From Crocinitomicaceae bacterium (GTDB lineage Bacteria; Bacteroidota; Bacteroidia; Flavobacteriales_D; Parvicellaceae): a stretch of DNA of 64,000 bases. Below the pieces are notes generated by a model. That model was not told the origin of the DNA. It made no database searches and saw only the letters and a program-made list of their open reading frames with translations. Location: contig PBNK01000013.1 in assembly GCA_002723085.1 (NCBI GenBank), positions 1-64,000 of the forward strand. The letters are read 5' to 3'. Positions 1 through 64,000 of the stretch are shown here, piece by piece. The translations under genes were made by a program, and so were the position numbers. The stretch's first letter is position 1, and every line of letters begins with the position of its first letter.

Positions 1-991
1 AGGATTTTCTTGAATTATCAAATAAAGAATCTACAGACTCTTGAAGCATTCTTTTCTCATTTCTAAGAATAACTTCTGGAGCTTTAATTTCAATAAGCCT
101 TTTAAGTCTATTATTTCTAATAATAACCCTTCTATATAAGTCATTTAAATCTGATGTAGCAAATCTACCTCCATCCAATGGAACTAAAGGTCTTAGATCA
201 GGTGGAATAACTGGAACAACTTTAACAATCATCCACTCAGGTCTGTTCTCAATTCTGCTGTTTGCATCTCTGAAAGATTCTATAACCTGAAGTCTTTTAA
301 GAGCTTCATTTTTACGTTGTTGTGAAGTTTCATTATTAGCTTGATGCCTTAACTCAAATGACCTTGCGTCTAAATCTTCATTTGCTAATAAACCATGCAG
401 AGCTTCTGCACCCATTTTTGCAATAAACTTATTCGGATCAGAATCTTCTAAAAACTGATTATCTTGAGGTAAAGTATCAAGAATGTCTAGGTATTCTTCT
501 TCAGAAATAAAATCCATTTTTTGAAGAGGTTCGCCTTCAGCGTTTTTAGCTGTACCTGGTTGTATTACAACATACCTTTCGTAATAAATAATTTGGTCTA
601 ACTTTTTAGTTGGCAACCCCAAAAGATAACCAATCTTATTAGGGAGAGATCTAAAATACCAAATATGAGCAACTGGAACTACTAAAGAAATATGCCCCAT
701 TCTTTCTCTTCTTACTTTCTTCTCTGTTACCTCAACACCACATCTATCACAAACAATTCCTTTGTATCTTATTCTTTTATATTTTCCGCAGTGACATTCA
801 TAATCTTTAACTGGTCCAAAAATTCTTTCACAAAATAATCCATCCCTTTCTGGCTTATACGTTCTGTAATTTATAGTTTCAGGTTTAAGCACCTCACCAT
901 GTGATCTTTCTAAAATAGATTCAGGTGATGCAAGGCTGATTGTGATTTTTGTGAAATCACTTTTGAATTTATTGTCTTTTCTAAAAGCCAT
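1..991 (-). CDS. rpoC: RNA polymerase subunit beta' (N-terminal part; cut by window edge)
   Basis: This is the largest catalytic subunit of RNA polymerase. Only the first ~330 codons are in the window and the frame stays open through base 1. The ATG at 989-991 gives a protein beginning [13 protein letters not shown]. Near residue 65 the N-terminal zinc site is visible as [20 protein letters not shown], with four cysteines, followed by the clamp segment ending RRERMGH. Later stretches match the beta' clamp and lid (for example [19 protein letters not shown]). It lies 44 bp downstream of rpoB on the same strand, the normal rpoBC arrangement, with no terminator between them. The active-site NADFDGD motif lies beyond the window edge. 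Identification is certain. Confidence 0.97.
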
Positions 992-1035
992 ATTATGTTT
1001 TATTTAATATAATGAGGTTAATACTAATATTATAA

Positions 1036-4000
1036 TTAATCTAAGTCAATGTTTAATCCTAATCCTTGAAGTTCATTTAACAATACATTAAATGATTCCG
1101 GAATACCTGGTTTTGGAAGATTTTTACCTTTAACAATACATTCATATGCTTTAGCTCTTCCTTGTACATCATCGGATTTAACAGTTAAAATTTCCTGCAA
1201 GACATTAGATACACCAAAAGCTTCTAAAGCCCAAACTTCCATCTCACCAAAACGCTGACCACCAAATTGTGCTTTTCCACCAAGAGGTTGTTGAGTAATT
1301 AATGAATAAGGTCCGATTGATCTTGCATGCATTTTATCATCAACCATATGACTTAACTTCAACATGTATATTATACCAACAGTTCCTGGTTGATCAAATC
1401 TTTCTCCAGTACCTCCATCATAAAGATATGTTTTACCATCTCTAGAAATTCCTGCTTCATCAGTATAATGATTGATATCATCAAGAGAAGCACCATCAAA
1501 AATAGGTGTTGAAAACTTAAGATTTAATTTTTCACCAGCCCATGCTAGGACAGTTTCATATATTTGGCCTAAGTTCATCCTAGATGGTACACCTAATGGA
1601 TTAAGAACAATATCAACTGGTGTTCCGTCTTCTAAGAATGGCATATCCTCTTCTCTAACAATCTTTGCAACAATACCTTTATTTCCATGTCGTCCAGCCA
1701 TTTTATCTCCTACTTTTAACTTACGTTTCTTAGCTAGATAAACTTTGGCTAGTTGAATAATTCCATTTGGCAATTCATCTCCTACTGTAATTTGGAATTT
1801 CTTTCTTTTGTATTTCCCTTTTAAATCAGTTGCTTTTAGATTGTAATTGTGAAGAACCCTTTCAACTAAATGATTAACCTCATCGTTTTTAGTCCAAGAT
1901 TTTGGATTAATTCCAATGTAATCAATTGATTTTAGAGTTTTATCTGTGAATTTAACTCCCTTTTTAATTACTTCTTCCTTAAATATATTGATTACTCCTT
2001 CTGATTTTTCAGAACCAATAATATTTGAAAGCTTTTCGATTAAAACAGTTTTAAGTTCAGCTAACTTCTTATCCATCTCAGCATCTAATTGCTCGATAAT
2101 TGGCTTATCAGCTGCTTTAGATTTTCTATCTTTAATAGCTTTTGAAAATAATTTTTTATCAATCACAACACCTGTAACAGATGGTGGAACTTTTAAAGAA
2201 GCATCTTTAACATCTCCAGCTTTATCTCCAAAAATTGCTCTAAGTAGTTTTTCTTCTGGTGTTGGATCACTTTCTCCTTTTGGAGTTATTTTTCCAATTA
2301 AAATATCACCTTCTTTAACTTCTGCACCAACTCTTATTATCCCATTTTCATCAAGATCCTTTGTAGCTTCTTCACTTACATTTGGTATATCAGCTGTTAA
2401 TTCCTCTAAACCTCTTTTAGTGTCTCTTACTTCAAGGCTGTATTCATCTACATGAACTGATGTAAAGATATCTTTCTTAACTACTTTTTCAGAAATAACT
2501 ATTGCATCTTCAAAATTATATCCTTTCCAAGGCATGAAAGCAACTTTTAGATTTTGGCCTAATGCCAATTCACCTTTATCAGTTCCATAACCTTCAACTA
2601 ATACCTGTCCAGCTTTAACCTTATCTCCCTTCTTAACAATAGGTCTTAAGTTAATTGAAGAACCTTGATTTGTTTTCTGAAACTTAGTTAAATTATATTC
2701 CTTAATATCTGAACCAAAATTAACTTTAACATCATCTTCAGAAAGTTGATACTTGATATGTATTGCCTTAGCGTCTACATAGTCAACAACACCATCTTTT
2801 TCTGCATGAATAAGAACTCTAGAATCTCTAGCTACTAATTCCTCAATTCCTGTTCCAACAATTGGAGCAGTTGGGTTTAATAATGGAACAGCTTGTCGCT
2901 GCATGTTAGATCCCATTAATGCTCTATTGGCATCATCATGCTCAAGAAATGGAATACAAGATGCTGCAATAGATGCGATCTGATTAGTTCCAACATCAAT
3001 CAAATTGATGTCCTCCTTAGCTGGAATAGGAAAATCACCCATAAACCTTGCGATTACTTTCTCATTTGAAAAAGAACCATCTTTTTCAATTGGTGCATTT
3101 GCTTGGGCAATGTATTTATTATCTTCCTTTTCAGCGCTTAAATATATTGGCTCATCTTCAAGATTAACCTTACCATTTTTAACTTCCCTATATGGTGTTT
3201 CAATAAAACCTAATCTATTTACCTTAGCATAAACACATAAAGAAGAAATCAAACCAATATTCGGCCCTTCTGGTGTTTCAATGGTACATAATCTACCATA
3301 GTGAGTGTAATGAACATCACGAACTTCAAAACCAGCTCTTTCTCTAGTAAGACCTCCAGGTCCAAGAGCAGATAATCTTCTTTTATGGGTTACTTCAGCT
3401 AATGGGTTGGTTTGATCCATAAACTGAGACAATTGATTTGTTCCAAAAAATGAATTTATAACACTTGATAAAGTTTTAGCATTTATCAAATCAACAGGTG
3501 TAAATACTTCATTATCTCTAACATTCATCCTTTCTCTAATGGTTCTAGCCATCCTAGAAAGGCCAACACCAAATTGAGAATACAATTGTTCACCTACAGT
3601 TCTAACTCTTCTATTACTTAAGTGATCTATATCGTCAACATCAGTTTTTGAGTTAATTAACTCAATTAAATATTTAATAATCGAAATGATATCATGTCTT
3701 GTTAAAACTCTTGAACTTTCTTCAGCATCAAGATTTAATTTTTGATTTATTCTATATCTTCCAACTTCACCAAGATCATATCTTTGTTCAGAAAAGAAAA
3801 GTTTATCAATTACACCCCTAGCAGTTTCCTCATCTGGTGGCTCAGCATTTCTTAATTGCCTATAAATATGTTCAACAGCTTCTTTTTCAGAGTTTGAAGT
3901 ATCCTTTTGAAGCGTATTATAAATAATAGCAAAATCTGCAGAATTAATATTTTCTTTATGTAAAATAACAGTTTTAACTCCAGCATCTAAAATCATTTCG

Positions 4001-4848
4001 ACATGTTCGTCTTCAATAATAGTTTCTCTATCAATTAGCACTTCATTTCTTTCAATAGAAACTACTTCACCAGTATCTTCATCCACAAAATCTTCTACCC
4101 ATGTCTTAAGAACTCTTGCTGCTAATTTTCTACCCACTGCTTTTTTAAGAGCTGCTTTAGTAGCTTTAATTTCATCTGCAAGATCAAAAATTTCTAAAAT
4201 ATCTTTATCACTCTCATAACCAATAGCTCTAAAAAGAGTAGTTACTGGTAATTTCTTTTTTCTATCAATATAAGCATACATAACACTATTGATGTCAGTA
4301 GCAAATTCAATCCAAGATCCCTTAAAAGGAATTACCCTTGCAGAGTAAAGTTTAGTTCCATTAGCGTGTCTACTTTGGCTAAAAAACACACCAGGAGATC
4401 TGTGTAATTGAGATACTACAACTCTCTCTGCTCCATTTATAATAAAAGAACCTTTTGGAGATAAATAAGGTATAGTCCCTAAATAAACTTCTTGTACAAT
4501 TGTTTTAAAATCCTCATGTTCAGGATCTGTACAATAAAGTTTCATTACAGCTTTTAGGGGAACTGAATAGGTTAATCCTCTTTCTACACATTCTTCCATT
4601 GTGTAACGAGGAGGGTCTACGAAATAATCTAAAAACTCTAATACAAATTGATTTCTTGTATCAGTAATTGGGAAGTTTTCAGAAAAAACTTTAAAAAGCC
4701 CCTCATTAATTCTGTTTTCAGATGTTGTTTCTAATTGGAAAAATTCCTGAAAGGATTTGATTTGAATATCTAAGAAATCAGGATATGAATAACGATGCTG
4801 ACTTGATGCAAAGTTAATTCTTTCTGTTAGTACGTTTGATTTAGCCAA
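1036..4848 (-). CDS. rpoB: RNA polymerase subunit beta
   Basis: This is the beta subunit of RNA polymerase, 1270 residues, the usual Bacteroidota length. The rifampicin-binding region is readable as [20 protein letters not shown] followed by [20 protein letters not shown]. The residues equivalent to E. coli D516, H526 and S531 are all present, so the sequence looks rifampicin-sensitive (inference). The C-terminal part carries the [10 protein letters not shown] and [20 protein letters not shown] motifs. It follows rplL and precedes rpoC. Its leader contains a two-way hairpin that may set the ratio of L7/L12 to polymerase. The ATG start is preceded by an A/T-rich leader without a Shine-Dalgarno sequence. 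Confidence 0.98.
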
Positions 4849-4888
4849 TGTATTTTATTTTAATTTATAGAAGTGTTTAAACGAGTAA

Positions 4889-4923
4889 AGGCCTAAGCAA
4901 TTTCAGCTTAGGCCTAAGCAATT
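4889..4923 (-). promoter_or_regulatory. Alternative-hairpin element between rplL and rpoB (attenuator candidate)
   Basis: The 88-bp gap between rplL and rpoB contains a 13-base direct repeat (GGCCTAAGCAATT at 4890-4902 and 4911-4923). A 10-bp stem pairs 4889-4898 with 4906-4915 around a 7-base loop. The segment 4906-4919 is itself a perfect 14-base palindrome (GCTTAGGCCTAAGC). The shared arm can therefore pair only one way at a time. On the minus-strand transcript the larger stem is followed by UUUACUCGUUU, a weak U tract. An attenuator or RNase III site at this junction is known in E. coli, so a similar role is plausible here but is inferred. Confidence 0.6.
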
Positions 4924-4936
4924 GTAAAAAGAAGAA

Positions 4937-5314
4937 TTATTTCAATTCTACTTCAGCACCAGCCTCTTCAAGTGCTTTTTTGATTCCTTCAGCTTCGTCT
5001 TTTCCAACACCTTCTTTAACTGCTTTTGGAGCACCGTCAACTAATTCCTTAGCTTCTTTTAATCCAAGACCAGTAAGTTCTTTTACAGCTTTTACAACCT
5101 GTAATTTTGAACCACCTGGAGCAGTAAGAATTACGTCAAATTCTGACTTTTCTTCTCCACCTTCTGCATCTCCACCAGCTGGTGCCGCTACAGCTACTGC
5201 TGCTGCTGCTGCTGGTTCGATTCCGTATTCATCTTTAAGAACTGTTGCTAGTTCGTTTACTTCTTTAACAGTTAAGTTTACCAACTCTTCTGCTATAGCT
5301 TTGATATCTGCCAT
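4937..5314 (-). CDS. rplL: 50S ribosomal protein bL12 (L7/L12)
   Basis: This is the stalk protein of the large ribosomal subunit, which recruits the translation GTPases. It has 125 residues, the normal length. The order is an N-terminal dimerisation domain, then an Ala-rich hinge ([16 protein letters not shown], about 32-47), then the C-terminal factor-binding domain with [19 protein letters not shown] and [16 protein letters not shown]. It sits directly downstream of rplJ (36 bp) and upstream of rpoB, the conserved order. The leader is A-rich with no Shine-Dalgarno sequence. Confidence 0.98.
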
Positions 5315-5350
5315 TTTATTTGTTTTTGAAAGATTATTTTCTTTAGTTAA

Positions 5351-5875
5351 TTATTTTATTGTTTCTGATAAGGTTTTAACCACACCTGCTATTGTGCTTT
5401 TTCCAGAGTTTAATGCTGAAATAACATTTTTAGCAGGAGATTGTAATAGTCCAATGATTTCACCAATAAGTTCATCTTTAGATTTAATATCTACTAACGT
5501 TCCTAATTGTTCGTCACCAACATAAATTGACTCCTCAACAAACGCACCTTTTAATAATGGTTTATCATTTTTCTTACGGAAATCCTTTATCAACTTTGCA
5601 GGAATATTTCCCACTTCAGATAACATGATTGCTGTAGGACCAGGAAGAACATCATACAATTCTTTAAAGTCTTTACCCTGTACATTTTCCATTGCTTTTT
5701 TAAGCAATGAATTTTTGACAACACTGAGTTTGATGTTTTTTGCAAAACATTGTCTTCTTAAAGCACTAGTTGCAGCAGCATCAAGTTCAGAAATATCAGT
5801 GATATAAATAACACTATTATCATCTAAACTCTTACTCAGGTCATCGATCATCGACTGTTTTTGTTCTTTAGTCAT
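5351..5875 (-). CDS. rplJ: 50S ribosomal protein uL10
   Basis: This is the stalk base protein that anchors the L7/L12 dimers to 23S rRNA, 174 residues, normal length. The N-terminal rRNA-binding part contains ITDISELDAAATSALRRQCF and VVKNSLLKKAME; the C-terminal helix that binds L7/L12 follows. Only 20 bp separate it from rplA upstream, so there is no room for the long L10 autoregulatory leader known from E. coli. It is probably co-transcribed with rplA and rplL. Confidence 0.97.
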   Translation of the reverse strand: MTKEQKQSMIDDLSKSLDDNSVIYITDISELDAAATSALRRQCFAKNIKLSVVKNSLLKKAMENVQGKDFKELYDVLPGPTAIMLSEVGNIPAKLIKDFRKKNDKPLLKGAFVEESIYVGDEQLGTLVDIKSKDELIGEIIGLLQSPAKNVISALNSGKSTIAGVVKTLSETIK

Positions 5876-5895
5876 AATTAATGATTTTAGATTGA

Positions 5896-6588
5896 TTAAA
5901 CTTCAACACTTTTTGGTTCAACTTTGACCCCAGGACTCATAGTGCTTGAAAGCGTAATGCTTTTAACATATGTACCCTTAGATGATGAAGGTTTCAATTT
6001 GACTAATGCTGCAATAAGTTCTTTTGCATTGTCAACAATTTTATCAGACTCAAATGATGCCTTAGCGATAGCTGCGTGAATAATACCATACTTATCTACC
6101 TTGAAATCAATTTTACCAGCTTTTACATCAGTAACTGCTTGTGAAACATTCATGGTAACTGTTCCAGTTTTAGGATTTGGCATTAAACCCCTTGGTCCTA
6201 AAATACGACCTAAGGCTCCAACCTTACCCATAACTGAAGGCATAGTTATTATTACATCAACATCTGTCCATCCACCTTTGATCTTGTCGATATACTCATC
6301 AAGACCAACATAGTCAGCTCCAGCATCAGTTGCTTCTTTTTCTTTGTCGGGTGTACATAATACCAAAACTTTAACATTTTTACCAGTACCGTGTGGAAGA
6401 GAAACAGTTCCTCTAACCATTTGATTTGCTTTACGAGGATCAACTCCAAGTTTAACCGCAATATCAACAGTTGGATCAAATTTTACTTTAGTTATGTCTT
6501 TGACAATTTTAGAAGCATCCTCTAAATTATAGGACTTTTCTATGTCATATTTGGACAAGGCTTCTTTTCTACTTTTTGTGAGTGCCAT
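5896..6588 (-). CDS. rplA: 50S ribosomal protein uL1
   Basis: This is the L1 stalk protein, 230 residues, normal length. Diagnostic segments are [32 protein letters not shown] and [17 protein letters not shown]. In many bacteria L1 represses its own rplK-rplA operon by binding a leader that mimics its 23S site; a hairpin at 7071-7111 ahead of rplK is a candidate here. It is 20 bp downstream of rplK and 20 bp upstream of rplJ. Confidence 0.98.
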
Positions 6589-6608
6589 TGTTGTTAATTT
6601 TTATTTGA

Positions 6609-7052
6609 TTAATTACTCCAAGGAGCTTTGCCTTTAACATTTAATCCCATACTTCTTGCTGTTCCAGCCATCATTCTCATTGCAGACTCCACATTGAAAC
6701 AGTTTAAATCAGGCATTTTATCTTGAGCAATTGTCTGAATTTGATCCCATGTTACTGACCCTACTTTAATCGTATTAGATTCCGAAGAACCCTTTTTAAT
6801 TTTAGCAGCCTCTAACAACTGCACAGCAGCTGGAGGAGTCTTAACAACAAAATCAAATGACTTGTCCGTATAAACGGTAATTACACAAGGTAAAACTTTA
6901 CCTGCTTTTTCTTGAGTACGTGCATTAAATTGCTTGCAAAATTCCATTATATTAACTCCTTTAGCACCTAATGCAGGCCCTACTGGAGGTGATGGATTTG
7001 CAGCACCGCCTCTTATCTGAAGCTTAATTAATCCACTTATTTCTTTAGCCAT
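6609..7052 (-). CDS. rplK: 50S ribosomal protein uL11
   Basis: This is the GTPase-centre protein L11, 147 residues, normal length. The N-terminal domain has the characteristic proline-rich [20 protein letters not shown]; the C-terminal rRNA-binding domain ends with [12 protein letters not shown]. It follows nusG on the same strand after 66 bp that contain a hairpin. Identification is certain. Confidence 0.98.
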
Positions 7053-7070
7053 TTTTATTTATTTAAACAT

Positions 7071-7111
7071 GTAAAACAACACAGGGAAGCATTTAAAACA
7101 GTGTGCTTTAC
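7071..7111 (-). promoter_or_regulatory. Stem-loop in the rplK leader (possible L1 autoregulatory site)
   Basis: In the nusG-rplK gap, 7101-7111 can pair with 7071-7082 on the minus-strand RNA (GUAAAGCACAC with GUGUUGUUUUAC). This gives eight pairs including one G-U, a one-base bulge, then three more pairs, around an 18-base loop. It lies 18 bases upstream of the rplK ATG. L1 proteins bind such leaders in other bacteria. That this hairpin serves the same purpose is inferred from position and pairing only. Confidence 0.35.
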
Positions 7112-7118
7112 AATTTCT

Positions 7119-7670
7119 TTATCCTTCTTTTTCAACTTGCATATAGTTAAGTTCTAATGGAGTTTTTCTTCCAAAAATCTTAACCATAACTTTTAATTTC
7201 TTTTTTTCTTCGTTAATCTCTTCAATAATTCCGTTGAAATTATTAAATGGTCCATCAATAACTTTAACTGATTCCCCAACAACATAAGGAATATTCATTT
7301 CCTCGTCACTTACAGCTAATTCATCAACCTTACCTAATATTCTATTAACTTCAGCTTGTCTCATTGGTAAGGGATCACCACCTTTTGTTGCACCTAAAAA
7401 GCCAATAACATTTGTCATTGATTTTATAACATGCTCAACTTCACCAACCAATGCAGCCTGTATTAAAACATAACCTGGAAAATAATTTTTTTCTTTTGAA
7501 ATTTTCTTTCCTTTACGAATTTGATATATTTTTTCAGTTGGGATAAGAACTTGATCAACATAGTCATTGAGATTATGTCTATCTATTTCAAGTTCCAGCA
7601 ATTCCTTAACTTTTTTCTCCTTACCACTGATAGCTCGGATAACGTACCATTTTTTACTAACCTCAGACAT
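7119..7670 (-). CDS. nusG: Transcription elongation/antitermination factor NusG
   Basis: NusG binds the RNA polymerase clamp and couples it to Rho or the ribosome. The protein is 183 residues from the ATG at 7668-7670 (MSEVSKKWYVIRAISGKEKK). A longer reading from 7715 would overlap secE and add 15 residues without homologous character, so I prefer the shorter start, which lies 5 bp after the secE stop. The N-terminal NGN domain has the motif KNYFPGYVLIQA. The KOW domain near the C-terminus contains GESVKVIDGPFNNFNGIIEE. It forms the standard secE-nusG pair. Confidence 0.96.
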   Translation of the reverse strand: MSEVSKKWYVIRAISGKEKKVKELLELEIDRHNLNDYVDQVLIPTEKIYQIRKGKKISKEKNYFPGYVLIQAALVGEVEHVIKSMTNVIGFLGATKGGDPLPMRQAEVNRILGKVDELAVSDEEMNIPYVVGESVKVIDGPFNNFNGIIEEINEEKKKLKVMVKIFGRKTPLELNYMQVEKEG

Positions 7671-7675
7671 CTTTT

Positions 7676-7897
7676 TTAAATGAAATAATATATAAAACCT
7701 AATATTCCTCTCCAACCGAAAAAGTCACCTGATTGAATACCACAAGCAAAATCCATTAAGAAGATTACAAGAGACAATAATACACTAGTTACCAATACTA
7801 TAATTGAACTCGTTTGAAGATCTTCCCAAGAAGGCCAAGAAACTTTAGTTGTTAGTTCAGTTATAATTTCTTCAATATATGTTCTAATTCCTGCCAC
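7676..7897 (-). CDS. secE: Preprotein translocase subunit SecE
   Basis: SecE is the small clamp subunit of the SecYEG channel in the inner membrane. It has 73 residues: a short amphipathic helix with the SecE signature ELTTKVSWPSWEDLQTSS (about 14-31), then a single membrane helix (IIVLVTSVLLSLVIFLMDF). The single-span form is the common one outside enterobacteria. It lies between tRNA-Trp and nusG. Confidence 0.96.
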   Translation of the reverse strand: MAGIRTYIEEIITELTTKVSWPSWEDLQTSSIIVLVTSVLLSLVIFLMDFACGIQSGDFFGWRGILGFIYYFI

Positions 7898-7920
7898 TTT
7901 ATTTTACTTTTTAAGCTTAG

Positions 7921-7993
7921 CACGGATGGAGAGATTCGAACTCCCGACACCTGGTTTTGGAGACCAGTGCTCTACCAGCTGAGCTACACCCGT
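7921..7993 (-). tRNA. trnW: tRNA-Trp (anticodon CCA)
   Basis: It folds as a 73-nt cloverleaf on the minus strand. The acceptor stem pairs ACGGGTG with CATCCGT, the anticodon loop CTCCAAA reads CCA, and the T loop is TTCGAAT. The 3' CCA is not encoded. It is inserted between tuf and secE and probably released from the tuf-secE transcript. Confidence 0.95.
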
Positions 7994-8007
7994 ATTATGC
8001 GCAGAAA

Positions 8008-8028
8008 GGCGCTTCATTCTGAAGCACC
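8008..8028 (-). promoter_or_regulatory. 9-bp hairpin between tuf and tRNA-Trp
   Basis: On the minus-strand RNA GGUGCUUCA pairs with UGAAGCGCC (one G-U) around a GAA loop. It begins 24 bases after the tuf stop and ends 15 bases before the 5' end of tRNA-Trp. Only UUU follows it, so it is a weak terminator at best. A role in partial termination or in processing of the tRNA precursor is inferred. Confidence 0.5.
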
Positions 8029-8052
8029 TTCAACACACGAATGATTTATTAT

Positions 8053-9234
8053 TTAGTCTTCAATTTGTGTTACCTGACCAGCCCCAACAGTTCTTCCTCC
8101 CTCTCTGATCGCAAATCTTAAACCAACAGCCATAGCAACACCAGTAATAAGTTCAACGTCAATTGTAACATTATCACCAGGCATAACCATTTCTCTTCCA
8201 GCTTCTAACTGAATAGTTCCTGTTACATCTAATGTTCTAAAATAAAACTGCGGTCTGTATTTATTATGAAATGGTGTATGTCTACCACCTTCTTCTTTTT
8301 TAAGTATATAAACCTCTGCTTTAAATTTAGAGTGAGGAGTAATAGAAGATGGTTTAGCAATTACCATTCCTCTTTTAATTTGCTCCTTCTCAATACCTCT
8401 TAAAAGTAAACCACAGTTTTCACCTGCTCTACCTTCATCAAGAATTTTTCTAAACATTTCAACACCTGTTACAGTAGATGATAAAGGTGCTTCACTAAGA
8501 CCAACTATCTCAACAGGATCACCTGTTTTAATAATTCCAGTTTCAATTGCTCCAGTAGCAACAGTTCCACGTCCTGTTATTGAAAACACATCTTCAACAG
8601 ACATCAAAAATGGCTTATCAGTATCTCTTTCTGGTGTATCAATCCAACTATCAACTGTATTCATTAATTCCATAACTGAATCAACACCTGATTGCTCACC
8701 ATTAAGGGCAGCTAAAGCAGATCCTTTAATAATCGGAGTATCGTTATACTCATAAGATTCCAATAATTCTCCTAGTTCCATTTCAACTAATTCTAAAAGT
8801 TCTTCGTCATCAACTAAATCAACTTTGTTCATGAAAACCACAACTTTAGGTACATTTACCTGTCTTGCAAGTAGGATATGCTCTCTAGTTTGAGGCATTG
8901 GACCGTCTGTAGCAGCGCAAACTAATATTGCACCATCCATTTGAGCAGCACCTGTTACCATATTCTTAACATAATCAGCGTGACCAGGACAGTCAACGTG
9001 AGCATAGTGACGAGCAGCCGTTTCATATTCAATGTGTGCAGTATTAATAGTAATACCTCTTTCTTTTTCTTCAGGTGCATTATCAATCTGATCAAAGTCT
9101 TGCTTACTAGCCAAACCTGCATCAGAAAGCACTTTAGAGATTGCCGCTGTTAAAGTTGTTTTACCGTGATCAACGTGACCAATTGTACCAACATTTACGT
9201 GTGGCTTTGTTCTTTCGAAATTTTCTTTTGCCAT
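8053..9234 (-). CDS. tuf: Translation elongation factor Tu
   Basis: EF-Tu brings aminoacyl-tRNA to the ribosome with GTP. It has 393 residues, normal length. The GTPase motifs are G1 GHVDHGKTT (about 18-26), G3 DCPGHADY and G4 NKVDL. The effector segment [17 protein letters not shown] is present, and the C-terminal domains end GQVTQIED. It lies immediately behind four tRNA genes in the same order as E. coli thrU-tyrU-glyT-thrT-tufB, and ahead of tRNA-Trp and secE. No TAnnTTTG promoter is seen directly upstream, so it probably relies on the tRNA operon promoter at 9795-9828. Confidence 0.98.
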
Positions 9235-9273
9235 TTCTTTAGTTGTTTAGTTACTTATTTTTTATTTGTTTAA

Positions 9274-9287
9274 TTGCACTAGTGCAA
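9274..9287. repeat. 14-bp perfect palindrome in the tuf leader
   Basis: TTGCACTAGTGCAA is a perfect inverted repeat in the 73-bp gap between tRNA-Thr(GGU) and tuf. In RNA it would form a 5-bp stem with a CUAG loop. It could mark the 3' boundary of the tRNA precursor or be an operator; neither can be decided from the sequence. Confidence 0.45.
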
Positions 9288-9307
9288 GTTATTTATTCAA
9301 TTTAATG

Positions 9308-9379
<72 letters not shown>

Positions 9380-9419
9380 ATATCCATTTCTAATTTTTGT
9401 GGCTCAATACAAAAAATAG

Positions 9420-9492
9420 AGCGGGAGACGAGATTCGAACTCGCGACCCTCAGCTTGGAAGGCTGATGCTCTACCAACTGAGCTACTCCCGC
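9420..9492 (-). tRNA. trnG: tRNA-Gly (anticodon UCC)
   Basis: The acceptor stem pairs GCGGGAG with CTCCCGC. The anticodon arm is TCAGC-CTTCCAA-GCTGA, reading TCC, and the T loop is TTCGAAT. It sits between tRNA-Tyr and tRNA-Thr(GGU), as in the E. coli tufB operon. Confidence 0.95.
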
Positions 9493-9578
9493 AAAATGGA
9501 CAACAAAGGTAACACTTTTATGCTTTGCTTTTACAAAAAACATTTAAAGTAGAAACTTAGTCATTTCTCATTAGTTTG

Positions 9579-9660
9579 TGGGGAGAGAAGGATTCGAACC
9601 TTCGAAGGCTAAGCCATCAGATTTACAGTCTGACCTCGTTGACCGCTTGAGTATCTCCCC
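9579..9660 (-). tRNA. trnY: tRNA-Tyr (anticodon GUA)
   Basis: This is an 82-nt class II tRNA with a long variable arm. The acceptor stem pairs GGGGAGA with TCTCCCC, the discriminator is A, and the anticodon arm is TCAGA-CTGTAAA-TCTGA, reading GTA. It is the second gene of the tRNA cluster. Confidence 0.95.
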
Positions 9661-9687
9661 AACACTTATTATTTAAAGAACTCTTTG

Positions 9688-9761
9688 AGCCGGTGGAGGG
9701 ACTCAAACCCACGACCTGCTGATTACAAATCAGCTGCTCTAGTCAGCTGAGCTACACCGGC
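9688..9761 (-). tRNA. trnT: tRNA-Thr (anticodon UGU)
   Basis: The acceptor stem pairs GCCGGTG with CACCGGC. The anticodon arm is GCTGA-TTTGTAA-TCAGC, reading TGT. The T stem has one mismatch. It is the first gene of the tRNA-tuf operon, only 2-3 bases downstream of a terminator U tract that belongs to hpf. Confidence 0.94.
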
Positions 9762-9763
9762 AA

Positions 9764-9793
9764 TAAAAAAGACCTAATCTTTCGAAAAGGTCT
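9764..9793 (-). terminator. Rho-independent terminator after hpf
   Basis: On the minus-strand RNA AGACCU (9793-9788) pairs with AGGUCU (9775-9770), followed by U6 (9769-9764). It lies 48 bases after the hpf stop and ends just before tRNA-Thr. The tRNA promoter element at 9795-9802 lies directly upstream, so a transcript started there would lack most of the left arm and escape termination. Confidence 0.65.
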
Positions 9794-9794
9794 G

Positions 9795-9828
9795 CAAATT
9801 TAAAAAAAGAAATATTATATCTAACAAA
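9795..9828 (-). promoter_or_regulatory. Promoter of the tRNA-tuf operon
   Basis: On the minus strand the flavobacterial -7 element TAAATTTG (9802-9795, consensus TAnnTTTG) lies 22 bases after a -33 TTTG (9828-9825). The expected start point falls about 5 bases further on, at the left arm of the hpf terminator, giving a leader of about 28 bases before tRNA-Thr. The assignment uses the consensus known from Bacteroides and Flavobacterium. Confidence 0.6.
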
Positions 9829-9841
9829 TAGGTAAAAAAAA

Positions 9842-10144
9842 TTATCCTTTTACATAAAACTTCCCTTTATGCCTCTTTATTTGCCTTCGTAAAGCCTCTA
9901 CAGTTTCATCAGTTGCTTCCTCAAATGATTTGCATTGTTTTTTAGCAAATAAATCTCTACCAGGAATATTTAATTTAATTTCTGCTATTTTATTATCGTT
10001 GGTGTTGGCCCTATCAATTTTAAGATACACTTCAGCATCAATAATATTATCAAAAAACATATTCAACTTACTTATTCTTTGTTTTATGAATTGAACTAAT
10101 TTTTGATCGGCATCGAAATTTACGGATTGAACTTGTACTTGCAT
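9842..10144 (-). CDS. hpf: Ribosome hibernation-promoting factor (short form)
   Basis: This 100-residue protein belongs to the HPF/RaiA family, which binds the 30S decoding site and silences ribosomes in slow growth. It has the family fold pattern: VQSVNFDADQKLVQFIKQRI at the start and the central AEVYLKIDRAN. Only the N-terminal domain is present, so this is the short form without the dimerisation tail. It is 16 bp downstream of xerC and its own terminator follows. Placement behind rpsU and xerC suggests control together with ribosomal protein bS21. Confidence 0.93.
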   Translation of the reverse strand: MQVQVQSVNFDADQKLVQFIKQRISKLNMFFDNIIDAEVYLKIDRANTNDNKIAEIKLNIPGRDLFAKKQCKSFEEATDETVEALRRQIKRHKGKFYVKG

Positions 10145-10159
10145 ATATATTATAGTTTA

Positions 10160-11041
10160 TTAACCTCTTGGATGAGATTGTTTATGAATTGATTTTAACT
10201 TTTCAAAGGTGTTGTGAGTGTAAACCTGTGTTGCAGAAAGACTCTCATGACCCAACAATTCCTTAATAGCATTTAAATCAGCTCCATTGTTAAGCATATG
10301 AGTAGCGAATGTATGTCTCAAAATATGTGGACTCTTTTTTTGTTTACTTGACACCAATGAAAGATAATAATTAACTTTTCTATAAACAAATTTTTCATAC
10401 AATTTATCAAAATTATCAGTTATTAATAACCAAGTTGGGTGAGTTTTTTGAGGGTTATTTTTATATAAAATTATTAGCTCTTGTATACCCCTAGACAAAG
10501 GGACAATTCTTTGCTTGTTTCGCTTACCAGTAACTTTAAACTCTTGATTTGAAACATCCGACCACTTTAGTCCGATAAGTTCAGAAAGTCGAATTCCTGT
10601 TTGATACAAAATAGCTATCATTAAACGATCTCTTAGCCCTTTAAAGTCTTTTGGGAATAAATCCCCATTAAACAATTGTTGCATTTCCTTTTCTTTTATG
10701 AAGTTAGGAAGTCTTTTTTCAACTTTTGGAGTAGTAATATTTGATGCAGGAGACTCATCAATTAACTGCTTTTTAATTAGATATTTAAACATTGACTTTA
10801 ATGAGCTTATCTTTCTTGCAACTGTCGATTTAGAATTACTTAAGGACAACAACTCAACCATATAACTTCTTAGGTATACGGATTCAATTTTTTGTAAGTT
10901 TTCTACACTGTAAACAGAAATCAAATAGTTATTAAACTGAAAAAGATCTATTTCGTAAGCTTTTAAAGTATGTTCTGAATATCGCTTTTCTATCCTAAGA
11001 TAATCCAAAAAATCAGCAATATGATGTTCAAATTTTTTCAA
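10160..11041 (-). CDS. xerC: Tyrosine recombinase XerC/XerD-like
   Basis: This is a 293-residue site-specific recombinase of the Xer type, which resolves chromosome dimers at dif sites. It has an N-terminal SAM-like core-binding domain (about 1-85, LRIEKRYSEHTLKAYEIDLF). The catalytic domain shows Arg in TGIRLSELIGLKWSD, the HILRHTFATHML box (HxxR), the GHESLSATQVYTH box and the catalytic Tyr. The start is unusual: it is TTG at 11039-11041, whose two Ts belong to the U tract of the rpsU terminator, and no ATG follows until far inside the conserved domain. Expression probably depends on readthrough of that terminator. It has the length and context of housekeeping Xer proteins and no sign of transfer. 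Confidence 0.9.
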   Translation of the reverse strand: MKKFEHHIADFLDYLRIEKRYSEHTLKAYEIDLFQFNNYLISVYSVENLQKIESVYLRSYMVELLSLSNSKSTVARKISSLKSMFKYLIKKQLIDESPASNITTPKVEKRLPNFIKEKEMQQLFNGDLFPKDFKGLRDRLMIAILYQTGIRLSELIGLKWSDVSNQEFKVTGKRNKQRIVPLSRGIQELIILYKNNPQKTHPTWLLITDNFDKLYEKFVYRKVNYYLSLVSSKQKKSPHILRHTFATHMLNNGADLNAIKELLGHESLSATQVYTHNTFEKLKSIHKQSHPRG

Positions 11042-11064
11042 AAAAAAAGGGGCGTAAGCCCCAA
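11040..11064 (-). terminator. Terminator after rpsU, overlapping the xerC start codon
   Basis: On the minus strand GGGGC-UUAC-GCCCC (11062-11049) is followed by nine U (11048-11040). It is a textbook intrinsic terminator 25 bases after the rpsU stop. The last two U residues are the first two bases of the xerC TTG start codon. Confidence 0.85.
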
Positions 11065-11089
11065 TTTAAACGTATTTTATATGAAAAGG

Positions 11090-11278
11090 TTATTCACCAA
11101 ATTTTAATTTCTCAACATATTCAGCCTTAATCACTTCTTGTCTTCTGATAACAGATTTTTTAATATACTGTTTTCTTGCTCTAAGCTGTTTTAGCACTCC
11201 TGTTCTTTCAAATTTTTTCTTATATTTCTTAAGAGCTCTTTCTATTGACTCACCTTCTTTAACCGGTATTTGTAACAT
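11090..11278 (-). CDS. rpsU: 30S ribosomal protein bS21
   Basis: bS21 is a 62-residue basic protein of the 30S platform. It shows the family pattern KEGESIERALKKYKKKFERT and LRARKQYIKKSVIRRQE. In Bacteroidota ribosomes bS21, with bS18 and bS6, covers the 3' end of 16S rRNA and so hides the anti-Shine-Dalgarno sequence (established structurally for Flavobacterium johnsoniae). The leader here shows no Shine-Dalgarno sequence. It has its own promoter (11312-11344) and terminator and heads the rpsU-xerC-hpf group. Confidence 0.96.
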   Translation of the reverse strand: MLQIPVKEGESIERALKKYKKKFERTGVLKQLRARKQYIKKSVIRRQEVIKAEYVEKLKFGE

Positions 11279-11311
11279 GTTATATGTGTTTTTTTATTTT
11301 ATTAAGGTTTG

Positions 11312-11344
11312 CAAAGATATTATTTTTTAAAATTAAAAAACAAA
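11312..11344 (-). promoter_or_regulatory. rpsU promoter
   Basis: On the minus strand TTTG (11344-11341) is followed after 21 bases by TATCTTTG (11319-11312), an excellent match to TTTG-N19-21-TAnnTTTG. The expected transcript start is near 11306, giving a leader of about 28 bases. Confidence 0.7.
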
Positions 11345-11350
11345 AATTAC

Positions 11351-12493
11351 TTATTTTTTTAATATCTCTCTAGAAATAACCACCTTTTGTATTTCAGATG
11401 TTCCTTCTCCAATTGTCATCAGTTTAGCATCTCTTAAAAATTTTTCGGCTGGAAACTCCTTAGTATATCCATACCCTCCCATAATTTGAACAGCTTCATT
11501 ACCACATTTTACAGAAACCTCAGATGCAAAATATTTTGCAATTGCCCCTTCTTTTGTCATAGGTAATTTTTTATTTTTTAGATCCGCGGCTTGAAAAGTA
11601 AGAAGTTCAGCAGCCTGAATTTCAGTTGCCATATCAGCTAGCTTAAAACTAATCCCCTGAAATTTTGCAATTGGCTTTCCAAACTGTTCTCTTTCCAAAG
11701 CATATTTGACTGATGCTTCATATGCCCCCCTTGCAATACCACAGCTTAAAGAAGCTATAGATATTCGACCACCATCTAAAACCTTCATAGCCTGCTTAAA
11801 CCCTTCTCCGACATTGCCAATAACATTTTCTTTTGGAACACGAACGTTGTCAAAAATCAACTCAGCAGTTTCACTTGCTCTAACACCTAATTTATCTTTA
11901 ATTTTAATCGAAGAAAAACCAGGCGTATCTTTTTCGATAATAAATGCTGTAATCCCATTACTATCGAGCAATTCTCCTGTTCTAATAAGCACTACCGCAA
12001 CATCTCCTGATAATCCATGAGTAATCCAGTTTTTTGTCCCATTAATTACCCAGTAATCTCCATCCTCAACTGCAGTAGTTTTCATTCTCATTGCATCTGA
12101 GCCGGTATTAGCCTCTGTCAACCCCCAAGCACCGATCCACTCTCCAGAAGCCAACTTAGGTAGATATTTTTTCTTTTGCTGCTCATTTCCATGGTAAAAG
12201 ATATGGCCAGTACATAAAGAGTTGTGTGCAGCAACACTTAATCCAACACCTCCACAAACTTTTCCAAGCTCCATGAGTACTGTCGCATATTCTAAGTAAC
12301 TGAATCCAGAACCGCCATATTCTTCTGGAACAAATATCCCTAATAAGCCTAATTCTCCCATTTTTTTCATGGTCTCCAAAGGGAAAATTTCATGTTTATC
12401 CCATTTATTAATGTTGGGTCTAATTTCTTTTTCAGCAAAATCTTTAACCATTTGCTTAACCATCAACTGATTTTCTGAAACATCAAAATTCAT
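11351..12493 (-). CDS. Acyl-CoA dehydrogenase (short/branched-chain type)
   Basis: This flavoenzyme introduces the alpha-beta double bond into acyl-CoA, passing electrons to ETF. It has 380 residues, the family norm. The N-terminal helical domain is followed by the FAD-binding segment GAWGLTEANTGSDAMRMKTT and WVINGTKNWITHG. The C-terminal region has GGYGYTKEFPAEKFLRDAK and the catalytic-base segment IGEGTSEIQKVV, where the Glu before GTSEIQ is the usual base. It resembles butyryl-CoA or isobutyryl/2-methylbutyryl-CoA dehydrogenases; chain specificity cannot be read from the sequence. Its stop lies just beyond the rpsU promoter, and it is 2 bp downstream of apt, so the two are probably co-transcribed. 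Confidence 0.9.
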   Translation of the reverse strand: MNFDVSENQLMVKQMVKDFAEKEIRPNINKWDKHEIFPLETMKKMGELGLLGIFVPEEYGGSGFSYLEYATVLMELGKVCGGVGLSVAAHNSLCTGHIFYHGNEQQKKKYLPKLASGEWIGAWGLTEANTGSDAMRMKTTAVEDGDYWVINGTKNWITHGLSGDVAVVLIRTGELLDSNGITAFIIEKDTPGFSSIKIKDKLGVRASETAELIFDNVRVPKENVIGNVGEGFKQAMKVLDGGRISIASLSCGIARGAYEASVKYALEREQFGKPIAKFQGISFKLADMATEIQAAELLTFQAADLKNKKLPMTKEGAIAKYFASEVSVKCGNEAVQIMGGYGYTKEFPAEKFLRDAKLMTIGEGTSEIQKVVISREILKK

Positions 12494-12495
12494 AT

Positions 12496-13023
12496 TTAAA
12501 ATTTTATAATACTATTTATATTTTCTGAAAACTCTTCAAGCAGTTTTCTCCCTTCAAGAAAGGACAACTCAACAATAAAAGAAAAACCAACAATCTCTGT
12601 ACCTTGTTGCTTAATTAATCTTGCGGCTGCAACTGCAGTTCCCCCAGTAGCTAATAAGTCATCATGAATAATCACTTTATCACCTTCCTTAACCGCATCA
12701 ATATGCATTTCTATTTCTGCACTTCCGTATTCAAGATCATATTTTAATGAAGCTGTTTTATAAGGAAGTTTTCCTTTTTTTCTAATCAAAATAAAAGATA
12801 TATTTCTTTCCATTGAAGCTGGAAACCCAAAAAGAAACCCCCTACTTTCAATTCCAGCAACATGAGTCACTTCTTTAGGAAATCCATTAGCTAAATCAGA
12901 ACATATGTCTTTAGACAATTTTGCATCTTTTAAAATGGGGGTAATATCCTTGAATACAATCCCTTTTTTAGGAAAGTCTACAACATCTCTAATTGTTTGA
13001 TTTATTCTTTTTTGTAATTCCAA
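12496..13023 (-). CDS. apt: Adenine phosphoribosyltransferase
   Basis: This enzyme salvages adenine to AMP using PRPP, in the cytoplasm. It has 175 residues, family length. It shows FPKKGIVFKDITPIL at the N-terminus, the adenine-loop segment GIESRGFLFGFPAS, and the PRPP-binding motif IIHDDLLATGGTA. It lies 23 bp behind the helix-hairpin-helix gene and 2 bp ahead of the acyl-CoA dehydrogenase gene. Confidence 0.95.
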   Translation of the reverse strand: MELQKRINQTIRDVVDFPKKGIVFKDITPILKDAKLSKDICSDLANGFPKEVTHVAGIESRGFLFGFPASMERNISFILIRKKGKLPYKTASLKYDLEYGSAEIEMHIDAVKEGDKVIIHDDLLATGGTAVAAARLIKQQGTEIVGFSFIVELSFLEGRKLLEEFSENINSIIKF

Positions 13024-13046
13024 AATAAAAAAGTGAACCTATGTTT

Positions 13047-14093
13047 TTATGAAATTGTAATATATGGTGCAATTTTACGGTATATCTTATCATTTACCAA
13101 ATGAATTTTTTTGATATTTAACTTAGACTCAAAAAGACCATGCTGGAACCTATAGTTAACTATTGCATTTGCTAAATTCCAATTAAAATAAGGGTGTTTA
13201 ACTAACTTTTCTACCGAAATCTTATTAATATTTATCGTTTTGACTGATTTAGGATCTACTTTGATCTTAGTTAACAATTCATCATATAATTCATTGCTGA
13301 TACCATAAACCTCTTTTAATTGTATCACACTTGTAAATCCACCAAGAGATTTTCTGTAATTAATTATTCTTTTTGAAAAAACTGGTCCAATGCCTTTTAT
13401 TTTAGAAAGTTGTACTTCATCTGCAATATTTATTTCAAATGGAATTAATTGAGGATTTTTATTTATTAAAATAACAAGATCTTTTTTATTCAAAGAAAAA
13501 GAACCTAAGTTTTTAAATGAATCAATCGATTTGTTATTAATTAATTTTTCTAAATTAGAATTTTGATCAATATAATAACAGTATTTATCGTTTTGTTTTT
13601 TATAATATAGAGTGTCAAATACAAGATTTAGCTTATAATTTGGAACTGAATCAACATGAACTAAAGTGAACATTGATTTTTCTTTTGGCAAGTCAATTTT
13701 AGGCTTATCAAATACAATAAACTTTTTTATATCATTAATTTTATTTGAACTTATAACATGACATCTACTAAGTTGATCTAAAGAATAAAACCCTCCTATT
13801 TTATTTTTGTATTTTTCAATAGTTTTTATCTGACGAGATGAAAAACCTAAATTAATCCAATCAGAATTTTTCCACTTATTTGGATTATTTGAACTTAAAA
13901 TAAAATTACTTTTTTCTTCTTCTTTAATTTTATTTTTTAATTCTTCTTTTGAAAATTCAAGTTTTTCAAAAACAAGTGGAGGCAATTCAGGGCTAATTAG
14001 CAAAGAATTTAAGTAAAAATAAACAGCAAATAAACTCATAAAAGAAAGCAGCACAATAGCTCCTCTACGTTGACCCCCAGAAAACAAAAACAT
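13047..14093 (-). CDS. Membrane-anchored helix-hairpin-helix (ComEA-like) protein
   Basis: This 348-residue protein has one N-terminal membrane segment (GAIVLLSFMSLFAVYFYL, about 11-28). The rest is extracytoplasmic and contains three helix-hairpin-helix units. The first is degenerate and lies around WINLGFSSRQIKTIEKYKNK. The second is canonical: LSKIKGIGPVFSKRIINYRK. The third is around VKHPYFNWNLANAIVNYRFQ. Such units bind DNA non-specifically. The architecture resembles ComEA-type DNA-uptake receptors and is common in Bacteroidota without a proven function; a DNA-uptake role is inference. Its stop is 23 bp before apt. Confidence 0.75.
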   Translation of the reverse strand: MFLFSGGQRRGAIVLLSFMSLFAVYFYLNSLLISPELPPLVFEKLEFSKEELKNKIKEEEKSNFILSSNNPNKWKNSDWINLGFSSRQIKTIEKYKNKIGGFYSLDQLSRCHVISSNKINDIKKFIVFDKPKIDLPKEKSMFTLVHVDSVPNYKLNLVFDTLYYKKQNDKYCYYIDQNSNLEKLINNKSIDSFKNLGSFSLNKKDLVILINKNPQLIPFEINIADEVQLSKIKGIGPVFSKRIINYRKSLGGFTSVIQLKEVYGISNELYDELLTKIKVDPKSVKTININKISVEKLVKHPYFNWNLANAIVNYRFQHGLFESKLNIKKIHLVNDKIYRKIAPYITIS

Positions 14094-14094
14094 T

Positions 14095-15975
14095 CTATTT
14101 AAACTTTTTAATCTGGCCTGATTTAATTCTAGAAAAATAATCTTTTAAATCAAGTTTAATTTCTTTAGCAAAGAAATATAATCCTAAAATATTTGGGAAA
14201 GCCATTCCTAAAATCATCATATCTGAAAAATCTATCACAGCACCTAATGATGAAGATGACCCAACAACAATAAAGAATAAGAAAATTGCTTTATAAGAAT
14301 AATCCACCCATTTAGAATTGCCAAATAAGTAGGTCCATGATTTTAATCCATAATATGACCATGAAATCATAGTAGAAAAAGCAAACAGAACTGCAGAAAA
14401 AGCAAGCACATATTTAGACCATGTTCCTAACCCATGTTCAAATGCTGCTGAGGTTAATTTTGCACCTTCAAGACCTTGATTATTTTCAGCATATCCAGTA
14501 AAAATCAAAACAAGTGCTGTCATGGTACAAACAACCACTGTATCTATAAAAGGTTCTAATAGGGCAACAATTCCTTCACTTACAGGTTCTTCAGTTTTCG
14601 CAGCTGAATGAGCAATTGAAGCAGAACCAACTCCAGCTTCATTTGAAAATGCAGCTCTTTGAAATCCAACGATTAATACCCCTATAACACCTCCTAATGC
14701 AGCATCAGAAGAGAAAGCACCATTAAAAATGAGTTTAAATGCATGGCCAATGCTGCTGAAATTTAATCCAATTATAATTAATGCACTTAATACATAAATA
14801 CCTACCATTAAAGGAACTATTTTATCAGTTACATTAGCAATGCTTTTTATTCCACCAATAATAACTACTCCAACTAGAAGTGCTAAAATAAGGCCAAACA
14901 ATGCCCCATTCCCAACTAAAAATGAAAAACTTTCTAAGCTTGATAATTGTTCAAATGCCTGATTTGCTTGAAACATATTTCCACCGCCAAAAGAACCACC
15001 GATACATAATACAGCAAAAATTAAAGCTAAAACTCTTCCAAAGTTAACATAGCCTTTTAAAGCAAGACCTTTACTTAAATAGTACATTGGTCCACCTGAA
15101 ACTTCACCATCAGGAGAAATATTTCTATACTTAACTCCTAATGTACATTCAACAAATTTAGATGACATACCTAACAATCCTGCTAAAATCATCCAAAATG
15201 TTGCCCCTGGCCCTCCCATTGTTATTGCTACAGCAACTCCAGCAATATTGCCAAGACCTACAGTTCCTGACAAAGCAGTAACTAAAGCTTGAAAATGAGA
15301 AACTTCACCTTTATGGTTTGGGTCATCATAATCCCCTTTTACCAACTTAATAGCATGAAAAAAACCTTTTATGTTTACAAAACGCATGTATACAGTAAAA
15401 AAAACAGCGCCTAAAACCAGCCAAATAACTACAAATGGGATTTTGGTTTTTTGGGTAGTACCATTTGCATTCAAAACAGGGGAATTATTATCATCATATA
15501 TAACATTATCATATATCCCCAAACTATTAAAAGGGTCCCAAAAAATAACTTTATCTAAGAAACCAACAACAGGCACAAAAGAAGCATTTAATTTTTCCTG
15601 AGTTGATTTTGATTCAATAAAAAAACTTTTAGCAAGAGTATCGCTATTTGAATCTACTACTTTTAAAGTATGAGAAACACCTTCTGTTAAAGATGTTGAG
15701 ATATTATCATATATAGAAGTGTTTTTATTTGACCAAAAATATTTATAGGGGGGAGCTCCACCTTCAACTATAACTTTTATCACACCATCATTAATATCGT
15801 CAGAAATTACAGTATCAAGATCTAACTCAGATGAATAATAATCAGACAAAGAACTGTATGTTGTATCATAAACAAAATAAAGAGATTTTTCTTCATAAGT
15901 TAACCCGGATTGCTGTGCAGTAAAAGTTAATCCAGAAATAAAATAAGTCAATAATAAAAAAAATTTTTTAATCAT
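14095..15975 (-). CDS. Alanine/glycine:cation symporter with SprB-like N-terminal domain
   Basis: The core (about residue 180 onward) is an AGCS-family Na+:alanine symporter in the inner membrane. It shows the family motifs [20 protein letters not shown] and [17 protein letters not shown], then [20 protein letters not shown] and about ten membrane helices. At 626 residues it is about 150 longer than usual. The extra part is at the front: a signal-type segment (about 1-20, ending FTAQQ) and a PKD/SprB-repeat-like domain at about 60-122 with [17 protein letters not shown], typical of T9SS-exported adhesins. The domain would face the periplasm. It is one base from the helix-hairpin-helix gene and 11 bp from the reductase gene. 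Alanine as substrate is inferred from the family. Confidence 0.88.
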
Positions 15976-15986
15976 TCCAATATATA

Positions 15987-16898
15987 TTAATTGTTCATTT
16001 GTTTATCTAAAAATTTGATTCCTTCATCAAAACTTCTTGGTTTAAAACCCAGTTCTTTTTTTGCTTTATCAATAACAAAACCAGTTCTTAATGGCCTTTT
16101 AGCGGGTTGGTTTAAAGATGCCGAAGTTACAGGAATTATTTTTGATTTATCTAAAGCATAAAAATCAGCTACTTTATAAATCAACTCTAAAATACTATTT
16201 ATTTCAGGGCCAGAAAGATGATAGATTCCTTGAGCACTATTATCAGCAACTGAAATGCAACCTTCAGCTAGATCTTCCGCTAAAGTTGGAGAACGAAACT
16301 GATCATTAACTACTTTAATGGTATTGCCTTTTTCAATTTCCCCCTTAGACCAAAGCACAAGATTTGACCTACTCATATTATCCGTAATTCCATAAATTAT
16401 TATGGTTCTAATAATAGCCCAATTAGAACTATTTTCGCTTACTATTTTTTCGGAAGCCAATTTAGATTCTGCATAATAATGAAGAGGATTTGGTTCATCT
16501 GTTTCAGAATATGGCCCCGCCTTTCCATCAAAAACAAAATCGGTACTTAAATGAATAAAATGTGTATTGTATTTTGAAGAAGCTTCAACTAAGTATTTTA
16601 CAGCATCAACATTAATTTTCCAGCATTTTTCTTTATTATGCTCGCATGCATCAACATTGGTCATGGCAGCTGTATTAATGATAACATCAGGATTAATCTC
16701 ACTTAAAATGTGTGAAACTTTGTTTTGATCTGTTATGTCTAATGATCGATAAGTATATCCAAGCTTATCAAGCAGCCTATTTTCTCCTATAGAAGTTGCA
16801 TAAAGATCCACATCTTTTCTTTGCTTTAAATTGTATACTATTTTCTGGCCTAACAACCCATTAGAACCAGTAATTAAAATTTTTTTTGTTTTTTTCAA
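15987..16898 (-). CDS. NAD-dependent reductase, dTDP-4-dehydrorhamnose reductase (RfbD) family
   Basis: This is a 303-residue extended SDR enzyme. The Rossmann motif GSNGLLGQ (about 9-16) and the catalytic pair in [11 protein letters not shown] (Tyr and Lys four apart) are visible. [20 protein letters not shown] and YHLSGPE are typical of the RmlD family. Proteins of this family make dTDP-L-rhamnose or related sugars, but no rmlA, rmlB or rmlC lies nearby, so the real substrate is uncertain. The ATG overlaps the stop of the K+ channel gene by 4 bp, which suggests translational coupling. Confidence 0.8.
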
Positions 16899-17917
16899 AT
16901 TCCGAAAATTTGATTTAACTTTTTTATTTCATCTGTTGTTCCTAGAACCAAAATCTTACAACTTGGAACAATTTCTGTTTCATCTTTAGGGTTAATAATA
17001 AAATTCCCTGAAGGGTCTTTAAACCCAATTAGATTACAAACTTTGAATTGTTTTTTCAAATCACCAATACTTTTATATTGAAAATCTGATGGAATTTCAT
17101 TAAAGTCTATGCTTTCTAAATTTATCTTATTTTCACCTTCTATTGATATTTCATCAATAAACTCTAACACATCTGGAGTAGCAACTAATTGAGCCATATG
17201 TGAACCCCCTAAAGAGTCAGGCATTATAACATTATCTGCCCCTGCAATTTTAAGTTTTTTAACAGATGAAGATTTAGAGGCTCTTGAAATTATTTTAATG
17301 TCTTTATTTAACTCTCTTGCCGTTAAAACAACAAATAAATTATCAGAATCAGATGGCAAAGTGGTTATTAGGGCTTTAGCATTCATTATTCCACTCTTTA
17401 AAAGAAGTTCATCTTGAGTTGCATCTCCTTTGATACAATCATATGACGTCTTCATTCTAAATTGTTCAACCACCTTATCATCTTTTTCTATAAGTAAACA
17501 ATTATTATTGTGTTCACCTAAAGTTTCTATTGCTGTAGATCCTACTCTTCCGTACCCACATACTATCACGTGATTATTCATTTGATTGATTTTTTTCATG
17601 TATTTAAACTCTTTAAAATATAATCTATAATCTCCACTTACTATATAACTGGTAATTGATGTTAATGCATAAGCAAAAGTACCAAAACTTGTAATTATTA
17701 GAAAAGCTGTAAATAGCTTACCTAAATTTGATAATTCATGTACTTCTCCAAATCCAACTGTCGAAACTGTAATTATTGTTTGATAAAAGGAATCAATAAT
17801 GGACCAATCTTCAACTAAAATATAACCAATTGTTCCAATTAAAATTATTAGCAAAAGCACTAAAAATGAATAAAGTACTTTAGAAAATAATCTGAAATTA
17901 AACAACATTCTATTCAT
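16895..17917 (-). CDS. Two-helix potassium channel with RCK/TrkA domain
   Basis: This is a 340-residue ligand-gated K+ channel of the MthK/Kch type in the inner membrane. TM1 lies at about 13-35 and the pore helix and selectivity filter read TIITVSTVGFGE (48-58). The filter is TVGFG rather than TVGYG, a known tolerated variant. TM2 lies at about 67-90. A cytoplasmic RCK_N domain follows, with the nucleotide-binding motif HVIVCGYGRVGS (116-127), then a C-terminal RCK_C part. It is 10 bp downstream of the pspC-like gene. Which ligand gates it cannot be told. Confidence 0.9.
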   Translation of the reverse strand: MNRMLFNFRLFSKVLYSFLVLLLIILIGTIGYILVEDWSIIDSFYQTIITVSTVGFGEVHELSNLGKLFTAFLIITSFGTFAYALTSITSYIVSGDYRLYFKEFKYMKKINQMNNHVIVCGYGRVGSTAIETLGEHNNNCLLIEKDDKVVEQFRMKTSYDCIKGDATQDELLLKSGIMNAKALITTLPSDSDNLFVVLTARELNKDIKIISRASKSSSVKKLKIAGADNVIMPDSLGGSHMAQLVATPDVLEFIDEISIEGENKINLESIDFNEIPSDFQYKSIGDLKKQFKVCNLIGFKDPSGNFIINPKDETEIVPSCKILVLGTTDEIKKLNQIFGI

Positions 17918-17927
17918 ACCTAACTAA

Positions 17928-18155
17928 TTAAATATCCCAGACTGTTTTTCTTTTTTTTCTGCGCTTCAAATAATCCTTATTTTCCAAAATAAAAGCCATA
18001 ATAAAATAAATTAATAACGGGCTACCTAATGTTATAAAACTAAAGTATATGAATGCTTTTCTTATAATTGAAGGGTTAACCCCAACTTTTTTTCCTAACC
18101 AAGCACAAACACCAAATGCTTTTCTTTCAAAATAATTTATAATATTATTAATCAT
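17928..18155 (-). CDS. PspC-domain membrane protein
   Basis: This is a 75-residue protein starting at the ATG 18153-18155 (MINNIINYFERKAFGVCAWL), 8 bp after the pyrF stop. A longer reading from 18203 would overlap pyrF by 41 bp and adds no family-like sequence. The PspC pattern is clear: FGVCAWLGKKVGVNPSIIRK, then a membrane helix (AFIYFSFITLGSPLLIYFIM) and a basic tail. Related proteins sense envelope stress; a specific role here is unknown. Confidence 0.8.
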   Translation of the reverse strand: MINNIINYFERKAFGVCAWLGKKVGVNPSIIRKAFIYFSFITLGSPLLIYFIMAFILENKDYLKRRKKRKTVWDI

Positions 18156-18162
18156 GATGTTC

Positions 18163-18966
18163 TTATAAAAAATTTGCCATTTGTTTTTGTAAAGACCTTG
18201 CACTTTCTGATGCTAACACATCAAAATCATTACTATTTCCAGAATAAATAATACCTCTAGATGAATTAACTAATAACCCAACATCTTTATTAATGCCGTA
18301 TTTAGCCACTGATTCAAGGCTTCCTCCTTGAGCTCCAACTCCAGGAACTAAAAGAAAGTGATCTGGTATTATTTTTCTAATATCAGACAATAATTCTGCC
18401 TTAGTTGCTCCGACTACATACATAGTATTTTCAATAGAGCCCCATGATTTTGAAGCCTTTAATACTTTCTCATATAAATATTCATTATCAAAGGTTAATT
18501 GGGTTTGAAAATCTTTACTTCCAAGGTTACTTGTTAATGCAAGAAGGATTGTCCATTTATTTTCATACTCTAAAAAAGGAGTTATTGAATCAACCCCCAT
18601 ATACGGAGCAATAGTAACACTATCAAAAGGATATGTTTTAAAAAAAGTAGAAGCATAAAGAGCAGATGTATTTCCTATATCACCCCTTTTCGCATCTGCT
18701 ATTGTGAATATATCATTCGGAATATAATTTAAAGTTTTTTCTAAACTAATCCATCCTTTTGCACCTAAAGCTTCATAAAAAGCAATATTAGGTTTATAAG
18801 CTACACAAAAATCTTTAGTAGCGTCAATAATTCGTTTATTAAACTCGAAAATAGGATCTTCATAATCTAATAAAAATTTAGGAATTTTTTTTAAATCTGT
18901 ATCAAGACCAACACATAAAAAAGATTTTTTTCTATGAATTTGCTCTATTAATTCTTGTCTTTTCAT
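18163..18966 (-). CDS. pyrF: Orotidine 5'-phosphate decarboxylase (type 2)
   Basis: This enzyme catalyses the last step of de novo UMP synthesis. It has 267 residues, the length of the longer type 2 branch. Catalytic Lys and Asp are in [24 protein letters not shown] binds the substrate at the start, and [14 protein letters not shown] is the phosphate-binding loop. Its ATG overlaps the prfA stop by 4 bp. Identification is certain. Confidence 0.96.
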
Positions 18967-20054
18967 TCTTTTTCTGCACCAGCTTTTAATTTTTCAGCGT
19001 TTTCTGCCATGATCAAAGCATCAATCATTTCATGAATATCACCATTCATAAAATGACTAAAATTATACATTGTTTTTCCAATTCTATGATCTGTAATTCT
19101 TCCTTGAGGATAATTGTAAGTTCTTATTTTGGCAGATCTATCTCCAGTTGAAACTAAAGACTTTCTTTGCTCAGCCCTTTCTTTTTCTTGCTTCTCTACT
19201 TCAACTTGATACAATCTTGACCTTAAAACCTGAAGAGCTTTTTCATAGTTTTTATGTTGGGATCTTCCGTCTTGACATTCAACAACTGTATTGGTAGGTA
19301 AATGAGTTAACCTGACAGCAGACTCAGTTTTATTAACATGTTGTCCTCCTGCTCCAGAAGCCCTAAAAGTATCTTTTTTAACATCTTTTAAATCAAGTTC
19401 AAAATCTACATCTTCAGCTTCAGGCAATACAGCAACAGTAATTGCAGACGTATGGACTCTACCTTGAGATTCAGTTTCTGGAACTCTTTGTACTCGATGA
19501 ACACCTGATTCGAACTTTAATTTTCCATAAACTTCTTCGCCAGATATATTCATGGAAATTTCTTTAAATCCTTTAACAGTCCCTTCATTAGTATTAATCA
19601 CTTCAACAGACCACCCTTTTTCTTTAAAAAACATGGAAAACATTCTATAAACATCTTCTACAAAAATACAAGCCTCATCACCTCCAGTTCCAGCTCTAAT
19701 TTCCATAATAACGTTTTTGTTATCATTGGGATCTTTGGGAATTAACAGCCATTTAATCTCTTCATCTAAACTTTCCTTTTTTAATAGCAGTTCTTCCAAT
19801 TCCAATTTGGCCATTTCACGGAATTCTTCATCATTCTCTTGTTTAATTATATCCTTAGCACTTGAAATGTTATCAATAACATCTTTATAATTTTTGTATG
19901 CTTCAACTACTGGAGATAAATCTTTGTACTCCCTATTTAGCTTAACATATCTTTTCATATCAGATATAACATCAGGGTCTACAATTTGTTTCCCTACTTC
20001 CTCAAATCGGATTACAACTTCTTCAAGTTTTGATATGACTGATGAATCACTCAT
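18963..20054 (-). CDS. prfA: Peptide chain release factor 1
   Basis: RF1 ends translation at UAA and UAG. It has 363 residues. The GGQ motif that triggers peptidyl-tRNA hydrolysis is in [20 protein letters not shown], and the tripeptide-anticodon region lies in [19 protein letters not shown]. The VPETESQGR stretch is RF1-like (PxT) rather than RF2-like (SPF). There is no frameshift. It is 2 bp downstream of purM and overlaps pyrF by 4 bp, so purM-prfA-pyrF-pspC-like is one transcription unit. Confidence 0.97.
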
Positions 20055-20056
20055 TT

Positions 20057-21226
20057 TTAATATTGAAAATGTCCCATATCTGAATCAATTGTTAATTTTT
20101 TAACCGCTGACTCTTCTACTTTTCCTATAATTTTAGCCTCTATATTAAAAGAATTACATATTTCAATAATTCCATTGGCAATGTTTTCTGGGATATACAT
20201 TTCCATCCGATGACCCATATTAAATACTTTATACATTTCTTTCCATGGAGTTCCTGATTCTTCTTGAATCATTTTATATAAAGGAGATAAAGGAAACATA
20301 TTGTTTTTAATTACATGAACATTATCTACAAAATGTAAAACTTTTGTCTGTCCTCCTCCACTACAATGAACCATTCCATGAATATCTGATCGATATTTTT
20401 CAAAAACTTTTTCCATAACTGGAGCATAAGTTCTAGTAGGAGATAAAACTAATTTTCCTGCATCAATATTTACACCATGAATTTTATCTGTTAGGTTTTT
20501 TGACCCAGAATATACTAATTCATTAGGAATAAGATTATCAAAAGTTTCTGGATATTTTTCAGATATTTCCTTATTAAAAACATCATGTCTAGCAGATGTT
20601 AAGCCATTACTTCCCATTCCACCATTATACTCATATTCATAAGTAGATTTGCCAGAAGATGATAATCCAACAATTACATCACCAGGTTGAATGTTTTTAT
20701 TAGAAATGACATCGCTTCTTTTCATCCTTGCAACTACAGTTGAATCAACAATAATGGTTCTAACTAAATCGCCAACATCTGCAGTTTCTCCTCCGGTTGA
20801 TTTTATTGAAATTCCATGCTTAGATAAATCATCAAGTAATTCTTCTGTTCCCTCAATTATAGCAGTAATTACTTCACCTGGAATTAATGACTTGTTTCTT
20901 CCGATAGTTGAGGATAATAATATGTTTTTAGTTGCGCCAACACATAATAGGTCATCTAAATTCATAACTAGGGCATCTTGAGCAATGCCTTTCCAAACTG
21001 AAACATCTCCAGTTTCTTTCCAATAAGCATACGCTAAAGATGATTTTGTTCCAGCACCATCAGCATGCATTATAATGCAATGTTCTTGACTTCCTGTTAG
21101 ATAATCAGGCACTATTTTACAAAAAGCCTTAGGGAAAAGACCTTTATCTACATTTTTGATTGCTTTATGGACATCTTCTTTTCCAGAACTAACACCTCTG
21201 AGAGCATATCTTGAATGATCTTTCAT
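20057..21226 (-). CDS. purM: Phosphoribosylformylglycinamidine cyclo-ligase (AIR synthase)
   Basis: This is a purine-pathway enzyme converting FGAM to AIR with ATP. It has 389 residues, longer than E. coli PurM, as is usual in Bacteroidota. Motifs are MHADGAGTKSSLAYAYWKET near the N-terminus, GGETADVGDLVRT for metal/ATP binding, and VHCSGGGQTKVLHF. It heads the run with prfA and pyrF. Its own upstream region carries the terminator of the PorE-like gene. Confidence 0.9.
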   Translation of the reverse strand: MKDHSRYALRGVSSGKEDVHKAIKNVDKGLFPKAFCKIVPDYLTGSQEHCIIMHADGAGTKSSLAYAYWKETGDVSVWKGIAQDALVMNLDDLLCVGATKNILLSSTIGRNKSLIPGEVITAIIEGTEELLDDLSKHGISIKSTGGETADVGDLVRTIIVDSTVVARMKRSDVISNKNIQPGDVIVGLSSSGKSTYEYEYNGGMGSNGLTSARHDVFNKEISEKYPETFDNLIPNELVYSGSKNLTDKIHGVNIDAGKLVLSPTRTYAPVMEKVFEKYRSDIHGMVHCSGGGQTKVLHFVDNVHVIKNNMFPLSPLYKMIQEESGTPWKEMYKVFNMGHRMEMYIPENIANGIIEICNSFNIEAKIIGKVEESAVKKLTIDSDMGHFQY

Positions 21227-21240
21227 TTAAAAATGACAAT

Positions 21241-21272
21241 ATAAAAAAACACCCATATTATATGGATGTTTT
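21241..21272 (-). terminator. Terminator after the PorE-like gene
   Basis: On the minus strand AACAUCCAUA (21270-21261) pairs with UAUGGGUGUU (21257-21248), with one G-U, around a UAA loop and is followed by a seven-base U run (including the last two arm bases, 21249-21243). It separates the PorE-like gene from purM. Confidence 0.7.
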
Positions 21273-21284
21273 AAATGAAAACTA

Positions 21285-23336
21285 CTACTCTTCTTTTTTA
21301 TCAGGTGATTTGTAATCAAAACTTAAAACTCTAAACTGTGTTCTCCTGTTTTTTTGATGAGCTACTTCTTGTTCTTCTTTAGTTGATAGTTTTGAAATGC
21401 TATTGCATTCAAGCCCTTCAGCTCTAGGCACATCCTCCCCATAACCAACTGGAACCATTCTTTCTTTTGGAATTCCTTTTGAAATAAGATAATCAACACA
21501 AGATTGAGCTCTACGTTGAGATAATTTTTTATTTGACGCATCACTTCCTCTACAATCAGTATGAGCTTGAAGTTCAATTATAATACTAGGGTTTTCAACT
21601 AGAGTAGTATATAAATAATCTAAAGAATCCTTAGAATTGATTCTTTCATCTACTAAAAGTTCAGATTTAGCAAAAGCATATTGAACTTCAGGAAAATCAA
21701 TAACAAGCGCTTCTCCAGATTCTGTTACTACAGGTTGAAGAAAAACTTCTTCTAAAAATCTTTTAGAATTTTCTAATCCAACTGTACTTATTTGATTACT
21801 TGCCACTAAAAAACTATCTTTTTCAACTTCAATTTGATACACCATATCTTTAAGAATATACCTTTTAGCCTTAGATATTTCTTCAAAAATATATTTTCCT
21901 TCAGCATCTGTTGTCTGAACAAACTCTGAAACAATTCCTCCAGCAACAGATGTATCAATTCCAGTCAACTTAATGGTTACACCAGGAACAGGGTCCCCAG
22001 TTTCTTTGTTACTTACAAACACACTTAAAGCAAATTGAATTTCAGGTAAATTAAAGTTATATAAATCATCTTTTCCTTTACCACCTAAATCATGTCTTGA
22101 AGAAGATAAAAAACCTCTTTTATTTGTTCCAGTTTCAAATAAAATCCCAAAATCATGCTCAGGTGAGTTTAGAGGGAATTTTAAATTTTCAACATTATCC
22201 CATTCTTTATCAGTAATTTTTTCGGCTCTAAAAATATCAAGGCCGCCTAATCCAATATAGCCGTCAGATGAAAAATATAAAGATCCATCATCAGAAAGAT
22301 AAGGAAACATTTCATTACTGGAAGTATTTATTTTAGCCCCTAAGTTAACAGGCTCTAACCAGGAATCTTCACGTTTATCGTATTCACTATACCATAAATC
22401 TTTTCCACCAAAGCCTCCAGGAAAATCTGCAGAAAAAATCATAAAATTAGCGGATGAATTTATTGCGGGATGCCCACAAGAAAGCGTATCAGCTCCTTCA
22501 GGTTTTAATTGAATTTTTTCAGCTTTTGACCAATTGGTTCCTTTAAGATCTGAATAAAAAATTTCACAACCTAAGTCAACTTTCTTTTCTCTAGGGCAGC
22601 GTGTAAAGAAAATTTTATCTCCTTTTTTTGACAATACAGCAGACCCTTCATTATCTGGAGTATTAATTGCACCTGGTAAAAGTTGTGGTTCTCCCCACTT
22701 TCCATTATTGTCTCTAGTTGTAGTCCACAAATCCATAAAACTTTCCCCAGTTCTTGCATCAACACCATCGCCAGTAGAACCCTCTCTTGCTGAAGCGAAA
22801 ATCAATACATTGTGTTTTTTATCCCCCCAAGTTGGAGAATAATCATAATGATCAGAATTTATTAGCACCTCATCTTGAACAATATGCTTTGTGGGAGAAT
22901 TTGTCCACTCTACAGCTTTAGAACAAGAAGCTAACAAATCTTTTGCATGTTCATTTTGAGGAGAAACCTCAATATAACTTTTTAAATTAACTTCAGCTTC
23001 AGAATATTCGCCTTGTTCCATTAAAACTTCTGCTAAACGTAAAAGGACTAATGGTTCTTTTTGCTGATATTTTAATAAAACACATCTATTATAGTATGTT
23101 TGTGCTTGATCTGGCTCAACAGCTAACCTGTAACATTCTGCAATTTGATAATTAATTCTTGCTTTTTCTTCAGGATTTTTCTCCTTTGTTTCTCCCTTTT
23201 TATATAAATCAATTGCTGAATAGTATGCTTCATTTGCAAACTTTGCATCTGCCTCAATTGTAAAGTTCTTTTGCGCAAGTAAATTACCATATTGAAAGAA
23301 TAAACCAACAATAAATACGTATTTGAATATTTTCAT
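21285..23336 (-). CDS. PorE-like envelope protein (TPR, PD40 propeller, CRD, OmpA domains)
   Basis: This is a 683-residue exported protein. The signal peptide is residues 1-21 (ends LLAQ). It is followed by TPR-like helices (about 25-145), then WD40/PD40-type propeller repeats (about 160-430; for example ISYSP-like DYSPTWGDKKHNVLIFASAR and FPYLSDDGSLYFSSDG). Next is a carboxypeptidase-regulatory-like domain (about 440-535), then a C-terminal OmpA peptidoglycan-binding domain with ELQAHTDCRGSDASNKKLSQ and RRAQSCVDYL. This exact order is that of Porphyromonas PorE, a T9SS-associated protein. The assignment rests on architecture, and other Bacteroidota OmpA proteins share it. It would bridge the outer membrane and peptidoglycan. 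Confidence 0.75.
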   Translation of the reverse strand: MKIFKYVFIVGLFFQYGNLLAQKNFTIEADAKFANEAYYSAIDLYKKGETKEKNPEEKARINYQIAECYRLAVEPDQAQTYYNRCVLLKYQQKEPLVLLRLAEVLMEQGEYSEAEVNLKSYIEVSPQNEHAKDLLASCSKAVEWTNSPTKHIVQDEVLINSDHYDYSPTWGDKKHNVLIFASAREGSTGDGVDARTGESFMDLWTTTRDNNGKWGEPQLLPGAINTPDNEGSAVLSKKGDKIFFTRCPREKKVDLGCEIFYSDLKGTNWSKAEKIQLKPEGADTLSCGHPAINSSANFMIFSADFPGGFGGKDLWYSEYDKREDSWLEPVNLGAKINTSSNEMFPYLSDDGSLYFSSDGYIGLGGLDIFRAEKITDKEWDNVENLKFPLNSPEHDFGILFETGTNKRGFLSSSRHDLGGKGKDDLYNFNLPEIQFALSVFVSNKETGDPVPGVTIKLTGIDTSVAGGIVSEFVQTTDAEGKYIFEEISKAKRYILKDMVYQIEVEKDSFLVASNQISTVGLENSKRFLEEVFLQPVVTESGEALVIDFPEVQYAFAKSELLVDERINSKDSLDYLYTTLVENPSIIIELQAHTDCRGSDASNKKLSQRRAQSCVDYLISKGIPKERMVPVGYGEDVPRAEGLECNSISKLSTKEEQEVAHQKNRRTQFRVLSFDYKSPDKKEE

Positions 23337-23585
23337 AAATTTTTATTTAATATCTCCCCCATCTTAATAAGTTATAAATATAATGAGGAACGCGAAAATA
23401 ATCAAATATTTTTGCTGATTACCATTACTTTATTTAAATAAAAGTGATTAATTACTTATAATTAAGTTTTTTTAACAGACAATATAAATTTTTAGTCCAT
23501 TTTAAATGTTAAAAAAATATTTAATAAGATATTAATTTTGTTAAAAAAAATCATGTGTTTAAAGCATTAAAAAAAAATATAAAAT

Positions 23586-23593
23586 TACTTTTG
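23586..23593 (+). promoter_or_regulatory. glnA promoter -7 element
   Basis: TACTTTTG matches TAnnTTTG and ends 23 bases before the glnA ATG. No clear TTG lies 17-23 bases upstream, so only half of the promoter is convincing. The 280-bp gap 23337-23616 is otherwise A/T-rich with no other feature that I can support. Confidence 0.45.
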
Positions 23594-23616
23594 TCAATTA
23601 AACAAAAAAATTAAAA

Positions 23617-24627
23617 ATGGGCAAATCTAAATTAGAATACATTTGGCTTGATGGGTATAAACCAACTGCAAATCTTAGAAGTAAAACTAAAGTAGTTGAT
23701 GATTTTAGTGGAAAATTAGAAGATTGTCCATTATGGTCTTTTGATGGGAGTTCTACTAAACAAGCGGAAGGTGGATCTTCTGACTGTCTTTTAAAACCAG
23801 TAGCTATTTTCCCTGACCCTGATAGATTAGATGGTTATTTAGTTATGAATGAAGTTCTAAATTCTGACGGAACTCCACATGAATCAAATGCAAGAGCAAA
23901 AATTGACGATGACGATAATGATTTTTGGTTTGGTTTTGAACAAGAGTACTTTATTATGGATGTAGATACACAGCTGCCTTTAGGTTTTCCAATTGGCGGA
24001 TATCCTGGACCTCAAGGGCTTTACTACTGCTCAGTTGGGGGAAGAAATACTTGGGGAAGAGATTTGGTTGAAGAACATGCTGACCAATGTATTGAAGCTG
24101 GAATTAATTTTGAAGGAATTAATCAAGAGGTTGCTGCTGGTCAATGGGAATTTCAACTTTTTGCGAAAGGTGCCAAAAAAGCTGGAGATGAAATTTGGGT
24201 AGCCAGATATCTATTAAACAGAATAACTGAAAAATATGGTTACTATATTGAACTTCATCCCAAACCTATTAAAGGTGATTGGAACGGAAGTGGTATGCAT
24301 GCAAATTTTTCTAATACTACTTTAAGAACTTGTGGATCAAAAGAAACTTATGAAAAAATATGTGAAGCATTTAGACCAGTTAGAGAAAAACACATTGATG
24401 TTTATGGCGAATTTAATGATCAAAGACTTACTGGTCTCCATGAAACAGCATCAATAAATGACTTTAGTTATGGCGTTTCAGACAGAGGAGCTTCCATAAG
24501 AATCCCAATAATGACTGTTGAGAATGGATGGAAAGGATGGCTTGAAGACAGAAGGCCCGCTTCAAATGGTGACCCTTATAAAATTGCTGGAAGAATTATT
24601 GAAACTGTAAAAAGTGTAAAGGTATAA
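23617..24627 (+). CDS. glnA: Glutamine synthetase, type II (eukaryote-like)
   Basis: This enzyme makes glutamine from glutamate, ammonia and ATP. It has 336 residues, much shorter than the ~470 of bacterial type I or ~730 of type III, and matches the GSII family. Motifs are LWSFDGSSTKQAEGGSSDC near the N-terminus, EGINQEVAAGQWEFQ, the ammonia/ATP segment GDWNGSGMHANFSNT, and RLTGLHETASINDFSYGVSD. GSII enzymes are not controlled by the type I adenylylation site, and the Tyr loop is absent here. It stands alone on the plus strand with a strong bidirectional terminator after it. Confidence 0.93.
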   Translation: MGKSKLEYIWLDGYKPTANLRSKTKVVDDFSGKLEDCPLWSFDGSSTKQAEGGSSDCLLKPVAIFPDPDRLDGYLVMNEVLNSDGTPHESNARAKIDDDDNDFWFGFEQEYFIMDVDTQLPLGFPIGGYPGPQGLYYCSVGGRNTWGRDLVEEHADQCIEAGINFEGINQEVAAGQWEFQLFAKGAKKAGDEIWVARYLLNRITEKYGYYIELHPKPIKGDWNGSGMHANFSNTTLRTCGSKETYEKICEAFRPVREKHIDVYGEFNDQRLTGLHETASINDFSYGVSDRGASIRIPIMTVENGWKGWLEDRRPASNGDPYKIAGRIIETVKSVKV

Positions 24628-24658
24628 GGTCTAATAATTTTATTACTAATTCATTTTA

Positions 24659-24689
24659 AAAAGCCAATTAGTTAAACTAGTTGGCTTTT
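24659..24689. terminator. Bidirectional terminator between glnA and the exchanger gene
   Basis: A 14-bp stem (24659-24672 with 24676-24689, one G-T) closes on a TAA loop and has A-runs on the left and T-runs on the right. It can therefore end transcripts of both convergent genes. Its right arm touches the exchanger's stop codon. Confidence 0.85.
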
Positions 24690-25605
24690 ATGTAAAAGAA
24701 AAGATAATGTAAGAAAGGTATCCTAACAATAAAATAAGACCTTGAATTCTGCTTACTTTTGACCCTAACAATATAAGCCCCATAAATAAAGTAAATCCTA
24801 GCATTACAGGAAAATCAAATCCTAAAACTGAATTATCGACAGTTATTGATTTAATTGATGAAGTAATTCCTATTACTGCAAGAACATTAAAAACATTTGA
24901 CCCAATTAAATTACCAATAGAAATGCTATTATAACCCTTAATTGCTGCAATAATTGAAGTTGCTAACTCGGGAAGTGAAGTTCCTAACGCTACAACAGTT
25001 ACACCAATTATCAATTCAGAAACACCCCATTCCTTAGCTATAATTACTGCGTTTTTAACCAACATTTCAGAACCATAATAAAGTCCAATTGAACCCAATA
25101 AAAAATATAGTAATGTTAAGGGCAATGAAATAACACTCTCTTTATCAATTGAATCTGTTTCTAGTTTAGAAAACTTAATGGATAACAAAATAAATATCAG
25201 CAATAAAAAAACTAAAATAAGACCTTCGTAATATGAAAGATTAAAGTCAATGGAAACCCAAATAAACAACAGTGCTGATAAAAACATAAAAACCCAACTA
25301 AAAATGTAGTTTTTTCGCTGAAAAACCATTGGGCTAATTATTGCAGTAATTCCTAAAACCAATCCAATATTAGCTATGTTTGATCCTATTACATTCCCAA
25401 TAACAACACCAGAATTACCATCAATTGCTGCTTGCAAGCTTACCAGAAGTTCCGGCAATGATGTTCCAAAAGAAACTACAGTAACTCCTATTAAAAGAGG
25501 AGAAACATTCATTTTTTTTGTTATGGAAATAGCAGCACGAACTAGAAAATCGCCTCCTAAAACAAGAGTAATTAAACCTACTATTAAAAACAAATAGGAT
25601 GTCAT
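24688..25605 (-). CDS. Calcium/sodium antiporter (CaCA family, YrbG-like)
   Basis: This is a 305-residue inner-membrane exchanger with about ten helices. It has the two inverted alpha repeats of the family: GTSLPELLVSLQAAIDGNSG with GNVIGSNIANIGLVLG in the first half, and GTSLPELATSIIAAIKGYNS with GNLIGSNVFNVLAV in the second. The acidic Glu in each GTSLPE is the ion ligand. The ATG overlaps the tatA stop by 4 bp. Whether Ca2+ or another cation is moved is inferred from the family. Confidence 0.92.
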   Translation of the reverse strand: MTSYLFLIVGLITLVLGGDFLVRAAISITKKMNVSPLLIGVTVVSFGTSLPELLVSLQAAIDGNSGVVIGNVIGSNIANIGLVLGITAIISPMVFQRKNYIFSWVFMFLSALLFIWVSIDFNLSYYEGLILVFLLLIFILLSIKFSKLETDSIDKESVISLPLTLLYFLLGSIGLYYGSEMLVKNAVIIAKEWGVSELIIGVTVVALGTSLPELATSIIAAIKGYNSISIGNLIGSNVFNVLAVIGITSSIKSITVDNSVLGFDFPVMLGFTLFMGLILLGSKVSRIQGLILLLGYLSYIIFSFT

Positions 25606-25838
25606 TCTAATTTGTTTTTATTTGAATCTATACTTTTTTTTGAGTCATCGATTGAAACAGAACTTTTAATGTCATCTTGAATTTGCTGGGATGCATCTTT
25701 AACTTGACGAATTCCTCTACCCATTGTACGAGCAAGCTTGGGAATACTCTTTGAACCAAAGAACAATAAAACAATTAAAAAAACAAATGTGAGTTCACCT
25801 ATACTTATCCCTTCAAGTAATAATAGGCAAATTTTCAT
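25602..25838 (-). CDS. tatA: Sec-independent (Tat) translocase subunit TatA/TatE
   Basis: This is a 78-residue single-span protein. A short N-terminal hydrophobic helix (GELTFVFLIVLLFFG, about 14-28) is followed by the FGSKSIPKLARTMGRGIRQV amphipathic helix with the conserved FG and KxPxLAR pattern, then an acidic/Ser-rich tail. TatA oligomers form the passage for folded proteins. It lies 17 bp downstream of secDF, with which it shares a protein-export theme. No tatC is in the window. Confidence 0.9.
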   Translation of the reverse strand: MKICLLLLEGISIGELTFVFLIVLLFFGSKSIPKLARTMGRGIRQVKDASQQIQDDIKSSVSIDDSKKSIDSNKNKLE

Positions 25839-25855
25839 TTATTTTTTAGCTTTTA

Positions 25856-28800
25856 TTATGCAGTTATTTTTTTCTTGCTTAAATCAACAACAGCTGGTGT
25901 AGCAATAAAAAGTGATGAATAAGTTCCTACAACAACACCTATCATTAATGCAAAAGAAAATCCTTTAATTGATTCTCCCCCAAATATAAAAATAGTCAAC
26001 AAAACTAAGAAAGTACTTAATGAAGTATTTATTGTTCTTGATAAAGTACTATTTAATGCATTGTCTATAACTGACTCCGTAGAAGATTTTTTATGTAATA
26101 TTGAATATTCTCTTATTCTATCAAAAACAACCACTGTATCATTAATAGAATACCCCACAACTGTTAAAATAGCAGCGATAAAAGCTTGATCAATCTCCAT
26201 TGAAAATGGAACAAAGTTGTATAAGATTGAAAACAAACCTAAAACAACCAAAACATCATGGAACATTGCAACTAAAGCTCCTAGACCAAATTGCCATTTT
26301 TTAAATCTAAATGCAATATAAATAAAGATGATAAACAACGAGAATATAATTGCCCACAAGGAACTTTGTTTTAACTCATCAGAGATTTGTGGATTTACAC
26401 TTCTAGAAGATTTTATTTCATACCACTCACCATTAGAAAAATCCTTATTTTGATAACCCATGTCATTAAATGACTTATGCAAAGTACTATCAACCTTTTC
26501 GTTTTTATTGTCAGCAGACGAGTTCACTAAATATTTGGTGGTAATTTCAAGATTATATTCATTATCCACAGTTTTTAATTCAGGTGAAACTAACGATCCG
26601 TCTTCATTAATAGATTTTGAAGCAATTAATTTTCTAACTTCTTCTCTATCTATCTTTTGTGAAAATTCAACTCTGTAAGTTCTTCCTCCTGTAAATTCAA
26701 CACCCCAATCAACTCCTTTAGAAAACAGTGAAGCAAGACCACCAAGTACAATCAAAGAAGAAATCACATAAAAAAGTTTTCTTTTCTTAAAGAAAGTAAT
26801 TGATGTGCCTTTAAATAAGTTTTTAGTAAACTTTCTTGAAAATGCAACCTCTTTTTTATTATCCAGCATGTAAGAAAAAATTAATCTAGTAATAAATAAA
26901 GCACTAAATAATGACGTGAAAACACCGATAATTAATGTTGTAGCAAATCCTTGAATAGGCCCAGAACCAAAATAAGCTAAAACAACAGCTGTTAAAAGAG
27001 AAGTTACATTAGCATCAATAATCGCTGAATAGGCATGTTTGTATCCATCAGCAATAGCTAACTTAACCCCTTTTCCTTTTGACAGCTCTTCCTTTACTCT
27101 TTCATAAATAAGCACATTCGCATCTACAGACATACCTATAGTTAATACCAAACCTGCAATTCCTGGTAAGGTTAGTGCTGCTCCAAGGGAAGCTAAAGTT
27201 CCTAGGATGAAAAATATATTGGCAAGTAACGCGACATTTGCAACCCAACCAGCTCTGTTATAATAAAAAATCATATAAAAAAGAACCAATGCAAAAGCAA
27301 AAACAAAAGACCATAATCCAGAATTTATATTTTCTTCACCAAGAGATGGACCTACAATAGACTCTTCAATTATATTAGCAGGAACAGGAAGCGAACCCGC
27401 TTTTAATATATTAGCTAAATCTTGCGCTTCCTCAAGTGTGAAATTTCCTGAAATTTCTGTATTTCCACCAGAAATAGCCCCTGTAGAAACTCCAGGAGCT
27501 GAATAAACAATGTCATCAAGAACAATAGCTATATTGGTTCTATTATCATATGCCTTGCCTGTCATTGTTTTCCATTTTGTTGAAGCATATTCTTTAAAAT
27601 TTAACAGCACTACTGGATCACCTTTCTGGTTATAACTTTGACTTGCTCTTCTAACACCTTCTCCGTCTATCTCAGGTTTTTTATCATCTGGAACTTCAAT
27701 TGCCATTAAAGCATATGATGGAGGAAGTGTTTTTCCATCCCACTTATTAGGATTATTTTCATCGCTTTTTTTGTTCCACAAAAATTTAACTCTATTGAAA
27801 GATGAAAATATTGCCTTTGCTTCATTAGATTTTAAATAATTATTAATAGTACTTGTGTCAGATTCTAGAGCGTATCCAATAACAGGAGGCGCTCCTACAA
27901 ACCACATGCTTTTACTTAAAATCTTATCAGATGAAAGAGCCAATGAATCTTTAATTAATTTATCAGCTTTCTTTGCTGCAATTAATGAATCGTTTTTTAA
28001 TTTATTATTTTGATAAGCTAAAGAATCTTCCTTTGTTAGTTTTGCTAAAGAATCAAGGCTTAACTCAACAAATTCAGAAATGTTATTTGTATCTTCTAAT
28101 TCGATTTTATCACCAAATACTTTATTCAGTTTTAAAAATTCATCCCTAAAATCATCATGATTAGTATGCCAAAATTCAAGACTAGCAGTAGACTGAAGTA
28201 ACTTTCTAATTCTATTTTTATCTTTTGCACCAGGCAATTCAATTTGTAATCTACCAGAAACAGGTTGCTTTTGAATATTAGGCTGGCTAACTCCAAATTT
28301 ATTGACCCTAGATTCAATAATTCTTTGTGTTTTGTCAATAGCGTCCTTGCTTAAATCTCTTAATTTCTGAATAATTTCATTGTTATCTAATTCAATTGGA
28401 AAGTCTTCTTTGTTTGCAACATTAAAATATTTCATTTTTTGATTAGGGAACATTACTTTAAAATGCTCATGAAAAAGGCCAATAAAATCATTTCCTTCTG
28501 CATCACCATAAGCTGTATTTGACTTATAGTTATTTAATGCTGCAAAATAAGGCTCTTTAAAAGATGGTTTTCTAGATTTGCCAGATAGGTTTTTAACCAA
28601 GTCATAAATAGAAACTTCTAAAGTAACACTCATACCACCCTGAAGGTCAAGCCCAAGATTTAATTCTTGATTTTTGCATTTTTGATAACTTAAACCAGTT
28701 ATCGGATAAATTGCTGAATTTGCTTTCTTTAAAAGAATTTCTTGCTCATAATGAGCAATAATTTTTTGCTTTTCCTTTTCAGATATAGCCTCACCAATTA

Positions 28801-28999
28801 TTAATTTTTCTTCATTGATATCATTCTTAAAAACAATTTCTTCATTGGGATTAGCTAACAATACAGAATCGTATTTTTTTATTGCAGCATCAGTTACATT
28901 GCTCTCAAATGAGCCTGTTACCCAAGAAAAAGACAACTGATATAAACAAGCTAAAAACAACAAAACTGTGAAAACCCAAATTGCACTTCTATTACGCAT
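25856..28999 (-). CDS. secDF: Fused protein-export membrane protein SecDF
   Basis: SecDF uses the proton gradient to pull secreted proteins from the Sec channel. It has 1047 residues, which is SecD and SecF in one chain, as usual in Bacteroidota. The SecD half has LGLDLQGGMSVTLEV (about 113-127) and the membrane part GLVLTIGMSVDANVLIYERV with the key Asp. The SecF half has VDWGVEFTGGRTYRVEF and VVGYSINDTVVVFDRIRE. Between lies the large periplasmic P1 domain, somewhat extended. Its promoter is at 29039-29069 and tatA and the exchanger gene follow. Confidence 0.96.
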   Translation of the reverse strand: MRNRSAIWVFTVLLFLACLYQLSFSWVTGSFESNVTDAAIKKYDSVLLANPNEEIVFKNDINEEKLIIGEAISEKEKQKIIAHYEQEILLKKANSAIYPITGLSYQKCKNQELNLGLDLQGGMSVTLEVSIYDLVKNLSGKSRKPSFKEPYFAALNNYKSNTAYGDAEGNDFIGLFHEHFKVMFPNQKMKYFNVANKEDFPIELDNNEIIQKLRDLSKDAIDKTQRIIESRVNKFGVSQPNIQKQPVSGRLQIELPGAKDKNRIRKLLQSTASLEFWHTNHDDFRDEFLKLNKVFGDKIELEDTNNISEFVELSLDSLAKLTKEDSLAYQNNKLKNDSLIAAKKADKLIKDSLALSSDKILSKSMWFVGAPPVIGYALESDTSTINNYLKSNEAKAIFSSFNRVKFLWNKKSDENNPNKWDGKTLPPSYALMAIEVPDDKKPEIDGEGVRRASQSYNQKGDPVVLLNFKEYASTKWKTMTGKAYDNRTNIAIVLDDIVYSAPGVSTGAISGGNTEISGNFTLEEAQDLANILKAGSLPVPANIIEESIVGPSLGEENINSGLWSFVFAFALVLFYMIFYYNRAGWVANVALLANIFFILGTLASLGAALTLPGIAGLVLTIGMSVDANVLIYERVKEELSKGKGVKLAIADGYKHAYSAIIDANVTSLLTAVVLAYFGSGPIQGFATTLIIGVFTSLFSALFITRLIFSYMLDNKKEVAFSRKFTKNLFKGTSITFFKKRKLFYVISSLIVLGGLASLFSKGVDWGVEFTGGRTYRVEFSQKIDREEVRKLIASKSINEDGSLVSPELKTVDNEYNLEITTKYLVNSSADNKNEKVDSTLHKSFNDMGYQNKDFSNGEWYEIKSSRSVNPQISDELKQSSLWAIIFSLFIIFIYIAFRFKKWQFGLGALVAMFHDVLVVLGLFSILYNFVPFSMEIDQAFIAAILTVVGYSINDTVVVFDRIREYSILHKKSSTESVIDNALNSTLSRTINTSLSTFLVLLTIFIFGGESIKGFSFALMIGVVVGTYSSLFIATPAVVDLSKKKITA

Positions 29000-29038
29000 A
29001 ATATTTTTTTATTCTAATTCAACATGAAAATAAGGGCG

Positions 29039-29069
29039 CAAATATAGAATTTCAATTGGTTATAAACAA
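29039..29069 (-). promoter_or_regulatory. secDF promoter
   Basis: On the minus strand TTG (29069-29067) is followed after 20 bases by TATATTTG (29046-29039). This fits the flavobacterial consensus well. The expected start point is near 29034, about 35 bases before the secDF ATG. Confidence 0.65.
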
Positions 29070-29196
29070 CATTATTTCAACAAGTTACCTTTATGAAAAA
29101 AATAGGGGCTAATTTAGCAATCAAATATTAACTTAATAAATTGATTTAAATCCTAATAAACAATATGTTATTTTTATCTAAAAAAAAGTATGTGAA

Positions 29197-29220
29197 GCAA
29201 CTAAGCTTTAAGATTACGTT
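29197..29220 (+). promoter_or_regulatory. Putative ECF-type promoter of the VCBS gene
   Basis: GCAAC (29197-29201), 15 bases, then CGTT (29217-29220), ending 13 bases before the ATG. The same two words with the same spacing precede the ECF sigma gene at 32972-32995. AAC and CGT are the usual core words of ECF promoters. No TAnnTTTG element lies in this upstream region. The link to the sigma factor is inferred. Confidence 0.45.
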
Positions 29221-29233
29221 TTAATTAATAAGA

Positions 29234-31477
29234 ATGAATAGTTTTTTTAAAATACTTACTATAATAATTGTTGGGTTTGGTCTTAGCAATATATATAGTC
29301 CATTTTTTTCTCAAAACTTAATCTTTAGTCAGTCTAATGACTTAATTGTTTCTAAAATGGGTGACACATTGAATAGCGCGTGGGCTGGAGGAATTAATTC
29401 TGCTCAAATATCAACCATGGATTTAAATTTTGATCAACTTGAAGATATTGTGATTTTTGATAAATCTGGAAATAAAATACTAACCTTCATTAATTCTGTT
29501 GATCATTATTATTATGATTCACAATACGAAAAATTTTTTCCTAAAATTGAGAATTGGATGCTTCTAAGAGATTATAATGGAGATGGCAAGAAAGATATTT
29601 TTCATTCTGTTTCTGGTGGAATTGGAGTTTGGAAAAATACTAGTTCAAATAATATCATTTCTTTTTCTCAAGAAATTAGCCCTTACATCCATTCTTTACA
29701 ATATAATTTTAAAAGCAATTTATATGTAAGTAAAAATGATATTCCTGATATAAACGACATTGATATGGATGGCGATTTAGATGTAGTTACATTTAGTATT
29801 TTAGGTGGGAATTTGGAATATCACCAAAACCTATCTGTTGATTCTGGATATGGGTCAGATTCGCTTATTTTTGAGCTTAAAAATGCTTGTTGGGGCCATT
29901 TTTATGAAGGTGGCCTTACAAACACTTGTTACTTATTTGACACTTGTCTAACCAATGTTAATAACCCAGAATTTCCAATAGCTAATATAAATAGACAAGA
30001 CTCAACTTTTTTAAGGCACGCAGGCTCAACTGTTCTTTCTTTAGATTTAAATAATGATAATGTGAGAGATATTTTATTAGGTGATGTGTCTTTTGCAAAT
30101 ATAGTTGCCCTATACAATGACAATAAAGGAGTTAATATGAATACATCTTTTATAAGTCAAGATACTTTATTTCCTAATAATTCTATTCCGGTAGATTTAT
30201 ATATTTATCCAGGAACATTTTATGAAGACGTTACTTTTGATGGAGTTAAAGATTTATTAGCCTCTCCAGCTACTGACAATGATACTGAAGATAAAGAAAG
30301 CGTATGGGTATATGAAAACACAGGTACAAATAGCTCACCTGTCTTTAATTTACAGTCAAAAAACATGTTCCAAAGTGAAATGTTAGATTTTGGAAAGTCA
30401 TCTTCTCCCATTTTAGTTGACCTTAACAATGATGGTCTTAAGGATTTAATGTTTGGTTACTTGGGAGAATTTGATATTAACTCTTTAAATCACTACACCT
30501 GTGCGATATCAGTATATATGAATACGGGAACTGCTGAAATTCCAAAATTTGAATGGTTAACCGATGATTATCAAAATTTATCTTCTCTAATAAACAATAT
30601 AGATCTTTTCCCAGCTATGGGTGATTTAGATAATGACGGTGATTTAGATGCCATTGTAGGAGATTATTCTGGATATTTACACTATCTCGAAAACACTTCT
30701 TCTAATTCTTCAGTTGTTAATTTAATTATGAATCAACCGCAGATGCAAGATGATCAAGGAATCCCTATCGATATAGGATATTGTGCAAAACCTGTATTAT
30801 TTGATTTGGATCAAGACAATGATTTAGACTTAGTTATTGGAGAAGCTACTGGAGTTCTTAACTATTATGAGAATATTGGCGGGGCTAATTCTCCTTTATT
30901 TAGTTTTGTTACAGACAATTTTGGAGGCATTGATGTTACTGATTGGTGGACAAATATTGGATCTAGTTCACCTTCTTTTGAATTCATAAATAATGAATTA
31001 ACATTATTTGTCGGTTCTGAAAGAGGGGCCTTATACATGTATGATAGCATTAGCAATAACCTAAATGGGAGTTTTAATCTTATTGATAGCAATGTTAGTA
31101 ATTTAATTATTGGCCCACATCTATCGCCAGCTTTAGGCTACTTAAATAACGATTCGATTATTGACATGATTGCAGGTAATAGAAGAGGAGGAGTAACATT
31201 ATTTTATGGGAGCATAGATTCAACAGTAAATGACATTCAGCACTTAAACCAAAATAAAATTGTTTTTTCTCCCAACCCTACAACTGGAATACTTTCTTGT
31301 TCGTATAAAAACCCATATACTTATAAAGTAATTAATCAACATGGGAAAATTGTTAAAAAAGGAATTTCATCCAAAGAAATTAATATAAGTAATCTTTCTG
31401 ATGGGATTTACTATATTTCTGTTATTAATGAAAAAATAAATAACACTGTAAAAATTGTCAAAATACACCAAAAATAG
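29234..31477 (+). CDS. T9SS-secreted FG-GAP/VCBS repeat protein
   Basis: This is a 747-residue predicted surface or secreted protein. The signal peptide is about 1-27. There are many FG-GAP/VCBS propeller units with Asp-rich calcium-binding loops: DYNGDGKKDIF, DIDMDGDLDVVTF, DLNNDNVRDILLGD, DLNNDGLKDLMFGY, DLDNDGDLDAIVGD and DLDQDNDLDLVIGE. The C-terminal ~74 residues are a type A T9SS sorting domain (FSPNPTTG, then KVINQHGKIVKKG, DGIYYISV). Such repeats are found in adhesins and lectin-like surface proteins. The last 23 bases overlap the downstream DCC gene. A possible ECF promoter precedes it. Confidence 0.9.
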   Translation: MNSFFKILTIIIVGFGLSNIYSPFFSQNLIFSQSNDLIVSKMGDTLNSAWAGGINSAQISTMDLNFDQLEDIVIFDKSGNKILTFINSVDHYYYDSQYEKFFPKIENWMLLRDYNGDGKKDIFHSVSGGIGVWKNTSSNNIISFSQEISPYIHSLQYNFKSNLYVSKNDIPDINDIDMDGDLDVVTFSILGGNLEYHQNLSVDSGYGSDSLIFELKNACWGHFYEGGLTNTCYLFDTCLTNVNNPEFPIANINRQDSTFLRHAGSTVLSLDLNNDNVRDILLGDVSFANIVALYNDNKGVNMNTSFISQDTLFPNNSIPVDLYIYPGTFYEDVTFDGVKDLLASPATDNDTEDKESVWVYENTGTNSSPVFNLQSKNMFQSEMLDFGKSSSPILVDLNNDGLKDLMFGYLGEFDINSLNHYTCAISVYMNTGTAEIPKFEWLTDDYQNLSSLINNIDLFPAMGDLDNDGDLDAIVGDYSGYLHYLENTSSNSSVVNLIMNQPQMQDDQGIPIDIGYCAKPVLFDLDQDNDLDLVIGEATGVLNYYENIGGANSPLFSFVTDNFGGIDVTDWWTNIGSSSPSFEFINNELTLFVGSERGALYMYDSISNNLNGSFNLIDSNVSNLIIGPHLSPALGYLNNDSIIDMIAGNRRGGVTLFYGSIDSTVNDIQHLNQNKIVFSPNPTTGILSCSYKNPYTYKVINQHGKIVKKGISSKEINISNLSDGIYYISVINEKINNTVKIVKIHQK

Positions 31478-31856
31478 TCCAACAGTAATTATTGATGGGG
31501 ATTGTGTCTTTTGCAATTACTGGGGAAACTATATTATTTTAAACGATTCTTCAAAAAGTATTTTTGTAACCTCATCTTCTTCAAAAATCGGAATAGAATT
31601 CCTTGAAAAAACTGATATAAATCCAGAAAAAACCATTTTGTTTTTATTAAATAATAAATATTATAGCTATTCTGATGCTGTAATTAAAATTGCATTAAAA
31701 TTAGGCGGTTGGCATAATGTATTTTTACTAGGATATTTGATACCAAAAAAAATCAGAAATTTCTTATATGAATATATAGCAAAAAGACGAAAAAAAATCA
31801 TGACAAATGCGTGCCATATACAAGACTTGAAAAACAGAGATAGATTTATTTCATAA
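31455..31856 (+). CDS. Thiol-disulfide oxidoreductase-like DCC family protein (DUF393)
   Basis: This is a 133-residue protein with the family mark DGDCVFCNYW (DxxCxxC) at about 14-23, and the closing part LGGWHNVFLLGYLIPKKIRN. The family is thought to be a thioredoxin-fold oxidoreductase or quinone-linked membrane-associated protein; the function is not established. The start is TTG at 31455, inside the end of the VCBS gene, giving a 23-bp overlap. No better start lies before the conserved motif. Translational coupling to a secreted protein is unusual. Confidence 0.8.
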   Translation: MSKYTKNSPTVIIDGDCVFCNYWGNYIILNDSSKSIFVTSSSSKIGIEFLEKTDINPEKTILFLLNNKYYSYSDAVIKIALKLGGWHNVFLLGYLIPKKIRNFLYEYIAKRRKKIMTNACHIQDLKNRDRFIS

Positions 31857-31857
31857 C

Positions 31858-31888
31858 AAAAAAAGCCCCATTTAAAGAGGCTTTTTTT
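31858..31888. terminator. Bidirectional terminator between DCC gene and mdh
   Basis: A 10-bp stem pairs AAAAAAAGCC (31858-31867) with GGCTTTTTTT (31879-31888) around an 11-base loop. The A and T runs allow termination from both sides. Confidence 0.8.
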
Positions 31889-31909
31889 ATTATATAGACG
31901 AATAAAGCG

Positions 31910-32839
31910 TTATATGCTCTTTAAAGCATCATTCATATTTCTTACTGCATCAGCACTTTTTTCAAAAAGCTCTTTTTCAGCATTATTAAGATTAACATCC
32001 ACAATGTTTTCCCAACCATTTTTTCCAACAACTACAGGAACACCAATACAAATATCATCTTGTCCATATTCTCCCTCAAGAAAAACAGAACAAGGAATTA
32101 TTCGCTTTTGATCATTTAAAATACTATCTACCAAAAAAGCAACTGCAGCACCAGGTGCATACCAAGCAGAAGTTCCCAACATTCCAGTCAATGTTTTTCC
32201 GCCAACCATAGTATCAGCAGCAACTTTATTCAAAGATTCACTATCCAATAGGTTTGAAACAGGAATACCATTATACGATGCTAATCTAGTAAGGGGAATC
32301 ATTGTTGTATCTCCATGACCACCAATTACCATTCCATGAATATCATTTGCGGGTTTTCCTAAAGCTAATGATAAATAAGTTCTAAACCTTGCACTATCAA
32401 GAGCTCCACCCATACCAATAATTCTATTTTTAGGCAATCCACTTTCTTTAAGAGTAAGATAAGTCATTGTATCCATAGGATTAGAAACAATAACAATAAC
32501 AGCTTCAGGAGAATGTGCTAAAACATTTTCAGTTACTGTTTTAACAATACCAGCATTAACCCCTATCAACTCTTCTCTTGTCATTCCAGGCTTTCTTGGA
32601 ATACCACTCGTAATAACGACAACATCACTTCCAGATGTTTTAGAGTAATCATTGGTACTACCAACAATTTTAGTATTAAACCCAAGAAGTGAAGAAGTTT
32701 GAGTCATATCTAATGCCTTACCTTCAGCAAAATTTTCTCTAATATCTAATAAAACTACTTCGCTAGCTATTCTTTTATATGCAATGGCGTCAGCACAAGT
32801 TGAACCAACATTACCAGCACCTATTATTGTTACTTTCAT
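31910..32839 (-). CDS. mdh: Malate dehydrogenase (LDH-like type)
   Basis: This TCA-cycle enzyme oxidises malate to oxaloacetate with NAD. It has 309 residues. The Rossmann motif is IGAGNVGSTCAD, the substrate-loop Arg residues are in SGIPRKPGMTREEL, and the catalytic His and partner Asp lie in VIGGHGDTTMIPLTR. The Arg in GIPRKPGMTR points to malate rather than lactate. It is a single gene convergent with the DCC gene and divergent from the ECF sigma gene (174 bp). Confidence 0.95.
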   Translation of the reverse strand: MKVTIIGAGNVGSTCADAIAYKRIASEVVLLDIRENFAEGKALDMTQTSSLLGFNTKIVGSTNDYSKTSGSDVVVITSGIPRKPGMTREELIGVNAGIVKTVTENVLAHSPEAVIVIVSNPMDTMTYLTLKESGLPKNRIIGMGGALDSARFRTYLSLALGKPANDIHGMVIGGHGDTTMIPLTRLASYNGIPVSNLLDSESLNKVAADTMVGGKTLTGMLGTSAWYAPGAAVAFLVDSILNDQKRIIPCSVFLEGEYGQDDICIGVPVVVGKNGWENIVDVNLNNAEKELFEKSADAVRNMNDALKSI

Positions 32840-32971
32840 GATTTTAATTTGATTTTTTTGCGAAAATATGAAAATAGAATCCTTAAAATAATTTTATGTG
32901 TTTTTTTTATTTAAATAAATGCAAAGAATATATTTATCATTGTTATTATCAAAGAACATAATTAACTTAAG

Positions 32972-32995
32972 GCAACCATTAATTTAAAAACCGTT
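32972..32995 (+). promoter_or_regulatory. Putative autoregulated ECF promoter of the sigma gene
   Basis: GGCAACC (32971-32977) and CGTTAA (32992-32997) leave 15 bases between AAC and CGT, close to the AAC-N(15-17)-CGT pattern of ECF promoters. The ATG of the sigma gene follows 18 bases after CGTT. The same GCAAC-N15-CGTT stands before the VCBS gene. No housekeeping TAnnTTTG element is seen here. ECF factors commonly control their own gene; that this is such a site is inferred. Confidence 0.5.
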
Positions 32996-33013
32996 AATAT
33001 AACGACAACTTAA

Positions 33014-33561
33014 ATGAAATTAAGCGCTAACGATATTCAAAATCTTGTTGAAAGATGTAAAAAAAATAATCGATTAGCACAAAAAGAATTATATGAATTT
33101 TACTATAGTAAAATGATGGGGGTTGCTTTAAGATACATAAATGATAGAGATGCAGCTAGTGATGTTGTTCAAGATGGATTTATTAAAGCATTTAGTAAAA
33201 TAAGTAACTATACTAGTACTGGATCATTTGAAGGCTGGCTTAGAAGAATTGTCTCCAATACAGCTATTGATCAAATAAGAAAGAAGAAAAAAGAAAGTTT
33301 TCTACAAAATGAAGAAAAGATAGAAGCTGAAGATGAAATTAAAGAAGAGAGCATTTACGAAAACATTAGTATGTCTGAGATAGTAAATGCTGTTGGAAAG
33401 TTAAGCGATGGATATCGATCTGTTTTCAATTTATATGTAATGGAAGGTTATACACATCAAGAAATTGGAGAAATTCTTGGAATCAGTACAGGCACATCAA
33501 AATCAAATTATTCAAAAGCAAAAAAGAAATTGAAATCTATTTTAATCCATAAAATTAAATC

Positions 33562-33565
<4 letters not shown>
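33014..33565 (+). CDS. ECF-type RNA polymerase sigma factor
   Basis: This is a 183-residue sigma-70 family protein with only regions 2 and 4. Region 2 (about 20-95) has FYYSKMMGVALRYINDRDAA, SDVVQDGFIKAFSKI and GWLRRIVSNTAIDQIRKKKK. Region 4 (about 122-180) has KLSDGYRSVFNLYVMEGYTH and QEIGEILGISTGTSKSNYSK, a helix-turn-helix. A charged linker lies between. The stop codon overlaps the TTG start of the next gene by 4 bp, which fits sigma/anti-sigma coupling. Its upstream region carries a matching ECF-like promoter. Confidence 0.93.
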
Positions 33566-36797
<3,232 letters not shown>

Positions 36798-36816
36798 CTA
36801 TAAAAATTTGAAAAAA

Positions 36817-36824
36817 CAAATATA
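36817..36824 (-). promoter_or_regulatory. gyrB promoter -7 element
   Basis: On the minus strand TATATTTG matches TAnnTTTG and lies 19 bases before the gyrB ATG. No TTG is found at the usual distance upstream, so the -33 half is missing or weak. Confidence 0.45.
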
Positions 36825-36883
36825 CTATTTAAGTATTATTTTAAGGCTGTTTTTACCTGAAAAAGTGGATAGTTTTCAACATT

Positions 36884-38650
36884 TTAAAAACTAAATGTTG
36901 CTCCACCCAAAATGTTAATGGATTGAACTGGATAATTATTCCAAATTTGATACTTTGAAGCTGTGAAATTATTAAAATTGATAAAGGCTGAAATTCTTTC
37001 ATTATATCTATATTCCAACCCTAAATTCATGTCTAAACACATAGGCAACCTTTTACCCCCATATTCAAATTGATAGTTATAATCCAATAAATCTCCTTCA
37101 GAAGAACTATATACCTTAGCTACTCTTGAACCAATTGTAAAAACATCTCCTTTAACAATAATCTTGTCTGAAAGATCTAAAAAAGTAGAAATGGTGAAAA
37201 TAAAATTAGGTTTTTGCCAAGCAAACTCTTGATTGGTTAAGTCATAAATAAAATACTCTGCTTTAGAAGTAACCTTAAGTTTTTCTGCATTCTGATAAGT
37301 AATTTCACCCATTAAGGTTGTTCTATTAACATCATCATATAAAAGTTCAAATTTATTACCATATGACGAACTAGTATCATGAACATATAAACAAAATGAT
37401 TTTAACCTTTCATAAGATGTTTTAAAATTAAAAGTAAATGAACTGCTTAATGACCCTCTAATCCCTCCAAATAAATTCATTTTATTTACTGTATTATTCA
37501 AAATTGAATTTTCAGAAACAAAAGGATTATCTATTCTTATTGAATTCCAAGTATTTCGCTGAACATTTCCAGTTAAACCAGCATAGGGGATAAAAACATT
37601 GTTAAATAAACTATAACTGAAATTTACATCAGGAAAAAAATAGGGTGTCGTGTTATATTCAATATTTGCTTGAAGAGAAAGGCCAAACTTTGCTTTCCAA
37701 TTCTTTCCTCTAGAATAAATGTGAGGATTAAATCTTACTATAGCTGAAACATTATTTTCAATATCGCCAATTTGAAGTTGATCAAGAGAATCTAAAGACA
37801 ATGTTTTTGGTTGAGAAAGTGAATTAATATCTAACTCAAAATTAGCTAAAAACTCTTCTCTTTTTATAAACTTTCCTGAATGACCGCCAATCAAAAAATG
37901 ATTTTCTGTTAAATTATTTTTACCATATAAAAAATGATAATCCATCCATGTTTTGTAATGAACTTTTGAAGTGTCTCTTCCTGTATTTCTTGAATTAAAC
38001 TTAGCATGTAAATCTACCAAATGATAAGTTTGGGGAAACGCTGTATCGTTATTTATTAATTCAGGATTAATTAAACTATCTAAATAATCAATTCCATAAA
38101 ACCTATACTTATCTCTTTTGTAATCTAACTGAAACCACAAATCATTTTTGTAAAAGAATTTTTGAAAATAACCTCCTAATTCAGCTTCAGAAAACTTTGT
38201 GTTTCCCATCTCTTTAACACTAGCTAATGAACTTTTAGTTAACCCTCTAAAACCCCAGCTTTCATGTTTAGATCGCTGAGAACCATAATTCATTTCTAAA
38301 TAAGGTGTTAAATAACTTCCAGCGCCTCCCTTAACATAACCAGAATATAATTTATCTAATGGCTCAACAATCTTAAGTCTAGCAGGACTAATGTTTTCTA
38401 AATCAAATACTAACTCATGTTTTTTAGGTTCAAGATAATATTTAACCTCTTCCATCTTTAAAGTAGAATCAACAGGTTTTGGCAATATGGCTTCCTTTTC
38501 AGACTTAGCAATTTTTCTTGATCCAGAACCAATTCCTAAATATGTGTCACTATTGCTTTGAGAAAAAACAATACTATTTAAAAATAAAAATATATTTAGT
38601 ATTACAATAGAACTATTTTTCATCTTCCTGTTTTTCATTAATATTATCAT
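36884..38650 (-). CDS. Predicted outer-membrane beta-barrel protein
   Basis: This protein has up to 588 residues. The best signal peptide begins at the third Met (38623; MKNSSIVILNIFLFLNSIVF, ending SQ), so the true start may be 38638 or 38623. The mature part has many alternating aromatic strands (for example GGYFQKFFYKNDLWFQLDYK) and ends in ILGGATFSF with a C-terminal Phe, typical of outer-membrane barrels. No plug domain or TonB box is seen, so it is not a classical receptor. The gene overlaps the upstream TPR gene by up to 38 bp, and the two products probably act together. Function is unknown. Confidence 0.7.
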   Translation of the reverse strand: MIILMKNRKMKNSSIVILNIFLFLNSIVFSQSNSDTYLGIGSGSRKIAKSEKEAILPKPVDSTLKMEEVKYYLEPKKHELVFDLENISPARLKIVEPLDKLYSGYVKGGAGSYLTPYLEMNYGSQRSKHESWGFRGLTKSSLASVKEMGNTKFSEAELGGYFQKFFYKNDLWFQLDYKRDKYRFYGIDYLDSLINPELINNDTAFPQTYHLVDLHAKFNSRNTGRDTSKVHYKTWMDYHFLYGKNNLTENHFLIGGHSGKFIKREEFLANFELDINSLSQPKTLSLDSLDQLQIGDIENNVSAIVRFNPHIYSRGKNWKAKFGLSLQANIEYNTTPYFFPDVNFSYSLFNNVFIPYAGLTGNVQRNTWNSIRIDNPFVSENSILNNTVNKMNLFGGIRGSLSSSFTFNFKTSYERLKSFCLYVHDTSSSYGNKFELLYDDVNRTTLMGEITYQNAEKLKVTSKAEYFIYDLTNQEFAWQKPNFIFTISTFLDLSDKIIVKGDVFTIGSRVAKVYSSSEGDLLDYNYQFEYGGKRLPMCLDMNLGLEYRYNERISAFINFNNFTASKYQIWNNYPVQSINILGGATFSF

Positions 38651-41600
38651 CTACATCTTCTTCAAATAAATCCTCATCTGAAGGGTCTATTTCATCAAAG
38701 TCAATTTCCATTTCTTGTTGTTCAGGTTGATTATCTAGTTCTTGTTTTTCTAAAAGTAATATCTCTTCAATTTTTGCTTTTGCAATAGAGATTATATTTT
38801 CTTTTTCTGGGCCTGAATAGTTATCAATAATACTTTGTAAACTATGCTTCGCATTAAAATAATCTTTCGCTGCTACAAAGTTATCTCCTAACAAAATAAT
38901 GGCTTTTGCTAGCCAATAATCATACGATGGTTTTTGTTGCACCATTTCCATGATATGTTGTTCACATTCTACATTTTTATTTTGATTAAATAAGATTTCA
39001 CATATTCCATACTTTGCTTCAGCTGCTTTAATATTATTAGTGATTTTTAACAACTCATTATATGAACTAATAGCCTCATCTAATAAGTTCATGGATTTGT
39101 AGGAATTACCTAAAAATAAATAAGCATCTTCTTTAATTTTTGGCTTCACATCGTTAGATGACAATACTTTTAAAGCATAATCAATTGTTGATTGATTATT
39201 CTCTAGAAAATTAAAACAATACATTTGACCTTTTCTAGCAAAAGATAAATCTTCATCTGTAATTCCAACTTTTTCTAAAGTTGAAAAATACACAAGTGCT
39301 TCTTTATACATTTTATTATCATAAGTTAATTCACCTGCATAATACAATGCTTCAGTATAAAAATTATTATTCGGCTTAGAAGCTATAAAGTCATAATGAT
39401 AAAGGGCTTCATCCATTTTTCCTAAGCTGTAAAAACAGGTGGCCATATAATAGTGTGCTGAAATTTCTCTTGATGGATTAGATACATTATCTAAATAAAT
39501 GGCTGCTTTTTTTAATTGGCTTTCGCAATCACCATTATCTCTAGCTAATTGAACAGGTTGCCAAAATGTTGAATCTTGCTCTTGTGCGCTAATTTGAATC
39601 CCTCTATTTGAAAGCCAGCTGTAATAGCCAGGTAGGTTATCTTTTTGTGAAAAAACTTCTTTCATTAAGTCAATGGCTAATTGATTTTCAGATTCAGCAT
39701 CTGGAAATTGATCTAAAACAACTAATAAGTATTTTTCAGCTTCAACATAGTTTGATTCTTTAAGATAAATACTCCCCACTTCAACATAGGCTGTAGAGAC
39801 AAAATTATTATTTGGATAATTTTTAATGAACTGCAAATAAGTTTCAATTGACTCATTATTCATTGATTGATCATTATAAGTCTGAGCCAAATCCAATAAA
39901 GACATAACTTGATATCTTGAATCAGGATATTCATCAGTTAATTTTTTTAAAGTAGCTGTTTTACCCTCATAGTCTTGTATTAATCCCTGAGATTTTGCTT
40001 TTTGATATAAAGCATAACTATTATCAAATCCATTTAAACTGATAGCTAAGTCGTAATTTTCAATGGCTTTTAAATCATTTTTTTGCAAAAAATATCCGTC
40101 AGCTATTCTTAAAAGCGATTTTCTATACTTTGACGTGTCACTGATTTCTGTTTGATGAATATAATTTCTAAAAAAAGTTATTGCTTGATTAAGGTTCTTG
40201 TGTTTTTTTTCTTCAAAAGATTTATTTGAGTTATCATATGGATTTGAATTCTCAAAATAAGCATATCCAACATGATAATCTAAATCCTTAAAAATAGAAG
40301 TCAATACTGAACCAGATGAATATCTGAATTTTTGATAATTGTCAATAGCCTCTTGAAATCTCCCCAAATTAAAATCACATTCTGCTTTCCAGAACTCACT
40401 TAAAGCGTTTAATTGTTTATCTATTGGGTATTTGCTAACCATTTCAAACCGTTCTTTTGCCTTTTCATATTTGCGATTATGAAACAACTCAACTGCTCTA
40501 TTAAAAACAATGGATTGATATGCTTTTTGCATTCTAGGGTCTTTATTTTTAATTTTCTCTAAAGACGATAATGCTTGATCATAATTTTTTGTTGTTAAAT
40601 AAACCTTTAATAAAAATTCATAAGCTTCTTTTGCATCCTCAGTGTCAGGGTATTGTGCAATAAAATCGTGAAAAGCATTAATGGCTTCATCATAAGGGTT
40701 ATAACTTTGTTCGTAAGCTAGCTTAGCATAATTGAATAAAGAATTTCTTTTTATATCCTCATCAAAAGATAAGTCACTTGCTGCTTGAAATGCATTTCTT
40801 GCATAACCTTTTTCATTGGTTTTTAAATAAGCATCAGCAAGATGATAATAAGCTGTTTGAGTTAAAATATCTTTTCTGGTAGCAACCCTAGCAAATAATG
40901 GAATGGCCTTTTCATAATCTCCAATGCTATAATATGAATAAGCGATTTGATAATTGCTTTTTCTATCTAACCTAGAAAACTTCTTAAAAGTTTTGTAATA
41001 CTTTATGGCCTCATTATAATTTTGTTTTTGATAATAGGAATCCCCAATTAACTTAGAAAACTCGCCTTTTCTTTTTTCTGTAACTGAATCTAAATAAATA
41101 GGAGCATAATCAATAAGTTCGTCAAATTTATTTTGCTTATATAAAATTTGAGTTACATAATAAGGAATTATAGCCTTAAACATTGGGCTTTCATCGATAG
41201 ATCTAAATCCGTTTAATGCTGTTTGATATTTACCATCTTCATAAGCAATATGGCTATAATAATATGTCGCTGGCTCTTTATAATCTGATTCACGCTGCAA
41301 AACTTCATTAAAATGAACTTTTGCTTCGTTTCTTTTCTTTCTAACAAACTTTGAATACCCTATTTTAAAAAGGTATTCATTCCATTCATCCCCAGTTAAA
41401 TCGTATTGATCTACCTTATCAAAATATAAAATGGCTTTGGAGAATTTCTTAAGCCTATAATAGTGCCTTGCTAATTGAAAATAAACATTTTCTGATTTTG
41501 GATGATCAGGATGGTCTAAAACAAATCTTGTTAAAAGGACTTCAACATTTTGATGGAATAAATTCAATGCACAAACCGCAAAATAATATTCTGAATTAAT

Positions 41601-41813
41601 TCTTATCTCATCTTGTTTATCACTTATTTCATCAATAATTAGTTTAAAATGAGCTTGAGAGGAACTGTATTTTCCTTTATCATATAACTCTTGAGCTATT
41701 TTGTAATCTTTATACTTATCAGAATGAACTAATGTTTTTTGAGCTTTAACAGGAATTATAAAGCATATAAATATGAGAAAAAAGGTGTATTTTAATTTTT
41801 TTAATATCATCAA
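38613..41813 (-). CDS. Large exported TPR-repeat protein
   Basis: This is a 1066-residue protein with a signal peptide (about 1-24, ends VKAQ). TPR-like helical repeats fill most of its length: ADAYLKTNEKGYARNAFQAA, AECDFNLGRFQEAIDNYQKF, ATCFYSLGKMDEALYHYDFI, and GNSYKSMNLLDEAISSYNEL. The C-terminal tail is strongly acidic (many Asp/Glu in the last ~45 residues). It is a periplasmic or outer-membrane-associated scaffold. The overlapping barrel gene downstream is the likely partner, as in other TPR-plus-barrel pairs of Bacteroidota. I cannot name a pathway. The gap 41814-41987 toward ftsE is A/T-rich without a clear promoter. Confidence 0.75.
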   Translation of the reverse strand: MMILKKLKYTFFLIFICFIIPVKAQKTLVHSDKYKDYKIAQELYDKGKYSSSQAHFKLIIDEISDKQDEIRINSEYYFAVCALNLFHQNVEVLLTRFVLDHPDHPKSENVYFQLARHYYRLKKFSKAILYFDKVDQYDLTGDEWNEYLFKIGYSKFVRKKRNEAKVHFNEVLQRESDYKEPATYYYSHIAYEDGKYQTALNGFRSIDESPMFKAIIPYYVTQILYKQNKFDELIDYAPIYLDSVTEKRKGEFSKLIGDSYYQKQNYNEAIKYYKTFKKFSRLDRKSNYQIAYSYYSIGDYEKAIPLFARVATRKDILTQTAYYHLADAYLKTNEKGYARNAFQAASDLSFDEDIKRNSLFNYAKLAYEQSYNPYDEAINAFHDFIAQYPDTEDAKEAYEFLLKVYLTTKNYDQALSSLEKIKNKDPRMQKAYQSIVFNRAVELFHNRKYEKAKERFEMVSKYPIDKQLNALSEFWKAECDFNLGRFQEAIDNYQKFRYSSGSVLTSIFKDLDYHVGYAYFENSNPYDNSNKSFEEKKHKNLNQAITFFRNYIHQTEISDTSKYRKSLLRIADGYFLQKNDLKAIENYDLAISLNGFDNSYALYQKAKSQGLIQDYEGKTATLKKLTDEYPDSRYQVMSLLDLAQTYNDQSMNNESIETYLQFIKNYPNNNFVSTAYVEVGSIYLKESNYVEAEKYLLVVLDQFPDAESENQLAIDLMKEVFSQKDNLPGYYSWLSNRGIQISAQEQDSTFWQPVQLARDNGDCESQLKKAAIYLDNVSNPSREISAHYYMATCFYSLGKMDEALYHYDFIASKPNNNFYTEALYYAGELTYDNKMYKEALVYFSTLEKVGITDEDLSFARKGQMYCFNFLENNQSTIDYALKVLSSNDVKPKIKEDAYLFLGNSYKSMNLLDEAISSYNELLKITNNIKAAEAKYGICEILFNQNKNVECEQHIMEMVQQKPSYDYWLAKAIILLGDNFVAAKDYFNAKHSLQSIIDNYSGPEKENIISIAKAKIEEILLLEKQELDNQPEQQEMEIDFDEIDPSDEDLFEEDVDDNINEKQEDEK

Positions 41814-41987
41814 GTTTTTTTTATGAATATAAACTTTGAATTTTTTAAAGATAAATAGGCTAGATGTACATGTTTATATTAAAACTTATTATTTTCAACC
41901 ATATTGTGTTAACATTAAGAAAGACTTATAATGGTCATATCTAATTTCTATTTATAATTTTAATATCAATATCTTAGTAGCCAACAA

Positions 41988-42656
41988 ATGACAGAATCAA
42001 CAATAATAGAGCTTAATAATGTTGAAATTAAACAACAACAAAATGTTGTTTTAAAAAATATTACTCTAAAAATTAATAAAGGAGAGTTTGTATATTTTGT
42101 TGGGAAAACCGGTAGTGGAAAAAGCAGCTTACTTAAATCTTTGTATGGAGACATTTCTATAAATGATGGGGCTGCAAACGTTCTTAACTATGATATTATT
42201 AAATCAAGAAGAAAGAAAATACTTAGCTTAAGAAGAAAGATGGGGATTGTTTTTCAAGATTTTGAATTATTAATGGATCGTTCCGTTTCAGATAATTTAA
42301 AATTTGTTATGAAAGCTACAGGGTGGAGAGGTAAACAAAAAATTAATACCGCTATTAATGAATTGCTTGAAAAAGTTGGCATGACTGAAAAAGCAAATTC
42401 CTATCCCCATTTGATTTCTGGTGGAGAACAACAAAGAATTGCTATTGCAAGAGCTTTAGTTAATGATCCGGAATTAATTTTAGCTGACGAGCCAACTGGT
42501 AATTTAGACCCTGAAACAAGTTTTCACATAATGAACCTTCTTAAAGAGATTTCATCAAATGGAAAAACCATTATCATGGCCACACATGATTATAACACTA
42601 TTGAAAAGTTTAAGGGTCGAATAATAAAATTTGAAAATCAACACATTTCTGAATAA
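41988..42656 (+). CDS. ftsE: Cell-division ABC transporter ATP-binding protein FtsE
   Basis: This is a 222-residue ABC ATPase. Walker A is [18 protein letters not shown] (about 38-55), the Q-loop is [18 protein letters not shown], the signature is [16 protein letters not shown], and Walker B is [16 protein letters not shown] followed by the His switch [18 protein letters not shown] is typical of FtsE. FtsE with FtsX controls peptidoglycan hydrolases at the division site. No ftsX is adjacent, which is usual in this phylum. A glycosyltransferase gene follows after 7 bp. Confidence 0.88.
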
Positions 42657-42663
42657 TTAAGAA

Positions 42664-43554
42664 TTGATAAGCGTTTGTATTCCAATATACCAATATGATG
42701 TTTATGAATTGATTAAGGAAATATATAATCAATGCATAGCATCGTCAATAAATTTTGAAATAATTTGTATTGATGACAATTCTGATAGCTTTTATAAAAC
42801 AAAAAATAAACGAATTGAAGAGTTTGACTACACTTCATATATAGAACTTAATGAAAATATTGGTCGATCAAAAATTAGAAACCTTTTCCTGAAAAAATCA
42901 AATTTTAGTTCCTTACTTTTTTTAGACTGCGACTGTTCAATTCCTAATAAAAATTTTATTATTAAGTATTCTGAAAATATAAACAAAGACATTGTTTATG
43001 GCGGAAGAAAACATCATAAAAAAAAACCTTTAGATGAAAAAATAGTTTTAAGATGGGAATATGGAAAAAATAGAGAAGACTTATCATATAATGAAAGAAT
43101 AAATTCACCTTATCTAAGTTTTAGATCAAATAATTTTTTGGTTAAAAAAAAGACACTTGAATTGTATCGTTTTGATGAGTCAATTAGCACATACGGGCAT
43201 GAAGATACTCTTTTTGCCTTTCAACTTGAAAAGGAAAAAATTAATATTCATCATATTGACAACCATGTAATACATGAAGGGTTAGAAACCAATATTGATT
43301 TTTTAAACAAAACTAAATCTGCAGTTAAAAACCTTTTTATCTTGTATTTAAGCGGTAAAATAGAATCTGAGAAAATAAAACTTTTAAAAACTTATCGATT
43401 TTTAAAAAAGATTAAACTTACTTTTTTTATGAGAGCTTTTTCTTCTTTTATTATTAAAATATGCACTAAAAAACTACTACATAAAAATCCAAAAATTTTC
43501 TGGTTAGATATTTACAAATTGTTTTATTTAATTAAAATAAAACATGATGTATAA
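42664..43554 (+). CDS. Family 2 glycosyltransferase
   Basis: This is a 296-residue GT-A fold enzyme. The N-terminal ISVCIPIYQYD and CIDDNSDS bind the nucleotide. NENIGRSKIRNLFLKKS is followed by the metal motif LFLDCDCSIP (DxD-like). GHEDTLFAFQLE gives the probable base. A basic, hydrophobic C-terminus may associate with the membrane. The start is TTG at 42664, 7 bp after ftsE, with no ATG near the conserved front. It overlaps the methyltransferase gene by 11 bp. The sugar and acceptor are unknown. Confidence 0.83.
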   Translation: MISVCIPIYQYDVYELIKEIYNQCIASSINFEIICIDDNSDSFYKTKNKRIEEFDYTSYIELNENIGRSKIRNLFLKKSNFSSLLFLDCDCSIPNKNFIIKYSENINKDIVYGGRKHHKKKPLDEKIVLRWEYGKNREDLSYNERINSPYLSFRSNNFLVKKKTLELYRFDESISTYGHEDTLFAFQLEKEKINIHHIDNHVIHEGLETNIDFLNKTKSAVKNLFILYLSGKIESEKIKLLKTYRFLKKIKLTFFMRAFSSFIIKICTKKLLHKNPKIFWLDIYKLFYLIKIKHDV

Positions 43555-44305
43555 ATCAATAAAAAAAATTTATTTATTTATTATCCCAAGAAAAGTTCAT
43601 TATAAATTAGAACCTTTAATTAGGTCATTTCTGTATTTTTTATTTTATAGAGGTGATGATTTTTATTGCCCAATTTGCAACAGCCGATTAAAAAAATTTA
43701 TTACAATTAATTTTAAGTCTGGCTCTGACAATTCATGCCCTAAATGCGGAAGTTTATCAAGGACTAGATTATTATTATTATATCTACAAAAAGAGATTAA
43801 TGCTCCATTCCATGAAATACTTGATTTTTCACCTCATAGAAGCTTATATAATTTACTATCAAAAACAAAAGAAAATTACATAGCTAATGATTTTGAAAAT
43901 CAATTTCATGCTGATACCCATTACGATATAACAAAACTTCCTTTTGAGGAAAAAAAATTTGACTTAATTATTTGCTTTCATGTTTTAGAACATATCACAA
44001 ATGATAATAAAGCCATAAATAATTTATTCAAAATATTAAAAAACAAAGGGAATCTTCTAATACAAGTACCTTTAAAAAAAGGAAAAACATACGAAGACAA
44101 CTCAATTACTGATCCTAAAATTAGAGAAGAAAAATTTGGACAATCAGATCATGTTAGAATATATGGAAAAGAGGACCTTAAGATTAAATTGAAAGATATC
44201 GGTTTTAATATAAAAATTGTTGATTATGCTGAAAAGTTCGATTTAAAAGAACAAAAATATTATGGCTTTAAAAAAGGCGAATTAATTTTTCACTGCACAA
44301 AATAA
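43544..44305 (+). CDS. SAM-dependent methyltransferase with N-terminal zinc ribbon
   Basis: This is a 253-residue protein. A CPIC-x(n)-CPKC pair at about 43-70 forms a likely zinc ribbon. The class I methyltransferase fold shows EILDFSPHRSLYNLLS, YDITKLPFEEKKFDLIICFH and VLEHITNDNKAINNLFKILK. It lies among glycosyltransferases, so a sugar or polysaccharide is a likely substrate (inference). Its stop is 1 base from the stop of the convergent GT gene. Confidence 0.78.
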   Translation: MMYKSIKKIYLFIIPRKVHYKLEPLIRSFLYFLFYRGDDFYCPICNSRLKKFITINFKSGSDNSCPKCGSLSRTRLLLLYLQKEINAPFHEILDFSPHRSLYNLLSKTKENYIANDFENQFHADTHYDITKLPFEEKKFDLIICFHVLEHITNDNKAINNLFKILKNKGNLLIQVPLKKGKTYEDNSITDPKIREEKFGQSDHVRIYGKEDLKIKLKDIGFNIKIVDYAEKFDLKEQKYYGFKKGELIFHCTK

Positions 44306-44306
44306 T

Positions 44307-45425
44307 TTACCATAATCTTTTGTAAGATTCAATTAAAACTTCAGATTCCTTTTCCCAATTTAAATCAAACAATGCTTTTGAAAAATTATTAGCAAAAACA
44401 CCCTCTATTTGTTGCTTACTTAGTTTCTCAATTCCACTAATAATGGTATCTGGTTCTAAATCTTTTATTGAAAGACCAACTTCATACTTTGCAATCACAT
44501 TTGACACTTCAACAAGATCAGTAGCTAATATTGGAATTCCTGCCTTCATATAATCAAAAATCTTATTTGGCAAACTAAATTTATAGTTAATGTTCGTGTC
44601 CTTATCTAAGCTAACACCAACATTACTATTTAAAGTATATTGCATCATTTCTTCATAAGGCAATTTATTAATGAACATAACTTTTTTACTCAAACTTTGA
44701 TCTAATTCAATTCGTTTTTTTAAAATTGGGATTACATCTCCTGATCCTACAACACATAGGAAAATATTATCCGAATTATAAACAGCTTCTACTAACTCTT
44801 CTGACCCACGATCTACATTAATTCCAGCACCTTGTAAAATAACCACTATTTTATTTGAGGGCAGATTTAAATCCTTTCTGTTTTTTGTCTTAATTATTTG
44901 ATGTTTAGTAGGCAAATTTCTTAAAACCTTAGGTCTATTTCCATAGTCATTCTCGTACAAGGTTGCAATTGAATTATTCACTGTGAAAACAGTTTTTAAT
45001 TTTGGGAAAATAATTTTTTCAATTAATGTCCAGCTCCACTTTACTATAGGACGATTCTGAATTTCTGGTACACCAGTAAAATATTCGTGTGTATCATAAA
45101 CAATTTTTTTCCTTTTAAATAATGCTAAAAACCAGTTAGCTAACAAAGTATCTAAGTCATTTGAATGATACACATCCGTTTTTTTAAACAATAAATAAAA
45201 AAACAATCTAATGTTAAATTCTGCATAAAATAAAGCACCACGATTAAACATCAATTTAATTCTATGCGTTTTATAATCTCTTTGAATATTCTGAGAATCC
45301 TTTAACTTTCTTCCAACTAATAAAATTTCATAACCTTGTAAGTGCAAAGAATTACACACTTTGGCAACACGCTGATCATGACTTAGATCATTTGAAACAG
45401 AAACTATTATTGATTTTTTATACAA
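44307..45425 (-). CDS. Glycosyltransferase (GT-B fold, GT4-like)
   Basis: This is a 372-residue enzyme. The N-terminal half starts SIIVSVSNDLSHDQRVAKVC and has DVYHSNDLDTLLANW. The C-terminal half has VVILQGAGINVDRGSEELVE and SLPNKIFDYMKAGIPILATD, the donor-binding region of GT4 enzymes with its E/D-x-G pattern. It likely adds a sugar to surface polysaccharide or a lipid-linked glycan. It stands alone on the minus strand with 108 bp to murB. No promoter was recognised. Confidence 0.82.
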   Translation of the reverse strand: MYKKSIIVSVSNDLSHDQRVAKVCNSLHLQGYEILLVGRKLKDSQNIQRDYKTHRIKLMFNRGALFYAEFNIRLFFYLLFKKTDVYHSNDLDTLLANWFLALFKRKKIVYDTHEYFTGVPEIQNRPIVKWSWTLIEKIIFPKLKTVFTVNNSIATLYENDYGNRPKVLRNLPTKHQIIKTKNRKDLNLPSNKIVVILQGAGINVDRGSEELVEAVYNSDNIFLCVVGSGDVIPILKKRIELDQSLSKKVMFINKLPYEEMMQYTLNSNVGVSLDKDTNINYKFSLPNKIFDYMKAGIPILATDLVEVSNVIAKYEVGLSIKDLEPDTIISGIEKLSKQQIEGVFANNFSKALFDLNWEKESEVLIESYKRLW

Positions 45426-45520
45426 ATAAAAATTTTTATAAAAATAAACTTTGATATGATGCCAACATATAAACTTTTAAATTATTTATAAATTGAATGA
45501 ATACGCTCTAATTTTATTTT

Positions 45521-45528
45521 TAGGTTTG
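45521..45528 (+). promoter_or_regulatory. murB promoter -7 element at the start codon
   Basis: TAGGTTTG matches TAnnTTTG and ends 5 bases before the murB ATG, the same distance as at thiL. If used, the transcript would start at or next to the ATG. A TTG lies 25 bases upstream, slightly far. Confidence 0.5.
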
Positions 45529-45533
45529 CTATA

Positions 45534-46550
45534 ATGAATATTTTAAGAAACCAATCACTTAAATCACACAATACTTTTGGCATTGATGTTAAAGCCGATT
45601 TCTTTTATGAAGTTAATTCACTTTTAGAACTTATTGAAATTTCTTCATCAACCATTTTTAAAAGTGAAGATTTATTTATTATTAGTGGTGGAAGTAACAT
45701 TTTACTTACGAAAAATTTTAAAGGCCTTGTTATAAAAAACAATATCAAGGGTATTGAAATCTTTTCACAAGACGAAAACTATGTAGATTTAAAAGTTGGT
45801 GCTGGAGAAAACTGGCATGATTTGGTTATGTTTTCAGTTGAAAAAAATTGGGGTGGAATTGAAAACCTCAGTTTAATTCCTGGAAATGCAGGAACAGCAC
45901 CTATGCAAAATATTGGTGCATACGGAGTTGAACTTAAAGATACATTTATTAGCCTAGAAGCTTTTGAAATAGCAACTGGAAAAATTAAATGCTTTACGAA
46001 TGCTGATTGTTGCTTTGGATATAGGGAAAGTATTTTTAAAAATAGTCATAAAGGAAAATACATAATAACTAGTATTATTATTAGACTATCAAAAAAACCA
46101 ACCGTTAATATTGATTACGGAGATATAAAAAATGAACTTAATAAATTAACTATAAAATCTCCTTCAATTAAGGATGTTAGCAATGCTATTATAAAAATCA
46201 GAAAAAGTAAACTCCCTGATCCTAATGAAATTGGAAATAGCGGAAGTTTTTTTAAAAATCCAATTATTTCAAAATCAAAATTAGAAACCATTCAAAAAAA
46301 ATATCCAGATATTGTAAAATATCCTTTAAAAAATGATGATTTTAAAATTGCTGCTGGATGGCTAATTGAAAAAGCTGGATGGAAAGGGAAAAGGTTTAAC
46401 AATTATGGTGTCCATAATAAGCAAGCTTTAGTTTTAGTAAACTACGGAAATGCAAAAGGAAGTGAAATAAATAAACTTAGTGAACTTATTATTAAAGATA
46501 TTTACAAAAAATTTGATATCCTTTTAGAAAAAGAAGTGAATGTGCTCTAA
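45534..46550 (+). CDS. murB: UDP-N-acetylenolpyruvoylglucosamine reductase
   Basis: MurB makes UDP-MurNAc, the second step of peptidoglycan precursor synthesis, with FAD and NADPH. It has 338 residues, the long (type I) form. The FAD-binding motifs are LFIISGGSNILLT and LSLIPGNAGTAPMQNIGAYG. YRESIFKN carries the substrate Tyr/Arg. NSGSFFKNP has the catalytic Ser, and the C-terminal LLEKEVNVL supplies the catalytic Glu region. It overlaps the stop of the convergent gene by 4 bp. Confidence 0.95.
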   Translation: MNILRNQSLKSHNTFGIDVKADFFYEVNSLLELIEISSSTIFKSEDLFIISGGSNILLTKNFKGLVIKNNIKGIEIFSQDENYVDLKVGAGENWHDLVMFSVEKNWGGIENLSLIPGNAGTAPMQNIGAYGVELKDTFISLEAFEIATGKIKCFTNADCCFGYRESIFKNSHKGKYIITSIIIRLSKKPTVNIDYGDIKNELNKLTIKSPSIKDVSNAIIKIRKSKLPDPNEIGNSGSFFKNPIISKSKLETIQKKYPDIVKYPLKNDDFKIAAGWLIEKAGWKGKRFNNYGVHNKQALVLVNYGNAKGSEINKLSELIIKDIYKKFDILLEKEVNVL

Positions 46551-47986
46551 TTAACCAGAACAACCATACTTTTTTCATAATTTTCATCAACACATATGTA
46601 AACAGTATGATTAGTATTTGTTTTTATTTTTTTTGGCTTTATAGCAAATTTCTGTTGATTGCTATCAGGAAAATCAACCTTAACTGGTTTAATTAATGGT
46701 ATTCCTGCTGCAGAAAAGGTAACTTGATTAATGCCACAATAATTATTTACTCCAAATTCAACTGGGACTCCTTTCCTTAGCCCTACGTTTTTTAATTCGT
46801 TATAAAAAAATAAAGGTTCAGGCATTTGATTTAAATTAAAAACAGAACCAAACATATTTTTTAATTCCAATTGATCTGTTTTAAAAGGACAGCCCCAAAC
46901 ATAACTTCCGTTCTTGTTGTATTTAATACAAACAAAACCTTTTCTATTAATGTATCTTAAATCTTTAATTTTTTTCTTTCCAAAATGTTCAGCCATTAAA
47001 AAATAATTTCCAGAAGTATCTTGCCTAAAACTTGTTATATAAAAATTATCTAAACCAAAATTACCCTCTTTAATTTCTTTTGATGATTTAAAAGAGTTTT
47101 TAATTTTCTCATTGATGGGATATTGATTTTTATGAATTAAATTAAGTTCTTCATCAAACTTTTGAAGAAAATAACCTTCATAATTGTATTTTAATGGTGA
47201 CGAAAAAAAACCACTAATAACCAACTCGTTTTTATTATTATATAAATAATCAATAGCTGATATGTTTCTTATCTTTAAACTTAACTTAATTTCATTTAAA
47301 GTGGTTCCTCCTAATTTATAAACATAAAAGTTATTTACTTTCTCCCAAAACTTTTTGATTAATACAACATCTCCATTATTAGAAACTATTAAATCATTTT
47401 CTCTTTTTGGCTTTCCTAATAAATCAAGTTTATAATAGTATTCTTCAATTATTTCTAGATGATTGTCAAAACTTAAATACTTTATTTCTTCCTTTATTTC
47501 ATTTTGAAACGGCATTTCTACAAGAACATGCAATTGCTGATTAACCACTTTATTTGCCAAAACAAAGTCAGTTTTATAACCCAATTTATTTTGTTCTTTA
47601 TACAACACTTTTGTTAACTGAAACCCCTTTGAATTATCGTATAAATATGCTCTTAGCTCTTCCTCTTTTTCTTGATTGGTGTAGGACGTAAATAAAACTA
47701 TTTGCCCAAGAAAATCTATTATATCGACATATTTATGATTTTCTAATAGGAAATGACTTTTGGAATCTTTTTTTAAATAGGAATTAAAAATGTAAACTAT
47801 AAAATCACAGCTGTTATCTGTTTTTTTTTGAAATAGTAAATTTTTACCATCTCTTTTAAAAAATCCAATAGATTTATAGTTTTTTTCATAAGGGATTTTT
47901 TCTCCAAACTTAAAGCTCAAAGCTTGTGAAAAAACAGTAATTGATAAAAAAATGAAAATTAGAATATTTAAACATTTTGATTTCAA
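46547..47986 (-). CDS. Exported protein of unknown function
   Basis: This is a 479-residue protein with a clear signal peptide (about 1-21, LIFIFLSITVFSQ). The rest looks like repeated beta-rich segments (for example YLYNNKNELVISGFFSSPLK), possibly a propeller, but I recognise no family. There is no T9SS sorting domain and no lipobox. It lies 49 bp downstream of the suf operon on the same strand; no promoter is visible in the gap, so it may be transcribed from suf. Its stop overlaps that of murB. Confidence 0.6.
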   Translation of the reverse strand: MKSKCLNILIFIFLSITVFSQALSFKFGEKIPYEKNYKSIGFFKRDGKNLLFQKKTDNSCDFIVYIFNSYLKKDSKSHFLLENHKYVDIIDFLGQIVLFTSYTNQEKEEELRAYLYDNSKGFQLTKVLYKEQNKLGYKTDFVLANKVVNQQLHVLVEMPFQNEIKEEIKYLSFDNHLEIIEEYYYKLDLLGKPKRENDLIVSNNGDVVLIKKFWEKVNNFYVYKLGGTTLNEIKLSLKIRNISAIDYLYNNKNELVISGFFSSPLKYNYEGYFLQKFDEELNLIHKNQYPINEKIKNSFKSSKEIKEGNFGLDNFYITSFRQDTSGNYFLMAEHFGKKKIKDLRYINRKGFVCIKYNKNGSYVWGCPFKTDQLELKNMFGSVFNLNQMPEPLFFYNELKNVGLRKGVPVEFGVNNYCGINQVTFSAAGIPLIKPVKVDFPDSNQQKFAIKPKKIKTNTNHTVYICVDENYEKSMVVLVN

Positions 47987-48035
47987 AACTTTAGCTGTAT
48001 TTAAGGTTTATTTACGGAAAAATACAACTAAAAAT

Positions 48036-49292
48036 TTAAATCAATTTACCTAAAACATATTCTTTAAACTTTTCGCAACTAATTTTATCAGCAATTTCAG
48101 CAATAAAACCTTCAAGAAGTAATTTTTGAGCTGTACCTAATCCAACCCCTCTAGATTGCAAATAAAACAAAGCTTCTTCGTCAAGTTGGCCTGTTGTACT
48201 TCCATGACTACACTTAACATCATCTGCAAAAATCTCAAGTTCTGGTTTTGCAAATACTTTAGAATAATCGCTTAATAAAATATTGTTGTTGTTTTGATAA
48301 GCTTGAATTTTCTGAGCGTCTTTGTGAACTATAACTTTTCCGTTAAAAACACCAATTCCTTCGTCTTCAATTATTCCTTTATAATTTTCATGAGATTGAC
48401 AATTTGGCTCCAAATGATTAACAAGAGTATGATTATCAATATAATCATTCTCAGATACTGTAAAAACCCCATTCAATTCAGTATGACAATTTTGTCCATT
48501 AACATCAATGTTTAACCCATTTCTAATTAACAAACCAGAATATGAAAAAGTATTAATTGTGAAACTGCTGTTAGATTTCTGATTAATATATTCAGAAACA
48601 ATATTATAATTATTTTGATAATCTTGTAGCTTATCGATATGTAAATTCGCATTTTCTGAAATATGAGCCTCAGTTACATGATTTACAAAACTTGAAGATG
48701 AATTTTCTGATATAAAACTTTGCAAAACAGTTAATTCTGCGCACTCTTCTAATTCTATATTAAGCCTTGAATTGACAGCAACACATGATTTTGTAACAAC
48801 ATTTACAATATGTAAAGGTTGAGATATTTTAATATGCTTTTTAACTTTTATATTAATGCCTTCATTTAGAAGATAGCCATTAAGATAGGTAAATGCATCT
48901 TCATAATTTGATACTGTATGATCTATTTTAGACGCTAATTCAATACCACTCTCAGAAAATAAAGCGACTTCTAACCCATCAATATTATCTAAACAAGTTA
49001 GATGAGTATTAATTTTACCATTTTCAACTACAATGGTAGAAGTGGATGTACTTGGTAATTTTGATTTTGGATAAACTTTTAAAGATGGCGATTTAGGGTC
49101 ATTAAAATTTGATTTAAAAAGTTTACTTAATTTCGTATACTTCCAGTTTTCTGAGTTTCTATTAGGAAAACCAATTTTAATTAAACTCTCTAATTTATTT
49201 TCACTTTTGCTGAGGAAAATTGAACTAGGCGTTAAATTTTTGAAAGATTTTAGAACTTCTTTTTCCATAATTTGTTCCGTTAGAAAACTCAT
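48036..49292 (-). CDS. sufD: Fe-S cluster assembly protein SufD
   Basis: This is the SufD subunit of the SufBC2D scaffold, 418 residues. It has NRNSENWKYTKLSKLFKSNF near the N-terminus. The C-terminal core has IFADDVKCSHGSTTGQLDEE and EALFYLQSRGVGLGTAQKLL, the SufD hallmark including the ligand-type Cys/His. The ATG is 2 bp after sufC. The order sufB-sufC-sufD follows the A-type carrier gene. Confidence 0.94.
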   Translation of the reverse strand: MSFLTEQIMEKEVLKSFKNLTPSSIFLSKSENKLESLIKIGFPNRNSENWKYTKLSKLFKSNFNDPKSPSLKVYPKSKLPSTSTSTIVVENGKINTHLTCLDNIDGLEVALFSESGIELASKIDHTVSNYEDAFTYLNGYLLNEGINIKVKKHIKISQPLHIVNVVTKSCVAVNSRLNIELEECAELTVLQSFISENSSSSFVNHVTEAHISENANLHIDKLQDYQNNYNIVSEYINQKSNSSFTINTFSYSGLLIRNGLNIDVNGQNCHTELNGVFTVSENDYIDNHTLVNHLEPNCQSHENYKGIIEDEGIGVFNGKVIVHKDAQKIQAYQNNNNILLSDYSKVFAKPELEIFADDVKCSHGSTTGQLDEEALFYLQSRGVGLGTAQKLLLEGFIAEIADKISCEKFKEYVLGKLI

Positions 49293-49294
49293 GA

Positions 49295-50053
49295 TTAAAT
49301 ATCAGATTTTAACCAGTCGTATCCTTTTTCTTCAAGTTCTAAAGCAAGACTTTTATCACCAGACTTAATGATTTTCCCATCTGATAAAACATGAACGAAA
49401 TCAGGAACTATATAATCCAACAACCTTTGATAATGAGTAATTACAATAGTTGCTGTTTTTTCAGATTTAAGTTGATTTACGCCATCAGATACAATTTTTA
49501 AGGCATCAATATCTAATCCAGAGTCTGTTTCATCTAAAATAGACAACTTTGGTTCCAACATTGCCATTTGAAAAATCTCATTTCTCTTTTTTTCTCCGCC
49601 AGAAAATCCTTCATTAACTGATCTATTTTTTAATTTATTGTTAAGGCCAACTAATGCTGCTTTTTCCTTAACCATTGCCAAAAAATCTTTTGCACTAATT
49701 TGATCTTTTTCTAAAAATTTATTTCTTTCATTTAAAGCTGTTCTTAAAAAATTAACATTACTTACACCAGGAATTTCTACTGGATATTGAAAAGCTAAAA
49801 AAAGTCCTTCCCAAGATCTTTCTTCTGGACTTAACTCCAATAAATCATTTCCTAAAAAATCAACGGTACCTGAAGTTACTTCATATTCTTCTTTCCCAGC
49901 TAAAACAGAAGATAAGGTGCTTTTACCAGATCCATTAGGGCCCATAATAGCATGTATTTCCCCTTTTTTTACATCAAGATTAAGACCTTTGAGAATTTCT
50001 TGGCCCTCTACTTCACATCTTAAGTTATTAATTTTAATTATAGTATTACTCAT
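49295..50053 (-). CDS. sufC: Fe-S cluster assembly ATPase SufC
   Basis: This is a 252-residue ABC-type ATPase. Walker A is IMGPNGSGKSTLSSVLAGKE. The signature is SVNEGFSGGEKKRNEIFQMA, Walker B is LSILDETDSGLDIDALKIV (SufC has DETDSG), and the switch His is in IVITHYQRLLDYI. SufC drives shape changes of the SufBD scaffold. It is 9 bp after sufB. Confidence 0.97.
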   Translation of the reverse strand: MSNTIIKINNLRCEVEGQEILKGLNLDVKKGEIHAIMGPNGSGKSTLSSVLAGKEEYEVTSGTVDFLGNDLLELSPEERSWEGLFLAFQYPVEIPGVSNVNFLRTALNERNKFLEKDQISAKDFLAMVKEKAALVGLNNKLKNRSVNEGFSGGEKKRNEIFQMAMLEPKLSILDETDSGLDIDALKIVSDGVNQLKSEKTATIVITHYQRLLDYIVPDFVHVLSDGKIIKSGDKSLALELEEKGYDWLKSDI

Positions 50054-50062
50054 ATAAAATTT

Positions 50063-51508
50063 TTATCCTACTGATCCTTCTAAACTAATTTCTAATAATT
50101 TTTGTGCTTCAACAGCAAACTCCATTGGAAGCTTATTCAAAACATCTTTAGCATATCCGTTAACTATTAAGCTAATCGCCTTTTCCTCAGATATTCCTCT
50201 TTGTTGACAATAAAACAGTTGATCTTCTCCAATTTTAGATGTTGTGGCTTCATGTTCAATTTTTGAGGATGGGTTTTCACACTCTATATATGGATAAGTA
50301 TGAGCACCACATTTATCTGTCATTAAAAGTGAATCACATTGTGAAAAATTTCTAGAATTTTTTGCACCACTTCCAATTCGTACCAAACCTCTGTAACTAT
50401 TATGACTATTTCCTGCAGAAATTCCTTTAGAAATTATTGTGGATTTTGTGTTCTTTCCTATATGAATCATCTTTGTTCCAGTATCAGCCTGTTGAAAATT
50501 ATTAGTGACGGCAACAGAATAAAACTCACCAGTTGAGTTATCTCCTTTAAGAATACATGATGGGTATTTCCAGGTTACAGCTGAACCTGTTTCAACTTGT
50601 GTCCAAGAGATTTTTGCACCATGATTACACAATCCTCTTTTAGTTACAAAATTAAAAACCCCACCCTTTCCATCTGAATCTCCAGGATACCAATTCTGTA
50701 CAGTAGAATACTTAATCTCTGCATCATCAAGAGCAATAAGCTCTACAACTGCAGCATGCAATTGATTTTCATCTCTTTGAGGGGCAGTACACCCTTCCAA
50801 ATAACTTACATAGCTGCCTTTATCAGCAATCAAAAGAGTTCGTTCAAATTGACCTGTTCCTGCTTCATTTATTCTAAAATAAGTTGACAATTCCATAGGA
50901 CATTTAACTCCTTTTGGAATGTAACAAAAAGAACCATCAGAAAAAACAGCAGCATTTAATGCAGCGTAAAAATTATCAGAAGATGGTACCACTGTACCCA
51001 TATATTTTTTTACCAATTCAGGATGTTCTTTTACAGCTTCAGAGAATGAACAAAAAATAATACCTAGCTCACCAAGCTTTTCTTTAAATGAAGTCGCTAC
51101 AGAAACTGAGTCCATTACGAAATCAACAGCAACACCAGATAATCTTTTTTGTTCCTCAATAGATATGCCTAGCTTATCCATTGTTTTTCTTAATTCTGGA
51201 TCAACCTCATCCAGACTATTAAGTTCTTTCTTTTGTTTCGGTGCTGCATAATATGAAATAGCCTGAAAATCTGGCTTTTCATATTTTACATGAGCCCAAT
51301 CTGGTTCAATCATTTTTTGCCATTGCTTAAATGCTTTTAAACGATAGTTAAGCATCCATTCAGGTTCATTTTTTTTAGTCGATATTAATCTAATAATATC
51401 TTCATTTAAACCTAAAGGGGCCTTGTCAGATTCAATATCTGTAGTAAAGCCAAACTCATACTCCTTTACAGAGAGCTCCTTTTTTAAATCTTCTTCAGTA
51501 TATGCCAA
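50063..51508 (-). CDS. sufB: Fe-S cluster assembly protein SufB
   Basis: This is a 481-residue scaffold subunit. Motifs are [60 protein letters not shown], and [20 protein letters not shown] with the conserved Cys used to build clusters. It follows the A-type carrier gene by 9 bp. No sufS or sufE is in the window, so the sulfur donor is encoded elsewhere. Confidence 0.97.
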
Positions 51509-51517
51509 AATAAATAT

Positions 51518-51841
51518 TTATAATGAAAAACTTTCGCCACAACCACAAGTTCTATCTGCATTAGGATTGCTAAAAACAAACCCTTTACCATTTAATCCAC
51601 CAGAAAAATCAAGAGTAGTTCCAATCAAGTATAGGAAACTTTTCTTATCAACTACTATTTGCATACCATTATCCTTAAAAGATTTATCCCCTTCTTTAAT
51701 TTGATTATCAAAAGTTAATTCATACATCAACCCAGAACAACCTCCACCTTTGACTCCAACACGAATAAAAAAACCATCTTTCCCATCTTCGTTCATCAAC
51801 TGAATAGCCTTGTTTTTTGCATTTTCTGTTACTTGAATCAT
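51518..51841 (-). CDS. A-type Fe-S carrier (SufA/IscA family)
   Basis: This is a 107-residue HesB/IscA-fold protein. The three conserved cysteines are in VKGGGCSGLMYEL (about 35) and CGCGESFSL at the C-terminus. It carries clusters from SufBCD to client enzymes. It is the first gene of the suf operon, with a TATATTTG element 33 bases upstream. SufA and IscA cannot be told apart by sequence alone; the operon favours SufA. Confidence 0.92.
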   Translation of the reverse strand: MIQVTENAKNKAIQLMNEDGKDGFFIRVGVKGGGCSGLMYELTFDNQIKEGDKSFKDNGMQIVVDKKSFLYLIGTTLDFSGGLNGKGFVFSNPNADRTCGCGESFSL

Positions 51842-51873
51842 AAATTATAATTTATTTTAAATACAAATAGGGA

Positions 51874-51881
51874 CAAATATA
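51874..51881 (-). promoter_or_regulatory. suf operon promoter -7 element
   Basis: On the minus strand TATATTTG matches TAnnTTTG; the expected start is about 27 bases before the ATG of the A-type carrier gene. No TTG stands at the usual -33 position. Confidence 0.45.
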
Positions 51882-51977
51882 CCTCAAAAATATTACTATT
51901 TAAAAAAAATTACCCATATGTTTAACAGAAATAAGCATTAAAAACTATAAATAATTTTAGCAGTTTATATGGTTCAT

Positions 51978-51985
51978 TAACTTTG
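51978..51985 (+). promoter_or_regulatory. thiL promoter -7 element at the start codon
   Basis: TAACTTTG matches TAnnTTTG and ends 5 bases before the thiL ATG, so the mRNA would be leaderless or nearly so. No good -33 word is seen. Confidence 0.45.
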
Positions 51986-51990
51986 CAACA

Positions 51991-53031
51991 ATGAAGAAAA
52001 AAGAGGAAGAAAAAACATTAAATGATTTAGGGGAATTTGGACTTATTGAAAGAATAACTAAATCCATTAAACTGACTAACAAATCATCTGAAAAAGGAGT
52101 TGGAGACGATGCTGCTGTTTTAAATTATTCAAATAAAAAAGTTGTTGTTTCAACAGATATGCTAATTGAAGGAATTCATTTTGACATGACATTCACTCCA
52201 TTAAAACATCTTGGATACAAAGCAGTAACTGCTAACATAAGTGACATTTTCGCCATGAACGCCTATCCAAAACAAATTACTATTGGACTTGGCCTTTCAA
52301 GTAAATACACCTTAGAGGCTATAGATGAAATTTATCAAGGAATTTATTTAGCCTGTCAAAAATATGGAGTTGATGTAATTGGAGGAGATACTACATCAAG
52401 TATAAATGGCCTAATAATTTCAATTACTACAATTGGTGAAGGAAATGAAAATGAAATAACATATAGAAACGGAGCTAAAGAAAATGACTTATTGGTTGTT
52501 AGTGGGGATTTAGGTGGCGCCTATATGGGATTAACCGTTTTACAAAGAGAAAAAGAAGTGTGGAAAAGCGATCCAAATATGCAACCAGACTTAGAAGGTC
52601 ATGACTATATATTAGAAAGACAGTTAAAACCTGAAGCAAGAAAAGATATAATTGACCTATTCAGAGATTTAAAAATAAAACCCACCAGTATGATTGACAT
52701 ATCTGATGGTTTAGCTTCAGAAATTTTTCATTTATGCAAAGAAAGTAATGTAGGATGTCAACTTTATGAAACAAAAATCCCTATTGACCCTTCAACTCAT
52801 AAAACAAGTATGGAGTTTAACATAAACCCAACTGTAAGCGCATTGAATGGAGGGGAAGATTATGAATTATTGTTTACTATTGATCAGTCCAATTATGAAA
52901 AAATTAAAAATTCAATTGATTTAACTGTTTTAGGGCACATCACAAAAAAAGAAGCTGGTATAAATTTAATATCAAACGGAGATGTTTCCACACCGTTAAA
53001 AGCGCAAGGATGGAATCATTTTAATAATTAA
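51991..53031 (+). CDS. thiL: Thiamine-monophosphate kinase
   Basis: ThiL phosphorylates thiamine monophosphate to the active pyrophosphate. It has 346 residues. Motifs are LGEFGLIERI, GVGDDAAVLNYSNKKVVVST with the metal-binding Asp pair, DVIGGDTTSS, and SMIDISDGLASEIFHLCKES. It belongs to the PurM-like fold. It is divergent from the suf operon and its stop overlaps rng by 4 bp. Confidence 0.93.
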   Translation: MKKKEEEKTLNDLGEFGLIERITKSIKLTNKSSEKGVGDDAAVLNYSNKKVVVSTDMLIEGIHFDMTFTPLKHLGYKAVTANISDIFAMNAYPKQITIGLGLSSKYTLEAIDEIYQGIYLACQKYGVDVIGGDTTSSINGLIISITTIGEGNENEITYRNGAKENDLLVVSGDLGGAYMGLTVLQREKEVWKSDPNMQPDLEGHDYILERQLKPEARKDIIDLFRDLKIKPTSMIDISDGLASEIFHLCKESNVGCQLYETKIPIDPSTHKTSMEFNINPTVSALNGGEDYELLFTIDQSNYEKIKNSIDLTVLGHITKKEAGINLISNGDVSTPLKAQGWNHFNN

Positions 53032-54578
53032 ATAGTAATTTTTTTCTTGTTCTCATTAAAGAATGAAAAATCCAATAGACCTACATTTGTATTTGGTCTA
53101 ACACTAATCCATTTTTTATACTTTAAAAACCAAGTTCTTTGGATGCTTTTAACTCCTTTTTTCAAAAATGAATCAACAAAAGGATGCACTTGCAATTCAA
53201 TACTTTTATTTTCACCAAGTTCAATAATCCTCTTTAAAAAGGATTCAATTTCATCTACAACTAAAATTGATGCCTGAATTTCACCTGAGCCTAAACATGT
53301 AGGACACACTTCTGTAACTTTTATTTCGGTTTCCGGACGAACTCGCTGCCTTGTTAGTTCAACTACTCCAAATCTACTTGGGAGTTGAATGTTGTGTTTA
53401 GCGCGATCTTCTTTCATGAAATTTCTAAAGTTTTCAATCAACTTTTTGTTGTTTTCTCTTTCATATAGGTCAATGAAATCAACAGCAATAATTCCTCCCA
53501 TATCTCTAAGGCGAAGTAATCTTGCAATTTCTTTAGCTGCTTCAATATTAGTATCTAATGCATTTTTTTCCTGATTTTGATCAGTAGCTTTTCTATTTCC
53601 ACTATTCACATCAATCACATGCATTGCTTCAGTATGATCAATTATTAAATATGCACCAGATTTTAAATTTACTTTTCTTCCAAATGAAGCTTTAATTTGT
53701 TTATTAATCCCATTATGATCAAAAATACCTACTTTTCCACTGTATAGCTTTACTATATCTTCTTTTTCAGGAGCAATAGTTTTTACATAGTCTTTCAATT
53801 CTAGAAATAATGACTCGTCATCAACATGAATGCTTTTAAACTCCTTATTCAATGCATCTCTAAGTAAAGTAGTAGCTCTATTCATTTCCCCAAGAACTCT
53901 TTTACGAGGAGAAGCAGTTTTGAGCTCTTTGTACATGATTTCCCACTTACTTTCTAAGGTTCTTAAATCCAAATCAAGTTCTGCTACTTTCTTATTTTGA
54001 GCTACTGTTCTAATAATTACACCAAATTTCTTTGGCTTAATGCTATATATTAGTCTTTTTAACCTTTCTCTTTCTTCTGGATCTTTAATCTTTTGAGAGA
54101 TTGATATTTTATCAGAAAAAGGGACTAACACAAGAAACCTACCAGGAATAGTAACTTCAGCACTTATTCTCGGACCTTTAGAAGAAATAGGTTCTTTTGT
54201 TACTTGAACAGCTAACAATTGATTAGAAGATACATGGTCTTTAATTTTACCTTCTTTATCAATACTTTGTTCAATTTTATTATATCCAAGCTTGTGGGTA
54301 GATTGCTTCCCCTTAAGAGTTCCTTGAACATATTTATTCATAGATTTAAACTGAGGGCCTAAATCTAAATAATGCAAAAATGCATCTTTCTCATAGCCAA
54401 CATCAACAAATGCTGCATTTAAACTTGGGATGATTTTCTTTACTTTTCCTAAGTAAACATCCCCTACACTGAAATTGTTATCAAGCCCGTCTTTATGTAA
54501 TTCTATTAATCTATTTTCATTAAGAAGTGCTGTAATAACTCCATCAGGTGTTGAATTTATTATTAATTCATACGACAC
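53028..54578 (-). CDS. rng: Ribonuclease E/G family endoribonuclease
   Basis: This enzyme cleaves single-stranded RNA and matures rRNA. It has 516 residues, the catalytic half only, as in RNase G. An S1 domain lies at about 35-120 (VGDVYLGKVKKIIPSLNAAF). The catalytic Asp residues are in HVIDVNSGNRK and GGIIAVDFIDLYERENNKKL, and the zinc link is CPTCLGSGEI. The start is GTG at 54576-54578 with a perfect Shine-Dalgarno sequence at 54585-54592. It is the last gene of a HU, mini-protein, rng operon. The leader has small hairpins, which could allow self-cleavage as in E. coli rne (inference). Confidence 0.95.
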   Translation of the reverse strand: MSYELIINSTPDGVITALLNENRLIELHKDGLDNNFSVGDVYLGKVKKIIPSLNAAFVDVGYEKDAFLHYLDLGPQFKSMNKYVQGTLKGKQSTHKLGYNKIEQSIDKEGKIKDHVSSNQLLAVQVTKEPISSKGPRISAEVTIPGRFLVLVPFSDKISISQKIKDPEERERLKRLIYSIKPKKFGVIIRTVAQNKKVAELDLDLRTLESKWEIMYKELKTASPRKRVLGEMNRATTLLRDALNKEFKSIHVDDESLFLELKDYVKTIAPEKEDIVKLYSGKVGIFDHNGINKQIKASFGRKVNLKSGAYLIIDHTEAMHVIDVNSGNRKATDQNQEKNALDTNIEAAKEIARLLRLRDMGGIIAVDFIDLYERENNKKLIENFRNFMKEDRAKHNIQLPSRFGVVELTRQRVRPETEIKVTEVCPTCLGSGEIQASILVVDEIESFLKRIIELGENKSIELQVHPFVDSFLKKGVKSIQRTWFLKYKKWISVRPNTNVGLLDFSFFNENKKKITI

Positions 54579-54584
54579 CTTAAT

Positions 54585-54592
54585 ACCTCCTT
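54585..54592 (-). promoter_or_regulatory. Perfect Shine-Dalgarno sequence of rng
   Basis: On the minus strand AAGGAGGT lies 6 bases before the GTG start of rng. It is fully complementary to the usual 3' end of 16S rRNA. The other gene starts that I checked in this window have A-rich leaders and no such sequence, as expected for Bacteroidota. It also decides the GTG as the true start. Confidence 0.8.
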
Positions 54593-54664
54593 TTTGGTTA
54601 CTAGCAGAGCGGTAAATGACTTATAAACTGCTACAATATAAAATTTATAGCAAGTTTTAAAACA

Positions 54665-54757
54665 CTACTTCTTCTTTTTGTGACGATTCTTTCTAAGACG
54701 TTTTTTTCTCTTGTGAGTTGACATCTTATGTCTTTTTCTTTTTTTACCGCTAGGCAT
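54665..54757 (-). CDS. 30-residue basic ribosomal-type protein (AURKAIP1/COX24 family, mS38-like)
   Basis: This is a very small gene between HU and rng. It reads MPSGKKRKRHKMSTHKRKKR followed by LRKNRHKKKK and a TAG stop. More than half of the residues are Lys or Arg. The sequence matches the AURKAIP1/COX24-domain family, whose mitochondrial member mS38 and mycobacterial relative bS22 sit in the small ribosomal subunit near the decoding region. The ATG is 24 bp after the HU stop. Its conservation and operon place argue that it is real despite its size. Confidence 0.85.
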   Translation of the reverse strand: MPSGKKRKRHKMSTHKRKKRLRKNRHKKKK

Positions 54758-54781
54758 AGGAATATTGTTAATTATTAATAC

Positions 54782-55072
54782 TTAGTTATTTTTCACTTTG
54801 CTTTTAACACCATCAACAAATGTTTTTGCGGGTTTAAAAGCTGGCACGTAATGTTCTGGTATAATCAATGTTGTATTTTTAGAAATGTTTCTTCCTGTTT
54901 TTTCAGCTCGTTTTTTCACAATAAAACTTCCGAAACCTCTTAAATAAACATTTTCACCATTTTCCATGGTGTCAATAATAGATTGCATAAAAGATTCTAC
55001 TGTAGCTTGAACAGCGATTTTCTCTACGCCTGTTTTTTCTGAAATATCTGCAACTAATTCTGCTTTTGTCAT
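54782..55072 (-). CDS. HU/IHF-family DNA-binding protein
   Basis: This is a 96-residue nucleoid protein. The HU signature is in VYLRGFGSFIVKKRAEKTGR and the DNA-contact arm carries NISKNTTLIIPEHYVPAFKP; KTF and the basic tail complete it. The residue after the usual Arg-Asn-Pro arm tip is Ile-Pro-Glu-His, as in other Bacteroidota HU proteins. It heads the operon with the mini-protein and rng; a -7 element lies 33 bases upstream. Confidence 0.94.
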   Translation of the reverse strand: MTKAELVADISEKTGVEKIAVQATVESFMQSIIDTMENGENVYLRGFGSFIVKKRAEKTGRNISKNTTLIIPEHYVPAFKPAKTFVDGVKSKVKNN

Positions 55073-55104
55073 AACATTTGATTAAACTCTAACAAAACGG
55101 GTTG

Positions 55105-55112
55105 CAAATATA
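55105..55112 (-). promoter_or_regulatory. HU operon promoter -7 element
   Basis: On the minus strand TATATTTG matches TAnnTTTG, 32 bases before the HU ATG. A TTTG is present 25 bases further upstream (55141-55138), a long but possible spacing. Confidence 0.5.
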
Positions 55113-55167
55113 ATTTTATTTATCAAAGTCTGAAAACCAAACAGAGTTTTTTACATTAGTTTTTTAA

Positions 55168-56193
55168 ATGACTGATAACTATTTCTCAAATACATTAATT
55201 AATTGGTATAAAGCCAACAAAAGAGACCTCCCTTGGCGCAACACTAAAGACCCTTATAAAATATGGATTAGTGAAATTATTCTTCAACAGACTAAAGTTA
55301 GTCAAGGACTACCTTATTATCATAAATTCATTGCTAATTTCCCAAATGTAAAAGCACTTGCCAAAGCAAACGAAGAGAAAGTCCTAAAAACCTGGCAAGG
55401 ACTAGGGTATTATAGTAGAGCCCGAAATATGCATTCAGCTGCAAAATACATTGCTTTTGAATTAAATGGCGTTTTCCCTTCTACATTTGAAGAAATAAAA
55501 AAATTAAAAGGTGTTGGAGATTACACTGCCGCTGCAATTTCATCATTTTGTTTTAAAGAAAAAAAACCTGTTTTAGATGGTAATGTTTATAGACTATTAA
55601 GCAGATTTTTTGGAATAGAAACCCCAATAGATTCAAGTCAAGGAAAAAAAGAATTTTATGAAATATTATCACAACTAATTCCTGATAAAAACCCTGATTT
55701 ATTTAATCAATCGATTATGGAATTTGGCGCGTTACAATGTAAACCTAAAAGCCCAAATTGCCCTTCATGTACTTGGGAAAATAAATGTGAAGCATTTGCA
55801 AAAAAAAAGACTCATATCTTACCTATAAAATCAAAAAAGAAAAAACAAAGAATTAGATACTTTAATTACATTGTTTACAAACATGAAAAAAACCTATATA
55901 TTCAAAAAAGAATTAAAAAAGACATTTGGCAAAACATGTATGAATTTCCGTTGTTAGAAACAGAAAATGAAATAACTAAATTACCCGAAAAAAATTTTAA
56001 TGGTGGCTTTTTAAAATCAATTAAAAAGTTTAAACATCTTTTAAGTCATCAAAAAATATACGCGACATTTTGGGAAATAAATATTAATTCTAGCTTAAAA
56101 AATAAAAATCAGTATAAAGTTGTCAACCTTGAAAATATAAATGAATTTCCTTTTCCAAAAATTGTTGAAAATTATATCAAAAATGACCTTTAG
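55168..56193 (+). CDS. mutY: A/G-specific adenine glycosylase
   Basis: MutY removes adenine mispaired with 8-oxoguanine. It has 341 residues. The catalytic Glu is in WISEIILQQTKV (Glu36), the HhH motif is LKGVGDYTAAAISSF, the catalytic Asp is in VLDGNVYRLLSRFF, and the 4Fe-4S cluster cysteines are C-x6-C-x2-C-x5-C around CKPKSPNCPSCTWENKC. A C-terminal NUDIX-like domain (about 230-341) recognises 8-oxoG. The order mutY-ssb-gldE-gldD is typical of Flavobacteriia. Confidence 0.96.
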   Translation: MTDNYFSNTLINWYKANKRDLPWRNTKDPYKIWISEIILQQTKVSQGLPYYHKFIANFPNVKALAKANEEKVLKTWQGLGYYSRARNMHSAAKYIAFELNGVFPSTFEEIKKLKGVGDYTAAAISSFCFKEKKPVLDGNVYRLLSRFFGIETPIDSSQGKKEFYEILSQLIPDKNPDLFNQSIMEFGALQCKPKSPNCPSCTWENKCEAFAKKKTHILPIKSKKKKQRIRYFNYIVYKHEKNLYIQKRIKKDIWQNMYEFPLLETENEITKLPEKNFNGGFLKSIKKFKHLLSHQKIYATFWEININSSLKNKNQYKVVNLENINEFPFPKIVENYIKNDL

Positions 56194-56239
56194 AATTCAT
56201 TCCAATAAACTAATTTAGTAAATCAAATAATTTTTTAAA

Positions 56240-56692
56240 ATGTCAGGAAGCATAAACAAAGTAATATTAATTGGTAATCTTGGTAAAGACCCAGAAGTTA
56301 GGCACTTAGAAAATGGTGCATCTGTAGCTAATTTACCTATTGCAACATCAGAAACATATAAAGACAGAAAATCTGGTGAAAAAGTAACTCAAACTGAATG
56401 GCACAATATTGTTCTTTGGAGAGGGTTAGCTGATATTGCTGAAAAATACTTGCATAAAGGTGATAAAATTTATATTGAAGGCAAACTAAGAACAAGATCT
56501 TGGCAAGACCAAGAAGGGAACAACAGGTATACTACTGAAGTCGTAGCAGACAACTTAACCATGCTTGGAAAAATTAATGATAATTCTTCTGGAAACAATA
56601 ATGGTTACAGCAATGAAAAAACTACAGCCAACTCAAAACCTTCAGGTGAAGATTTCTCTGCCCCAGATGAAAATGATGATTTGCCTTTCTAA
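56240..56692 (+). CDS. ssb: Single-stranded DNA-binding protein
   Basis: This is a 150-residue SSB. The OB fold has [20 protein letters not shown] and [21 protein letters not shown] short flexible linker leads to the acidic tip DENDDLPF, which recruits repair proteins. It lies 46 bp after mutY and 21 bp before gldE. Confidence 0.97.
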
Positions 56693-56713
56693 TTATTAAC
56701 TAATACTTAAAAT

Positions 56714-58045
56714 TTGGATTACTTTCCGAGTTCTCTTCTTTTAATAAACAACAATTCTATTTTTTTAGATTTTAATTTTCACACTGGTGTGATTCTGTTT
56801 ATTATGTTTATTTTGTTGTGCCTATCAGCATTGCTTTCTGGCTCTGAAGTAGCTCTTTTTAGTCTTACTAGTTCTCAAAAGGAATTTTTAAAAACAGAAA
56901 ACTCATCTGTTTCAAAAAGAATATTAAAACTTTTAGAAAAACCAAAAACTTTACTTGCAACTATCTTAATTGCTAATAATTTTATTAATGTAGCAATAGT
57001 GATGCTGTCAACCTATTTACTTAACTCAGTATTTAATCCCGATCTAATTAATAGCACCTCTCAATTCCTTATTCAAGTAGTTGCTATTACACTTATTATA
57101 TTGATTTTTGGAGAAGTAATGCCTAAAATATATGCAAACAACAACAACATGGTGTTTTCAAAATTCATGTCTCTTCCCATTTTAATTCTTAGTATTGTTT
57201 TTAAACCAATAAGTAACTTTTTAATATCTAGCACCTCTCTTATTGATAAGCGTATTGAAAAGAAATCAAACCCTCTAGCTGCAGAAGAATTAGAACATGC
57301 TCTAGATTTAGCAAAAGATAGCGTTGAAAATGAAGAAGAAAAAAAATTACTTGAAGGCATAGTTAAATTTGGGAATACAGATGTTAAACAAATCATGACG
57401 CCTCGAACAGATGTGATGGCTTTTGAAAACAACTTAAAGTATAAAGATTTAATTAAAAAAATAAGAAACAGTAAGTATTCAAGAATTCCAGTTTATAAAG
57501 AATCTTTTGACCAAATAAAAGGAATTCTTTATGTTAAAGATTTATTGATTCACATTGAAAAAAACAATTCTTTTAAATGGAATACATTGCTTAGAAAACC
57601 AAAATTTGTTCCTGAGAATAAAAAATTGGATGATCTTTTAAAAGAATTTCAAGAAGAAAAAAAACATATTGCAATTGTCGTTGATGAATATGGTGGAAGT
57701 TCTGGAATTGTCACACTTGAAGATGTATTAGAAGAAATTGTAGGAGAGATAACTGATGAGTTTGATGATGAAGAATTAGTCTACGAAAAAATAGATTCTA
57801 AGAATTACCTTTTTGAAGGTAAGACATCATTAATTGATGTCTATAAAGTATTAGATATCAGCGGTGAAGACTTTGAATCCAATAAAGGAGAATCTGATAC
57901 AATCGGAGGGTTTTGTATAGAACAAGCAGGGAAAATTTTATTAAAAAATGAAAAAATAAATTTTAACGAATTTAGCTTTACGGTAACAGCTGCAGATAGA
58001 AGGAAAATTAAACAGATTAAAATAACTATTAATGATGCATCATAG
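56714..58045 (+). CDS. gldE: Gliding-motility-associated protein GldE
   Basis: This is a 443-residue CNNM/CorC-type membrane protein. About four membrane segments (about 25-160) include SALLSGSEVALFSLTSSQKE. Then come two CBS domains (about 210-330; MTPRTDVMAF, GILYVKDLLIH, IVVDEYGGSSGIVTLEDVLE) and a CorC_HlyC domain. GldE is required, redundantly, for gliding in Flavobacterium and T9SS function. The start is TTG at 56714, 21 bp after ssb. It overlaps gldD by 14 bp. Confidence 0.9.
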   Translation: MDYFPSSLLLINNNSIFLDFNFHTGVILFIMFILLCLSALLSGSEVALFSLTSSQKEFLKTENSSVSKRILKLLEKPKTLLATILIANNFINVAIVMLSTYLLNSVFNPDLINSTSQFLIQVVAITLIILIFGEVMPKIYANNNNMVFSKFMSLPILILSIVFKPISNFLISSTSLIDKRIEKKSNPLAAEELEHALDLAKDSVENEEEKKLLEGIVKFGNTDVKQIMTPRTDVMAFENNLKYKDLIKKIRNSKYSRIPVYKESFDQIKGILYVKDLLIHIEKNNSFKWNTLLRKPKFVPENKKLDDLLKEFQEEKKHIAIVVDEYGGSSGIVTLEDVLEEIVGEITDEFDDEELVYEKIDSKNYLFEGKTSLIDVYKVLDISGEDFESNKGESDTIGGFCIEQAGKILLKNEKINFNEFSFTVTAADRRKIKQIKITINDAS

Positions 58046-58619
58046 AAATTTTAATTTATTTCCTTTTCTAATATTGTTTCTTTTCTTAAATCAACAATGT
58101 AAAGAGGATATTCCCATTCCAAAACCAAAAAGTTTTTTAAAAATTAATTTTCCAAATAAAGAATATCACAAAATTGAAAGTGAATGCCCCTTTTCATTTA
58201 ACATACCTAATTATTCAAGTTGGGAAAAAATATTCCCGAATTCACCAAAATGTGATGAAGCAGTAATTTTTCCAAAATTCAAAGCAGAACTTATTTGCAA
58301 ATATTATGAGCTAGATTCCAATCTTTATGAATTAGAAGAAAAAATTTTTTCAAGTATAGAAAGTCATAAAAAATTTGCTGATAATGGAATTCTAAAAAAA
58401 GCTATTGAAAATCAAGAGAAAAAAATTTATGGTTTAACATTTGAAATAACTGGAAATTCTGCTGTAAATTATAAGTTTTATCTAACTGATCAGTCAAAAC
58501 ACTTTTTTACTGGAGAATTATTATTTCGAATAAAACCCAACTACGACTCTCTAAAGCCAATAATTAAATTTATTGAAAAGGATATTGATGAAATGATATC
58601 ATCATTTGAGTGGAAATAA
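58032..58619 (+). CDS. gldD: Gliding-motility lipoprotein GldD
   Basis: This is a 195-residue lipoprotein. The signal peptide ends in the lipobox FLNQQC with Cys23 (a Cys here is expected for GldD). The mature part has PKPKSFLKINFPNKEYHKIE and the CPFSFNIP stretch typical of the family. GldD is essential for gliding in F. johnsoniae. Its position right after gldE supports the name. It ends 1 bp before the convergent dehydrogenase gene. Confidence 0.9.
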   Translation: MMHHRNFNLFPFLILFLFLNQQCKEDIPIPKPKSFLKINFPNKEYHKIESECPFSFNIPNYSSWEKIFPNSPKCDEAVIFPKFKAELICKYYELDSNLYELEEKIFSSIESHKKFADNGILKKAIENQEKKIYGLTFEITGNSAVNYKFYLTDQSKHFFTGELLFRIKPNYDSLKPIIKFIEKDIDEMISSFEWK

Positions 58620-59798
58620 TTAACTAAATGCAGGTATTCCTGTTATATCCATCCCAGTTATCAATAGATGTATATCATGAGTTCCTTCATATGTTAAAAC
58701 TGATTCTAAATTTGCCATGTGACGCATTATAGAGTATTCATTCATTATTCCCATTCCTCCATGAATCTGCCTAGCCTCTCTTGCGATTTTCACAGCCATA
58801 TCCACATTATTTCTTTTAGCCATAGATATTTGAGCAGATGTAGCCCTACCTTCTTCCCTTAACTGTCCCAATCTGAAAGTCAACAATTGAGCTTTAGTAA
58901 TTTCTGTTATCATTTCAGCTAATTTCTTTTGAACCAATTGAAAACTTGCAATTGGTTTATCAAATTGTATTCTTTCCTTGGAATATCTTAATGCTGAATC
59001 ATAACAATCTAATGCTGCACCTATTGCCCCCCAAGCAATTCCATATCTTGCAGAATCCAAACACATTAATGGAGCCCCTAGACCATCTTTATTAGGTAAT
59101 AAATTTTCTTTTGGGACTTTTACATTATTAAAAATAAGTTCTCCAGTAGCTGAAGCTCTTAACGAATGTTTTCCATGCATCTCTGGAGTTTCAAACCCTT
59201 CCATACCTCGTTCAACAATTAACCCTTTTATTCTCTTATTTTCATCTTTCGCCCAAACTACCGCAATATCAGCAAAAGGAGCATTAGAAATCCACATTTT
59301 AGCACCATTTAAAAGATAGTGATCTCCATTATCTTTTATATTGGTAATCATACCACCTGGGTTTGAACCAAAATCAGGCTCAGTTAAACCAAAGCAGCCA
59401 ATCATTTCACCAGAAGCTAGTTTTGGTAAATATTTTTTTCTTTGATCCTCATTTCCAAATTTATATATAGGATACATTACCAAAGAACTTTGAACAGATG
59501 AAGTAGATCTTAAACCAGAATCACATCTTTCAAGCTCTTGCATTATTAATCCATAAGAAATTTGATCTAATCCTGCCCCACCATATTCCACAGGAATATA
59601 TGGTCCAAAACCACCAATTTCAGCAAGTCCATTTAAAATCTGATTAGGAAACTCTGCCTTTTCGTAATATTCTTCAATAATAGGTGAAACCTCTTTTTTA
59701 ACCCATGCTCTAGCAGTATCTCTTATTAACTTATGCTCATCCGTTAATAACTCATCCATAAGATAGTAATCGTGTGATTGGAATTGGTCTGTGCTCAT
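58620..59798 (-). CDS. Acyl-CoA dehydrogenase, glutaryl-CoA dehydrogenase type
   Basis: This is a 392-residue flavoenzyme. GCFGLTEPDFGSNPGGMITN binds FAD and the catalytic Glu is in VLTYEGTHDIHLLITG, the sequence typical of glutaryl-CoA dehydrogenase, which converts glutaryl-CoA to crotonyl-CoA in lysine and tryptophan breakdown. The start is the ATG at 59796-59798 (MSTDQFQSHDYYLMDELLTD). A longer reading from 59819 would run into the -7 promoter element. The gene stands alone on the minus strand. Confidence 0.87.
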   Translation of the reverse strand: MSTDQFQSHDYYLMDELLTDEHKLIRDTARAWVKKEVSPIIEEYYEKAEFPNQILNGLAEIGGFGPYIPVEYGGAGLDQISYGLIMQELERCDSGLRSTSSVQSSLVMYPIYKFGNEDQRKKYLPKLASGEMIGCFGLTEPDFGSNPGGMITNIKDNGDHYLLNGAKMWISNAPFADIAVVWAKDENKRIKGLIVERGMEGFETPEMHGKHSLRASATGELIFNNVKVPKENLLPNKDGLGAPLMCLDSARYGIAWGAIGAALDCYDSALRYSKERIQFDKPIASFQLVQKKLAEMITEITKAQLLTFRLGQLREEGRATSAQISMAKRNNVDMAVKIAREARQIHGGMGIMNEYSIMRHMANLESVLTYEGTHDIHLLITGMDITGIPAFS

Positions 59799-59816
59799 AA
59801 TTATAAATTTTGTTCG

Positions 59817-59824
59817 CAAATGTA
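59817..59824 (-). promoter_or_regulatory. Dehydrogenase promoter -7 element
   Basis: On the minus strand TACATTTG matches TAnnTTTG and lies 18 bases before the ATG at 59798. It supports the shorter start. No TTG is seen at -33. Confidence 0.45.
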
Positions 59825-59927
59825 ATTATTTCTATAAATTCATTATGTAATGTATAATCATATTTCATGATATTTTGTTAACAATAAAAAATCCCAACAT
59901 TAATTAAATAATGTTTTTAGTACATTT

Positions 59928-59959
59928 TTTGAATTGCCCAATGTTTAATTCTATTTTTG
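59928..59959 (+). promoter_or_regulatory. dnaG promoter
   Basis: TTTG (59928-59931), 20 bases, then TATTTTTG (59952-59959), a near-ideal flavobacterial promoter. The GTG start of dnaG follows 8 bases later, so the leader is at most a few bases. Confidence 0.65.
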
Positions 59960-59967
59960 AATAAATT

Positions 59968-61914
59968 GTGAAAAATTTGATCCCCCAAGAAACCATAGCT
60001 AAAATTTTTGATTCTGCAGATATAGTTGATGTGATAAGTGATTTTGTAAATCTCAAGAAATCCGGTTCTAACTTTAAGGGTCTTAGTCCATTTTCAAATG
60101 AAAAAACACCTTCATTTATGGTTTCACCTGCTAAGGGGATTTTTAAAGATTTTAGTTCTGGCAAGGGTGGGAATGTAGTTACATTTTTAATGGAGCATGA
60201 TCAATTAAATTATCCTGAAGCATTAAAATGGCTAGCTCGAAAATATAATATTGAAATTATTGAAGAAGAGTTATCTAACGAACAAATTGCAGCAAATAAC
60301 TCTAGGGAAGGCCTCTACCTTGCTCAGCAATATGCTAATGCTTTTTTTAAAGATCAACTTTTTAATTCTGATGAAGGAAAATCAATTGGTTTAAGTTATT
60401 TCAAATCTAGAGGCTATTTAGAAACAACCATAAAAGAATTTGAACTAGGATATTCTCCATTAAAAATGGATGCACTTCACTCAAAAGCAATCAAGGATGG
60501 TTATGCAATTGAAAATCTAGAAAAAGCAGGATTAGTTAAGAAAAGTGAAAAAGGCTGGTATGATTTTTACAGAGGACGCGTCATCTTCCCTATTCATAAT
60601 ATTACTGGAAGAATTATTGGTTTTGGAGGAAGAACACTAAGAACAGATAAAAAAGTTGCTAAATATTTTAATTCTCCCGAATCAGAAATATATAATAAAA
60701 GTAAAGTCTTATATGGAATGTATCAGGCAAAAAACAGTATAATTAAAGAAGATTGTTGCTTTTTAGTTGAAGGATACACTGATGTTATTTCCATGAATAA
60801 ATCTGGAATTAAAAATGTAGTTTCTTCAAGTGGGACTTCATTAACTGAAGGTCAAATTAGGCTAATTAAACGCTTTACAAATAACATAATTATTCTATAT
60901 GATGGAGATGCTGCTGGGATAAATGCATCATTTAGGGGGATAGACTTAGTTTTAAAGCAAGGTTTAACTGTAAAGGTTATTGTTTTTCCAGAAAATGAAG
61001 ATCCAGATAGTTACTCTAATAAGATAAGTACATCTGAATTTCAAAACTTTCTATATGAAAACCAAAAAGATTTCCTAACATTCAAAGCTGAAATGCTTTT
61101 AAATAAAGCAAAAAAAGACCCTGTTAAAATAGCAGAAACCATTAAGGATATAGTTTCTTCAATTGCAATAATCCCCGACCCAATAACAAGATCAATATTT
61201 ATTAAAAGTACCTCTCAGACTTTTGACATTGACGAACAAATGCTCATTCAAGAAGTCAATAAAAAGTTAAAGAAAATTAGCCCTTCAAATTATAGCCCTT
61301 CTGTTCAAGATAATTCAAAATCATTTCTTCCTTCAAAAGCTATAGACAAAGGAGTAAAACATAAACTAGACACCCAAGAAAAAGACTTAATCCGATTAAT
61401 GCTAAATTATGGCTCATTATCCATCCCTTTAGAGATAAAATCTGAAAATGGAGAAACTAGTGAAGAGCAATACCCTTTAGCTCAATTTATAATTGAAGAA
61501 ATGCTAACTGATAATCTTAATTATAATAATTCTACGTATCAAAATATTTTTAATGAATTTGTTGATGGTCTAGAAAACGGATTATTAATAAATGATCAAC
61601 ATTTCATTCAAAACCCAAACTTAACTAGTCTTGTAGTAGATTTAACTACTTCAGAAAACACTTTGAGCGAAAATTGGGAAAAAAAGCATCAAATTCAAAC
61701 TAAAACAGAACCTTTGAGGCTAAAACAAGCTGCAATTGAATCTGTTTTTATTTACAAATTAAGAGTAACTGAAAATTTAATTCTTGAAAAACAAATGCAG
61801 CTAAAAGAATTTGTAAATTCAACTGAATCTGATATTAAATTAGAAGAAATTAACGAATTAATGAAAGTCCGTAATATATTTGCTAAAGAACTAGGGATTA
61901 TAATAACACAATAA
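59968..61914 (+). CDS. dnaG: DNA primase with degenerate zinc ribbon
   Basis: DnaG makes RNA primers for replication. It has 648 residues. The N-terminal CHC2 zinc-ribbon region is recognisable (FKGLSPFSNEKTPSF, then GIFKDFSSGKGGNV) but all four zinc ligands are replaced: Ser40, Ser43, Asp61 and Ser64. The catalytic TOPRIM core is intact: FLVEGYTDVISM, SSSGTSLTEGQIRLIKRF, ILYDGDAAGINAS. A helicase-binding C-terminal region follows. The start is GTG at 59968; no ATG precedes the conserved front. It is 3 bp ahead of mscS. Confidence 0.95.
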   Translation: MKNLIPQETIAKIFDSADIVDVISDFVNLKKSGSNFKGLSPFSNEKTPSFMVSPAKGIFKDFSSGKGGNVVTFLMEHDQLNYPEALKWLARKYNIEIIEEELSNEQIAANNSREGLYLAQQYANAFFKDQLFNSDEGKSIGLSYFKSRGYLETTIKEFELGYSPLKMDALHSKAIKDGYAIENLEKAGLVKKSEKGWYDFYRGRVIFPIHNITGRIIGFGGRTLRTDKKVAKYFNSPESEIYNKSKVLYGMYQAKNSIIKEDCCFLVEGYTDVISMNKSGIKNVVSSSGTSLTEGQIRLIKRFTNNIIILYDGDAAGINASFRGIDLVLKQGLTVKVIVFPENEDPDSYSNKISTSEFQNFLYENQKDFLTFKAEMLLNKAKKDPVKIAETIKDIVSSIAIIPDPITRSIFIKSTSQTFDIDEQMLIQEVNKKLKKISPSNYSPSVQDNSKSFLPSKAIDKGVKHKLDTQEKDLIRLMLNYGSLSIPLEIKSENGETSEEQYPLAQFIIEEMLTDNLNYNNSTYQNIFNEFVDGLENGLLINDQHFIQNPNLTSLVVDLTTSENTLSENWEKKHQIQTKTEPLRLKQAAIESVFIYKLRVTENLILEKQMQLKEFVNSTESDIKLEEINELMKVRNIFAKELGIIITQ

Positions 61915-61917
61915 AAA

Positions 61918-63033
61918 ATGAACTTTTTAGATTATTTTGATTATGACCACATTTTAAATATCTCTCTAATTGGTGTTGTTATTTTGTTCTGGCTAATTGC
62001 AAACAATTGGATAAACAAAAAACTCAATGCCTTTTTAAAGAAAAGAGATTGGCTTGTTTCTGGGAGAGAAAATAATTTAAAAGCTCTAGCTAAAAATATA
62101 TTATTCATTTTTTGTTGCATTTTATGGTTTTCTTTAGAAAAGTTAATCAGTGTAGCTTTTTCAATCAATAGAATAATGGATTTAGAAATCCTACCTAAAA
62201 GTTGGTTTGGAAATAGTTCTATTCAATTTACTATTGGAAGTATTTTTTACATAATTATAATTATTGTTCTAGCTAAATTAGCTGTGAGCTTTTTTAGAAT
62301 ATTAATTTATCGTTCAACAAAGTCTAAATCTTGGATTGACGAAGGCAGTAGATACACTATTGTTCAATTATCTAAATATTTTATATATACTATTGCTACT
62401 ATTATTGCCCTTCAAGGTGGAATTGGGATTGATGTAACTTTTTTGGTTGCTGGGTCTGCTGCTTTATTTGTAGGAATTGGTTTTGGATTACAATCCATTT
62501 TAGGAGATGTTTTTTCAGGTATAATTCTTCTTTTTGACGGAAGTATTAAAGTTGGAGATGTGGTGGAAATGCCTGGAGAAGAAATATGCAAAGTTGAATA
62601 TATCTTTATTAGAACCTCACAACTAAAAACCATTGAGGGAAAGATGATTATTGTCCCTAACTCTGGATTAACTAAAGAAAATGTTGTGAATTGGTCAATA
62701 AGCGACAAAGTGACTAGATTTCATATTGATGTAAGTGTTGCATATGGAACAGATACATCATTAGTAAAAGACACTTTATATAAATGCGCTTTAAAGCACC
62801 CAATGGTTGACAAAAACAGAAACATACTTGTCCTTTTAGATGATTTTGGTGAATATTCATTGAAATTTAAAGTTTTTTTCTGGGTTAAAAACACTTGGGA
62901 AATTATCAACATTAAAAGTGATATAAGATATATGATTGATCAAGATTTTAAAGAAAGTGGAATTAAAATACCATTCCCTCAAAGAGATTTGCATTTAATG
63001 TCAGATCAGAGAAAAGATAATTCTAATCATTAA
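61918..63033 (+). CDS. MscS-family mechanosensitive channel
   Basis: This is a 371-residue inner-membrane channel. Four or five membrane helices are visible; the pore helix TM3 contains FLVAGSAALFVGIGFGLQSI. The beta domain starts with GIILLFDGSIKVGDVVEMPG and VEYIFIRTSQLKTIEGKMII, followed by VPNSGLTKENVVNWSISDK. Opening under osmotic down-shock releases solutes. The gene is 3 bp after dnaG and overlaps recJ by 11 bp at the 3' end. Confidence 0.93.
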   Translation: MNFLDYFDYDHILNISLIGVVILFWLIANNWINKKLNAFLKKRDWLVSGRENNLKALAKNILFIFCCILWFSLEKLISVAFSINRIMDLEILPKSWFGNSSIQFTIGSIFYIIIIIVLAKLAVSFFRILIYRSTKSKSWIDEGSRYTIVQLSKYFIYTIATIIALQGGIGIDVTFLVAGSAALFVGIGFGLQSILGDVFSGIILLFDGSIKVGDVVEMPGEEICKVEYIFIRTSQLKTIEGKMIIVPNSGLTKENVVNWSISDKVTRFHIDVSVAYGTDTSLVKDTLYKCALKHPMVDKNRNILVLLDDFGEYSLKFKVFFWVKNTWEIINIKSDIRYMIDQDFKESGIKIPFPQRDLHLMSDQRKDNSNH

Positions 63034-64000
63034 CCACATTTACTTTAATGTCCTTAATCATGAGCTGAAGTTTTTCCATATTCATGTAAGTATTTGCTGA
63101 TAAGCTAGCCACTATGTTGAATGATTTTGCTTCTTTTATTTCTTTTAACATTTTAGCATTATTAAACCATATACCATCATAAAGTTTATTAAAATCTTTA
63201 TGCTTTAATTGTAATTTTAAATGTTTTTCACCTACTATTTTAGAGTTGCCACTATCCATTAAATTTTTAATTTCAAAATTAGGAGTTGGATTTGATGGTC
63301 CAAAAGGTGCCATTTGATCTATTAGTCTAAATAGTTTTGGCATTGAATAATTTTTCTTATCCCTTTTCAAATCTTCAAATGAAATTATATTATCAATATT
63401 TAATATTGGAATTAAATGTTCTTTAGAAATTTTCATTGACACTTCTTTTTCAAACCTAATAATAAATTCACTTAAGTTTTGTTTTGGCATTGTCAATCCA
63501 GCAGCATATTTATGCCCCCCAAATCTTTGAAAAAGATCATTCATATTATTAAGAATTTCATATACATCAAAACCTTTAACAGATCTAGCAGATCCCGTAA
63601 TTAAATCTCCATCTTTACATAAAACAACTGTTGGGCGATAATAAGAATCCATTAATCTAGAAGCTACTATCCCTACAACTCCTTTATGCCATTTTTCTCC
63701 ATAAACAACAGTAGTTACTTTTCCATTAATTTCTTTTTCAACTTTTAATAATGCTTCTTTTGTAATTTGTTCGTCAATCTCTTTTCTTTCATTATTTATT
63801 TTTTCAATAAATTGAATCTTTGGCTGTAACGTTTCTAAATTATCATCCATTAACATTTCAGTTGCTTTTGAAGCTATTGATAATCTACCGGCCGCATTTA
63901 TTCTTGGTGCTATTGCAAAAACTAAATCATTAGAATCAATTACTTTTTGACGTTTTGCATTAGAAAACATATTTTTAAAACACAATAAAGGAGATGTATT
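63023..64000 (-). CDS. recJ: Single-stranded-DNA exonuclease RecJ (C-terminal part; cut by window edge)
   Basis: This is the C-terminal ~325 residues of a 5'-3' single-strand exonuclease for recombination and repair. The frame stays open to base 64000 (NTSPLLCFKNMFSNAKRQK), so a TTG at 63985 is only an apparent start and the DHH domain lies outside. Visible motifs are LVFAIAPRINAAGRLSIASK, GVVGIVASRLMDSYYRPTVV, ITGSARSVKGFDVYEILNNM, FQRFGGHKYAAGL, and MAPFGPSNPTPNFEIKNL with the OB domain. The stop overlaps mscS by 11 bp. Confidence 0.95.
   Translation of the reverse strand, partial: NTSPLLCFKNMFSNAKRQKVIDSNDLVFAIAPRINAAGRLSIASKATEMLMDDNLETLQPKIQFIEKINNERKEIDEQITKEALLKVEKEINGKVTTVVYGEKWHKGVVGIVASRLMDSYYRPTVVLCKDGDLITGSARSVKGFDVYEILNNMNDLFQRFGGHKYAAGLTMPKQNLSEFIIRFEKEVSMKISKEHLIPILNIDNIISFEDLKRDKKNYSMPKLFRLIDQMAPFGPSNPTPNFEIKNLMDSGNSKIVGEKHLKLQLKHKDFNKLYDGIWFNNAKMLKEIKEAKSFNIVASLSANTYMNMEKLQLMIKDIKVNVVND

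Follow-up and report, generated by a model that had tools for sequence, protein, structure and literature searches.

A probably self-regulated ECF sigma factor, its predicted regulon of T9SS cargo and a membrane partner with a C-terminal type B sorting domain

Genes and features of the locus

The window, a 64 kb stretch of DNA analysed as a whole, carries on its + strand a gene for a 183-aa ECF sigma factor with regions 2 and 4 (33014..33565; PF04542 3.9e-17, PF08281 4.3e-14, TIGR02937). The short length of the protein, the presence of regions 2 and 4 only, and profile matches above their cut-offs place it in the ECF (group 4) class of the sigma-70 family. It is preceded on the same strand by a predicted promoter for this sigma factor (32971..32995), composed of GGCAAC as the -35 element (32971-32976), a 15-base spacer and CGTT as the -10 element (32992-32995), and a malate dehydrogenase gene lies divergent from it on the - strand (31910..32839), a pairing that recurs in many other genomes. 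The sigma stop codon is overlapped by 4 bases by a TTG-initiated gene on the + strand (33562..34851) for a partner protein of 429 aa, a probable cognate anti-sigma factor whose architecture is common to the orthologous loci.

Further upstream, also on the + strand, a secreted FG-GAP/VCBS protein of 747 aa is encoded at 29234..31477 (PF13517, PF18962 and TIGR04183 above cut-off); it carries a T9SS type A sorting domain (31271-31459) and is preceded by a second copy of the motif, a predicted sigma-dependent promoter (29197..29220, + strand). The following + strand gene, for a DCC1-like thiol oxidoreductase (31455..31856; PF04134 2.3e-13), shares 23 bp with the VCBS gene and, given this overlap, is probably co-transcribed with it.

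A conserved promoter and its sigma factor

An exact search of the window places GCAAC-N15-CGTT at 29197-29220 and 32972-32995, both on the + strand, with CGTT ending 13 bases before the ATG of the VCBS gene (29234) and 18 bases before that of the sigma gene (33014), exactly as reported in a preliminary description of this DNA, and finds no third copy on either strand, in line with the absence of further intergenic copies recorded there. The element TAnnTTTG, described as missing upstream of both genes, is indeed absent from the + strand of 28580-29866 and from both strands of 32256-34771. Dinucleotide shuffles of the window contain on average 0.06 copies of the motif, and 0 of 100 reach two, which, together with conservation of the site at orthologous loci, upholds the earlier judgement that the pair is unlikely to arise by chance. 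A genome-wide search, proposed at the same time, gives a more qualified answer: the 2.43 Mb genome holds 8 exact copies versus 4 of the reversed pattern, so the exact nine-base form alone is only mildly enriched. A relaxed form (GCAAC-N14-17-CGT plus an ATG) was discarded as too loose by itself, with 10 matches in this genome versus 7 for the reversed control.

In its conserved form, aGGCAAC(C/T)-N15/16-CGT(C/T), the site stands upstream of every one of 30 sigma orthologues retrieved from related genomes and of 67 of the 80 in a second collection, so that the AAC (-35) and CGT (-10) words of self-regulated ECF promoters are conserved across loci. Judged by this conservation, the sigma promoter is a deeply conserved autoregulatory ECF promoter, in keeping with the frequent self-regulation of sigma genes noted in the preliminary description. 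A score matrix was trained on the sigma promoters of other species only and never saw cargo genes or this genome; it is informative only at aGGCAACC and CGT(C/T), with flanks near background. The signal proper is therefore the conserved form, standing at an almost constant distance from a start codon, and the consensus needs to be widened to GGCAAC, 15 or 16 bases, and CGTC or CGTT.

When the 44 ORFs of the window are ranked with this matrix, the sigma gene scores 22.6, the VCBS gene 16.8 and the next ORF 4.3. These values bear on the suspicion that the motif pair is an after-the-fact coincidence of which the sigma copy alone is functional, a suspicion fed by the definition of the motif from the two copies themselves, by the mild genome-wide excess of the exact form, and by the VCBS copy reading GAAGCAACT, not AAGGCAACC. 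Such a coincidence is very hard to credit: a matrix built from other species' sigma genes ranks the VCBS gene second of 44, further sites precede secreted proteins (see below), and the congener's VCBS orthologue keeps its site amid flanking upstream DNA that has diverged. Because of that divergence, MAFFT leaves the sites of the two VCBS upstream regions unaligned, and their correspondence is by distance to the start codon. The VCBS gene can thus be retained as a predicted target of the sigma factor, the role first suggested for it.

A real motif might still be recognised by another ECF sigma factor, or by several of overlapping specificity, in which case the VCBS gene would not be a specific target of this one; AAC and CGT words are often common to ECF factors, and the genome encodes seven sigma-70-family genes. 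The site, however, is found at only one of the seven, scoring 22.6 upstream of this sigma gene versus at most 1.7 upstream of the six others. Furthermore, site and sigma orthologue co-occur across many genomes, and a natural loss is available in a sister genus (g4) that lacks this sigma factor and keeps other ECF genes: the promoter of a T9SS cargo orthologue carries the site in 0 of 6 loci of that genus versus 17 of 24 loci elsewhere, where the remaining 7 have no good site. Sigma absence in the sister genus concerns one clade and therefore counts as one evolutionary event. Comparative genomics shows in this way, at the level of sequence, that the motif is tied to this particular sigma factor, and reading by other ECF factors is improbable, if slightly less so than coincidence.

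A predicted regulon of secreted proteins

In the congener, sites are kept before the sigma gene, the VCBS gene, the C25 cargo gene, the C1 cargo operon and the C21 gene. Across the family (f1), 66 matches of the motif followed by an ATG were tallied versus 20 for the reversed pattern, and the genes that follow are distinctive: signal-peptide proteins stand after 18 of 40 non-sigma sites versus 1 of 41 permuted-motif sites (Fisher 3e-6), and complete CHU_C proteins after 10 of 40 versus 0 of 41 (Fisher 5e-4). Within the genome itself, sites precede 3 of 18 CHU_C genes versus 0 of 42 non-cargo ORFs (p 0.024), a comparison that is weak by itself.

Most of the roughly 110 T9SS cargo genes in the genome carry no site, so the regulon would be a subset of cargo. 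Pooled, the 38 cargo upstream regions that were sampled score no higher with the matrix than the 44 window ORFs (Mann-Whitney p 0.71), because only few cargo genes carry the site, which gives a distinct high tail and no shift. One conserved target (C21:33156) is cytoplasmic. Altogether, these patterns support a regulon of secreted proteins, chiefly T9SS cargo, many of them with a type B domain. The link between sigma factor and T9SS cargo drawn in the preliminary description accordingly stands, strengthened by the signal-peptide and CHU_C enrichment and by the loss in the sister genus, and narrowed to a fraction of the cargo.

An ECF sigma factor tied to the T9SS is known from the PorY-PorX-SigP system of Porphyromonas gingivalis, in which sigP is self-regulated and its product, under the control of the response regulator PorX, acts on T9SS machine genes (PMC4800418). 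The present sigma factor resembles SigP in its predicted self-regulation and its tie to the T9SS, but differs from that system in motif and targets: the motif proposed for SigP is C(T)AAA... (PMC4800418), unlike GGCAAC-N15/16-CGTY here, and the targets found are cargo, not machine genes.

A partner protein with the tag of its sigma factor's predicted cargo

Of greater consequence is the gene that follows the sigma gene; it encodes a membrane partner whose periplasmic part closes with a type B sorting domain like that of the cargo. The first 48 residues (33562..33705, + strand; helices 9-22 and 27-38, with Trp29 97% conserved) form a cytoplasmic segment that is a candidate for the sigma-binding part. 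They are followed by a single hydrophobic membrane-spanning segment read from the sequence (about aa 49-66, with RRKKIKK before it; 33706..33759, +), which lies at the same place in 27 partner orthologues. Beyond it come a disordered linker of about 109 residues (33760..34086, +; pLDDT mostly below 50), which by a length argument may suffice to span the periplasm, two Ig/PKD-like domains with the cysteines Cys185 and Cys321 (aa 176-331; 34087..34554, +; PKD_4 match, fold pLDDT above 80) and a T9SS type B C-terminal sorting domain, CHU_C (aa 339-425; 34576..34836, +; PF13585 3.7e-16, TIGR04131 5.9e-12). The last exceeds its curated cut-offs (59.4 bits versus 27; 45.6 versus 35) and is present in 28 of 28 complete partners read and, by profile, in 64 of 80 loci; by Pfam alone, CHU_C is detected in 40 of 60 partners. 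When the CHU_C domains of the genome are ranked by their likeness to the partner's, site-bearing genes take places 1, 4, 5, 10 and 15 of 21, an only suggestive observation.

Searches of Pfam and NCBIfam link neither the partner as a whole nor its N-terminus to a described anti-sigma family, whether class I, FecR or zinc-binding; the domain matches are CHU_C and PKD only in Pfam and TIGR04131 only in NCBIfam, and a structure search with the predicted partner retrieves generic Ig/PKD adhesin folds only. In layout, with topology taken from sequence, the partner nevertheless has what a membrane anti-sigma factor has, namely a shared operon, a cytoplasmic N-terminus, one span and a periplasmic part, and it is probably an anti-sigma factor. 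The single-pass partner, overlapping operon and autoregulated promoter resemble ECF/class I anti-sigma pairs (PMC7406223), but a known anti-sigma domain is not recognised in the partner. Class I neighbours accompany only 6% of Bacteroidetes ECFs, so other anti-sigma classes are to be expected there (PMC7406223).

The final domain belongs to the same sorting-domain family as that of type B CTD proteins, whose docking on PorP-like barrels does not depend on PorV (PMC9143113). Unlike these, the partner has no cleavable N-terminal signal peptide: 48 hydrophilic residues precede its sole hydrophobic segment, and a protein with such a cytoplasmic stretch and membrane anchor cannot be ordinary cargo, a reading that was rejected. 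No PorP-like gene was recognised beside the operon in the window, where the neighbours are mdh and gyrB. PorA is likewise a T9SS sorting-domain protein acting upstream of a sigma factor, but it is a separate surface protein of Porphyromonas only (PMC7712824), whereas here the sorting domain sits on a membrane partner encoded beside the sigma gene.

These features suggest a mechanism in which the sigma factor would transcribe its own operon (sigma and membrane-anchored partner) together with secreted-protein genes, including the VCBS gene. The N-terminal 48 residues of the partner would hold sigma in the cytoplasm, while the long linker would allow the PKD and sorting domains to extend as far as the outer membrane, where the sorting domain could compete with real cargo for the type B docking site, either a PorP/SprF-like barrel or the SprA translocon. 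With export capacity free, the tethered domain would be engaged, the keeper disturbed or cut, sigma freed and cargo made; with cargo queued, the docking site would be occupied and sigma held. Secretion-coupled negative feedback of this kind on cargo supply is tentative, falling somewhat short of an even chance, and which way the signal runs is guesswork. The soluble flagellar anti-sigma factor FlgM, which acts on sigma-28, is itself exported, and the proposed logic is similar in that export competence frees the sigma factor that makes export cargo; unlike FlgM, the partner is membrane-anchored and would need pulling or cutting.

The signal could also run the other way, a periplasmic queue of cargo releasing sigma in a stress relay like that of RseA, which is activated by unassembled outer-membrane protein tails and has the same membrane-anchored layout as the partner. 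This is distinctly unlikely, since a regulon predicted to supply further cargo would make the queue worse, and since a non-exhaustive look at the sites turned up no genes for chaperones, proteases or the T9SS machine. A stronger competitor, although still on the unlikely side, keeps the action of sigma on cargo and lets the partner sense a cue other than secretion (envelope stress, a ligand, or redox through two cysteines), with the sorting domain serving only as an anchor or a fold of the adhesion type. Neither Cys185 nor Cys321 varies among 60 partners, folds of the PKD/Ig kind commonly act as ligand or spacer domains, and in some relatives (L231, L237, L239, L249) the site is present and the partner, of about 240 aa, has no sorting domain; yet in the full-length protein that domain exceeds curated type B cut-offs, includes the most strongly conserved positions of the partner (the invariant W388 and G390) and is shared with much of the regulon.

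Comparative genomics thus shows, within what sequence can convey, a promoter in autoregulatory position, its tie to this sigma factor, an excess of secreted proteins and type B cargo behind the sites, and a conserved two-gene operon whose second product bears a type B sorting domain; that the promoter, the sigma factor, a regulon of cargo genes and a partner acting as anti-sigma factor all hold together we regard as likely. No description of this sigma-partner system was found in the open literature searched, and an earlier naming of the ECF group is possible. The system addresses the question of how Bacteroidota match T9SS cargo supply to export, for which the known regulator, PorXY-SigP, acts on the T9SS machine and was worked out in Porphyromonas. 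Promoter and sigma factor are now defined, a regulon is predicted and the partner comes with a cargo tag of its own; the system is present in many Flavobacteriales, including the cultured Lishizhenia tianjinensis and Cryomorpha ignava, and candidate regulon genes can be listed in unannotated genomes from DNA alone. It is conceivable, with the odds slightly against, that in a widespread regulatory system of Flavobacteriales an anti-sigma factor bearing the sorting tag of its own sigma factor's cargo acts as a tethered decoy, through which the exporter reports its free capacity to transcription.

Promoter of the sigma gene

Profile searches identify the gene at 33014-33565 as an ECF sigma factor. 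The preliminary description had placed the motif GCAAC-N15-CGTT upstream of this gene and of the gene for a secreted FG-GAP/VCBS protein (29234-31477), and a search of both strands of the window agrees exactly: there are two copies and no third, at 29197-29220, 13 bases before the ATG at 29234 (747-aa protein), and at 32972-32995, 18 bases before the ATG at 33014 (183-aa sigma factor), where 100 dinucleotide shuffles gave a mean of 0.06 and never reached two. The described absence of a TAnnTTTG element upstream of both genes was confirmed on the + strand.

Sigma orthologues were sought in 60 related genomes, and the 30 loci fetched, which span the source family and several more families of its order, all carry GCAAC-N15/16-CGT just before the sigma start, usually with one more G in front; in a second, independent collection, whose records name the organism, the site lies upstream of sigma in 67 of 80 loci. 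A promoter matrix drawn from 91 sigma loci of both sets, with the source genome left out, holds its information almost entirely in aGGCAACC and CGT(C/T), the spacer being 16 bases in 71 loci and 15 in 20. The synteny of sigma with malate dehydrogenase (mdh) is old, and the motif is not preserved just through it, because the remaining intergenic DNA is near background. Among the seven sigma-70-family genes of the source genome, this one alone has the site upstream. Judged from these comparisons, the motif is the predicted promoter of sigma itself, as the proposal of self-regulation had anticipated; no description of a sigma promoter of the form aGGCAACC/CGT(C/T) was found in the open-licence literature.

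Several records in the collection (L177, L208, L216, L224, L225, L244, L203) bear titles, such as Chryseobacterium gleum, Kuenenia, Polynucleobacter and Glaciecola amylolytica, that mismatch their sigma, which in a quick tree groups with Crocinitomicaceae and other Flavobacteriales; they are probably mislabelled.

A partner with a sorting domain

The next gene (33562-34851) shares four bases with the sigma gene, and its product is a probable anti-sigma factor. This protein begins with 48 hydrophilic residues, followed by a single membrane span, a disordered linker and two PKD/Ig-like domains; it ends in a type B sorting domain (CHU_C) of the type IX secretion system (T9SS). The type B domain scores above curated cut-offs, and the predicted structure has a mean pLDDT of 75.6, mostly > 80 from residue 180 onward. 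The domain is recognisable by eye at the end of all 28 complete partners of the first set, Pfam on its own detects CHU_C in 40 of the 60 partners that were aligned, and the gene after sigma carries a type B domain in 64 of the 80 named loci. Because site and domain occur together in 58 of these 80, and both the domain and the GCAAC form are missing from more distant relatives in Cytophagales and Bacteroidales (quick tree only), the promoter word and a partner with a sorting domain are mostly found together; one subclade (L231, L237, L239, L249; quick tree only) has the site, but its partner is about 240 aa long and lacks the sorting domain. A search of the open-licence literature gave no account of an anti-sigma factor with a T9SS sorting domain.

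Five residues of the partner, Trp29, Cys185, Cys321, Trp388 and Gly390, are fully or almost invariant. Both cysteines, in the periplasmic region (34087-34554), are invariant in 60 partner proteins and could form a disulfide or redox switch. Four Cytophagales loci (L234, L238, L242, L248) carry CAAC-N16-CGT with no leading G and a partner without a type B domain, possibly an earlier form of the system. In genome G024 (L027, L170), which has two sigma copies, the partner gene stops after 95 aa, just beyond the membrane span, through either real disruption or assembly artefact.

Secreted cargo as candidate targets

The VCBS protein has a type A sorting domain, and its gene is overlapped by a DCC1-like gene. 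Among 44 window ORFs, the matrix ranks sigma first (22.6) and the VCBS gene second (16.8), the next scoring 4.3, and the orthologue in the congener G001 retains GAAGCAAC-N15-CGTT, nine bases upstream of the ATG, with spacer and flanks altered; the earlier reading of the VCBS gene as a predicted sigma target is supported. A hairpin seen by eye at 31858-31886 (AAAAAGCC ... GGCTTTTT), where the DCC and mdh genes converge, could terminate both transcripts; it is missing from the output of a terminator scan with a loop limit of 8.

Across the whole 2.43 Mb genome, the exact word is found 8 times and the reversed pattern 4 times, so the word is weak proof on its own; the placement of the copies is what counts. 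Those at C1:35008 and C4:100588 each lie 11 bases before the ATG of a small signal-peptide protein followed by large secreted proteins, and a secreted protein starts 34 bases downstream of C11:1199. Besides the VCBS site, the source genome and G001 have sites in common upstream of sigma, of a CHU_C cargo gene (C25 / C26), of a cargo operon with two genes (C1 / C31) and of one gene for a cytoplasmic protein (C21 / C54).

The C1 operon has two sites 157 bp apart (C1:34851 and C1:35008; L250, G000:C1:34700-49000). G001 (L258) retains only the first, followed by a different small secreted protein and then the orthologous giant cargo gene; the small leading gene seems to have been exchanged, with the promoter in front of it conserved. 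At C21:33156 (L254, G000:C21:32500-35500; L084 in G001), a conserved GCAAC-N16-CGTT lies 14 bases before the gene of a 292-aa protein that is cytoplasmic and, by eye, SirB1/transglutaminase-like. Two small genes follow that look like a SiaB/SiaC kinase-partner pair. Among the conserved candidate targets, the 292-aa protein is the sole one not secreted.

In family f1, the motif followed by an ATG gave 66 matches, a hand count that includes sigma genes and counts some sites with two ATGs, vs 20 for the reversed pattern. An ORF of at least 60 aa starts behind 24 of 40 non-sigma sites that were examined closely vs 8 of 41 permuted-motif sites (Fisher 2e-4), with a signal-peptide-like start in 18, all within those 24, vs 1 (Fisher 3e-6), and a complete type B domain at the end in 10 vs 0 (Fisher 5e-4), several more proteins being cut by contig ends. 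In the source genome, three of the 18 CHU_C genes that could be tested have a matrix score above 12, two of them with a spacer of 17 bases, vs 0 of 42 other window ORFs; two more CHU_C genes lie behind the pattern-found sites C4:9623 and C1:35008, and a type A cargo gene behind C24:21918. The suggested tie to T9SS cargo is supported by the enrichment over the permuted motif in f1. Most of the roughly 110 cargo genes of the source genome, however, show no site; for that reason the predicted regulon is a sub-regulon, a subset of secreted cargo.

Genus g4, in the same family, lacks a sigma orthologue (best matches 33-37% identical or none) and retains the C25 cargo orthologue at 54-71% identity. 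Upstream of this orthologue, the site is present at 0 of 6 g4 loci vs 17 of 24 others (p 0.003), one of the 24 (G034) being a half-complete genome with a paralogue only; the motif has few matches in the g4 genomes (G026, G036), and those that were read fall inside coding frames. As g4 is one clade, absence of sigma and site counts as one event.

Directly behind sigma and partner, many genomes (L175-L246) have a large secreted cargo-like gene, with a type B end in three complete ones (L181, L184, L235) and an apparent type A end in two (L208, L240).

A possible link to export capacity

In the nearest studied case, PorA-PorYX-SigP, a protein with a sorting domain likewise acts upstream of an ECF sigma factor (PMC7712824, PMC4800418). 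However, PorA, unlike the partner, is a surface protein in its own right and restricted to Porphyromonas (PMC7712824), and the SigP system, unlike the sigma factor here, has another promoter motif and machine genes as targets (PMC4800418).

PorP-like barrels serve as docking sites for type B cargo (PMC9143113). With its linker of about 109 residues, the partner could extend to such a site while still anchored in the inner membrane. The partner may instead sense something unrelated to secretion, or the signal may have the opposite sign, with queued cargo, not free capacity, releasing sigma. Since sigma would make more cargo, the proposed wiring is that free export capacity would release it, while queued cargo would keep it held.
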